38,341 nt of DNA from Oscillospiraceae bacterium. GTDB lineage: Bacteria > Bacillota > Clostridia > Oscillospirales > Oscillospiraceae. Position numbers and translations under genes: made by a program. Positions 1 to 38,341 of the stretch are shown piece after piece (position 1 is the first letter of the stretch; each line of letters opens with the position of its first letter). The stretch spans positions 1 through 38,341 of the forward strand of contig JAFQIL010000029.1 in the NCBI GenBank assembly GCA_017397565.1, read 5' to 3'. The notes beneath the pieces are model-generated. The model made no database searches. It was not told the DNA's origin and saw only the letters and a program-made list of their open reading frames with translations.

Positions 1-166
1 ACGCCCCGGTGCTTTTGAGAAACAAAAGCACATCGCCGTAAGGTGATAATCGTTAATCTCCCTTTGAAAACCAAACAAAATGTGGGTAATTTGTTTGCGG
101 GGCGTCGTGGGCGCCGCCCCCTACAATCTCCCCGACAAACGGGAATTTGAATTACAGGAGGTAGTT
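1..166. other. Window edge and leader upstream of GNAT gene
   Basis: No gene is seen here. There is a stem-loop with 8-bp arms at 9-16 and 24-31 and a G+C-rich hairpin GGGGCG/CGCCCC at 99-104 and 115-120. A copy of the dispersed boundary motif lies at 131-150. The reading frame could extend up to base 80, but that stretch has no ribosome-binding site and is made of repeat sequence. Confidence 0.5.
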
Positions 167-661
167 ATGCTACAGATCGCAAAAAGTTTCAGGGAGCTGG
201 ACTTTGGAAAGCTCATGGCTGTATATGAAGAAGGCAACCGGGAAAATGGTTTGGAAAACTATCCTGATGAGCCGCAAGCACGGCAGATGTTTTTACAGGA
301 GGAAAATTTTTACCAGTATTTGCGGGAGGTGTTCTTTACAACACCCGGGGCGATTTATGCCCTGTGGGAATCCGATGGGCAGTATCAGGCGGCACTACGC
401 TTAGAGCCCTATAAAGACGGACTGCTTTTGGAAGCTTTGGAGACTGCTCCGGCTTACCGCAGGCAGGGCTATGGAAGACTACTGATTCAGGCGGTGCAGG
501 CACAATTTGCGGACAAACGGATCTATTCTCATGTCCACAAGAAAAATCTGCCTTCGCTGGCCATCCATGAAGCTTGCGGTTTTCAAAGGATCTCAGAGCA
601 AGCGACCTATATCGACGGCAGCGTGAACAGCAGATGCTGCACGCTGTGCTACGAAGCATAA
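167..661 (+). CDS. GNAT-family N-acetyltransferase
   Basis: A 164-residue protein of the GCN5-related acetyltransferase fold, which transfers acetyl from acetyl-CoA to an amine. The acetyl-CoA pyrophosphate-binding loop RRQGYG is at residues 98-103. The C-terminal half carries the usual N-x-x-S...E-x-x-GF pattern (about 127-140), typical of stand-alone acetyltransferases. The ATG at 167 was chosen because ACAGGAGG lies just upstream; the frame continues to base 80 only through repeat DNA. No signal peptide or membrane segment. It stands alone, with an imperfect GC hairpin after the stop and the aconitase X genes on the opposite strand beyond. The substrate cannot be told from sequence; small-molecule amines or protein N-termini are both possible. 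Family call is sure, role unknown. Confidence 0.85.
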   Translation: MLQIAKSFRELDFGKLMAVYEEGNRENGLENYPDEPQARQMFLQEENFYQYLREVFFTTPGAIYALWESDGQYQAALRLEPYKDGLLLEALETAPAYRRQGYGRLLIQAVQAQFADKRIYSHVHKKNLPSLAIHEACGFQRISEQATYIDGSVNSRCCTLCYEA

Positions 662-666
662 AGAAT

Positions 667-690
667 CCCCGACGGGAAAACCCGCCGGGG
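667..690 (+). terminator. GC hairpin after the GNAT gene
   Basis: An imperfect stem (CCCCGACGGG / CCCGCCGGGG, one mismatch, AAAA loop) six bases after the GNAT stop. The following TCAATTG is a poor U tract, so this is a weak or factor-assisted terminator at best. Confidence 0.4.
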
Positions 691-710
691 TCAATTGTTG
701 ATGCAGGCGA

Positions 711-845
711 CTGCCCAATTACCGGGCAGTCGCGATAGAACTACCGCCTACCAAAAACGCTGTCATTGCGAGTCCCTTCGGGGTCTCGCAATGACAGTTC
801 TTTCGATTTGTAACGGTATATCGATGCTGTAACTACCCGAAAAAA
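711..845. repeat. CATTGCGAG palindromic repeat, copy 1 (MITE-like)
   Basis: The core hairpin has 13-bp arms CTGTCATTGCGAG (760-772) and CTCGCAATGACAG (785-797). Conserved flanks read like 'gcgatagaactaccgcctaccaaaaacg' on the left (written here in summary, 732-759) and 'tttcgatttgtaacggtata' on the right. The same core and flanks recur near 26.2-26.5 kb, and in inverted orientation near 32.2-32.3 kb. No protein is encoded, so this is a small non-autonomous element. Confidence 0.8.
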
Positions 846-870
846 TGACAATATGTTGGTTTTGATACAA

Positions 871-900
871 AAATACCCATCGGAAGTCCGATGGGTATTT
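871..900 (-). terminator. Terminator of the aconitase X operon
   Basis: A perfect 13-bp stem (871-883 with 888-900, loop AAGT) lies ten bases beyond the stop of the small aconitase X subunit. On the minus strand the stem runs into TTTTTG, a typical intrinsic terminator. A-rich and T-rich ends on both sides suggest it may work in both directions. Confidence 0.8.
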
Positions 901-909
901 TGTGTTCGT

Positions 910-1356
910 TTAGCCTTCTACCACGACGGTGCCGTCTTCCTTAACGGTGACGGACATACCGTCCTTGACGTAGCTTAAGAAGTCTTCGCCCAGAGAGTCG
1001 ATAACCGGCATCTGTACGCCCTCCAGCCAGACGGATGCCAGAATGGAACCGGCTGCTGCCAGAGAGTCAATGGGGTTGCTAAACAGCATACATCCAGGCT
1101 GGCGACCCATGGCACAGGCGCAGTACAGCACCAGTCCACCGGTGGTGGAGCCAATGGTCATGGGCAGGCACAGAGCTTTGCCTGCCAGCTCCTTACCGTG
1201 AAGGTCCGGGTTGTTCTGATCGCCGCAGGTGGCCTTCTTGTCGCCAAACTGCAAAGCACCCTGCAAAGAAGCCAGAGTGTTAAAGCCGCCATGGGAAACC
1301 ACAGCTTCGGCAGTGATCGTGCCGGGGGCAACGATGCGTCCTTTAAATTCCATCAT
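910..1356 (-). CDS. Aconitase X, small (swivel) subunit
   Basis: A 148-residue protein matching the swivelling domain of aconitase X (DUF126 family). This domain forms the active site together with the large subunit. The conserved glycine/serine loop GSTTG is at residues 69-73; in the family this loop supplies an active-site serine. The gene overlaps the 3' end of the large-subunit gene at the sequence ATGATG (TGA of one inside the ATG of the other), preceded by AAAGGAGG. This implies coupled translation and an equimolar complex. The second ATG, one codon later, is an equally possible start. In archaea and some bacteria the domains are separate genes, as here; in other bacteria they are fused. 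Known activities are cis-3-hydroxyproline dehydratase in bacteria and phosphomevalonate dehydratase in archaea. Which applies here cannot be told. Confidence 0.88.
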   Translation of the reverse strand: MMEFKGRIVAPGTITAEAVVSHGGFNTLASLQGALQFGDKKATCGDQNNPDLHGKELAGKALCLPMTIGSTTGGLVLYCACAMGRQPGCMLFSNPIDSLAAAGSILASVWLEGVQMPVIDSLGEDFLSYVKDGMSVTVKEDGTVVVEG

Positions 1357-2633
1357 TTCTGCTGACCTCCTTTGGTGATGATCTCCAAAATTTGGGCTTC
1401 GGTGTAGTACCGGGACGTGGTGTAGGTCCGCAGCTTGTTGGAAGAGGTGATGACATTCATGCTCTTGCACAAAGGATTATTCATGTACATCAGGGGGCAG
1501 ATATAGGACAGGATGACACCGGTATCCTTCAGCCGTTGGGCAAACTCAGTCTTTTCAAATTCCTTTTTCACAGCCGGGGCGGTGGTGAACACGGTGGGAA
1601 CCAAAACCTTCTTGTTGCCGGCGGCCTTCAGACCTTCTTCCACACGGACAGTCCAATCTTTCAGCTGCTGCATGGACATATGGGGGCAGCCGATGAAGCA
1701 AAGCTTGGGTGCGCCATCAGGCTTTTTCCACATAACAGGATATTCCCGCTGGACCCGGGCCAGCTCTTCATCGTCGATAACATAGACCTTGGCATCGGGG
1801 GCAATCAGTCCGGTGCCCAGCTCCTTGGCTTCGGGGGTCAGGTTCTCAATGTGGTAAAGGCCTACTGCACCGTTACTGGCGGTGGCTGCGCCGAAGTCTT
1901 TCAGGTAGGCGCAGGTTTCGTCACTGAGCTCTGTGCCAAGCCACTTTTCTATGCCGGTGATGTAAGGAACATCCTCCATAACCTTCATGCCGATGGCAGA
2001 GCCGAGAAGCTGAGCCTCCGGCTTCTTGGCGCATTCCACCTTGACGATCCAGGTGGCTTTCCGTCCCTCGTCGGTCAGCAGACCGAAGTGGGGGACACAG
2101 CCGGCGATGGAGCCCATGATGTCCATGATACCGGAGTTGCGGTTGCAGCGGGCACCCAAAACAGAGTTGGCATAGACCACGGCGGAGGATTCTGCCCAGC
2201 TGAGAATATCGCCCTTTTTGGGCTTATTGCCTACCTGATCTAAGTAGCAGGCGCAGGTAAAGGCATCCTCGTTCATCAGACCAAGCTCTTTCAGCTGCTG
2301 TTCGTAGCTTTCCTGGGTGGAATACATGAACTTGTTGAAGATCAGCTTCTGCAGGAAGTTGGCGGGAACATTTTTGTCCAAAGGACGGGGGTCAACAGAG
2401 AATTTCTGGGAAGAGATGGCACCGGCATCGATGAGCTGCTGCATCAGATCAAAGACCGGTTTCATCATCTTAAGGCCAAAGGATGTGACCAGATGGTTAT
2501 AGTCGGATGTGACGGGAACCAGCTTGTCAGCGCCAAAGGTCTCACCGTACATCACCAAAGTCTTCATGACTTTGGCCATGGTCTCACCCTTGGAGCCGTT
2601 TAGTACCGCTTGTTGTTCGTCGGTTAAGTACAT
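1353..2633 (-). CDS. Aconitase X, large catalytic subunit
   Basis: A 426-residue protein of the aconitase X catalytic family (DUF521), an Fe-S dehydratase. Recognisable family blocks are SWAESSAV (about 145-152), GARCNR (160-165, with a cysteine likely to bind the cluster) and IGCPHMS (314-320). The ATG at 2633 is preceded by AAAGGAG at good spacing; an upstream start at 2657 lacks a site. The length is normal for a separate large subunit. It overlaps the small subunit by four bases or fewer. Upstream on the same strand lie a palindrome array, the four-helix-bundle gene and the FadH-like flavoenzyme. No separate promoter is evident, so it is probably read from the promoter near 5504-5532. The likely reaction is dehydration of a hydroxy acid, possibly cis-3-hydroxyproline. 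Confidence 0.88.
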   Translation of the reverse strand: MYLTDEQQAVLNGSKGETMAKVMKTLVMYGETFGADKLVPVTSDYNHLVTSFGLKMMKPVFDLMQQLIDAGAISSQKFSVDPRPLDKNVPANFLQKLIFNKFMYSTQESYEQQLKELGLMNEDAFTCACYLDQVGNKPKKGDILSWAESSAVVYANSVLGARCNRNSGIMDIMGSIAGCVPHFGLLTDEGRKATWIVKVECAKKPEAQLLGSAIGMKVMEDVPYITGIEKWLGTELSDETCAYLKDFGAATASNGAVGLYHIENLTPEAKELGTGLIAPDAKVYVIDDEELARVQREYPVMWKKPDGAPKLCFIGCPHMSMQQLKDWTVRVEEGLKAAGNKKVLVPTVFTTAPAVKKEFEKTEFAQRLKDTGVILSYICPLMYMNNPLCKSMNVITSSNKLRTYTTSRYYTEAQILEIITKGGQQK

Positions 2634-2663
2634 TGTATCCACTCCTTTATTAATCATTTTTAA

Positions 2664-2811
2664 GTCGATATATCGCTTTGCGATTCAACATGTCGCCGTT
2701 GGCGACAAGTGCGATATAAATCCCTCTCGCCCCGCAGGGCATATCGATCCGCGAAGCGGAATATCGAGCGCGTCAGCGCATATCGAAAATCCCGTCAGGG
2801 ATTTATATCGA
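2664..2811. repeat. Palindrome array A with TCGATAT linkers
   Basis: A run of short perfect or near-perfect palindromes joined by the linker ATATCGA. In order these are ATCGC-TTT-GCGAT (2672-2684), TGTCGCC-GTT-GGCGACA (2691-2707), a GCCC/GGGC stem (2729-2740), TCCGC-GAA-GCGGA (2748-2760), GCGC-GTCA-GCGC (2768-2779) and AAATCCC-GTCA-GGGATTT (2787-2804). It lies between the four-helix-bundle gene and the ribosome-binding site of the aconitase X large subunit. It is homologous to array B upstream of the four-helix-bundle gene. There are no variable spacers, so it is not a CRISPR array. Confidence 0.9.
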
Positions 2812-2846
2812 TGAATCAATCATGTGCAAGGCACACGATTGATTCA
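2812..2846 (-). terminator. Long hairpin at the end of the four-helix-bundle gene
   Basis: A 16-bp stem with one A-C mismatch (2812-2827 with 2831-2846, loop AAG). The TGA stop codon forms the first three bases of the stem on the minus strand. It has no U tract and leads straight into array A, so it may be a structural boundary rather than a terminator. Confidence 0.6.
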
Positions 2847-3191
2847 CGCTTTGTTGTTTTTCGCCGTGGTGATGGAAGCGATCAATCTGCGACGGATAGA
2901 ACCGCAATCATTTCGTAATGTTTTGTAGTTGTCCTCCGTTATCTTTCCTTTGCGGTATAACAACTCCAGCCAATAATCCGTTTCGGAGCTTTCTTTCAAA
3001 GCGATTTCCAATTTGCTGATAAAGTCTGCCCGACTTTGGGCATATTTGGCTTCGTGGATATTGGCACCAATGGAGGAAGATGCACGAAGAAGCTGATTTA
3101 CGAAGACAGAACAACCTTTAATATTATCGCAAACATCTGAAATCTCGATTGCAAAAACGATACTGTCTTCTCTTAATTGATTCTTTTCCAT
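2844..3191 (-). CDS. Four-helix-bundle protein (S23/Avd-like, TIGR02436 family)
   Basis: A 115-residue protein with the hallmark of the 23S rRNA intervening-sequence protein family: QLLRASSSIGANIHEA (about 33-48), then DFISKL and a KESSETDYWL segment. Family members include S23-type proteins encoded inside rRNA intervening sequences and the accessory variability determinant (Avd) of diversity-generating retroelements. They form small helical-bundle oligomers with basic surfaces that bind nucleic acid. The C-terminal tail here is basic (RRRL, KNNK). The ATG at 3191 follows AGAGGTGTGAAGC. The gene is bracketed by two homologous palindrome arrays and sits in the middle of a metabolic operon, with no reverse transcriptase or rRNA gene in the window. 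Its function here is unknown; a structural role on the RNA or DNA of the arrays is inferred. Confidence 0.9.
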   Translation of the reverse strand: MEKNQLREDSIVFAIEISDVCDNIKGCSVFVNQLLRASSSIGANIHEAKYAQSRADFISKLEIALKESSETDYWLELLYRKGKITEDNYKTLRNDCGSIRRRLIASITTAKNNKA

Positions 3192-3209
3192 GCTTCACAC
3201 CTCTTGCTG

Positions 3210-3377
3210 TCGATATGTTGCTTCGCAACTCGATATTTTTGCTTCGCAAAATCGATATATGCCTTCGGCATTCGATATGATATAAATCCTATCTCGCGCC
3301 GCAGCGCATATCGAGTGCGGCAGCACATATCGAGCGCGTCAGCGTATATCGAAAATCCCGTTAGGGATTTATATCGA
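3210..3377. repeat. Palindrome array B with TCGATAT linkers
   Basis: Seven or more palindromes joined by ATATCGA linkers: GTTGC-TTC-GCAAC (3217-3229), TTTTGC-TTC-GCAAAA (about 3237-3251), ATGCC-TTC-GGCAT (about 3259-3271), GCGC-CGCA-GCGC (3296-3307), GTGC-GGCA-GCAC (3315-3326), GCGC-GTCA-GCGT (3334-3345) and AAATCCC-GTTA-GGGATTT (3353-3370). The last two match the same end of array A almost base for base. Both arrays also share a GATATAAATCC segment. Stems differ between arrays while pairing is kept, which points to selection on the folded form. Confidence 0.9.
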
Positions 3378-3378
3378 C

Positions 3379-3407
3379 TGCATGAAACTGTGTTACAGTT
3401 TCATGCA
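3379..3407 (-). terminator. Hairpin containing the end of the flavoenzyme gene
   Basis: A perfect 12-bp inverted repeat TGCATGAAACTG / CAGTTTCATGCA with loop TGTTA. On the minus strand one arm is the last four codons of the flavoenzyme and the loop contains its TAA stop. There is no U tract. It abuts array B in the same way the 2812-2846 hairpin abuts array A. Confidence 0.6.
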
Positions 3408-5453
3408 AACATCCCACGCGCCCCAAATGACGCTGCGCAGGTTGCCAACCTTTTGGGCATCGCCGATGACATGGATGTGTCTTCCCTTGGCTGCCAGGGG
3501 AGCGGGTTTATATCCGACAGACAGGATCACATTGTCGGCAGCGATCTTAAAGGTCTTGCCCTCTTTGTCAGTAACGGTAACGCACTCGTCGGTGATCTCG
3601 TTCAGCCGGGTCTCCAGATGGACGGGAACCTTGTTGGCCTCGAAGAAGTCACGCAGATAGCTGGTGTTGGCAAGGCACACACCGGGAGTGGTGATCAGGT
3701 CGTCCTGCATTTCTACGATGGTGGGGTGCTTACCCTGGAGGTACAGCTCGTAGGCGATTTCACAGCCGGTCAAACCGCCGCCGATGATGGTGACGTTTTC
3801 GCCCACTTCGGCTTTGCCCAGCAGGAAGTCCACCGCCTGAATGCCCTTTTCAAAGCCGGGGATGGGGATGCGGTTGGGGGTAGCGCCGGTGGCAACGATC
3901 ACTTCGTCAGCGCCCAGTGCGGCAATGTCGGTGATCTCGGCGTTCAGATTAATGTCGATGGGGTACTTACGGAGCTCCCGCTTGTACCAAGCGATGAGGG
4001 CCTTATCCTTTTCCTTGAAGGAGGGGGCAGCGGCGGCGATGAACACACCGCCCAGCTCACCGGTTTTTTCATAGAGGCTGACGGTGTGACCGCGCTTGGC
4101 GCAGACCAGGGCAGCCTCCATACCGCCGATACCGCCGCCGATAACGGCGATCTTCTTCTGCTTTTTGGCGGGTTTGATGTAATGCTTCCTGGATTGCATG
4201 GTCTCGGCATTCAGGGCGCACCGGGCAAGCCCCATGGTGTCCTTCAGATCCTGGGTGTTATAGTGACCCTTGGAGGAGGAGAAGTTGAAGCAGCCGGCAT
4301 GGCAGCAGATGCAGGGGCGGATATCCTCCAGCCGGTCCTCGATCAGCTTGGTGATCCACTCGGGGTCAGCCAGGAACTGCCGGGCAACGCCCATGCCGTC
4401 AATGCGGCCCTCGGCAATGGCCTGAGCGGCATCCTCCGGCTCCATACGGCCGGCGCAGACTACGGGAATGTCCACAAACTTCTTAATGTGTGCCACATCC
4501 TCCAAGTTGCAGTTTTGGGGCATATACATAGGCGGATGGGCCCAGTACCAGCTGTCGTAAGTACCGTTGTCGGCGTTGAGCATATCGTAGCCGGCATCCT
4601 GCAGGTATTTGGCGGCACGCTCGGACTCTTCCATGTTCCGGCCCTTTTCTTCGGCGGTGTCACCGGGAACAATGCCCTTCTGGAAGCCCTTCAGCTTGGA
4701 CTCGACAGAGTATCGCAGGGAGACAGGGAAATCGTCACCGCAGCTTTCCTTGATGGCCTTGACCACCTCGGCAGCGAAACGGTAGCGGTTTTCAAAGCTG
4801 CCGCCGTATTCATCGGTGCGCTTGTTGAAAAATTCAATGGCGAACTGATCCAGCAGGTAGCCTTCGTGAACTGCGTGGACCTCCACACCGTCAACACCGG
4901 CATCCTTACACAGTTTGGCTGTTTTGGCAAAGGCCTCGATGATCTCGTGGATCTGCTCCTTGGTCATCTCAGGGCAGATAATGTCCGGTGCCCAGCGGGC
5001 AGGTTGAGCGGAGGGGGAGGCTAGCTCATGACTGGTGTCCAGAACGGGCTTGATCAGAGCCCGGGTAAACTTTTTCTTGTGCAGAGGTCCAACCAGCTCG
5101 GTAATGGCCCAGCTGCGACCCATGCCGGCGGTGAGCTGAATGAAAAGCTTTGCGCCGGTTTTATGGATCTGTACCATAAATTCCTTCAGCTCATCGAACA
5201 TTTTGGGATTTTGCCACAGCCATCTGCCCCAGAAGGTGTTCCGCAGGGGCGCGATACCGGGGATGATCAGGCCGACATTATTTTGGGCGCGCTCCAAAAA
5301 CAGCTTGGCAGCTTCCTTGTCGAAGCCACTGCCTGTCAGCTCAAACCAGCCGAACAGGGAGGTGCCGCCCATGGGACACATGACGATGCGGTTTTTGATC
5401 TCTACGTTGCCGATCTTCCAGGGGGTAAACAGGGCATCATATTTTTTATCCAT
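3393..5453 (-). CDS. FadH/BaiCD-type NADH:flavin oxidoreductase (Fe-S, FMN, FAD)
   Basis: A 686-residue enzyme with the full architecture of 2,4-dienoyl-CoA reductase and related enoate reductases. An Old Yellow Enzyme TIM barrel (about 5-370) carries the family signature HEGYLLDQF...DEYGGSFENR (196-223). A 4Fe-4S cysteine cluster follows at C381, C384, C388 and probably C412. An FAD-binding GGGIGG loop is at 439-444 and an NAD(P)H-binding GGGLTG loop at 558-563. Such enzymes pass electrons from NAD(P)H through FAD and the cluster to FMN and reduce an activated C=C bond. The gene heads a minus-strand operon with its own consensus promoter and dyad. It is followed by array B, the four-helix-bundle gene and aconitase X. 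Pairing with a dehydratase suggests reduction of a dehydrated acid; the substrate is unknown. Confidence 0.9.
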   Translation of the reverse strand: MDKKYDALFTPWKIGNVEIKNRIVMCPMGGTSLFGWFELTGSGFDKEAAKLFLERAQNNVGLIIPGIAPLRNTFWGRWLWQNPKMFDELKEFMVQIHKTGAKLFIQLTAGMGRSWAITELVGPLHKKKFTRALIKPVLDTSHELASPSAQPARWAPDIICPEMTKEQIHEIIEAFAKTAKLCKDAGVDGVEVHAVHEGYLLDQFAIEFFNKRTDEYGGSFENRYRFAAEVVKAIKESCGDDFPVSLRYSVESKLKGFQKGIVPGDTAEEKGRNMEESERAAKYLQDAGYDMLNADNGTYDSWYWAHPPMYMPQNCNLEDVAHIKKFVDIPVVCAGRMEPEDAAQAIAEGRIDGMGVARQFLADPEWITKLIEDRLEDIRPCICCHAGCFNFSSSKGHYNTQDLKDTMGLARCALNAETMQSRKHYIKPAKKQKKIAVIGGGIGGMEAALVCAKRGHTVSLYEKTGELGGVFIAAAAPSFKEKDKALIAWYKRELRKYPIDINLNAEITDIAALGADEVIVATGATPNRIPIPGFEKGIQAVDFLLGKAEVGENVTIIGGGLTGCEIAYELYLQGKHPTIVEMQDDLITTPGVCLANTSYLRDFFEANKVPVHLETRLNEITDECVTVTDKEGKTFKIAADNVILSVGYKPAPLAAKGRHIHVIGDAQKVGNLRSVIWGAWDVCMKL

Positions 5454-5503
5454 TCTCTGTTACACATCCTTAAATCGATGATTTTGTATCGAAATACAGA
5501 CTT

Positions 5504-5557
5504 ATTATAAAAGAAAACCCCTTTACTGTCAAGATTTGCCGTAAAGACAGTAAGGGG
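5504..5557 (-). promoter_or_regulatory. Consensus promoter and dyad upstream of the flavoenzyme gene
   Basis: On the minus strand a perfect -35 TTGACA (5527-5532) and -10 TATAAT (5504-5509) are separated by 17 bases, about 50 bases from the start codon. An inverted repeat, CCCCTTTACTGTC (5518-5530) with GACAGTAAGGGG (5546-5557, one bulged base), overlaps the -35 box. It is placed like an operator. The regulator is not identified. Confidence 0.85.
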
Positions 5558-5572
5558 GATTACGGAGAATGT

Positions 5573-5813
5573 CAATTCCCGTTTGTCGGGCTGTAGGGGA
5601 CGGGTTTCCCGTCCCGCAAACCTTCCCCCTCGGGGGAAGGTGGCTTCAAAAAATGTCCAAAAGTGGACATTTTTTGAAGACGGATGAGGGGGAAATGAAG
5701 AAAAACGTCCCCTCATCAGTCAAAAATCAAAGATTTTTGACAGCTTCCCCTTGGGGGGAAGCTCAGCGGCTGCGCCGCTGGTTCTAGTGTACTGCCCGAT
5801 AAATGGCAATTTG
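5573..5813. repeat. Composite repeat region between the flavoenzyme and metY
   Basis: This non-coding stretch starts with a minus-strand copy of the boundary motif (5573-5591) and a GGGACGGG/CCCGTCCC hairpin (about 5597-5614). It then holds a ~145-bp element (5619-5763) with related palindromic ends, ACCTTCCCCCTCGGGGGAAGG and AGCTTCCCCTTGGGGGGAAGCT. Inside are two perfect hairpins, AAAAAATGTCC/GGACATTTTTT (about 5649-5675) and GTCAAAAATC/GATTTTTGAC (about 5718-5740). A plus-strand boundary-motif variant closes it (5794-5812). Related elements occur near 10.04, 12.60 and 38.21 kb. No protein is encoded. Confidence 0.8.
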
Positions 5814-5820
5814 TCTGTTC

Positions 5821-5858
5821 TAAAAATAAAGAAAATCCCGGGTCGGTGAGGACCCGGG
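5821..5858 (-). terminator. metY terminator
   Basis: A stem CCCGGGTC (5837-5844) with GACCCGGG (5851-5858) follows the metY stop by a few bases. On the minus strand it runs into ATTTTCTTTATTTTTA, a good intrinsic terminator. Confidence 0.9.
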
Positions 5859-5864
5859 AAGGAA

Positions 5865-7151
5865 TTATACCTTGTCGATGGCCTGCTTCAGGTCTGCGAT
5901 GAGATCTTCGGCATTTTCCAGTCCGCAGCTCAGGCGGATCAGGTCGGCGCCTACGCCGGCAGCGGCAAGCTGCTCGTCGGTCATCTGACGGTGGGTAGCA
6001 CTGGCGGGGTGGAGGCAGCAGGTGCGGCTGTCTGCCACGTGGGTCTCAATAGAACCCAGCTTCATGTTCTTCATGAAGGCTTCGGCTGCTTTCCGACCGC
6101 CCTTCAGACCGAAGGAAATGACACCGCAGGAGCCATTCGGCATATACTTTTTGGCGACCTCGTAATACTTATCGCCCTTCAGGCCGCAGTATTTGACCCA
6201 AGCCACCTTGGGATTGGCGGCCAAAAACTCCGCAATCTGCTGGGCGTTGGCGCAGTGCTGCTTCATCCGGAAGGGCAGGCTCTCCAAGCCCAAATTCAGA
6301 TAGAAAGCACTCTGGGGAGACTGGATAGAGCCTAAGTCCCGCATCAGCTGGGCGGTGCATTTGGTGATGAAGGCGCCTTCCAGACCGAACCGCTCTGTGT
6401 AGGTGACACCGTGATAGCTGTCATCGGGGGTACACAGGCCGGGAAATTTATCCGGGTACTTGGTCCAGTCGAACTTGCCGCTGTCTACGATACAACCGCC
6501 CACCGCAACACCGTGACCGTCCATATACTTGGTGGTGGAGTGGGTGACGATGTCAGCGCCCCACTCAATAGGACGGCAGTTAACAGGAGTAGCAAAGGTG
6601 TTGTCGATGATGAATGGCAAGCCGTTGTCGTGGGCGGCCTTGGCAAAGACCTCGATATCCAGCACGTTCAGAGCGGGATTGGCGATGGTCTCACCGAATA
6701 CCAGCTTGGTATTGGGGCGGATGGCGGCGCAGATTTCCTCGTAGGTGGCATCGGGGCTGACAAAGGTGGCTTCAATGCCCATGCGCTTCATAGTGACGCT
6801 GATGAGATTGAAGGTGCCGCCGTAGATGGCAGAAGAGGACACAATATGGTCACCGCAGGAAGCGATGTTGAACATGGCGTAGAAATTGGCGGCCTGTCCG
6901 GAGCCGGTGAGCATGGCGGCTGTACCGCCTTCCAGCGCCGCGATCTTGGCTGCCACCATATCACAGGTGGGATTCTGCAGCCGGGAGTAGAAATAGCCGG
7001 ATGCCTCCAGATCAAAGAGCTTGCCCATATCCTCAGAGGTTGCATACTTAAAGGTTGTGCTCTGAATAATAGGGATCTGCCGGGGCTCACCGCTTTCGGG
7101 GCTGTAGCCGGCCTGAATGCAAAGAGTTTCGGTGTGAAGCTTCTGTTCCAT
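5865..7151 (-). CDS. metY: O-acetylhomoserine sulfhydrylase (PLP enzyme)
   Basis: A 428-residue enzyme of the Cys/Met metabolism PLP family. It makes homocysteine (or cysteine from acetylserine) from O-acetylhomoserine and sulfide in the cytosol. The phosphate-binding segment YFYSRLQNPT (about 53-62), the glycine-rich SGQAAN region, the DNTFATP aspartate region and the Schiff-base lysine in THSTTKYMDGHG (K208) are all present. The length (~430) fits MetY rather than MetB or MetC (~380-390). The ATG at 7151 was preferred to an in-frame GTG at 7160, because the GTG lies inside the AGGTGAT ribosome-binding site. It is a single-gene unit with its own promoter and terminator. No S-box or other riboswitch is visible in the short leader. 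Confidence 0.93.
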   Translation of the reverse strand: MEQKLHTETLCIQAGYSPESGEPRQIPIIQSTTFKYATSEDMGKLFDLEASGYFYSRLQNPTCDMVAAKIAALEGGTAAMLTGSGQAANFYAMFNIASCGDHIVSSSAIYGGTFNLISVTMKRMGIEATFVSPDATYEEICAAIRPNTKLVFGETIANPALNVLDIEVFAKAAHDNGLPFIIDNTFATPVNCRPIEWGADIVTHSTTKYMDGHGVAVGGCIVDSGKFDWTKYPDKFPGLCTPDDSYHGVTYTERFGLEGAFITKCTAQLMRDLGSIQSPQSAFYLNLGLESLPFRMKQHCANAQQIAEFLAANPKVAWVKYCGLKGDKYYEVAKKYMPNGSCGVISFGLKGGRKAAEAFMKNMKLGSIETHVADSRTCCLHPASATHRQMTDEQLAAAGVGADLIRLSCGLENAEDLIADLKQAIDKV

Positions 7152-7180
7152 GGAAATCACCTCAAAAATGAATTGAAATT

Positions 7181-7209
7181 ATTGTAATGCAGGGGAGGAA
7201 TTTTGTCAA
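7181..7209 (-). promoter_or_regulatory. metY promoter
   Basis: On the minus strand, TTGACA (7204-7209) and TACAAT (7181-7186) are separated by 17 bases. The leader is only about 25 nucleotides. The -35 box sits 13 bases from the stop of the upstream kinase gene. Confidence 0.85.
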
Positions 7210-7221
7210 TTCCTTAAGCAA

Positions 7222-8460
7222 TCAGTGGTTACGCAATAAGGCCACGGCAACATCGTTGACATTGGTACCGGTAGGACCGGTGATGATCAGACCGTCGCAG
7301 CAGGCAAGGGCGTGGTAGGCATCGTTATTTTGCAAAACCTCAAAGATTTGGATGCCTTGCTTCCGGAGCGTGGCGGCAGTTTCATAATCCGTGTAGCCAC
7401 CGGCGGCATCGGTTGGTCCGTCTGTGCCGTCACTGCCGACGCTGAACACAGCAGCCCCGGGGATGCCTTCGATCCCGGCAGCGGCAGCAAGGGCCAGCTC
7501 CTGGTTTCGCCCACCCAGGCCTGTGCCTGTCAGCTGCACCACGGTTTCACCGCCGGCGATAAAGGCCAAAGACTTGCCTTGTCCGGCGTGGGTCTTCAGA
7601 ACGGAGGCTAAAAAGCTTCCGGCTTCCTTGGCCTGGCAGCAAAGCTGATCCGTCAGCAAAACAGGCTCGTAGCCCAGCTCCCGGCAGGACTTTGCCGCGG
7701 CAGCGCAAAGCTGGCGGACAGAGCCGGTGATTTGGGTGGTGACATTGCCTAAGGCCTTTGGGGTTTCCTGCTGAAGCAAAGCCCTTGCTTCAGCGGACAG
7801 CTTCAGGCTGTATTTTTCCGCAATGGCCAGAGCTTCCACGCAGGTGGAGCTGTCGGGACAGGCAGGACCGGAGGCGATCATATCCAGAGGGTCGCCCAAA
7901 ATATCCGAAAGGACGATGGCGTAGACCTGTGCCGGTGCGCAATGCTGCGCAAACCGGCCGCCCTTTACGGCGGAAAGCCGCTTGCGGATGGTGTTCATTT
8001 CGGTAATTTCCGCACCGCAGGCCAGCAGCTGGGAGGTGATATCCTGCAGCTCCTGTCCGGGAATCAGGGGTTTTTCAAACAGGGCGCTGCCACCGCCGGA
8101 GAGAAGAAACAAAACCGTATCCTGCTTCGTAAGGTTTTCCGTCAGCGCCAAAGCCTGCTCCGTTCCCAAAAAGGAATTTTCATCCGGTATGGGATGCCCC
8201 GCTTCCCGGCAAATAAGCTTTCCGACAGGGCCTTTCACATGATCGTATTTGGTAAGGATGATGCCACGGTCAATGCGATCTCCCAAAGTGTCCTGGGCGG
8301 CTTTTGCCATCTGCCAGGCGGCCTTGCCGGCAGCTACCAGAATCACCCTGCCGGGGAAGGTCTTTCCTGCCAGCGCCCGATTAACGGCTTCATCCGGCTG
8401 TACCGCCCGGATGGCGGCGGATACGATGGCATTTGCGTGATTTCGCAGGGTCTGATCCAT
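7222..8460 (-). CDS. Glycerate 2-kinase (MOFRL family)
   Basis: A 412-residue protein of the DUF4147-MOFRL glycerate kinase family, which phosphorylates D-glycerate to 2-phosphoglycerate using ATP. The N-terminal Rossmann-like domain has the VAAGKAAWQMA and LLSGGGSALFEKP glycine-rich segments. The C-terminal MOFRL domain shows GGRNQELALA and VGSDGTDGPTDAAGG, which are family hallmarks. The length is normal. The ATG at 8460 gives good spacing from AGGAAG; the GTG two codons earlier is too close to it. It is read divergently from argG, with its own promoter. No glycerate-producing enzyme is adjacent, so whether it serves glyoxylate, serine or sugar-acid breakdown is not shown. Confidence 0.92.
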   Translation of the reverse strand: MDQTLRNHANAIVSAAIRAVQPDEAVNRALAGKTFPGRVILVAAGKAAWQMAKAAQDTLGDRIDRGIILTKYDHVKGPVGKLICREAGHPIPDENSFLGTEQALALTENLTKQDTVLFLLSGGGSALFEKPLIPGQELQDITSQLLACGAEITEMNTIRKRLSAVKGGRFAQHCAPAQVYAIVLSDILGDPLDMIASGPACPDSSTCVEALAIAEKYSLKLSAEARALLQQETPKALGNVTTQITGSVRQLCAAAAKSCRELGYEPVLLTDQLCCQAKEAGSFLASVLKTHAGQGKSLAFIAGGETVVQLTGTGLGGRNQELALAAAAGIEGIPGAAVFSVGSDGTDGPTDAAGGYTDYETAATLRKQGIQIFEVLQNNDAYHALACCDGLIITGPTGTNVNDVAVALLRNH

Positions 8461-8499
8461 ATACACACTTCCTGTTCAAAATATACAGTGTTTTTCTGT

Positions 8500-8528
8500 A
8501 GTATATCATTTGCCAAGGGAAATGGCAA
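8500..8528 (-). promoter_or_regulatory. Glycerate kinase promoter
   Basis: On the minus strand, TTGCCA (8523-8528) and TATACT (8500-8505) are 17 bases apart; each is one base from consensus. The expected leader is about 33 nucleotides. Confidence 0.75.
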
Positions 8529-8638
8529 TGAAAAAACAGGGAATTTTTTTGTTTTTTGCAAAAGGCTTTGTGTCTTTTTGTGCATTTGCATAAAAGTGGC
8601 GGCGTTTTCCGACTTGTTTGTATAAAATAGGGAGAAAG

Positions 8639-8656
8639 AGCGAATATTTATGCAAG
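8639..8656 (+). promoter_or_regulatory. Candidate ARG box (ArgR/AhrC operator)
   Basis: AGCGAATATTTATGCAAG matches the core of the Bacillus-type ARG box (GAAT-AT-rich-ATKCAAK) at about 12 of 18 positions. It lies immediately upstream of the argG -35 box. The position is right for arginine-responsive repression. No argR gene is in the window. Confidence 0.5.
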
Positions 8657-8660
8657 TCCG

Positions 8661-8689
8661 TTGACAAATACCGGAATAAGATGTATAAT
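8661..8689 (+). promoter_or_regulatory. Consensus promoter of the arginine cluster
   Basis: Perfect TTGACA (8661-8666) and TATAAT (8684-8689) separated by exactly 17 bases. Transcription would start near 8696, giving a ~35-base leader before argG. Confidence 0.92.
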
Positions 8690-8729
8690 TTGGCGCATAA
8701 CAAAGAAACCGTTATCAGGAGGCATACCT

Positions 8730-9950
8730 ATGAAAAAGGAAAATATCAAAAAAATTGTATTGGCCTATTCCGGCGGCCTGGATACATCCATCATCATTCC
8801 CTGGCTGAAGGAAAACTACAACAACCCTGAGATCATTGCCGTGGCCGGCAACGTGGGTCAGGCAGACGAGCTGGAGGGCCTGGAAGAAAAGGCTCTGAAA
8901 ACTGGCGCCAGCAAGCTGATCGTTGCCGACTTGGTAGACGAAATGGTAGAGGATGTGATCATCCCCGCCCTGAAGATGGATGCCAAGTACGAAACTTACC
9001 TTTTGGGTACTGCCTTTGCCCGCCCTGTTATCGGCAAAAAATTAGCCGAGATCGCCTTGGCTGAGGGTGCGGATGCCATCTGCCACGGTGCTACCGGCAA
9101 GGGTAACGACCAGGTCCGGTTTGAGCTGGCTATCAAGCGGTTTGCCCCCGATATGCACATCATTGCTCCCTGGCGTGAGTGGGATATCAAGTCCCGTGAC
9201 GAGGAGATCGACTATGCCGAGGCTCACAACATTCCGCTGAAGATCAGCCGGGAGACCAGCTACTCCAAGGATAAGAATCTGTGGCATTTGAGCCATGAGG
9301 GCCTGGATCTGGAAGATCCCGCCAACGAGCCCAACTACGAAAAGCCCGGTTTCCTGGAAATGGGTGTATCTCCCATGCAGGCTCCCGACGAGCCGACTTA
9401 TGTGACCATCGACTTTGAAGCCGGAGCTCCCGTTGCCTTCAACGGTGAGAAGATGAAGGCTTCCAAGATCATCGAGAACCTGAACAAGGTGGGTGGCGCC
9501 AACGGTATCGGCATCATTGATATCGTGGAAAACCGTCTGGTTGGTATGAAGGACCGGGGCGTGTACGAGACTCCCGGCGGCTCTATTTTGTATTTTGCCC
9601 ATGAGCAGCTGGAAATGCTGACGGTGGACAAGGATACCCTCCATGTCAAGCAGAAGCTGGCAGTGGACTATGCTGACCTGATCTACAACGGCAAGTGGTA
9701 CTCTCCTTTGCAGGAGGCACTGACCGCCTTTGCCAACGAGTCCAATAAGTATGTTACCGGCACTGTGAAGCTGAAGCTCTATAAGGGCAACATCATTCCT
9801 GCCGGCACCACCTCTCCTTACTCTCTGTACTCTGAGAATCTGGTGACCTTCGGTGAGAGTGATTACGATCAGAACCAGGCCGCCGGCTTCATCAACCTGT
9901 GGGGTCTGCCCACCAAGGTACAGGCGCTGCGGGAGCAGGGAAGACTGTAA
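8730..9950 (+). CDS. argG: Argininosuccinate synthase
   Basis: A 406-residue enzyme that condenses citrulline and aspartate with ATP to give argininosuccinate, the penultimate step of arginine synthesis. The PP-loop ATP-pyrophosphatase motif [10 protein letters not shown] is at residues 11-20. Further family blocks are [13 protein letters not shown] and the SREGKS-equivalent region around the conserved EEPTYV segment. The length is typical. The ATG at 8730 is seven bases after AGGAGG; the frame is open upstream to 8661, but that covers the promoter. It is the first gene of the arg cluster and lies next to argH, which completes the pathway. A weak terminator-like hairpin (9967-9987) follows the stop. 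Confidence 0.97.
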
Positions 9951-10269
9951 GAGTTTTATCCCGTTGGGGTCGATTGCATATCGACCCTTTCGGTGTATTC
10001 ATAACGATATTGCGGGATAACGTGTGGCATTGCACTGTAAGGCTCCCTCTGACGAGGGTTGATTTCCCCGCTAGCGGGGAAAATGTCCGCGAAGCGGACA
10101 AAAGGGGCGCGGGCCCGACAGGGCTGGCAAATTGCCGATATTAGGCAATTTGACTGAGGGAGAGATAAAGCATGAATATTTGATTTTCTCTCCCTCCGCC
10201 CCTTCGGGGCACCTCCCTCGTCAGAGAGAGGCATAACCTATCAGGAAATTGAGAGAAGAGGTAAAAACC
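9951..10269. repeat. Gap between argG and argH with a ~193-bp inverted-repeat element
   Basis: No gene is present. A GGGTCGA/TCGACCC hairpin (9967-9987) follows argG. A repeat element from about 10040 to 10232 has 18-bp terminal inverted repeats, reading GGCTCCCTCTGACGAGGG at the left and close to its reverse complement at the right. It contains hairpins TTTCCCCG-CTAG-CGGGGAAA (about 10062-10083), TGTCCGC-GAA-GCGGACA (about 10084-10100) and CAAATTGCC/GGCAATTTG (about 10129-10152). It belongs to the same loose class as the elements at 5.6, 12.6 and 38.2 kb. Confidence 0.8.
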
Positions 10270-11643
10270 ATGGCGAAACTGTGGGCAGGCCGTACTGACG
10301 GCGCAACCTCCCAAATCGCGGACGATTTCAATTCCTCCATCCGGTTTGACAGCCGGATGTACCGGCAGGATATCGAAGGCTCCATGGCCCATGCGGCCAT
10401 GCTGGCGCTGAAAGGGATCATTTCTCAGGAAGATGCGGATACCCTGATTGCCGGACTGGAGCAGATCCTCGGGGATATCGAAAGCGGCAAGCTCCCCATT
10501 GATATGACCTGCGAGGATATCCATATGTTTGTGGAAGCGGTGCTGACCCAGCGGCTGGGGGATGTGGGCAAAAAGCTCCATACCGCCAGAAGCCGCAACG
10601 ATCAGGTGGCTTTGGATGTGCGGATGTACCTGCGCTCTGAGCTGGATGAAATCGCGGCCCTTACCAAGGATCTGATCGCCGCGGTGACGGATAAGGCAGA
10701 AGAATACAAAACCGCCATCATGCCCGGTTATACCCATTTGCAGCGGGCCCAGCCCATTACCTTCGGTCACCATTTGATGGCCTATGCCATGATGCTGCTG
10801 CGGGATATAGACCGCCTGAAGGATTGCCGCAAGCGGATGAACCAAAGCCCCATCGGCTGCTGCGCACTGGCTGGCACGACTTACGATACTGACCGTTACT
10901 TTGAAGCCGGGAAGCTTGGCTTTGACGGGATCTGCTTAAACAGCTTGGACGGTGTTTCCGACCGGGATTTCTGCACGGAGCTCATGAGCGCCATTTCCAT
11001 TTTGATGATGCACCTTTCCCGGCTCTCGGAGGAAATTATCCTGTGGTCCAGCTGGGAATTCCAGTTTGTGGAGCTCAGCGATGAATATACCACCGGCTCT
11101 TCCATCATGCCCCAAAAGAAAAACCCCGATATGGCAGAGCTTGTCCGGGGCAAGACAGGCCGGGTCTACGGCGATTTAATGGCCTTGCTTACCACCCTGA
11201 AGGGTCTGCCTCTGGCCTACAATAAGGATATGCAGGAAGACAAGGAAGCGGTATTTGATGCCTGCGACACGGTGAAAATGTGCCTGCAGGTGTTTGCGCC
11301 CATGGTAGCTACCATGAAGGCCAAGGTCGATAATATGCTGCTGGCGGCCCAAAAAGGCTTTATCAATGCCACCGATTTGGCGGACTACTTGGTAAAGAAG
11401 GGCCTGCCTTTCCGCAGCGCTTATAAAATTTCCGGTGAGCTGGTCGCCCTGTGCATCCGGGAAAACACCGTACTGGAAAAGCTGGATCTTGCCACTTATC
11501 AGCAGTACAGCGAATTGTTTGGAGAAGATTTGTATCAAGCGATTGATTTGGTGGCCTGTGTAGAAAAGCGCACCAGCGTGGGCGGCCCTTGCGAGACCTC
11601 CGTGCAGGCGCAGATCGACTATGTGAAAGAGAGAATCCAATGA
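10270..11643 (+). CDS. argH: Argininosuccinate lyase
   Basis: A 457-residue member of the fumarase/aspartase superfamily that splits argininosuccinate into arginine and fumarate. The superfamily signature GSSIMPQKKNPD lies at about 276-287 and contains the flexible catalytic loop serine. HTARSRNDQV (about 104-113) and the TxHLQxAQP segment (about 155-162), with its catalytic histidine, are intact. ATG at 10270 follows AGAGGTAAAAACC; a TTG seven codons upstream has no site. It is separated from argG by a repeat element but probably shares its transcript. The stop overlaps the argC start (ATGA), so argC translation is likely coupled. Confidence 0.97.
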   Translation: MAKLWAGRTDGATSQIADDFNSSIRFDSRMYRQDIEGSMAHAAMLALKGIISQEDADTLIAGLEQILGDIESGKLPIDMTCEDIHMFVEAVLTQRLGDVGKKLHTARSRNDQVALDVRMYLRSELDEIAALTKDLIAAVTDKAEEYKTAIMPGYTHLQRAQPITFGHHLMAYAMMLLRDIDRLKDCRKRMNQSPIGCCALAGTTYDTDRYFEAGKLGFDGICLNSLDGVSDRDFCTELMSAISILMMHLSRLSEEIILWSSWEFQFVELSDEYTTGSSIMPQKKNPDMAELVRGKTGRVYGDLMALLTTLKGLPLAYNKDMQEDKEAVFDACDTVKMCLQVFAPMVATMKAKVDNMLLAAQKGFINATDLADYLVKKGLPFRSAYKISGELVALCIRENTVLEKLDLATYQQYSELFGEDLYQAIDLVACVEKRTSVGGPCETSVQAQIDYVKERIQ

Positions 11644-12557
11644 TTAAAGTTTTTATTGACGGCAGTGCCGGCACCACCGGTCTGCGGATCACCGACCGGC
11701 TTTCCCAACGGCGGGATATCCAGCTTTTGAAGCTGCCGGAGGCGCTTAGGAAAGACCCGCAGGCAAGAAAAGAAGCGTTTTTTGAAGCGGATATTGTATT
11801 TTTATGTCTTCCCGATGCGGCGGCTAAGGAAGCAGTAGCTTTGGCTGAGGGCGCAAAGGCGAAGATCATCGATACCTCTACCGCCCACCGCACCAATGAC
11901 AGCTGGGCTTACGGCTTTGCGGAGCTGTCTGATGCCCATCGGAGAGCTATTGAAAATGCCAAGCTGGTGGCCAACCCCGGCTGCCATGCCAGTGGCTTTA
12001 TCGCAGGGGTGTATCCGCTGACAGCCGCCGGACTGCTTGACAAGGATTTTCCTGTGACAGCCTATTCACTGACTGGCTATTCCGGCGGCGGCAAGAGCCT
12101 GATCGCGGAGTATGAAGATCCTTCCCGGGATCCCCGGCATGAAAGCCACCGGATCTACGCAACCGCCCTGACCCACAAGCACCTGCCGGAGATGCAGAAG
12201 ATCTGCGGTCTTCAGAAGCCGCCGGTGTTCTCTCCCATTTTGGGTGACTTTTACGAGGGCATGGCGACAACCGTATTGCTTCCCGGCTTTGACGCCAAGG
12301 CGGTTTATGACTGCATCGCAAAGCATTACGAGGGTCAGCAGCTGGTGAGCGTTGCTCCCCTTGGCGGCGATGAAAGCGTCATCTATGCCAGCGCTTTGGC
12401 ACTGAAGGACAGTATGCGCATCAGCGTCAGCGGCAGGGAGGACCAGTGCATGGTCACAGCTGTGTTTGACAACCTGGGTAAAGGCGCATCCGGCGCAGCC
12501 ATCCAAAATATGAATATTATGCTGGGACTTCCCGAAGCCACGGGACTTAGCATATAA
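11640..12557 (+). CDS. argC: N-acetyl-gamma-glutamyl-phosphate reductase, short (type 2) form
   Basis: A 305-residue NADPH-dependent reductase that converts N-acetylglutamyl phosphate to the semialdehyde in ornithine synthesis. The N-terminal dinucleotide-binding segment DGSAGTTGLRI (7-17) and the catalytic cysteine in NPGCHASG (C115) are clear. The length (~305) and the DTSTAHR and GYSGGGKSL blocks match the shorter type 2 ArgC rather than the ~345-residue type 1 common in Bacillus. The start codon overlaps the argH stop by four bases. It is followed by a ~175-bp repeat element before argJ. Confidence 0.94.
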   Translation: MIKVFIDGSAGTTGLRITDRLSQRRDIQLLKLPEALRKDPQARKEAFFEADIVFLCLPDAAAKEAVALAEGAKAKIIDTSTAHRTNDSWAYGFAELSDAHRRAIENAKLVANPGCHASGFIAGVYPLTAAGLLDKDFPVTAYSLTGYSGGGKSLIAEYEDPSRDPRHESHRIYATALTHKHLPEMQKICGLQKPPVFSPILGDFYEGMATTVLLPGFDAKAVYDCIAKHYEGQQLVSVAPLGGDESVIYASALALKDSMRISVSGREDQCMVTAVFDNLGKGASGAAIQNMNIMLGLPEATGLSI

Positions 12558-12601
12558 GTTGAAATTACTCGCTGCCGGTTAGCTCCGGCGGCGCAGCCCC
12601 T

Positions 12602-12778
12602 AAGCCTTCTCCTTGAGGAGAAGGTGGCAAAAATCTTTGATTTTTGACGGATGTGGTGGTCTGCGAAGCAGCCTTGTGATATGTTTTGATTTATGCGCCG
12701 CTCTGCGGCTACACCACATCAGTCACACCCCGGTTCCGAAGTGCCGGTGTGTGACAGCTTCTCCTCAAGGAGAAGCCT
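12602..12778. repeat. Inverted-repeat element between argC and argJ
   Basis: A ~177-bp element with near-identical palindromic ends: GCCTTCTCCTTGAGGAGAAGG at the left and the matching GCTTCTCCTCAAGGAGAAGCC at the right. Inside are AAAATC-TTT-GATTTTT, CTGCGAAGCAG-type and CACACC...GGTGTG stems. It resembles the 5619-5763 element in both end structure and the internal GATTTTTGAC hairpin. It carries no gene and separates argC from argJ without a visible terminator. Confidence 0.85.
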
Positions 12779-12835
12779 TTGCGTTCTATCGCAACCGCAC
12801 AGCAAAGGAAATTGATAAATAAAGGACAGATCCAT

Positions 12836-14050
12836 ATGAAAATCATCAATGGCGGCGTTTGTGCCGCAAAGGGTTATAAAGCCAACGGCATCCACTGCGG
12901 TATCCGCAAGAACCATTCTAAGAAGGACTTGGCACTGATCGTCAGCGATGTGCCTGCTACCGCAGCCGCGGTGTATACGCAGAATCTTGTCAAGGGCGCG
13001 CCTCTGACAGTGACCAAAAATCACATTTCCGACGGCATCGCCCAGGCGGTGATCTGCAACAGCGGCAATGCCAATACCTGCAACGCAAACGGTATCGAGA
13101 TCGCTGAGGCCATGAGTGCGTTGGTGGAGCAGTACACTGGCGTGAAAGCTGACGATGTGGTGGTTGCTTCCACCGGTGTCATCGGTCAGCCTTTGAATAT
13201 TACCCCTATTGCTGACGGCATGGCAGAGCTGACTGCCGGCCTTTCCTATGAAAATGGAAATGCTGCGGCTCAGGCCATCATGACCACCGACACGAAAGCC
13301 AAGGAAGTGGCAGTGGAATTTACCTTGGGCGGCAAGACCTGCCGTATGGGTGGCATCGCCAAGGGCAGCGGTATGATCCATCCCAATATGGCTACCATGC
13401 TGGTGTTCATCACCACCGATGCTGCCATTTCCCGGGAAATGCTGCAAAAGGCACTGTCTAACGACATTACCAATACCTTTAATATGCTCTCCATCGATGG
13501 CGATACTTCTACCAACGACATGGTTACCGTCCTTGCCAACGGTCTGGCAGGTAACCCGGAGATCATCGCTGAGGGTGAGGATTTTGCAAGATTTATGCAG
13601 GCACTGAACACCATCACTGTCCAGCTGTGCCGGATGATCGCCGGGGACGGTGAAGGCGCCACCAAGCTGTTGGAGTGCATCGCCACCGGCGCGGATAGCG
13701 AGGAAGCTGCCAAGATCGCGGCAAAAAGCGTCATCTGCTCCAGCCTTTTGAAGGCTGCCATGTTTGGTGCGGATGCCAACTGGGGTCGGGTGCTGTGCGC
13801 CATTGGCTACAGCGGCGCGGATGTGGATGTCAATAAGATCGGCGTTTCCTTCCGCAGCGCCAAGGGGACTGTGGAGGTTTGCCGCAACGGTGCCGGTGTG
13901 CCCTTCTCCGAGGAAGTGGCCAAGGAGATCCTGCAACAAAATGAGATCGAAATTCTGATTTCCTTGGGTAACGGTCCTTTCGGTGCTCAGGCCTGGGGCT
14001 GTGATCTGACCTATGACTATGTGAAAATCAACGGAGATTACCGTACATAA
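12836..14050 (+). CDS. argJ: Bifunctional glutamate N-acetyltransferase/ornithine acetyltransferase
   Basis: A 404-residue ArgJ-family protein that moves acetyl from N-acetylornithine to glutamate; bifunctional members also use acetyl-CoA. It is made as a precursor that cuts itself before a threonine. The site is visible in HPNMATMLVF, with T187 as the expected nucleophile of the beta chain. The TDT and GKGSGMI-like motifs around 151-180 are present. The ATG at 12836 follows AAAGGA; the frame is open upstream to 12779 only through repeat DNA. No argA or argE is in the window, which fits the cyclic acetyl-recycling pathway. argB follows ten bases later. Confidence 0.96.
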   Translation: MKIINGGVCAAKGYKANGIHCGIRKNHSKKDLALIVSDVPATAAAVYTQNLVKGAPLTVTKNHISDGIAQAVICNSGNANTCNANGIEIAEAMSALVEQYTGVKADDVVVASTGVIGQPLNITPIADGMAELTAGLSYENGNAAAQAIMTTDTKAKEVAVEFTLGGKTCRMGGIAKGSGMIHPNMATMLVFITTDAAISREMLQKALSNDITNTFNMLSIDGDTSTNDMVTVLANGLAGNPEIIAEGEDFARFMQALNTITVQLCRMIAGDGEGATKLLECIATGADSEEAAKIAAKSVICSSLLKAAMFGADANWGRVLCAIGYSGADVDVNKIGVSFRSAKGTVEVCRNGAGVPFSEEVAKEILQQNEIEILISLGNGPFGAQAWGCDLTYDYVKINGDYRT

Positions 14051-14060
14051 GGAGAACGTT

Positions 14061-14924
14061 ATGGATATGCAATTTTCCAACGCGGAGCGGGCAGAGGTTT
14101 TAACGGCCGCCCTGCCTTATATCAAAAAATACAGCGGTAAGATCGTGGTCATCAAGTACGGCGGCAACGCCATGGTCAATGAGCAGCTGAAGCAGCAGGT
14201 GATGGAGGATATCGCCCTGCTGTGGCTCATTGGGGTGAAGGTGGTGCTGGTTCACGGCGGCGGTCCGGAGATCAGTGATACCATGAAGCGGCTGGGCAAA
14301 GAATCGGTGTTCGTAGACGGCCTGCGGGTCACTGACCGGGAGACGGTGGACATTGTGCAGATGGTTTTGGCAGGCAAGGTCAACAAGTCTCTGGTGAATC
14401 TGATCCAGACGATGGGCGGTCACGCCGTAGGCCTTTCCGGCATTGACGGCGGCATCATCGAAGCCAGGATCAAGGACGAACGTCTGGGCTATGTGGGGCA
14501 GATCACCAAGATCCGCACCCAGCCCATTACGGACTTGCTGGAAAAGAACTATATTCCTGTCATCTCCACCATTGCCAGCGATCGGCAGGGCGATGTCTAC
14601 AACATCAACGGCGATACCGCCGCGGCCTTTATTGCCGGCGCGCTGGGTGCGGAAAGGCTCATCATGATGACGGATATTGCCGGTATTTTGGAAAATAAGG
14701 ACGACCCTTCTACCCTGATTCCCCAAATCACCGTCACAGAAGCCAAGAAGCTCTATGACAGCGGCATTATTTCCGGCGGTATGATCCCCAAGGTGGATTG
14801 CTGTATTGAAGCCTTGGAGCATGGGGTCAACAATGTGATCATCATGGACGGACGGATCCCCCATTCCATTTTGATGGAGCTGCTTACCGACGAAGGCGCC
14901 GGTACAATGGTAACGAAAGGCTGA
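14061..14924 (+). CDS. argB: Acetylglutamate kinase
   Basis: A 287-residue amino-acid kinase that phosphorylates N-acetylglutamate, usually the arginine-inhibited step in the cyclic pathway. Visible motifs are VVIKYGGNAM (about 29-38, phosphate binding), VHGGGPEIS (about 64-72) and GDTAAAFIAGALGA near the ATP site. The ~20-residue N-terminal extension before the kinase core (NAERAEVLTAALPYIKKY) is the helix associated with arginine-sensitive hexameric enzymes, so feedback inhibition is likely (inference). The start at 14061 follows AAGGAG. It lies ten bases after argJ and six before argD. Confidence 0.96.
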   Translation: MDMQFSNAERAEVLTAALPYIKKYSGKIVVIKYGGNAMVNEQLKQQVMEDIALLWLIGVKVVLVHGGGPEISDTMKRLGKESVFVDGLRVTDRETVDIVQMVLAGKVNKSLVNLIQTMGGHAVGLSGIDGGIIEARIKDERLGYVGQITKIRTQPITDLLEKNYIPVISTIASDRQGDVYNINGDTAAAFIAGALGAERLIMMTDIAGILENKDDPSTLIPQITVTEAKKLYDSGIISGGMIPKVDCCIEALEHGVNNVIIMDGRIPHSILMELLTDEGAGTMVTKG

Positions 14925-14930
14925 TAAAAT

Positions 14931-16094
14931 ATGGAAACCATTACTGCAATCGATAAGCAATATGTTGCCGGTACTTACGGCCGTTTCCCGGTGGAGCTGG
15001 TCAGCGGCAAAGGCAGCATCCTTCAGGGCTCTGACGGCAAGGAATATATCGACATGGGCTCCGGCATCGGTGTCACCAGCTTCGGCATTGCCGACGATAT
15101 GTGGCTCGCGGCGGTGAGCGCCCAGGCTGCCAAGCTGCAGCATACCTCCAATTTGTATTTCACCGAGCCTTGCGCCAACCTTGCCAAGGCACTGTGCGAA
15201 AAGACAGGCATGAAGAAGGTGTTCTTCTCCAATTCCGGTGCGGAAGCAAATGAATGTGCCATCAAGGTGGCAAGAAAATACTCTGCCGAAAAGAAAGGTG
15301 CAGGCTGCTTTACCGTCATCACCTTGGAAAACAGCTTCCACGGCAGAACCCTGACCACCCTGTCTGCCACCGGTCAGGATCACTATCATGAGCTGTTCCA
15401 GCCCCTGACCCCCGGCTTTACCCATGTGAAAGCCAACGATGTACAGGCTTTGGAAAAGATGGTGGCAGCAGTGAATCCCGCAGCTATTATGCTGGAGTGC
15501 ATTCAGGGCGAAGGCGGCGTGGTGCCGCTGACGGAAGAATTTGTTCAGACTGCGGCAAAAATCGCCAAGGAGCAGGACATTCCCTTGATCATCGACGAGG
15601 TGCAGACCGGTAACGGCAGAACCGGAAAGTTCTATGCCTATATGCATTACGGTATTGAACCGGATATCGTTTCCACCGCTAAGGGGTTAGGTGGCGGCCT
15701 TCCCATCGGCGCGACCCTGCTTAGCGAAAAGGTACAAAATGTCTTAGGTCCCGGTGACCACGGCTCTACCTACGGCGGCAACCCCGTTTGCTGCGCCGGC
15801 GCACTGACGGTGGTCAGCCGGATGGACGATGTGTTTTTGGCGGAGGTCAAGGCAAAAAGCGACTTTGTGTTTTCCCAGCTTGCGGACGCGGAGGGCGTGG
15901 AAGCCGTTACCGGCATGGGCCTGATGATCGGCATCAAGACGGTGAAGAGCGCCAAGGATGTGGTGGCGGCCTGTATGGAAAATGGCGTATTGTGCCTCAC
16001 TGCCAAGGATAAGGTGCGGCTGCTGCCTGCCCTGAATATTCCCATGGAAGTGCTGGAAAAGGCAGTAGCAGTCATCAAGGCTGCCTGTAAGTAA
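14931..16094 (+). CDS. argD: Acetylornithine aminotransferase
   Basis: A 387-residue class III PLP aminotransferase that makes N-acetylornithine from the semialdehyde with glutamate as donor. The PLP contact SGAEANE (102-108), the FHGRT segment (136-140), the IDEVQTGNGRTG block (221-232) and the Schiff-base lysine in STAKGLGGGLPIG (K251) are intact. Length and motifs fit ArgD better than GABA or ornithine transaminases, and the context supports this. A weak AAAGG precedes the ATG, and translation may depend partly on readthrough from argB. Confidence 0.95.
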   Translation: METITAIDKQYVAGTYGRFPVELVSGKGSILQGSDGKEYIDMGSGIGVTSFGIADDMWLAAVSAQAAKLQHTSNLYFTEPCANLAKALCEKTGMKKVFFSNSGAEANECAIKVARKYSAEKKGAGCFTVITLENSFHGRTLTTLSATGQDHYHELFQPLTPGFTHVKANDVQALEKMVAAVNPAAIMLECIQGEGGVVPLTEEFVQTAAKIAKEQDIPLIIDEVQTGNGRTGKFYAYMHYGIEPDIVSTAKGLGGGLPIGATLLSEKVQNVLGPGDHGSTYGGNPVCCAGALTVVSRMDDVFLAEVKAKSDFVFSQLADAEGVEAVTGMGLMIGIKTVKSAKDVVAACMENGVLCLTAKDKVRLLPALNIPMEVLEKAVAVIKAACK

Positions 16095-16109
16095 GTTGCC
16101 ATTTCTCGA

Positions 16110-16270
16110 GCAGGCTGCGCCTGCTAATGGATAATGGAAAATGGATAATGGACAACGAAGGAGTCGCCTTCGGCGACATATTTTAAATCATTTCCGAAGG
16201 AAATACCGCAATTATTCATTATTCATTATCAATTATCCATTCGCGCGTCAGCGCGATAAACGGGAATCTG
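16110..16270. repeat. MITE-like repeat between argD and argF
   Basis: After an AGCAGGC-TGC-GCCTGCT hairpin (16110-16126), AT-rich imperfect terminal inverted repeats built from ATGGATAATGG units (16126-16151) and ATTATTCATTATTCATTATC-type units (16211-16241) enclose a GTCGCC-TTC-GGCGAC hairpin (16163-16177). Next come TCGCGC-GTCA-GCGCGA (16242-16255) and a boundary-motif copy (16251-16270). The GCGCGTCAGCGC core is the same as a module in arrays A and B. No gene is present. Confidence 0.8.
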
Positions 16271-16293
16271 AATTTCCGAAAGGAGATCTTCTT

Positions 16294-17283
16294 ATGAATA
16301 CGTTGACAGGTAAAAGTTTTTTAAAGCTGCTGGATCTGACACCGGCTGAGATTACCGGGCTTTTGGATCTGGCAGCGGATTTCAAAGCCAAGAAAAAGGC
16401 CGGGATTCCTCACAGAGTCTGTGAGGGCAAGAATATCGTGCTGCTGTTTGAGAAGGACTCTACCCGTACCCGCTGCGCCTTCCAGGTGGCCGGTGCGGAT
16501 CTGGGCATGTCCGTGACCTACTTGGGGCCCAGCGGCTCTCAGATGGGCAAAAAAGAATCCATTGCCGATACCGCCCGGGTTTTGGGACGGATGTACGACG
16601 GTATCGAATACCGGGGATTCGGTCAGACCATCGTGGAGGATCTGGCAAAGTATGCCGGTGTGCCTGTGTGGAACGGTTTGACCAATGAATTTCACCCCAC
16701 CCAGATTTTGGCGGATTTTCTCACCATTCAGGAGCATTTTGGAAGCTTAAAGGGGAAAAAGCTGGTCTACTGCGGTGATGCCCGGTACAATATGGGTAAC
16801 TCCCTGATGGTGGGCTGTGCGAAGATGGGTATGCATTTCGTTGCCTGCGCTCCGGAAGCCTATTTCCCCAACAAGGAATTGGTGGAAACCTGTCAGGCTA
16901 TTGCCAAGGAAACCGGCGCGGTGCTGGAGTTCATCACCGATCCTATGGTGGCAACCAAGGATGCCCATGTGATCTACACCGATGTGTGGGTCTCCATGGG
17001 TGAGCCGGACAGCGTTTGGGCTGAGCGGATCGAAGCTTTGCAGCCTTATCAGGTGAATAAGGCAATGCTGGAAAACGCAGGGCCACAGTGCCGGTTTATG
17101 CACTGCCTGCCGGCTTTCCACGATCTGAACACCACTATCGGCGCTCAGATCCATGAGAAATTCGGTATCACAGCTATGGAAGTGACCGACGAGGTGTTTG
17201 AAAGTGCGCAATCCATCGTCTTCGATGAGGCTGAAAACCGGATGCACACCATCAAGGCGGTCATGGCCGCAACCTTAGCATAA
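16294..17283 (+). CDS. argF: Ornithine carbamoyltransferase
   Basis: A 329-residue enzyme that makes citrulline from ornithine and carbamoyl phosphate. The carbamoyl-phosphate motif STRTR is at 56-60, HPTQ at 134-137 and the ornithine-binding HCLP at 270-273. These separate it from aspartate carbamoyltransferase. The ATG at 16294 follows AAAGGAG; the open frame upstream to 16141 is repeat sequence. It is the last arg gene and ends at a strong terminator. Carbamoyl phosphate synthetase genes are not in the window. An anabolic role is inferred, because no arginine deiminase or carbamate kinase is nearby. Confidence 0.96.
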
Positions 17284-17290
17284 AAGAATG

Positions 17291-17319
17291 ACCGACCCAC
17301 CCGGGTCGGTTGTTTTTTT
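17291..17319 (+). terminator. Terminator of the arginine cluster
   Basis: An 8-bp GC-rich stem ACCGACCC/GGGTCGGT (17291-17298, 17303-17310) is followed by TGTTTTTTT, seven bases after the argF stop. Confidence 0.93.
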
Positions 17320-17362
17320 AAACAGTCAAATTTCCGTTTGCCGGGGAGTGGCATAAAACTTC

Positions 17363-17497
17363 GTAGGGCGGACTCATGAGTCCGCCGATTGCTTCCGAAT
17401 TGCTGAAAGGTTCCTATTTTGCAAAAAACTGCCGATAACAGACCAGAAACTGCGTTAAAAATTGCAACGGGTCGGCGGACTCATGAGTCCGCCCTAC
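17363..17497 (+). repeat. GTAGGGCGGACTCATGAGTCCGCC element, copy 1
   Basis: A 135-bp element whose ends are the palindromic module GGCGGACTCATGAGTCCGCC, with GTAGGG outside on the left and CCCTAC on the right. The interior (GATTGCTTCCGAA... to ...AAAATTGCAACGGGTCGG) aligns with the reverse complement of the element at 22573-22710. It is preceded by a minus-strand boundary motif (17327-17345). No coding capacity. Confidence 0.88.
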
Positions 17498-17551
17498 GCA
17501 CAACGAATTTACAAACTCAAAATACCGGCTCGGTTGAGCCGGTATTTTTGC

Positions 17552-18568
17552 TTAGAATGTAACAGTTTTTCCGGTTTTGCCGCTTTCGTAGATGGCGCAG
17601 ATCAGCTTTTGGATCTTCAGCGCTTCCTTGCCGCTGATGAAGGGTTCCCGCTTTTCCTCTACTGCCTTGTAGTAGTCCTCGATCTGACGGATGTGCCGGA
17701 AGCCCCAGTAGTCCTTGCCGCCCTCGTAGTAGATACCGTCGGACTTTTGAGAAGCAGACAGAACGGTTCCGTCGTTAAACTCGATCCGCACATCATCGTA
17801 GCTCATAACAGCCTTGCCGTTTTCGCACAGAAGACGGATCTCAATAGGCTCATCACAGCCGTAGTTGTTCATAGCCCAGAAAGACAGGGTAGCACCGTTT
17901 TTGTAGCGGATGAAGCCCTCACCGGTATCGTCCACTTCCATAATGGAGTGACCGCGGTTGGCAATATGTGCCTGAACCTCTACCGGCTCGTCGTCAATAA
18001 ACCAGTTGGCAAGATCCAGAGAGTGGATGGCCTGGTCGATGATAACACCGCCGCCCTCTTTTTCCCAGGTTCCCTTCCAGTCGGAAAGGGAATAGTAGGA
18101 ATCGGGCTTGCACCAGGTGAGGGTGCAGCGGGCGGAGATGATCTTGCCCAGCTTGCCGTTTTCCAGGTTTTCCTTGATCAGCCGGGAGGTGTCATTGTAG
18201 CGGCACTGGAAGATAATGCCGTAGGTCAGACCCTTTTCCTGGGCCAGCTGGACATTGGCGATGGCATCCTTGTATTCGATGCTCATGGGCTTTTCACAAA
18301 GCACATTGACGCCATGCTCCAGGGCGTACCGGGAGATGATGGGGTGCAGATAGTGGGGCACACAGATATGTACCACATCGATCTTTTCGGGGTCGATGAG
18401 CTCTTTGTAATCGTAATAGGCCTTTACCTTGTACTTCGCGGCAGCTGCGTCTGCCCGGCCTTTTTTGATGTCACAAACTCCCACCAAGGTGGCATTCTCC
18501 AGATGATGGCAGCTGGTGGCGTGCATAGTGAAGATGTTGCCGCAGCCTACGATACCGACTTTAAGCAT
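17552..18568 (-). CDS. Gfo/Idh/MocA-family oxidoreductase A
   Basis: A 338-residue NAD(P)-dependent dehydrogenase-like protein of the Gfo/Idh/MocA family, which oxidises or epimerises sugars and cyclitols. The N-terminal Rossmann motif VGIVGCGNI is at 4-12, and the family motif CEKP (91-94) carries the catalytic lysine. The C-terminal alpha/beta domain is complete. Its ATG overlaps the stop of the neighbouring oxidoreductase gene by eight bases and is preceded by AAGGAG. So it is the last gene of a three-gene unit: isomerase-like protein, oxidoreductase B, then this. Two paralogous dehydrogenases plus a TIM-barrel isomerase resemble cyclitol or uncommon-sugar pathways. The substrate cannot be assigned. 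Confidence 0.9.
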   Translation of the reverse strand: MLKVGIVGCGNIFTMHATSCHHLENATLVGVCDIKKGRADAAAAKYKVKAYYDYKELIDPEKIDVVHICVPHYLHPIISRYALEHGVNVLCEKPMSIEYKDAIANVQLAQEKGLTYGIIFQCRYNDTSRLIKENLENGKLGKIISARCTLTWCKPDSYYSLSDWKGTWEKEGGGVIIDQAIHSLDLANWFIDDEPVEVQAHIANRGHSIMEVDDTGEGFIRYKNGATLSFWAMNNYGCDEPIEIRLLCENGKAVMSYDDVRIEFNDGTVLSASQKSDGIYYEGGKDYWGFRHIRQIEDYYKAVEEKREPFISGKEALKIQKLICAIYESGKTGKTVTF

Positions 18569-19544
18569 GGAAACTAAGCTCCTTTTCCAGCAGGAATTTC
18601 AAGCTGGCAGCGGCATCCTTCAGAGCGGCCTGCTGGATGGGTGCGCCGGCGATGGCCTGCTGGGTGAAGTACAGCAGCTCGTTGTAGTAGCCGCCCAGGT
18701 CGGAGATGTTGCCCTGAGTGCCACCGGCAGCGGCCAGCTCCTTTTTCTCAATGACGATCTGCTCAGCGCCTGCTTCGGTGTAGAGCATAAACTTGCCGTC
18801 GTTTTCCACAACAGCCTTCTCGAAGACCACCCGGAAGGTAGCCTGGAAGGGATGGCTGGCAGGCAGATTCCAGGTGCCCTCAACGCCAACCACGAAATCG
18901 TCGTACTGCATCACGGTGTTGACATAGGAGTTGGCCTCGCCTACCACATTCTTAATGGAGTACAGGGACTTGGGCTCACCGAACAGGGACAGCACATAGT
19001 CCACATCGTGGATGTGCAGATCCTGACCTGCGCCACCGGAAAGCTCGGTGGTGTGGAGCCAGTTGTTCCAGCCCCAGTCGGGGGAGGGGCTCAGACGGCG
19101 GAAGTTAGCGTTAACCACCTTGCCGTACTTGTTTGACGCGACGATATCCCGCAGAGCCACATACTCATCCCAGAAGCGGATGACCTGACCAACCTGAACC
19201 TGGCAGCCGGTCTCGGCGCTCTTTTTCATCAGCTCTTCGGACTCTGCAACGGTGAGGGTTACAGGCTTCTCTACGAACAGGTACTTGACCTTCTCCATAG
19301 CCAGCAGGGCGTACTCGGCGTGCAGATAAGTGGGCAGGCAGATGTCAATGATATCCACATCGGCACCCGCGATGAGCTCCTTGCCGTCGCCGTAGATCAC
19401 GGCATTGGTACCGGCAGCGAGCTCCTGAGCCTTTTCGGGGCGAACGTCGGCAACAGCTGCCAGTTCGACGCCTTCTAAATTCTTATAGCAGTTGGCATGC
19501 ATGGTTCCCATGAAACCGCAGCCGATCAAACCGATTTTCAGCAT
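18561..19544 (-). CDS. Gfo/Idh/MocA-family oxidoreductase B
   Basis: A 327-residue paralogue of the downstream dehydrogenase. The Rossmann motif IGLIGCGFMG is at 4-13 and VEKP at 91-94 carries the catalytic lysine. A GGAGQDLHIHDVDY segment (about 170-183) supplies the conserved aspartate and histidine pair expected in the active site. It starts four bases after the isomerase-like gene ends, with GGGAGG close by, and overlaps the next gene by eight bases. This is tight coupling typical of one pathway. The two paralogues differ clearly in sequence, so they probably act on different intermediates or run opposite redox steps. Confidence 0.9.
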   Translation of the reverse strand: MLKIGLIGCGFMGTMHANCYKNLEGVELAAVADVRPEKAQELAAGTNAVIYGDGKELIAGADVDIIDICLPTYLHAEYALLAMEKVKYLFVEKPVTLTVAESEELMKKSAETGCQVQVGQVIRFWDEYVALRDIVASNKYGKVVNANFRRLSPSPDWGWNNWLHTTELSGGAGQDLHIHDVDYVLSLFGEPKSLYSIKNVVGEANSYVNTVMQYDDFVVGVEGTWNLPASHPFQATFRVVFEKAVVENDGKFMLYTEAGAEQIVIEKKELAAAGGTQGNISDLGGYYNELLYFTQQAIAGAPIQQAALKDAAASLKFLLEKELSFHA

Positions 19545-19547
19545 ATT

Positions 19548-20387
19548 TTACCTCCCGAGAATGGCATCCATAGCCTTGGATGTGTTGTAGATGATGGTTT
19601 CGGTGTAGTACTTATAGTTAGGGATCATTTCGGCAGATACCCAGCCGTCGTAGCCGATGGCGGCCAGAGCCTCGGTAACGGCAGGATAGTTCACATCACC
19701 GGCCAGAAGATCCACAAAGCCGTGGAGTCCACCGGCTTCTACGCGGTAGTCCTTGAAGTGGACCTTCTTGATCCGCTGACCCAGAGTCTTGATCCAATGC
19801 TCGGGGAAGCCGTTTGCCAGAGTGTTGCCGATATCCAGGTAGCTGCCTACATAGGGGCTGTCCAGCTTGTCGATGAAGTCCCGCATTTCCATGGGAGACA
19901 GGAGGAACTTGTTCCAAACGTTCTCCAAAGCGATCTCCACCTTGTACTCTTCAGCGTACTTCTTTACCTGCATCAGAGATTCCAGACTGGTGTTGTAAGT
20001 AGTTTCGTAGTCGATGACCCGACCGGGAGCGGCAAACTCGGCGTTGACGGTGCCGGGAATGACCAGAATGGACTGGCAGCCCAAAATGGAGGCGGTCTCC
20101 AGCTGCTTCTTTACGATGTCCATAGCCTTCTGACGCTCGGCGGCGTCCTGACTGTTGAGCCAGTAGCTCCAGTAAAGACCGCTGGCAACACTGTAAAGCT
20201 CGATGCCCGCGTCCTGAGCCTGCTGCTTGACCTGCAGAAGCTCCTTTTCAGAAGAGGTGAGGGTGATCTCACCGGCATTTTCGTCCAGTGCCACTTCCAC
20301 GCCTTCAAAGCCTGCGTCCTTAGCCAGTGCGAAGGCATCCTTCAGCTGCATGGCAGGAAAAGACCAAATACTAATACCTTTTTTCAT
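19548..20387 (-). CDS. Sugar phosphate isomerase/epimerase-like TIM-barrel protein
   Basis: A 279-residue protein of the xylose-isomerase-like TIM-barrel family (AP endonuclease 2 fold; IolE/IolH and tagatose epimerase relatives). Metal-ligand-like residues occur in the expected order: glutamate in ALENVWN, aspartate in YLDIGN, histidine in KVHFKDYR and glutamate in SAEMIPN. It begins near the divergent AraC gene and is the first gene of the minus-strand unit. GGGGGTAAATT precedes the ATG at 20387. Family members isomerise, epimerise or dehydrate sugars and inositols; with the two dehydrogenases downstream, a sugar or cyclitol pathway is likely. The exact reaction is unknown. Confidence 0.88.
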   Translation of the reverse strand: MKKGISIWSFPAMQLKDAFALAKDAGFEGVEVALDENAGEITLTSSEKELLQVKQQAQDAGIELYSVASGLYWSYWLNSQDAAERQKAMDIVKKQLETASILGCQSILVIPGTVNAEFAAPGRVIDYETTYNTSLESLMQVKKYAEEYKVEIALENVWNKFLLSPMEMRDFIDKLDSPYVGSYLDIGNTLANGFPEHWIKTLGQRIKKVHFKDYRVEAGGLHGFVDLLAGDVNYPAVTEALAAIGYDGWVSAEMIPNYKYYTETIIYNTSKAMDAILGR

Positions 20388-20502
20388 AATTTACCCCCTT
20401 GTGTGGATTTGGAGTCTATGCTACAATAATCATAATAAAAGCGTGTACTTTTGAACAGTCACTTTTGAATATATTATGTTCAATTTTGTGCAGGTTGAAA
20501 GA
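20388..20502. promoter_or_regulatory. Divergent control region with direct repeats
   Basis: The space between the isomerase-like gene and the AraC gene contains two direct copies of ACTTTTGAA (20447-20455 and 20461-20469), offset by 14 bases. AT-rich promoter-like segments lie nearby. Paired direct half-sites close to a divergent AraC gene are typical of AraC-family operators. No perfect -35/-10 pair could be fixed. Confidence 0.5.
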
Positions 20503-21390
20503 ATGGTGGCAAAAATGAAAGCGGAATATATTAAAATTAAACCAAAAACGGTGCTGAATGTTTCCAGTATCGTCACCATCCATTATTATGAGTTCGGACC
20601 CAGCTTTGTTTTTCAGGGGGAGCGCCACGACTTTTGGGAGATGGTTTATGTGGACAAGGGTCGGGTGCAGATCCGCCGGGATGAAGAGACTATCGTTTTG
20701 GAGCAGGGACAGGTGGTATTCCACAAGCCCAACGAATTCCATTCCATTCAGGCGCTGGGCTCTGCGCCCAATATCTTTGTGATATCCTTTTCCTGCCATA
20801 GCGAAGCCATGCGCTACTTTCAGCGGTATCAGACCCAGCTGGATAAGACCCTAAAGGGCTACCTCACAGCCATCATCCGGGAGGCGGAGCGCACCTATGT
20901 GATCCCAAAAAACGACACAGAGCTGAAAAAGCTGGTGTGCAAGGAGGATGCGCCCTTAGGCGGGGAGCAGCTGATCAAGACTTATTTGGAGCAGCTGCTG
21001 CTGTTTTTGCTCCGCACCATTACCCAAACAGGGAAAACCGGGTTAAACCCTCAAAAGGATCCGGAAAAGAATCCGCTGGTTCAGGCGATTTTGGACTATT
21101 TGGGGGAGCGGGTGGAGGAAACGGTGCGCATTGAGGATATCTGCGAGGAGTTCGGCTATAGCCGCAGCTATTTAAGCCGGGTCTTTCAGGCAGAAACCGG
21201 GGATACTCTGGCTGCCCGGGCCACGGCCATGAAGGTGGCAAGGGCCAAGCAGCTGATCCGGGAAACCAATATGAATTTCGCCCAGATCTCTGCCCGGCTT
21301 TCCTTTGAAAATCCCCAGTATTTTTCCCGGGTGTTCAAACGGCTTACCGGTATGACTCCCACGGAATTCAAAAACCGCGCCCATGTGTAA
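20503..21390 (+). CDS. AraC-family transcriptional regulator 1
   Basis: About 295 residues. It has an N-terminal cupin-like ligand-binding domain (FVFQGERHDFWEMVYV, HKPNEFHSI) and a C-terminal AraC DNA-binding domain. The first helix-turn-helix is around DICEEFGYSRSYLSRVF and the second around ARLSFENPQYFSRVFKRLTGMTP. The start is uncertain. ATG 20503 has AGG at usable spacing; ATG 20476 has no site; ATG 20515 is also possible. It is divergent from the isomerase/dehydrogenase genes, which it probably activates in response to their substrate. The serine hydrolase gene begins 19 bases after its stop, so the two are probably co-transcribed. Confidence 0.9.
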   Translation: MVAKMKAEYIKIKPKTVLNVSSIVTIHYYEFGPSFVFQGERHDFWEMVYVDKGRVQIRRDEETIVLEQGQVVFHKPNEFHSIQALGSAPNIFVISFSCHSEAMRYFQRYQTQLDKTLKGYLTAIIREAERTYVIPKNDTELKKLVCKEDAPLGGEQLIKTYLEQLLLFLLRTITQTGKTGLNPQKDPEKNPLVQAILDYLGERVEETVRIEDICEEFGYSRSYLSRVFQAETGDTLAARATAMKVARAKQLIRETNMNFAQISARLSFENPQYFSRVFKRLTGMTPTEFKNRAHV

Positions 21391-21409
21391 ATGTTTTGGA
21401 GATGACAGT

Positions 21410-22534
21410 ATGGACTTTTCAGTTTTAGAAAAATTCTTGTGGCAGCAGGTAGCGCAGGGTGTCCCCGGCTGTGAGCTGGCGGTATGCCGGGACGGAGAAA
21501 TCCTGTTTCATAGCTGCGCAGGCTTTTCAGACTATAAAAAAACAAAACCGGCCTCCTGTGAAGACCGGTATATGCTCTATTCCTGCACCAAGCCCATGAC
21601 CGCTACGGCAGCGATGCAATGTCTGGAACAGGGACTGATTTCCTTAGAAGACCCGGTAGAAAAGTACCTGCCTGCCTTCCGGGATGCTTATTTGCTGGAA
21701 AAAGGGGAGAAGGTTTTCCTGAAAGAGCCCATCACCATAAAGCATCTTCTGACCATGACGGCGGGACTGAACTATCGATGCGGCACGCCGGCTTTGCAGG
21801 CAGCAATAGCTCAGGCCGGAAACGGCACGACCACCGGACGGTTTTTCCAGGCTTTGGCCGAGCAGCCTTTGGATTTTCTGCCGGGCAGTCGGTTTCAGTA
21901 CAGCCTGTGCCTGGATGTGATGGGCGCGGTGATCGAAGCGGTCAGCGGCGGTACTTTGGAAGACTGGTTTCGCAAGTATATTTGGCAGCCTTTGGGCATG
22001 GAGAACACGTCCTTTTATCAGCCTGGCAGGGACCAGAAGAATCTGGCAGCCATCTATAGCTATGATGCCAAGAGTGGCACGCTTTTGGAAAGTGACTGGG
22101 TGAAAAACCCGATAGTTTTTCCTGCCGGGGTCTACAGCGGCGGTGCGGGACTGGTTTCTTCCGCAACAGATTACCTGAAATTTGCCGATGCTTTGGCCTC
22201 GGGGGAGAAAATTTTGTCGAAACCTTATATCGATCTGATGCGCACGCCCCAGCTCAGCGGCTACCGGCATGAGGATCAGTTTGGTTGCACCTGCGGACCG
22301 GATTACGGCTACGGTTTGGGTGTCCGCACCCGAACAGCTTTCCGGCAGGGTGTACCCAGCACCATAGGTGAATTCGGCTGGGACGGCGCAGCCGGCGCGG
22401 ATGTACTGATCGATCCGGAGCACAAGCTGTCCTTCTTCTATGCCACCCACATCTTCGGCTGGCCGGATATGCTGGGCATCGTCCATTTGCAGATCAGGGA
22501 TCTTTTGTATCCTATTTTGGGATACACCCAATAA
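21410..22534 (+). CDS. Beta-lactamase-related serine hydrolase
   Basis: A 374-residue class C beta-lactamase/penicillin-binding-protein-fold protein, a group that includes esterases and D-amino-acid peptidases. The nucleophile motif is S58-C-T-K61. The second motif tyrosine is probably Y164 in RFQYSLCLDV, where the usual third-position asparagine is missing (YSL). GVYSGGAGLVSSATDYLKFA and WDGAAG near the C-terminus fit the family. No signal peptide is seen, so it should be cytosolic, unlike true beta-lactamases. The ATG at 21410 follows GGAGATGACAGT. An esterase or deacylase acting on the substrate of the neighbouring pathway is one possibility; antibiotic hydrolysis is not supported. Confidence 0.88.
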   Translation: MDFSVLEKFLWQQVAQGVPGCELAVCRDGEILFHSCAGFSDYKKTKPASCEDRYMLYSCTKPMTATAAMQCLEQGLISLEDPVEKYLPAFRDAYLLEKGEKVFLKEPITIKHLLTMTAGLNYRCGTPALQAAIAQAGNGTTTGRFFQALAEQPLDFLPGSRFQYSLCLDVMGAVIEAVSGGTLEDWFRKYIWQPLGMENTSFYQPGRDQKNLAAIYSYDAKSGTLLESDWVKNPIVFPAGVYSGGAGLVSSATDYLKFADALASGEKILSKPYIDLMRTPQLSGYRHEDQFGCTCGPDYGYGLGVRTRTAFRQGVPSTIGEFGWDGAAGADVLIDPEHKLSFFYATHIFGWPDMLGIVHLQIRDLLYPILGYTQ

Positions 22535-22572
22535 ATTACCATTTCCCGTGCTGATGAAAAAATCCTGCGTGC

Positions 22573-22710
22573 GTAGGGCTTATGTCATGACCCCGCCGAC
22601 CAGGTTGCACTTTTCTCGCGGTTTCAGTCGTTTTTGTAGTTATTTTTTTGCAAAAACAGGAACTTTTCGAAATCCTGAAAGTAATCGGCGGAGTCATGAC
22701 TCCGCCCTAC
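22573..22710 (-). repeat. GTAGGGCGG element, copy 2 (inverted)
   Basis: A 138-bp element homologous to 17363-17497 but in reverse orientation. Read on the minus strand it gives GTAGGGCGGAGTCATGACTCCGCC, a TTTTGCAAAAA segment, GTGCAACCTGGTCGGCGG and a partly decayed right end. A boundary-motif variant (22533-22551) precedes it and a plus-strand copy (22726-22745) follows. Differences in the end palindromes keep the pairing. No gene lies between the serine hydrolase and the AraC stop. Confidence 0.88.
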
Positions 22711-22754
22711 GAAGCCTTACGAAACTGCCCGATAAACGGAAATTGGCTGCATCG

Positions 22755-23561
22755 CTAGGTGCGGTTGCTTTTGCGGTACTGCAGGGGCGTTTGTCCGTAG
22801 GCTTTTTTGAATTTTCGGCTGAAGTAGAACTGGTCGGCAAAACCCAGCTCTTCGCTGATGGCGGCAATGCTGTCTTCCGTCTGGATCAGCAGCCGCTGGG
22901 CAGTATGCATCAGCTGATCCTCTATGTACTGCCCCGGTGTGACGCCCAATTCCTTTTGGAACAGGTTATAAATCTGCCGTTGGGAAAGGAAACACTGCTC
23001 CGCCAGCTCCGAAACCTGCAGCTTGGCGCTGAGATTCAGCTGAATGTAGCGGATGGCTCGGCTGATATTGTGGGAATAGACGGAGATATTTCCCAGAGTG
23101 AAATCTGCCTCTGCCAACAAGGTGCAGAGCAAAGTGAATAAGTGTTGCTTGAGCAGCAGGGCGTCCATCATCGCCTTGCTGCTTTGCAGTTTTATCAGGG
23201 TTTCTGTTAGCCCTTCCGGCAGCTTTATGACACAGATTTTGTCCAAAGACAACAAAAGGTCATACCGATCCGGCTTCAGGAGGTTCACATGGAAGTAGAG
23301 CTTGGAAAGCGCTTGGGGACAGCCAAAGCTCAGCTGCATTCCCAAGGGGATCAGGTAAGCATATCCCGGCTCCAAAAGGATCTTTTCGCCTTCATTCTGA
23401 ACCCAGCCGGAACCGGACTCCACAATATAAAGTCGGTTAAATGGGGCGCGGATGTTATTGCCTTTCCATTCCGGACCGGTTTGCACATAGCCGCTTAAAC
23501 TAAGATCCATGGTTAAATTGTTGATGCAGCTGTCCAGCTGCTCGTTGTAACGGAGCTTCAC
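22755..23561 (-). CDS. AraC-family transcriptional regulator 2
   Basis: A 268-residue regulator with an N-terminal cupin-like sensor (NRLYIVESGSGWVQNEGE, LLEPGYAYLIPLG). Its C-terminal AraC domain has one helix-turn-helix around ELAEQCFLSQRQIYNLFQKELG and the second around ISEELGFADQFYFSRKFKKAYGQTPLQYR. It starts with GTG at 23561, seven bases after GAGG. It is transcribed away from the metallophosphoesterase / glycerophosphodiesterase genes and is the likely local regulator of them. An 11-base GGGG-TAA-CCCC palindrome lies in the intergenic space near 23657. The effector is unknown. Confidence 0.9.
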   Translation of the reverse strand: MKLRYNEQLDSCINNLTMDLSLSGYVQTGPEWKGNNIRAPFNRLYIVESGSGWVQNEGEKILLEPGYAYLIPLGMQLSFGCPQALSKLYFHVNLLKPDRYDLLLSLDKICVIKLPEGLTETLIKLQSSKAMMDALLLKQHLFTLLCTLLAEADFTLGNISVYSHNISRAIRYIQLNLSAKLQVSELAEQCFLSQRQIYNLFQKELGVTPGQYIEDQLMHTAQRLLIQTEDSIAAISEELGFADQFYFSRKFKKAYGQTPLQYRKSNRT

Positions 23562-23713
23562 AATAAAACCTCATTTCCAAAAAGTCCATATTCCTTTCCA
23601 CTTTACCTATGGAAGGAACGGGCTTCTCTGAGTATCATAAGGATAGTCATATTATAGGGGTAACCCCGTATTTTGGCAATGATTTTTTTGTACAGAAGGG
23701 GAGAAATAGGAAA
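23562..23713. promoter_or_regulatory. Divergent control region of AraC 2 and the phosphodiesterase genes
   Basis: The space holds a GGGGTAACCCC palindrome (about 23657-23667) inside ATAGGGGTAACCCCGTAT and AT-rich promoter-like DNA around it. It is a possible operator. No ribosome-binding site better than a short purine run (GAAATAGGAAA) precedes the phosphoesterase ATG. Confidence 0.35.
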
Positions 23714-24621
23714 ATGAAATTTTTACTGTTTTCCGATTTGCACTATGAGCCGGGTCTGTGGGACGGCGGCACTTGGGAGGATCTGCACATTTTGCAAAAG
23801 CACGCTGAGGAAGAAAACTGCGATTTTATCATCCACGCAGGCGACTTCTGCGGCGGTCAAGCCAATGCCGACGAGTACATCAAGGCCTATAACGATTTCC
23901 ACATCCCCAGCTACCATTGCCTGGGTAACCACGATGCGGATAAATGCACCTTGAAGAAGCGGTTCAAAAGTTCAAAATGCCCAAGGACTACTATTACTTT
24001 GACTGCAAGGGCTACCGCATGGTGATCCTGAATCCCAATGTCTATTATCTGGACGGGGAGTATGTCAATTATTCTCTGGGCAATTACTATAAGCACCCCG
24101 AGGCCCGGGATCATCTGCCTCCGGAGCAGCTTTCCTGGCTGGAAAAGACCCTGGCAGAAACACCCTATCCCTGTATACTCATCAGCCATGAAAGCTTCGA
24201 GCGTCCCGACGGTGTCCAGAACCGGGACCAGGTCAGGGCGATTATCGATGAAGCCAACCGTCGGAAACCCGGCACGGTGCTGATGTGCATCAACGGCCAC
24301 TACCACCGGGACTATATGCGGATTCTCAATAATGTGTGCTACTATGAGATCATCTCCGCATCCTTTGACTATATGCCTGTGACCCACAGTCTCTTTACCG
24401 AGGATATTATGAACAAGTATCCCCATGCCAAGCATACGGTGGTATTTAACGATCCGCTCCATGCCATTGTGGAGATCGAGGGCAGCACCATCAATATCAA
24501 GGGCATGAAAAGCTCTATGTTCCAGGGCATCACCCGGGAAATGACCGGTAACACCCATGCCGATTCTGCCGGTCGGGTTTTGTATCCGGAAGTACAATCT
24601 GTTAAAATTACATTAGGTTAA
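23714..24621 (+). pseudogene. Calcineurin-like metallophosphoesterase, frameshifted
   Basis: Two reading frames together make one ~300-residue metallophosphoesterase. Frame one (from ATG 23714) has the metal motifs SDLHYE, HAGDFCGG and GNHDADKC; after that its sequence turns to nonsense and stops near 24025. The other frame, from 23944, continues LEEAVQKFKMPKDYYYFD and carries SHESFE and the NGHYHRD motif to 24621. The switch falls at about 23950-23960 (CACCTTGAAGAAG) and needs one missing base. TAA at 23941-23943 blocks upstream reading of the second frame. No slippery heptamer is seen, so this is a real mutation or a consensus error rather than programmed shifting. The rest is well conserved, suggesting a recent event. 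It heads a unit with the glycerophosphodiesterase gene. Confidence 0.8.
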
Positions 24622-24634
24622 GGAGTGCTACAAT

Positions 24635-25360
24635 ATGCAATTTCGCGCCCACAGAGGTTGTCCGGGATTCCCGGAAAACACCATGATCGCCTTCCGAAAG
24701 GCGGTAGAGGAAGGCTTTGAGCAGATCGAGACCGATCCTCAGTACACCAAGGACGGTGTCATTGTGCTGATCCATGATATTCGGATCAACCGCACCTGCC
24801 GCTACGCAGATGGATCTGTGATTCCCCATGAGATCCTGGTGAAGGATCTTACTTACGAAGAGCTGATGCAGTTTGATGCGGGCATCGCTTTCGGAGAAGA
24901 ATACCGGGGTGCAAGAATTCCCCGGCTGGAGGAGCTGCTGGAGCTTTTGGATGGCAAGGGCATTTTGCTGGATTTGGATAAAAAGATTCCTGCGGAGAAG
25001 CTTGCCCCGGTACTGGAGCTGACACAGCGCTATGATATTCCTGTGGAGTTTTCCTGCGGTGAGGAAACGCGGATCCAATATATCCTTTCCCAAATCCCCA
25101 ATGCGCGGATCAACTATGACGGCAATACCCGGGAAGAGGATCTGCAAAAGATCTGCGCTTTGGTGCCTTATGACCAACTGACGGTTTGGATGTATTATGA
25201 CAATGAACATTTTGCCTGGCTGACAGACCGCCATAAGACCTCTCCGGAAAACTGCGCCCGGGTCAAAAAATATGCCAAGCTGGGCATCGCCAATATTATC
25301 ACCCCCAGCGAAATGCGTAATGCTATCCGGTGGGGTGCGGATATTGTAGAGATTTTCTAA
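24635..25360 (+). CDS. Glycerophosphodiester phosphodiesterase family protein
   Basis: A 241-residue GDPD-fold protein that would hydrolyse glycerophosphodiesters to glycerol 3-phosphate and an alcohol. The catalytic set is complete: H6-R7 (AHRG), PENT (13-16), E32 and D34 (IETDPQ), and H47-D48 (LIHD). No signal peptide, so it is cytosolic. AAGGAG precedes the ATG at 24635, and the gene starts 13 bases after the phosphoesterase frame ends. Some GDPD-fold enzymes act on sugars or other phosphodiesters, so the substrate is open. Shared transcription with the phosphoesterase and the following gene suggests a phosphodiester breakdown module. Confidence 0.9.
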   Translation: MQFRAHRGCPGFPENTMIAFRKAVEEGFEQIETDPQYTKDGVIVLIHDIRINRTCRYADGSVIPHEILVKDLTYEELMQFDAGIAFGEEYRGARIPRLEELLELLDGKGILLDLDKKIPAEKLAPVLELTQRYDIPVEFSCGEETRIQYILSQIPNARINYDGNTREEDLQKICALVPYDQLTVWMYYDNEHFAWLTDRHKTSPENCARVKKYAKLGIANIITPSEMRNAIRWGADIVEIF

Positions 25361-25373
25361 AAGGAGAGTTTTC

Positions 25374-26156
25374 GTGAAAATCAAAGATCGTTTTTGGCTG
25401 TGGGGACATCCCGAGGGCCGCTATAACATGGAGTATGGCAACAATAAGATCTCCCGGATGACACCCCGGGAGGGCTGCGCCTACTTAGGGGTTAACAATG
25501 TGTTCATGGTGCCTGTAGGTGTGGATGTGAACCGCCGCAGCTACAACAAATCCTTCCGTGGGTTGCGCCAGGTAGGCTGGGAGATCGATGCCGCCGGACT
25601 GGATCCCACTGTAGTGGAACGGGTCATTGAGGAAGCCAAAGAGTTTCCCAACATCACCACCTGCGTTTTTGACGATTTTCAGAATCTGCGCAAGGACGGA
25701 AAGACCGATATCGACAGCATTTGGCAGACCCGGGAGCGGATGCACAACAATCCTGTGCGCCCGCTGGATCTGTGGATGGTGCTCTATACCCACGAATTTG
25801 GCGCAGACCCGGAAAAGGACGCGGAATTCAGAAAGTATATTGATCCCTTTGACGGCATCATTATGTGGAACTGGTGGGAAAAGAATGTACCCCAGATCCC
25901 GGAAAAGTGGGAGCAGTTTAAGGCACTGACCGACGGAAAGCGTCGGATGTTTGGCTGCTACCTGTGGGACTTCGGCGGACAGAAGGAAGCTACCCGGGAT
26001 GCCGTGAAGTGGCAGCTGGACTTCTACCGGGAGCAGATCCTAAAAGGGGAAGCGGAAGGTGTGGTGCTCCATACCAACACCATGGCGGATCTGGACTATG
26101 ATGTCTACGATGCTGCTGTGGAATGGATGGAGAAGCACGGCGAGGAAGATATTTAA
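25374..26156 (+). CDS. Conserved protein of unknown function, probable TIM barrel
   Basis: A 260-residue soluble protein that I do not recognise. It starts with GTG at 25374, seven bases after AAAGGAG, and lies 13 bases after the glycerophosphodiesterase gene. Alternating strand/helix segments with acidic ends (TCVFDDFQNL, WMVLYTHEF, GIIMWNWWEKN, RMFGCYLWDFGG, GVVLHTNTM) look like a (beta/alpha)8 barrel, with aromatic residues suited to sugar binding. This resembles glycoside-hydrolase-like barrels. No signal peptide. An intrinsic terminator follows. It is probably the last gene of the AraC2-associated unit. A hydrolase or isomerase acting on the glycoside part of a phosphodiester is only a guess. 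Confidence 0.8.
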   Translation: MKIKDRFWLWGHPEGRYNMEYGNNKISRMTPREGCAYLGVNNVFMVPVGVDVNRRSYNKSFRGLRQVGWEIDAAGLDPTVVERVIEEAKEFPNITTCVFDDFQNLRKDGKTDIDSIWQTRERMHNNPVRPLDLWMVLYTHEFGADPEKDAEFRKYIDPFDGIIMWNWWEKNVPQIPEKWEQFKALTDGKRRMFGCYLWDFGGQKEATRDAVKWQLDFYREQILKGEAEGVVLHTNTMADLDYDVYDAAVEWMEKHGEEDI

Positions 26157-26162
26157 ACGGAA

Positions 26163-26189
26163 GGCGCGGGAGATTGCTCCCGCGCCTTT
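26163..26189 (+). terminator. Terminator of the phosphodiesterase unit
   Basis: A perfect 10-bp stem GGCGCGGGAG/CTCCCGCGCC (26163-26172, 26177-26186, loop ATTG) followed by TTTG, six bases after the stop. Confidence 0.85.
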
Positions 26190-26205
26190 GTGCGCGCTAA
26201 ACCAA

Positions 26206-26490
26206 CCAATTTCCGTTTGTCGGTGGGTTTCGATAGAGCTACCACCTGCCAAAAACGCTGTCATTGCGAGGAGGGCGCTAGCCCGACGTGGCAATCTCCC
26301 GGAACCAAGTACGTTCTTTGGAAAGGTTGTAAAGATAGGACAAATCAGGCAGTTACCTCTATTTAACCTTAGAAAAAGTCGTTAGTTTGTACCAGGAGAT
26401 TGCCACGACCCCTTTGGGGTCTCGCAATGACAGTTCTTTCGATTCGTAGTGGCATATCGATGCGGTAACTCCCCAGGAAATGGCAATTTA
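26206..26490. repeat. CATTGCGAG palindromic repeat, copy 2, long form
   Basis: The same outer flanks as copy 1 (boundary motif, then ACCTGCCAAAAACGCTGTC) enclose a longer interior. CATTGCGAGGAGGGCG...GTGGCAATCTCC on the left pairs with GGAGATTGCCACGACC...CTCGCAATG on the right, around ~100 bp without a recognisable gene. Right flanks again read TTCTTTCGATTCGTAGTGGCA and end at a boundary-motif variant (26473-26490). Only repeat DNA lies between the upstream terminator and the SOD-like gene. Confidence 0.82.
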
Positions 26491-26541
26491 TCGTTCGCAC
26501 CAACCGGGGCGGTCGCGCATATGGTGCCATGAGGTGATGAA

Positions 26542-26982
26542 ATGTTAGTGAATCAATCAAGGCCCGGCGCGGTGGCTTATCTGCGGGGCAGCAAGGATTT
26601 GCCGCTGCTGCGGGGGACGGTGAAGTTTTATCAGCGACCTGAAGGGATTTTGGTGGTGGCAGAGGTGTCCGGGCTGCCGGGAAAGGATGGCTTCTACGGC
26701 TTTCACATCCACACAGGAAGCAGCTGCGCCGGGGCGGATTTTTCAGAAACTTTGGGTCACTATAACCCGGCGGGAGCCTTACACCCCAAGCATGCCGGTG
26801 ATCTGCCGCCGCTGTTGGATTGTAACGGCAGGGCATTCCTGCAGGTGCTGACAGACCGGTTCAGCTTGCAGGATGTTTTGGGGCGGACCGTAGTGATCCA
26901 CAGCGATGCGGACGATTTTACGACCCAACCGGCAGGTAATTCCGGAACCAAGATCGCCTGCGGGGAGATCAGACGGAAATAA
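26542..26982 (+). CDS. Cu/Zn superoxide dismutase-like protein, no signal peptide
   Basis: A 146-residue protein matching the SodC beta-barrel. All metal ligands can be placed: H55 and H57 (FHIH), bridging H73 (GHYNP), H81, H84 and D87 (HPKHAGD) and H120 (VVIHSDADD). The disulfide cysteines are C62 and C140. The active-site arginine of the usual GNxGxRxACG motif is a lysine here (GNSGTKIACG, K137), which could lower superoxide attraction. There is no signal peptide or lipobox, unlike most bacterial SodC, so the protein should stay in the cytosol. ATG at 26542 follows GAGGTGATGA. It is a single gene with repeat DNA upstream and the M28 peptidase 57 bases downstream. Confidence 0.88.
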   Translation: MLVNQSRPGAVAYLRGSKDLPLLRGTVKFYQRPEGILVVAEVSGLPGKDGFYGFHIHTGSSCAGADFSETLGHYNPAGALHPKHAGDLPPLLDCNGRAFLQVLTDRFSLQDVLGRTVVIHSDADDFTTQPAGNSGTKIACGEIRRK

Positions 26983-27039
26983 ACAGTTGAAAAACTGCCG
27001 TTTTTGCGCTACCATAAAGAAAAAAAGGAGGCGACTTCT

Positions 27040-28263
27040 ATGAACCCCAAGGAAATCATGCAAATTTTTGCCGACAATGCCTATGTCCGCACCGGCGGCA
27101 GTCAGGAAGAGCTACGCTGCGCCGAATATATCCGGGAAAAGTGCGCCCAAATGGGCCTGCAGGCTCAGATCATGCCCTTCCCGGTGGATATGGCCACCAT
27201 TCAGGAAGCTACCCTGACAGTGGACGGACAGGAAGTGACCTGCAAGGGCTATCTGTGCGCCGGAAGCGCTGAGGTGGAAGCGCCCTTTTACTATCTGCGG
27301 GATACATCGGCGGTTTCTCTTGCCCAATGCAAGGGCAAAATCGTCATGATCGACGGGTATTTGGGCTACTGGAAGTACCATGATCTTCTGGATAACGGCG
27401 CAGTGGGCTTCATTACCTACGACGGCAACATCAACTATGCCGATGAGGACATTGACCAGAGGGAGCTGCGCAGCTATGTAAGCAAAGGCGAGAAGATCCC
27501 CGGTGTCAACATCAATGCCAAAGCTGCCATGGAGCTGATCCGCAAGGGAAGTAAGAACGCAAAGATCACCCTGAAGCAGGAAGAATACACCGGCGAGTCC
27601 CGGAATGTGATCTTGGATATGCCCGGCGAGGTGGATGAATATATCATCCTGACCGCCCACTATGATTCTACATCTTTGTCTCAGGGTGCTTATGACAATA
27701 TGTCCGGCTCGGTGGGACTTTTGGGCATTGCGGAAAGCTTTGTGGGCAAACCTCATCGCTATGGCCTGCGGTTCATTTGGTGCGGCAGCGAAGAGCGGGG
27801 CCTTTTGGGTGCCAAGGCCTACTGTCAGGATGAAGAAGCTCTGAAAAAGGCTGTCCTCAACATCAATCTGGACATGATCGGCTGCATTATGGGTGATTTT
27901 GCCGCCACCTGCTCCACGGAAGAAGCCTTGATGCACTACATCCAGTATATGGGTCTGGAGCTGGGCATGGGCGTTCGCACCCGTCAGGATGTCCACTCCA
28001 GCGATTCCACACCCTTTGCTGACAAGGGCGTACCGGCGGTGACCTTTGTCCGCAGATCCCCGCCCAACACCGGCACCATCCACAACAGCTATGATACTAT
28101 GGCTTTGGTCAGCGGTGAGCAGATGGCGGCGGATATCGCCTTTATCACTGCCTTCACCGGCCGTATGGCCAATGCGGTCTGCTGCCCGGTAAAGCGGGTG
28201 ATCCCCGACTGCGTGAAGGAAAAACTGGATATTTACCTTTGCCGTAAGCGGGATAAGAGCTGA
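27040..28263 (+). CDS. M28-family metallopeptidase with PA-like domain
   Basis: A 407-residue zinc exopeptidase. The M28 metal ligands appear in order: H207 (TAHYDS), D219 (GAYDNMSG), the glutamate pair E251/E252 (GSEERGLLG), D278 (NLDMIG) and H348 (TIHNSYDT). The inserted segment at about 80-180 (GKIVMIDGYLG, GAVGFITYDG) resembles a protease-associated domain. There is no signal peptide, so it is probably a cytosolic aminopeptidase for imported peptides. AAGGAGG precedes the ATG at 27040; an upstream ATG at 27004 has no site. The stop overlaps the ATG of the MBL-fold gene by one base (TGATG), so the two are co-translated. Confidence 0.92.
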   Translation: MNPKEIMQIFADNAYVRTGGSQEELRCAEYIREKCAQMGLQAQIMPFPVDMATIQEATLTVDGQEVTCKGYLCAGSAEVEAPFYYLRDTSAVSLAQCKGKIVMIDGYLGYWKYHDLLDNGAVGFITYDGNINYADEDIDQRELRSYVSKGEKIPGVNINAKAAMELIRKGSKNAKITLKQEEYTGESRNVILDMPGEVDEYIILTAHYDSTSLSQGAYDNMSGSVGLLGIAESFVGKPHRYGLRFIWCGSEERGLLGAKAYCQDEEALKKAVLNINLDMIGCIMGDFAATCSTEEALMHYIQYMGLELGMGVRTRQDVHSSDSTPFADKGVPAVTFVRRSPPNTGTIHNSYDTMALVSGEQMAADIAFITAFTGRMANAVCCPVKRVIPDCVKEKLDIYLCRKRDKS

Positions 28264-28949
28264 TGGGGAAAATCAAAATTACCTTAAGCGCCAATGCTGG
28301 TGTCTGCGTGGAGATTTGCGGTAAACGGATTTGGGTGGATGCGCTCCATGACCGGAAGACTCCCGGCTTTTCTACAGTTTCCCCCAAGCTGCTGACTGCG
28401 CTTTGGGACGCACCGGCCTTTCAGAAGCCGGACGCCATTTGCTATACCCATATTCATCCCGACCACTACTCCCGGGAGTTAACTGCTGAGGCTTTTGCCC
28501 GATGGCCGGAGGCGACTCTCTTACTGCCGGGAGATCCGGTAACCGGGGTGCAGTACGAGGCTTCTTTTGGGAATGTGACCCTGCGGTTTTTGCGGCTGCC
28601 CCATGAGGGGGCCCAGTATGCCCATACGTTGCATTACGGCATTTTGATCCTTTCCCCGGAGGGAAATATCCTGATTTCCGGCGACTGCGCTGTAGCTGCC
28701 CCGGAGCTGCAGCAGGCGGTGGGGGAGGTTTCTTTGGATGTGGCCATTTTGGATTTTCCCTGGCTGACCCTCGGCAAGGGACGCGCGGCCTTGGAAGGCC
28801 TGAACGCGAAGAATATTCTTTTGTACCATCTGCCGTTTTCTGAGGACGATATAAACGGCTATCGTGCTTCTGCTGCAAAGGCAGTAAGCCGCTGGGAGAA
28901 GGGAAATGCCACCCTTTTGTGGAACCCTTTGCAGACAGAGAGCCTGTAA
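28263..28949 (+). CDS. MBL-fold metal-dependent hydrolase
   Basis: A 228-residue metallo-beta-lactamase-fold protein with the HIHPDH metal motif (H63, H65, D67, H68). A later ILISGDCAV segment provides the bridging aspartate, and a final histidine may be that in ILLYHLPFS. It is short and lacks a C-terminal extension, as in UlaG-like and other small MBL hydrolases. Its start overlaps the peptidase stop, implying a shared role, perhaps in trimming modified peptides; this is inference. A strong terminator follows. The substrate is unknown. Confidence 0.88.
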   Translation: MGKIKITLSANAGVCVEICGKRIWVDALHDRKTPGFSTVSPKLLTALWDAPAFQKPDAICYTHIHPDHYSRELTAEAFARWPEATLLLPGDPVTGVQYEASFGNVTLRFLRLPHEGAQYAHTLHYGILILSPEGNILISGDCAVAAPELQQAVGEVSLDVAILDFPWLTLGKGRAALEGLNAKNILLYHLPFSEDDINGYRASAAKAVSRWEKGNATLLWNPLQTESL

Positions 28950-28990
28950 CAGCCAACTGTCAGATAAAAAGAATTTATCGTATTCCAAAA

Positions 28991-29030
28991 ACAGTAGCGG
29001 CGCGCTACGTATGCAGCGCGCCGCTACTGT
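28991..29030. terminator. Bidirectional terminator between the MBL hydrolase and lplA
   Basis: A perfect 16-bp GC-rich stem (28991-29006 with 29015-29030, loop ACGTATGC). It has TTTATTTT on the plus-strand exit and TTTTTGG on the minus-strand exit, so it can serve both converging genes. It directly touches the lplA stop codon. Confidence 0.92.
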
Positions 29031-30020
29031 TTATTTTATGGTGGTTTGCAAAAATTCTTCTTTGGTGATACTGCCAAGGCATTCCTGCAGAGCGATACCG
29101 GAAATGGCATCAGCAATGGCATCTTTCTGATAGGGACAGCCAATGAGAGCTTGCTCCAATTCCTCGCTGGAAGTCAGTGCCATGAAATCGCCGAAGATTT
29201 TCACAGCGGCAATTTTGCCGTGCTCGATACTAAGGTGAATCTCCAAAATGCCGCCGTCCCAGCGATCCTTGCATTGCAGCTGGAAGTTGGGGGCACTGCC
29301 GTAATTCCACTGCCAGGTGTCATATTTTTCTGCTTTCAGCTGTAAAATTGCCTGCTTTTCTTCTTCCGTAACAAAGCCTTGGACGTAGCCACTGCCGGAA
29401 AGGGTATTTTTCAGATACTCCCAGAACCGGACCAAGGTGATATCCTTTGAAAGAAAGCTGTGGATATTGCCTACCCGGCTTTTTACCGAACGGATGCCCT
29501 TGGCCTGCAGCTTCAGAGGGTCTGGTGTCAGAACCTGAGTGATGGTTTCGGTATCGGAATCAAACAGTAGCGTGCCGTGATGCAGTACCCTCCCTTTATG
29601 GATGTGGGATGCCGTTCCGGATACCTTACAGCCAGAAACCAAAATATCGTTTCTGCCGGAGGCTTCCGCATCCAAACCAAGACCCTGCAGGGCGTCCACA
29701 ACAGGCTGGGTGAACCGGGAGGCGGTGCGTTTCTCCATATTTTCAGCATCGCAGATGAAGGAATAATTCAGATTGCCCAGATCGTGATAGACCGCACCGC
29801 CGCCGGTGATACGCCGGACCACCGGAATATTGTGTCTTTGCGCAAATTCTGTGTTGACCTCCTGGGCAGAGATCTGATTTCGTCCTACAATGACGCTATT
29901 TGCATTTTGCCACAGAATCAGATAGTCACCCTCCCGGCGGTGGGTGAGAATATATTCTTCGAAGGCCAGGTTATACCGGGGATCGGTACTGCCTGTTTCC
30001 AGATAGATCGTATCAGTCAT
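29031..30020 (-). CDS. lplA: Lipoate-protein ligase A
   Basis: A 329-residue enzyme that activates free lipoate with ATP and attaches it to lipoyl domains. The N-terminal catalytic domain has the family signature RRITGGGAVYHDLGNLNYSF (about 73-92), preceded by a VIVGRNQ segment. The C-terminal LplA accessory domain (about 245-329) is present, so it should catalyse both steps without a partner. GGAGG precedes the ATG at 30020. No lipoylated protein gene (GcvH, E2) lies in the window. Lipoate salvage rather than synthesis is suggested, since no lipA is nearby. Confidence 0.94.
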   Translation of the reverse strand: MTDTIYLETGSTDPRYNLAFEEYILTHRREGDYLILWQNANSVIVGRNQISAQEVNTEFAQRHNIPVVRRITGGGAVYHDLGNLNYSFICDAENMEKRTASRFTQPVVDALQGLGLDAEASGRNDILVSGCKVSGTASHIHKGRVLHHGTLLFDSDTETITQVLTPDPLKLQAKGIRSVKSRVGNIHSFLSKDITLVRFWEYLKNTLSGSGYVQGFVTEEEKQAILQLKAEKYDTWQWNYGSAPNFQLQCKDRWDGGILEIHLSIEHGKIAAVKIFGDFMALTSSEELEQALIGCPYQKDAIADAISGIALQECLGSITKEEFLQTTIK

Positions 30021-30047
30021 GAAAGACCTCCGTGGTTATGATAGCTA

Positions 30048-30075
30048 ACTATATCATAAATCATCATTTTTTCAA
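30048..30075 (-). promoter_or_regulatory. lplA promoter
   Basis: On the minus strand, TTGAAA (30070-30075) and TATAGT (30048-30053) are 16 bases apart, 28 bases from the start codon. Confidence 0.65.
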
Positions 30076-30116
30076 GATAGTTTATAGAAGGTTTGCAGTT
30101 TGTTCAAAAACGGTCA

Positions 30117-30146
30117 TTGACAATATTATACAAAAAGGTGTATGAT
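30117..30146 (+). promoter_or_regulatory. Promoter of the membrane protein / malic enzyme unit
   Basis: TTGACA (30117-30122) and TATGAT (30141-30146) are separated by 18 bases, about 39 bases before the start codon. Confidence 0.8.
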
Positions 30147-30184
30147 ATATAAGATAGTGAAGACCCTGTGCAAAGGAGCCAAAC

Positions 30185-30895
30185 ATGACAGAAAACAGCT
30201 TTTTCCAACGGTTAAAAAAATTAAAGGTTGATCTGAAGGATATGACATTTCGCCAAAAGGTTGACCATATTTGGACCTACTTTAAAGAAGTGATTTTGAT
30301 CACCGTTATTTCTTTGATCGTGATCATTGGTGTGGGCATCAATGTATTCACACCGAAAAAGGAACTGCTGATGGGCGGTATGTGTGCCTGTACATATCTT
30401 ACAGAAGAGGGCGAGCATTATCTGCAGGAAGCCTATTTTGACAAGCTTCAGGGCAATCCGAAAAAGCAGGAAGTTGGGCTGCATTTCCGATCCTTTGGTG
30501 ATTTTGCCACATCTCCTCAGGATTATGAGGCGTTCCAGGCCATTATTGCCATGATGAGTGCGGAAATGATCGATTATCTTTTAATCGATGATGACCGGCT
30601 GGAGCCCTTTATCGGCTACGAATCTCTGATGGATCTTCGGGAGGTCTTCACAGAGCAGGAGCTGGAGCAGTTCGGTAAGAAGCTCCGGTATGCCCAGCAT
30701 GTAGATGAAGACGGAAATCCCACCGGTGAGCAGATCCCTGTGGCATTGGATATCACAGATCTGCCCTTTACACAGAACTGCAGATTGTATGAGCAAAACA
30801 TCTACCTGTGCTTTGCGGCCAATGCACCCAATAAGGATAGCTTGCGGGATTTGTGGCAGTATCTGCTGGATTGGGAAGTAAACACAAAAGCATAA
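30185..30895 (+). CDS. Single-pass membrane protein of unknown function
   Basis: A 236-residue protein that I do not recognise. A basic N-terminal stretch (about 1-33) precedes one hydrophobic segment, VILITVISLIVIIGVGINVF (about 36-55). About 180 mainly acidic residues follow, probably outside the cell, with no cell-wall anchor motif or lipobox. It has three cysteines near CACTYL and FTQNCRLY...LCF that could form disulfides. AAAGGAG precedes the ATG at 30185, and a good promoter lies upstream. The malic enzyme gene begins 30 bases after its stop with no terminator between, so co-transcription is likely, but no functional link is apparent. Confidence 0.8.
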   Translation: MTENSFFQRLKKLKVDLKDMTFRQKVDHIWTYFKEVILITVISLIVIIGVGINVFTPKKELLMGGMCACTYLTEEGEHYLQEAYFDKLQGNPKKQEVGLHFRSFGDFATSPQDYEAFQAIIAMMSAEMIDYLLIDDDRLEPFIGYESLMDLREVFTEQELEQFGKKLRYAQHVDEDGNPTGEQIPVALDITDLPFTQNCRLYEQNIYLCFAANAPNKDSLRDLWQYLLDWEVNTKA

Positions 30896-30925
30896 TTTAT
30901 TCATATATATTTTAGGAGGAAGAAC

Positions 30926-32098
30926 ATGAATTACGCAGAAGAATCTTTGAAGAAGCACTATGAGTGGGGCGGCAAGATCGAAGTCATTGCCAAGTCTCCT
31001 GTGAGCAACAAGGACGAGCTGTCTCTGGCCTATACCCCCGGCGTTGCCCAGCCCTGTCTGGAGATCCAGAAGGACGTAGAAAAGTCCTATGAGCTGACCC
31101 GCCGCCACAACCTGTGCGCTGTTATTACCGACGGTACTGCCGTTTTGGGTCTGGGCGATATCGGTCCCGAAGCCGGTATGCCGGTTATGGAAGGCAAGTG
31201 CGCCCTGTTTAAGGCTTTTGCCGATGTGGATGCCTTCCCTCTGTGTGTCAAGAGCAAGGATGTTGACGAGTTCGTCAACGCGGTATACCTGATCTCCGGC
31301 TCCTTCGGTGGTATCAACCTGGAGGATATTTCCGCACCCCGCTGCTTTGAGATCGAGCGCAAGCTGAAGGAAAAGTGCGACATTCCTGTTTTCCACGACG
31401 ACCAGCACGGCACTGCCGTCATCACCCTGGCAGGTCTGACCAATGCCCTGAAGGTGGTTGGCAAGAAGAAGGAAGAGATCAAGATCGTCACCTCCGGCGC
31501 CGGTGCTGCCGCCATCGCTATCGTAAAGCTGCTGCTGTCTGCCGGCTTTAAGAATGTTACCATGTGTGACCGTAAGGGCGCCATCTATGCCGGCCGCGAC
31601 GGTCTGAACTGGATCAAGGAAGAAATGGCTCAGGTCACCAACCTGGAAAAGAAGGCAGGTTCTCTGGCAGATATGCTGGTAGGTGCAGATGTGTTCATCG
31701 GTGTTTCCGCTCCCGGCATGGTTACCACTGAGATGGTCAAGACCATGAACAAGGATGCCATCATCTTTGCCTGCGCCAACCCCACTCCCGAGATCTTCCC
31801 GGATGATGCCAAGGCTGGCGGCGCCAAGATCATTTCTACCGGCAGAAGCGACTATCCCAACCAGATCAACAATGTTCTGGCGTTCCCCGGCATCTTCCGG
31901 GGCACCTTTGATGTCCGCGCTTCCGACATCAACGAGGAAATGAAGGTGGCAGCCGCCAACGCCATCGCCGGTTTGATCTCCGACGAAGAGCTGTCTGCTG
32001 ATTACATCATTCCCAAGGCCTTTGACCCCCGTGTCGGTCCCGCTGTTGCCGCGGCTGTTGCCCAGGCTGCAAGAGACACCGGCGTGGCAAGAATCTGA
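30926..32098 (+). CDS. NAD(P)-dependent malic enzyme
   Basis: A 390-residue short-form bacterial malic enzyme that decarboxylates malate to pyruvate with NAD or NADP. Key family blocks are SLAYTPGVAQPC (about 33-44) with the general acid tyrosine, VFHDDQHGTAV (metal-binding aspartates), the nucleotide-binding SGAGAAAIA loop and ANPTPEI. It lacks the C-terminal phosphotransacetylase-like domain of the long MaeB form. The length is normal for the short form. AGGAGG precedes the ATG at 30926 and a terminator follows. The codon choice is strongly biased (CTG, ATC, GTC), as in highly expressed genes. Confidence 0.94.
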   Translation: MNYAEESLKKHYEWGGKIEVIAKSPVSNKDELSLAYTPGVAQPCLEIQKDVEKSYELTRRHNLCAVITDGTAVLGLGDIGPEAGMPVMEGKCALFKAFADVDAFPLCVKSKDVDEFVNAVYLISGSFGGINLEDISAPRCFEIERKLKEKCDIPVFHDDQHGTAVITLAGLTNALKVVGKKKEEIKIVTSGAGAAAIAIVKLLLSAGFKNVTMCDRKGAIYAGRDGLNWIKEEMAQVTNLEKKAGSLADMLVGADVFIGVSAPGMVTTEMVKTMNKDAIIFACANPTPEIFPDDAKAGGAKIISTGRSDYPNQINNVLAFPGIFRGTFDVRASDINEEMKVAAANAIAGLISDEELSADYIIPKAFDPRVGPAVAAAVAQAARDTGVARI

Positions 32099-32112
32099 TT
32101 CCAAAGCTATCA

Positions 32113-32147
32113 AAGAGGACACTTTCTCCAAGGAGAGTGTCCTCTTT
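32113..32147 (+). terminator. Malic enzyme terminator
   Basis: A long stem, AAGAGGACACT(T)TCTCC (32113-32129) with GGAGAGTGTCCTCTT (32132-32146) and one bulged T, ends in CTCTTTTGC. It lies about 15 bases after the stop. Confidence 0.85.
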
Positions 32148-32181
32148 TGCATAACGAATACTGACAATCGTTTTGCCGCCC

Positions 32182-32328
32182 CATTGCCATATATCGAGCA
32201 GTTACCACATCGATATACCACTACGAACCGAAAGATCTGTCATTGCGAGGGTTTCTTCGAAACCCTCGCAATGACAGCGTTTTGGTAGGCGGTAGCTTAT
32301 CGCAACCGCCCGGCAAACGGGAATTTGA
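32182..32328. repeat. CATTGCGAG palindromic repeat, copy 3 (inverted)
   Basis: The core hairpin is CTGTCATTGCGAGGGTTTC / GAAACCCTCGCAATGACAG (about 32237-32276). The flanks are those of copies 1 and 2 in reverse order: ACCACATCGATATACCACTA on the left and GCGTTTTGGTAGGCGGTAG on the right. The right side ends in a clear boundary motif (32308-32328). From 32329 to about 32450 I see nothing recognisable, and no T-box or other riboswitch ahead of asnA. Confidence 0.82.
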
Positions 32329-32454
32329 ACATTTCACCCAAGGAACGAACCGGGCGAAATGAGATGGGCAACGAGCATCGCCCGACAGTCAGTCCCAAGA
32401 TTACCCCCCGGCGCAACTCGCTTGGAAGAAAATGCAACAAAGAACCTGTTTGCA

Positions 32455-32483
32455 CTTGATTTTTTTAAAAAATAAGCTACAAT
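32455..32483 (+). promoter_or_regulatory. Possible asnA promoter
   Basis: TACAAT (32478-32483) with a weak CTTGAT (32455-32460) 17 bases upstream. The -10 box is good and the -35 poor. Confidence 0.5.
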
Positions 32484-32515
32484 GAGAGCATATTTTCAGA
32501 AAGGCGGAACGCGCT

Positions 32516-33523
32516 ATGAGTAAGACCTATATTCCGGAAGGCTATCGCCCTGTTTTGGATGCTTACGACACCCAACGGGCCATTGCTTATATCAAACAGA
32601 CCTTTCAGGAGGAATTTGCTTCCGGACTGAATCTGAAGCGGGTCTCCGCGCCTTTGTTTGTTACCCGGGAGTCGGGTCTGAACGACAACTTAAGCGGTAT
32701 AGAGCGTCCTGTCAGCTTTGATATCCCTGCTGTGGGCACCGATGCTCAGGTGGTCCACTCCTTGGCAAAATGGAAGCGCCTGGCACTGAAGCGGTATCAT
32801 TTTGGCGTAGGCGGCGGCCTGTATACGGATATGAACGCCATCCGCCGGGATGAGGAGCTGGATAACATCCACTCCATTTATGTGGACCAGTGGGACTGGG
32901 AAAAGGTCATCACCCGGGAAAACCGAAACTTAGATTACCTGAAGCTCATTGTTCGGGCTATCGTCCGGGCTATTTGCGAAACCAATGATCGGCTTCATGT
33001 CCGTTTCCCCCAGCTGCAGGTGCAGCTGGACAGAGAGGTTTCCTTTATCACCACCCAGGAGCTGGAGGATATGTACCCGGATATGACCGGCTCAGAGAGA
33101 GAAAAGGCCTATGTCCGGGAACATAAGACTGCCTGCATCATGCAGATCGGCGGCAAGCTCCGCTCCGGCAAGCCTCATGACAACCGTGCCCCGGACTATG
33201 ATGACTGGCAGCTCAACTGCGATATTTTCTTCTGGGATGCCGTTTTGGATCGGGCACTGGAGATATCCTCCATGGGCATCCGGGTGGATGCCGAGGCTTT
33301 GGATAGACAGCTTACCATATCCGGGTGCGATGACCGCCGGGAACTGCCCTTCCACAAGATGCTGTTGGAGGATCAGCTGCCCCTGACCATTGGCGGCGGT
33401 ATCGGTCAGTCAAGACTTTGTATGCTGATGATGAGCTGCGCCCACATTGGCGAGGTGCAATCCAGCATTTGGGATGCGCAAACCATAGAAAAGTGTGAGG
33501 CTGCGGGCATTCCGCTGCTGTAA
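32516..33523 (+). CDS. asnA: Aspartate--ammonia ligase (asparagine synthetase A)
   Basis: A 335-residue AsnA that makes asparagine from aspartate, ammonia and ATP. It is related to class II tRNA synthetases. Recognisable blocks are SAPLFVTRESGLNDNLSG, KWKRLALKRY, GLYTDMNAIRRDE, YVDQWDWEKVI and the final GGGIGQSRLCMLMM motif. The length is typical (~330). AAAGGCGG precedes the ATG at 32516. It is a single gene between repeat DNA and a shared terminator. Dependence on free ammonia rather than glutamine fits an ammonia-rich anaerobic habitat (inference). Confidence 0.96.
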   Translation: MSKTYIPEGYRPVLDAYDTQRAIAYIKQTFQEEFASGLNLKRVSAPLFVTRESGLNDNLSGIERPVSFDIPAVGTDAQVVHSLAKWKRLALKRYHFGVGGGLYTDMNAIRRDEELDNIHSIYVDQWDWEKVITRENRNLDYLKLIVRAIVRAICETNDRLHVRFPQLQVQLDREVSFITTQELEDMYPDMTGSEREKAYVREHKTACIMQIGGKLRSGKPHDNRAPDYDDWQLNCDIFFWDAVLDRALEISSMGIRVDAEALDRQLTISGCDDRRELPFHKMLLEDQLPLTIGGGIGQSRLCMLMMSCAHIGEVQSSIWDAQTIEKCEAAGIPLL

Positions 33524-33531
33524 GAGAATAC

Positions 33532-33571
33532 AAAAAAGGGTTGTCTCAAAAGGAATGAGACAACCCTTTTT
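33532..33571. terminator. Bidirectional terminator between asnA and the pseudokinase gene
   Basis: A 16-17-bp stem, AAAAAGGGTTGTCTCA with TGAGACAACCCTTTTT (33532-33548, 33556-33571). It has T-rich exits on both strands and lies between convergent genes. Confidence 0.93.
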
Positions 33572-33573
33572 AT

Positions 33574-36500
33574 TTATTCGGCAACAGCTACCTGAATCGG
33601 AGCAGTACCGACCAAAGCGCCGTTAAAGTAGACCTCAACAGTATAGCTGCCGACGGTGGAGGGGAGTGGGGGCAGGTTGAGAATACCTACGCCACCTTCC
33701 AGTATGTCAGCCCAAATCCGGACCGGATTTGTCATACCGACAACAGCCTGGTTGCTGTCCTTGATTACATACAGATTCACAATTTCACCAAAGTCTTCTC
33801 TGTAAATGCTCTGAGTATGGATCAAAAGTGTGGCTTTAGAACCAGGGGCGAAGGTATCGGGACATGTTACTTCGTGCAGCCCGGGATGGGGAATATCGGT
33901 AGGCAGGCAGGGATAGAGGTTTATGTTATCAGCCGTTAGCCAGTAGTTATTAAAGGCTTCCGCAGGGGCGGTGTCAAAGGTGGTGGTGCCGTTTAAGACA
34001 GGACTGTTGTCGTCCTGGAAGACGGAGATCTCATACTGGCAGCCGGGAATCAAGGGCAAGGTTGCCTCTGTAGCTTGAAGATTGAATACCACAAAATCGA
34101 TGCCGTTATTTACCTTGTACTGTACCCGCCAGCCACCTTCCGGGGCATTGCCCGAATAGCTCCAGGTAACCTTCAGACTGTTTGCGTCCACGCCTGCTAC
34201 CTGCATATCATAAATGTGAACAATATTGGCAGGAACAGCTACGGTGACACCGTTTCTCATGCCTTCGGCTTTGACCTCAACCTTGTAGGACTTGGCAGAA
34301 TCCAAATCCTCAAAAACGGCCTGTGTGCCGGTTACGGTAATGGTTTTTTCACTGTTATCATCGTAACAGCGGACAGTCCAGCTTTTGGCAGAAGTTCCGG
34401 CAGGGGCAGTCCAGGAAATGGTCAGCTTATTGTCCCGGAAAGAGACAACCTGCAGATCCTGGGCATAAATGATCTCTATGGGGGTGTAGGAGGTGGTTGT
34501 CTGTCCGACCAAATACAAAGTAGCGGCGCTTACCAACTCCACCTGGTAGGTAACACCGGGGGTCAAACCTCTCAGTGTGGCAGTGTGATCAATGCAGGGG
34601 AAGGTCTTGGACTCCTCGCCCGGGGCGGTGCAGACCACCTGCCAGGAAGTGTCGGGACCCTGAACGGCAAAGCTGAGGATAGCTGTGCCGTCTTCCATAC
34701 CGGTTTCCACCACCAGATTGGAAATGGAGGTCTGCTGGGCTGTGTTCATGGTGGCTTTGGTTTCGCCTACCAAAGAATGGAACCCGGAGATTTCCACGAA
34801 GAAATCGTATTTGGTGCCGGGATTCAAAGTGTTAAACACAGCTACATTATTTTCAACAGGTCTGCGCTGCGTGTTGCCGTAGGTGTCTTTACAAACTACG
34901 GTCAGTAAAGCGTTGTCAATGTCCGTGGTGAGCTTGACAGAGACCTGGTTATCAGAGCTGATCAAGGAAATGTCTTCCACGCTTTGCAAATAGTAAAATT
35001 GGTAGAAGGCATATCCGCCGGTAAACAGACCCAGACCCAGAGCGATCACCAACAGGAAAATGATCAGGCCTTTATAAGAACGCTGCTTTTTGGCAGGTAC
35101 TTTGTCAGCTGCTTCCGGACGATATGCATCAGCATCGTCGGCTTCTTCGGCGTATGCTTGCGCAACAGGCTCTTCATCCGGGAGCGCATCAGCCTCAGAA
35201 GCTTCCGCGGCTCCCGAAGACGGGACAACCACAGGGTCGGGGACCTCATGGGCGATCAGCTCGTCGACCAAAGCCAAAATCGCATTGACATCATCAGATT
35301 CTTCGGCGTTCTCTGCCACCGGAGCGGTTTCCTCTTGGGAAAGGGCTTCTTGTGTTGATTCTTCCACCTCAGGAATCTCTTCCGTCTCGAGAATCTCTTC
35401 CACCTCGGGAATCTCTTCCACCTCGGGAATCTCTTCCACCTCAGGAATTTCTTCCGCCTCGGGAGTTTCTTCTACCTCGGGAGCTTCTTCCACTTCAGGA
35501 ATCTCTTCTGCTTCAGAGATCTCTTCGGGTTGAACGGATACTTCCGGCTGGCTTTCCTGCTGCAGCGCGTTGTTCAGTGCCAAAGAAGCCTGAACATCTT
35601 CTGCCAGGTAATCGTCATCGGGTAGTGTATCGTCAGAAGCCTCTTCTGCGACAGATTCCTCCTGCACCGCGGGGACGGGAACAATGGGAACATCGTTGAC
35701 GCTGTTGCGCTGCATATAGCTGACCAAAGCCTTACCCATTTTCAAGGGATCTTCCCAACGGTTTTCCGGATTGGGATCACAGGCCTTGAGAATGATCTGT
35801 GCCATTTCCGGATCCGCGTACATAGGGGGCGGCAGAGGCTCAGACGGTGCGGTCCCCTCGAAGGGAAGCTGGCAGTTGTTGTAAGCCTGATACAGGATCA
35901 AGCCGACGGCATAGGTATCCACAGTGGTATTCAGGCTGCAGTAAGCATCTGCAATTTCCGGGGGAGTATAGGCACTGCGGTAACGGTCGGGCAGGGAAGC
36001 ATGCTGCAAGGAATCCAGAGAAGCGAAGCCCAGATCACCGATACGGTAGCGCTGATCCTCACCGATAAAAACATTGCCCGGTCTCAGATTGGTGTACAGA
36101 TATCCGTACCGACGGCAGACCGCCAAAGCGGCACACAGATCCAGGCCCAGATTGACAGCGGCCAAATGGGTCATGGTTTCCCGGCGGAACCGACGATCCA
36201 AGCTGTGCCGATAGTCGCTGAGCAAATAGACATCGTAGCCGGTGCCTGTTTCCATAGGCTCGACCTGCCAACCGTTGTAGGACAGAAAGCCTTCCAGCTT
36301 GGACAGCTGCTGCAAAATCTCAGCTTCCTTGACAACACCGTCAGCCAGTTCCCGGAAATAGTCCTGGGCGGCTGCGGGAGAAGAAAAAGCGCCTGCCAGC
36401 AGCAGAGCGTCCAAACTCCGCTGAGAAGCAGGAATGGAAATGATCTTAAGTATGTATTTGCTGTCAGAATCTTTTTGCATGGCGGGATAGCATCTCACAC

Positions 36501-36579
36501 CGTGGTGCTCGCTGATGGGCTGACCCACCACAAATTGATCCAAAAGAGGACAGACCAGCTTTGGCTCTGACAAATCCAT
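33574..36579 (-). CDS. Transmembrane protein with N-terminal pseudokinase and C-terminal Fn3-like domains
   Basis: A 1001-residue protein. Residues ~10-290 form a serine/threonine kinase-like domain. K45 in ILKII fits the ATP lysine. The catalytic HRD-K-P-x-N loop reads YTNLRPGN (162-169), with the catalytic aspartate replaced by N164. The DFG motif is DLG (182-184, D182 kept) and the APE motif is PPE. It is probably a pseudokinase or a weak kinase. An acidic low-complexity linker of EIPEVE repeats (about 355-406) follows, then one membrane segment (about 504-529). Next are several ~85-residue Fn3-like beta domains (about 535-880) and a C-terminal beta domain, predicted outside the cell. The ATG at 36579 is only two bases from GGAGG; TTG at codon 3 has better spacing. 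It is divergent from the zinc-ribbon/Ig-like gene. Confidence 0.85.
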   Translation of the reverse strand: MDLSEPKLVCPLLDQFVVGQPISEHHGVRCYPAMQKDSDSKYILKIISIPASQRSLDALLLAGAFSSPAAAQDYFRELADGVVKEAEILQQLSKLEGFLSYNGWQVEPMETGTGYDVYLLSDYRHSLDRRFRRETMTHLAAVNLGLDLCAALAVCRRYGYLYTNLRPGNVFIGEDQRYRIGDLGFASLDSLQHASLPDRYRSAYTPPEIADAYCSLNTTVDTYAVGLILYQAYNNCQLPFEGTAPSEPLPPPMYADPEMAQIILKACDPNPENRWEDPLKMGKALVSYMQRNSVNDVPIVPVPAVQEESVAEEASDDTLPDDDYLAEDVQASLALNNALQQESQPEVSVQPEEISEAEEIPEVEEAPEVEETPEAEEIPEVEEIPEVEEIPEVEEILETEEIPEVEESTQEALSQEETAPVAENAEESDDVNAILALVDELIAHEVPDPVVVPSSGAAEASEADALPDEEPVAQAYAEEADDADAYRPEAADKVPAKKQRSYKGLIIFLLVIALGLGLFTGGYAFYQFYYLQSVEDISLISSDNQVSVKLTTDIDNALLTVVCKDTYGNTQRRPVENNVAVFNTLNPGTKYDFFVEISGFHSLVGETKATMNTAQQTSISNLVVETGMEDGTAILSFAVQGPDTSWQVVCTAPGEESKTFPCIDHTATLRGLTPGVTYQVELVSAATLYLVGQTTTSYTPIEIIYAQDLQVVSFRDNKLTISWTAPAGTSAKSWTVRCYDDNSEKTITVTGTQAVFEDLDSAKSYKVEVKAEGMRNGVTVAVPANIVHIYDMQVAGVDANSLKVTWSYSGNAPEGGWRVQYKVNNGIDFVVFNLQATEATLPLIPGCQYEISVFQDDNSPVLNGTTTFDTAPAEAFNNYWLTADNINLYPCLPTDIPHPGLHEVTCPDTFAPGSKATLLIHTQSIYREDFGEIVNLYVIKDSNQAVVGMTNPVRIWADILEGGVGILNLPPLPSTVGSYTVEVYFNGALVGTAPIQVAVAE
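35360..35515. repeat. In-frame 18-bp tandem repeats in the pseudokinase linker
   Basis: Repeated units reading GGAATCTCTTCCACCTCG on the plus strand, some with base changes, encode the acidic six-residue unit E-I-P-E-V-E on the minus strand. Unit number is prone to change by slippage while staying in frame. Confidence 0.85.
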
Positions 36580-36604
36580 CGCCTCCTTTTTATACGTTGT
36601 TTAT

Positions 36605-36633
36605 ATGATAAGATATTTTTAATAAAAAAGCAA
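36605..36633 (-). promoter_or_regulatory. Pseudokinase gene promoter
   Basis: On the minus strand, TTGCTT (36628-36633) and TATCAT (36605-36610) are 17 bases apart in AT-rich DNA, with a leader of about 20 bases. Confidence 0.6.
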
Positions 36634-36704
36634 CCAAAATTGCGGGGGAAGGCAAGATTTTTAATTTTTATGTTTGGAAACAATTGTAGAATGATTTTGT
36701 GTAC

Positions 36705-36733
36705 TTGCATAATTTCGCACATTATGTTATAAT
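36705..36733 (+). promoter_or_regulatory. Promoter of the zinc-ribbon/Ig-like gene
   Basis: TTGCAT (36705-36710), a 17-base spacer, then TATAAT (36728-36733) preceded by TGT, an extended -10 element. It lies about 50 bases from the start codon. Confidence 0.8.
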
Positions 36734-36784
36734 ACAAAAAATTGTAGGCGCGGGAAAACCGCGTTGACTAGGAGGTTTGATTTC

Positions 36785-38113
36785 ATGAGTAAGGTAATCT
36801 GCGATGTTTGCGGAACCACATTCCCGGAAACCGCAAACCAATGCCCCATTTGCGGCAGCGCAAAAAATGCTTCCGCACAAACCGCGGCAGAGGGCGGCGC
36901 TCAGGCGGAAGCCGGCTCCACCAATTCCTATGTCAGCGGTGGTCGGTTCTCCAAGAGCAATGTTCGTAAGCGCAACAAGACCGGTCAGCCCATGCAGCGG
37001 ACTGCGAAAAAGGACAAAGACCCAGAAGGCTCCAATAAGGGCCTGGTGATCGTTGTCATTGTGCTGCTGCTGGCCATCATTGCGGTGGTTATCTATTTGG
37101 CCGTCACCCTGTTTGGCTCCGACAAGACGCCTGATAAAGGCAATAGCACCGCTGCACAGACGACTGTCCAATCCCAAAGCAAAGAAGAGGATCCCACAGA
37201 GTCTCAGACCGAGCCCAGCGGCGTCGCCTGCACGGACATTATTTTGTCCAGCACCATTATGGAGTTTACGGATCTCGATAGAAGCCAGCTTCTGTCTGTA
37301 AATCTGACGCCTTCCAACACCACGGATAAAGTGACCTTCACTTCCATGAACCCCGCGGTGGCTACGGTTACAGAAGGCGGCCTGGTTACCCCTGTGGGCA
37401 TCGGTGATACGACTATCATTATTACCTGCGGTGATATCACCAAGGAATGCCGTGTGTTCTGCAACTTTAACACAAGCACCGAACCCGATCCCACTACACC
37501 TACAGAACCTGATGTTGAACCCACAGTCTTCGAGATGACCATGAATACCAGCTACTACACCCATGACGGAATTGGTGACGTGACTCTGCCGGTAGGCAAG
37601 ACCTGGAAGATGTACAAGTATATGACAGTGGAAGCCAGCAAGGTTGTCTGGACTTCTGACGATGAAAACTACGTTACCATCAAAGACGGTGTTGTGACGA
37701 CGGTAGCATCTACCGAGAGCCTGGCAAAGAAGTATGTGCTGGTTCATGCCGAATACGGTGGCGTGAAGTATTCCTGCCGTATCCGAGTCAACAGCGGCAG
37801 TTCTACGCCTTCTACACCTCCTGCAACCGAGCCCACAACGCCTCCCGCAAACCCCGGTGCCTTTGAGCTGACCTTCAACACAAAGTATATCACAGCGGAC
37901 GGCAAGGGTGACGTCGTGGTTCGCGTGGGTAACACATGGAAAATGTACAAGACCATCAGTGTTCCCGCAGAGCAAGTGTCCTGGGCTAGTGAGAATCCTG
38001 CCATTGCCACCGTGCAAAACGGTGTGGTAACTGCGGTTAGCCCCGGTAAGGCTGAGGTTTACGCTGAGTATGCCGGTGTCATATACACCTGCATCATCCG
38101 CGTAGAAAACTGA
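36785..38113 (+). CDS. Zinc-ribbon membrane protein with extracellular Ig-like (BIG2-type) domains
   Basis: A 442-residue protein. A cytosolic CxxC...CxxC zinc ribbon is at the N-terminus (C6, C9, C20, C23). After a basic, Gln/Ser-rich stretch comes one membrane segment (about 87-110). A Thr/Ser/Pro-rich linker and a BIG2-like Ig domain (about 148-230, NPAVATVTEGGLVTPVGIGDTTI) follow. Two related ~85-residue domains then share FE(M/L)T-N-T...TWKMYK and end in Y(S/T)CxIRV; they are joined by a TEPTTPP linker. There is no LPXTG anchor. The ATG at 36785 follows AGGAGG. Its topology (soluble inside domain, single span, beta domains outside) mirrors the divergent pseudokinase. Role unknown; envelope sensing or adhesion is inferred. 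Confidence 0.88.
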   Translation: MSKVICDVCGTTFPETANQCPICGSAKNASAQTAAEGGAQAEAGSTNSYVSGGRFSKSNVRKRNKTGQPMQRTAKKDKDPEGSNKGLVIVVIVLLLAIIAVVIYLAVTLFGSDKTPDKGNSTAAQTTVQSQSKEEDPTESQTEPSGVACTDIILSSTIMEFTDLDRSQLLSVNLTPSNTTDKVTFTSMNPAVATVTEGGLVTPVGIGDTTIIITCGDITKECRVFCNFNTSTEPDPTTPTEPDVEPTVFEMTMNTSYYTHDGIGDVTLPVGKTWKMYKYMTVEASKVVWTSDDENYVTIKDGVVTTVASTESLAKKYVLVHAEYGGVKYSCRIRVNSGSSTPSTPPATEPTTPPANPGAFELTFNTKYITADGKGDVVVRVGNTWKMYKTISVPAEQVSWASENPAIATVQNGVVTAVSPGKAEVYAEYAGVIYTCIIRVEN

Positions 38114-38126
38114 TTTGCTACATAAC

Positions 38127-38160
38127 AAATCGGCAGCACGGTTTCGTGCTGCCGATTTTT
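38127..38160 (+). terminator. Terminator of the zinc-ribbon/Ig-like gene
   Basis: A perfect 14-bp stem AAATCGGCAGCACG/CGTGCTGCCGATTT (loop GTTT) followed by TTT, 14 bases after the stop. Confidence 0.92.
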
Positions 38161-38180
38161 CCATATGTCAGGAAATTGAT

Positions 38181-38341
38181 AAATTGCCATTTCCCGAGCT
38201 AATGCCCTCCCCTTTGGGGAGGGTGGTTCGGCAAAGCCGAACCGGGAGAGGCAATAAAAATGTTTCATTTTTGCCGAAGCTTGGAGAAAAACATCCAATT
38301 ATTAACCTCTTCCGTCACGCCTTTCGGCGTGCCACCTTCCC
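38181..38341. repeat. Boundary motif and start of a further inverted-repeat element (cut by window end)
   Basis: A boundary-motif variant AAATTGCCATTTCCCGAGC (38181-38199) is followed by CCCTCCCCTTTGGGGAGGG (38207-38225), GGTTCGGC-AAA-GCCGAACC (about 38226-38243) and other small stems. Near the edge the sequence reads GTGCCACCTTCCC, the start of the opposite end seen in the 5.6 and 12.6 kb elements. No gene is visible in it. Confidence 0.75.

Follow-up and report, generated by a model that had tools for sequence, protein, structure and literature searches.

A four-helix-bundle gene between arrays of a 7-nt word: a candidate mobile element without a transposase in an Oscillospiraceae operon

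A small gene for a four-helix-bundle protein of the TIGR02436/PF05635 family, accompanied by two arrays of the 7-nt word TCGATAT and lodged between two genes of an Oscillospiraceae genome, is best read as a mobile element that lacks a transposase, whose protein would recognise the repeats and which would be inserted by copy-back or template switching; we put the probability of this reading at roughly 0.6. The locus lies in a stretch of 38,341 nt, referred to here as the window, and the association of the gene with short repeats across bacterial lineages is well supported. In the portion of the open-licence literature covered, no description was found that links the TIGR02436/PF05635 gene family to these repeats. 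If the reading is true, a source would be found for bacterial 7-nt tandem repeats, for whose horizontal spread "no mechanism is evident" according to the available part of PMC4679880, an orphan Rfam RNA (Gut-1) would be assigned to a mobile element, the IVP-type proteins would gain a testable role, and a new class of mobile elements would be recognised that has no recognisable transposase, recombinase or polymerase.

The window locus and the corresponding site in relatives

On the minus strand between 1353 and 5453, the order is flavoenzyme, palindrome, array B, four-helix gene, palindrome, array A and aconitase X (Table 1). The product of the four-helix gene scores 80.3 bits against PF05635 (curated cut-off 33.8) and 89.6 bits against TIGR02436 (curated cut-off 24), which makes it a member of both families, and structure prediction gives four helices with a mean pLDDT of 95; no transposase or nuclease is encoded within the unit formed by the arrays and the gene. 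A first-pass annotation of this DNA had described one four-helix-family gene between two hairpin arrays with a fixed 7-nt linker (ATATCGA/TCGATAT) and differing stem sequences in their hairpins, and all of this was recovered, with array A at 2665-2811 and array B at 3210-3377. Read on the gene strand, each array consists of four forward linkers TCGATAT followed by a turn to the inverted ATATCGA, and the two arrays are direct repeats of each other, with 51 nt matching at 96% (2761-2811 vs 3327-3377). The annotation had taken this common end to be gene-distal in both arrays, which does not hold, as the direct orientation places it gene-proximal in array A and gene-distal in array B; it had also missed the two palindromes and the two core segments that are complementary to the first linker and head stem. 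Five modules are counted upstream of the four-helix gene and three downstream, while dinucleotide shuffles of such flanks never gave more than one (n = 174). Elsewhere in the window, further intergenic inverted repeats were noted by eye at 740-830 and 5570-5790.

Table 1. Features of the window locus, in the order in which they are met on the gene strand
Feature	Position	Strand	Remark
Host gene upstream of the insert, OYE/FAD flavoenzyme	3393..5453	-	
Palindrome at the stop codon of the flavoenzyme gene, its 5' arm made of native coding sequence	3379..3407	-	arms compared by eye
First part of array B on the gene strand: head stem-loop 3353-3370 between linkers 3371-3377 and 3346-3352	3346..3377	-	
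Array B forward half: hairpins 3334-3345 and 3315-3326, linkers 3327-3333 and 3308-3314, core hairpin 3296-3307	3296..3345	-	
Array B core segment, complementary to first linker and head stem	3279..3289	-	by eye
Array B second half	3210..3278	-	inverted linkers and three hairpins
Array B inverted linkers	3210-3216, 3230-3236, 3252-3258, 3272-3278	-	
Array B second-half hairpins	3217-3229, 3237-3251, 3259-3271	-	
Four-helix-bundle protein gene, 115 aa, PF05635 23S_rRNA_IVP / TIGR02436	2844..3191	-	both profiles matched
Palindrome from the four-helix gene's stop codon, abutting array A	2812..2846	-	inverted repeat
Array A forward half, linkers 2805-2811, 2780-2786, 2761-2767, 2741-2747	2741..2811	-	
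Array A forward-half hairpins	2787-2804, 2768-2779, 2748-2760	-	
Array A core hairpin 2729-2740 and segment 2712-2724	2712..2740	-	segment complements first linker and head stem
Second half of array A, degenerate, with hairpins 2691-2707 and 2672-2684 and a last linker at 2665-2671	2665..2711	-	
Host gene downstream of the insert, aconitase X	1353..2657	-	

Among 60 genomes searched, 19 (that of the window included) matched aconitase X at the chosen cut-off, and in 13 of the 18 others the flavoenzyme gene lies upstream of aconitase X, being missing from the stretch fetched in the remaining 5. The window has 759 nt between the flavoenzyme stop and an aconitase X start at 2633, which is probably the true start in place of 2657, because the relatives begin at the equivalent of MYLTDEQQ and a ribosome-binding site lies just upstream. 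The same gap spans 11-50 nt in nine relatives parsed by script, except for 164 nt in L348, where it contains another repeat-like sequence, and it is equally short by eye in the other four of the 13. Neither the four-helix gene nor TCGATAT linkers were found at this gap in any of the 13 relatives, which bears out the earlier proposal of a small element lodged in a flavoenzyme/aconitase X operon. The 5' arm of the window's boundary palindrome falls in the conserved end of the flavoenzyme gene and the 3' arm, which mirrors this host coding sequence, was seen by eye in 0/13 relatives, so that the 3' arm most likely arose together with the insert. No direct target-site duplication was evident in the comparison with these relatives, although they are diverged.

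The window genome, which is ~61% complete, contains two more TCGATAT-linked arrays (on contigs C20 and C71), and in the one on C20 the head stem is altered and both its partners are altered to match (by eye). Four four-helix genes are present, the window copy included: the second has a TGATAT-linked array of the same plan as the window's, the third has TTGACAA tandem heptamers on both sides, and the fourth (L004:1240-1360) adjoins a CACGGC/GCCGTG hairpin repeat of another kind, which is similar to repeats widespread in gut Firmicutes. Solo arrays, with no gene, are dispersed in genomes, and among the 60 genomes there are 5 that have TCGATAT arrays but yielded no gene with this linker. For one solo array (G028), unfilled sites were sought in species-level genomes, which proved too diverged for the junctions.

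Repeats beside four-helix genes in other genomes

Of 86 order-level genes, 42 have at least two linker-hairpin modules upstream; two or three modules were reached in 4 of the 308 control windows, and at least two in 0/174 shuffles. Downstream, at least two modules were found in 8/88 flanks of this set. In the GTDB set (80 loci, 76 with enough sequence, partly overlapping the order-level set, e.g. L190 is the contig of L020), linker-hairpin arrays lie upstream in 64/76, versus 9/527 control windows and 0/76. The tie between arrays and four-helix genes that had been anticipated is thus seen at counts far above the controls, and the opposite pattern, common arrays with no link to the gene, was not what was found, though solo arrays exist. 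In Cyanobacteria, Spirochaetota, Bacteroidota and an alphaproteobacterium, short tandem repeats stand on either side of the gene; their unit is mostly 7 nt long, and the two sides are mostly inverted relative to each other. Period-7 tandem repeats were counted in 27/32 plasmid flanks (controls 10/222), 45/179 order-set flanks (7/958) and 18/42 phylum-level flanks (16/248), and in 0/158 flanks of the GTDB set (5/1600), where the genes have hairpin arrays instead. The phylum set is what was left of 29 loci after 8 were dropped that had no tblastn match to the query proteins (only 30 loci were fetched). At the plasmid loci, which are 16 of 25 matching records and were not taken at random, the same heptamer is inverted across the gene in 12/16 and in direct orientation in 3/16. 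The number of copies per arm varies widely (4, 5, 6, 8 and many more), and a strict five-repeat rule is ruled out by the arms that have 4, 6, 8 and many more.

A general hexamer score gave 61/86 vs 6/82 controls and 72/77 vs 31/376, and 13/16 vs 4/34 on plasmids, where controls are few; the period-7 and hairpin tests were used instead, since this score separates weakly at the phylum level (8/21 vs 3/21) and has few plasmid controls. Neither array type was detected at the thresholds used for 17/86, 9/77, 8/21 and 1/16 genes in the four sets, a count for which controls are few in three sets (1/3, 0/0, 0/6) and number 6/248 in the GTDB set. L100 was left out as a duplicate of L099, and the end of L004 was misplaced (frame off by one base) in the module, hexamer, period-7 and either-array counts. 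A distant subfamily, represented by five XCC0516-like loci taken from 23 records, has short repeats on both sides in all five by eye, weak in L390, with a unit of period 7 in 3/5 and of 8 nt in 2/5, and with a seemingly direct orientation in Gemmatirosa; at threshold 12, period 7 is reached on both sides of the gene in L391 only, and in L394 (Azospirillum) period 14 is reached on one side. As a separate observation, the gene also occurs on two phage-labelled contigs from human faeces, L188 and L189 (MT835815.1, MT835590.1), where linker-hairpin arrays accompany it by eye; the automated detector scored one module in each, and a tRNA-like sequence lies just upstream in L188.

The linker word follows the protein. 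Across 48 loci, linker hexamers are correlated with protein identity (Mantel r 0.57, 0/5000 permutations), and the correlation is unchanged in the 39 loci left after removal of those with common flanking genes; in these 39 the nearest protein neighbour has the same linker hexamer in 33 cases, against an expected fraction of 0.167 (L004 was excluded from the linker and protein comparisons). Proteins that are akin carry equal linkers in unrelated genomic contexts, and distinct protein clades have distinct linkers. This correspondence lends indirect support to the proposal of the first-pass annotation that the protein may bind the folded arrays. In an alignment of 20 GTGAAAT-linked elements the hairpin stems change together, with double changes in 21/57 pairs, which answers positively the earlier call for covariation in the stems, and in the consensus fold the forward linkers pair with the inverted ones to give 7-bp helices nested within one another, the hairpins standing at the junctions. 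Almost no variation is seen in the linkers of this alignment, a constancy that is partly built in, as the linker was required for an element to be collected. Covariation by itself is no proof of RNA function, because quasi-palindrome correction could also yield paired changes.

Insertion sites, a possible mechanism and its alternatives

A tRNA gene on the same strand lies no more than 350 nt upstream at 32/85 loci, versus 6/450 control points, and in a second set at 30/73 versus 6/753, with none on the other strand in either set; at the phylum level the count is 1/21 versus 0/126. Away from tRNA genes, the examples often follow stop codons (by eye). Directly before the element, a near-perfect boundary hairpin (stem score at least 9) was found in 31/50 elements, likewise collected by linker-requiring patterns, versus 0/151 random positions of the same loci; the other 19/50 have no such hairpin, some of them being second halves read on the other strand. 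At tRNA genes these hairpins may be native terminators. A second inverted copy of at least 12 nt is present at 8/79 tRNA-linked loci (0/395 shuffles), and 4 of these 8 copies extend into the tRNA, while some of the others match linkers. At L293, the boundary palindrome mirrors ~24 nt that lie beyond a terminator-like hairpin.

The same mirroring is seen at protein-coding sites. The 3' end of a gene that by its sequence is taken to be RlmD-like is a repeated insertion site of elements with different linkers (L022, L033, L038, L041, L111 and G046:C28:8023). In L360 (the L022 site) and L377, which have different linkers, an 18-bp palindrome was found whose 5' arm is the conserved coding end of this gene, a third element at the gene (L382) has a diverged version of the palindrome arm, and the arm is absent from the other RlmD-like orthologs compared (by eye, 30 loci fetched). 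On Nostoc plasmids, 432 nt of an element take the place of 198 nt found in four other plasmids, and at a second site, inside an annotated DNA cytosine methyltransferase gene, 468 nt stand against 330 nt in three others, so that at both sites host DNA was replaced, not cleanly split. The unfilled methyltransferase site contains the element's heptamer, CAATTCG, at the left junction.

In the model favoured here, a small mobile element would be present at the locus in one or two copies. Its sole gene would be that of the TIGR02436 four-helix protein, and its body an array built on a 7-nt word that differs between lineages (TCGATAT in the window), forward and then inverted; hairpins separate the words in the window's clade, and in most of the other lineages examined the words are plain tandem repeats on both sides of the gene. 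The protein, which may assemble as a pentamer by analogy with two solved relatives (2rld and 2gsc, each with 5 chains per entry), would bind the repeated words, the DNA being probably single-stranded or extruded. To judge from the end products, a new copy would be started by a strand end that folds back at a hairpin and is extended by a host polymerase into the mirror arm, following which the extended strand would switch template onto an element copy kept close by the protein, which by gathering repeats would bring the donor copy to the folded strand end. The mirror arms, the replacement of host DNA and the word at the junction argue for fold-back and template switching rather than cut-and-paste.

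Part of this evidence could also be accommodated by a retroelement, in which the array RNA would be mobilised in trans by a reverse transcriptase with an Avd-like role for the protein, and the palindromes would come from self-primed copying at terminators: the elements sit after tRNA genes and hairpins, the L293 boundary palindrome reaches ~24 nt around its terminator-like hairpin, and PF05635 resembles Avd according to the available part of PMC10053308. We regard this as unlikely, however, as no RVT_1 match was found in 10/17 near-complete genomes that carry the four-helix gene, which argues against an obligatory reverse transcriptase, and the RVT_1 matches of the window genome are on contigs C31 and C29, with none on the window contig (C42). 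The first-pass annotation had spoken of a mobile or RNA-based element; the small inserted element stands, while the route through reverse-transcribed RNA is disfavoured. A structured RNA with a cellular role (a Gut-1-like noncoding RNA or a cis-regulator), bound by the protein and only incidentally dispersed, would be in keeping with the nested linker helices, the covarying stems and the proposal of Gut-1 as a noncoding RNA in the available part of PMC2864571, but is distinctly unlikely, given that the linkers differ by protein clade, the copies are dispersed in unrelated contexts, the insert is missing in relatives, and other lineages have plain tandem heptamers with no hairpins.

It has also been considered that the repeats grew by slippage and quasi-palindrome correction near a four-helix gene maintained by the host, with no mobility at all, in which case the stem covariation could be given by copy-back. 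Quasi-palindrome correction makes paired changes in one event, which counts in favour of this account. Slippage has moreover been proposed for 7-nt repeats (PMC4692102 and PMC4679880, in the parts available), but the account is very improbable in view of the akin proteins with equal linkers in unrelated genomic contexts and of a whole unit present in one operon and missing in 13 relatives. Just as improbable is the view that an unrelated transposase of the host recognises the inverted segments and moves the unit as a MITE-like element, which would explain these segments and the several dispersed copies. It is opposed by the host-mirroring boundary arms and the replaced host DNA, neither of which is a usual product of a transposase.

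Relation to known systems

Gut-1 RNA (RF01706) is likewise built of short hairpins chained by a fixed linker. When ten loci were compared with RF01706, five GTGAAAT-linked ones (L025, L032, L040, L043 and L059) gave 13 Gut-1 matches of 50-80 bits (cut-off 50), on both strands in four of the five with one half-array per strand, and the five with other linkers gave none; the window arrays scored 21.1 and 17.4 bits, below the cut-off. By these matches, Gut-1 corresponds to a half-array of this element class. In the available part of its description, Gut-1 is a probable noncoding RNA that has no affiliation with mRNAs and was met in environmental sequences only, and the four-helix gene is not mentioned there (PMC2864571).

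The rRNA intervening sequences with IVP genes involve the same family, PF05635, and in L317, L324 and L394 the four-helix gene lies inside 23S rRNA with short inverted repeats around it (by eye); in the look of their arms, rRNA intervening sequences are thus similar to the present elements. The window copy differs from the intervening sequences in being placed in a protein operon, not in rRNA, and in its hairpin-bearing arrays. In REP/RAYT (REPIN) systems, dispersed palindromic units are accompanied by a related gene that is flanked by them. The dispersed palindromes are a likeness to the present elements, but the gene is not of the same kind, as the product bracketed in the window is a four-helix protein that in a profile search matched PF05635 only and no Y1 transposase. 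Small dispersed repeats have reportedly been described inside heptameric repeats in Nostoc. The heptamer repeats of Nostoc and Xanthomonas (PMC4692102) and the TAACTGA repeats of Beggiatoaceae (PMC4679880) are likewise intergenic tandem 7-nt repeats, and neither "four helix" nor "S23" occurs in the two main texts; the link between heptamers and the gene was seen here on Nostoc and other plasmids, whereas the repeats of Xanthomonas and Beggiatoaceae are compared by description. As for the diversity-generating retroelements, homology between their Avd protein and PF05635 has been suggested (PMC10053308, in the part available), but by RVT_1 the window contig has no reverse transcriptase beside the four-helix gene.

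It is a tentative extension, for which we would give somewhat less than even odds, that the TIGR02436/PF05635 elements all belong to a single superfamily of mobile DNA without a transposase, in which a pentamer would read an array of a 7-nt word and insertion would copy the target into a mirror palindrome, and whose forms would be the rRNA intervening sequences, Gut-1, the tandem heptamers of cyanobacteria and other bacteria, and the hairpin arrays of gut Clostridia.

Four-helix genes with short flanking repeats were also observed between cas1 and cas2 in Anabaena cylindrica (L277), between Cas10 and a Cmr3-family gene in Picosynechococcus (L393), and between DISARM- and BREX-type genes in Planktothrix (L187). 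Insertions such as these might explain why "23S rRNA IVP" is named among the associations of CRISPR adaptation modules in the available part of PMC10910872.
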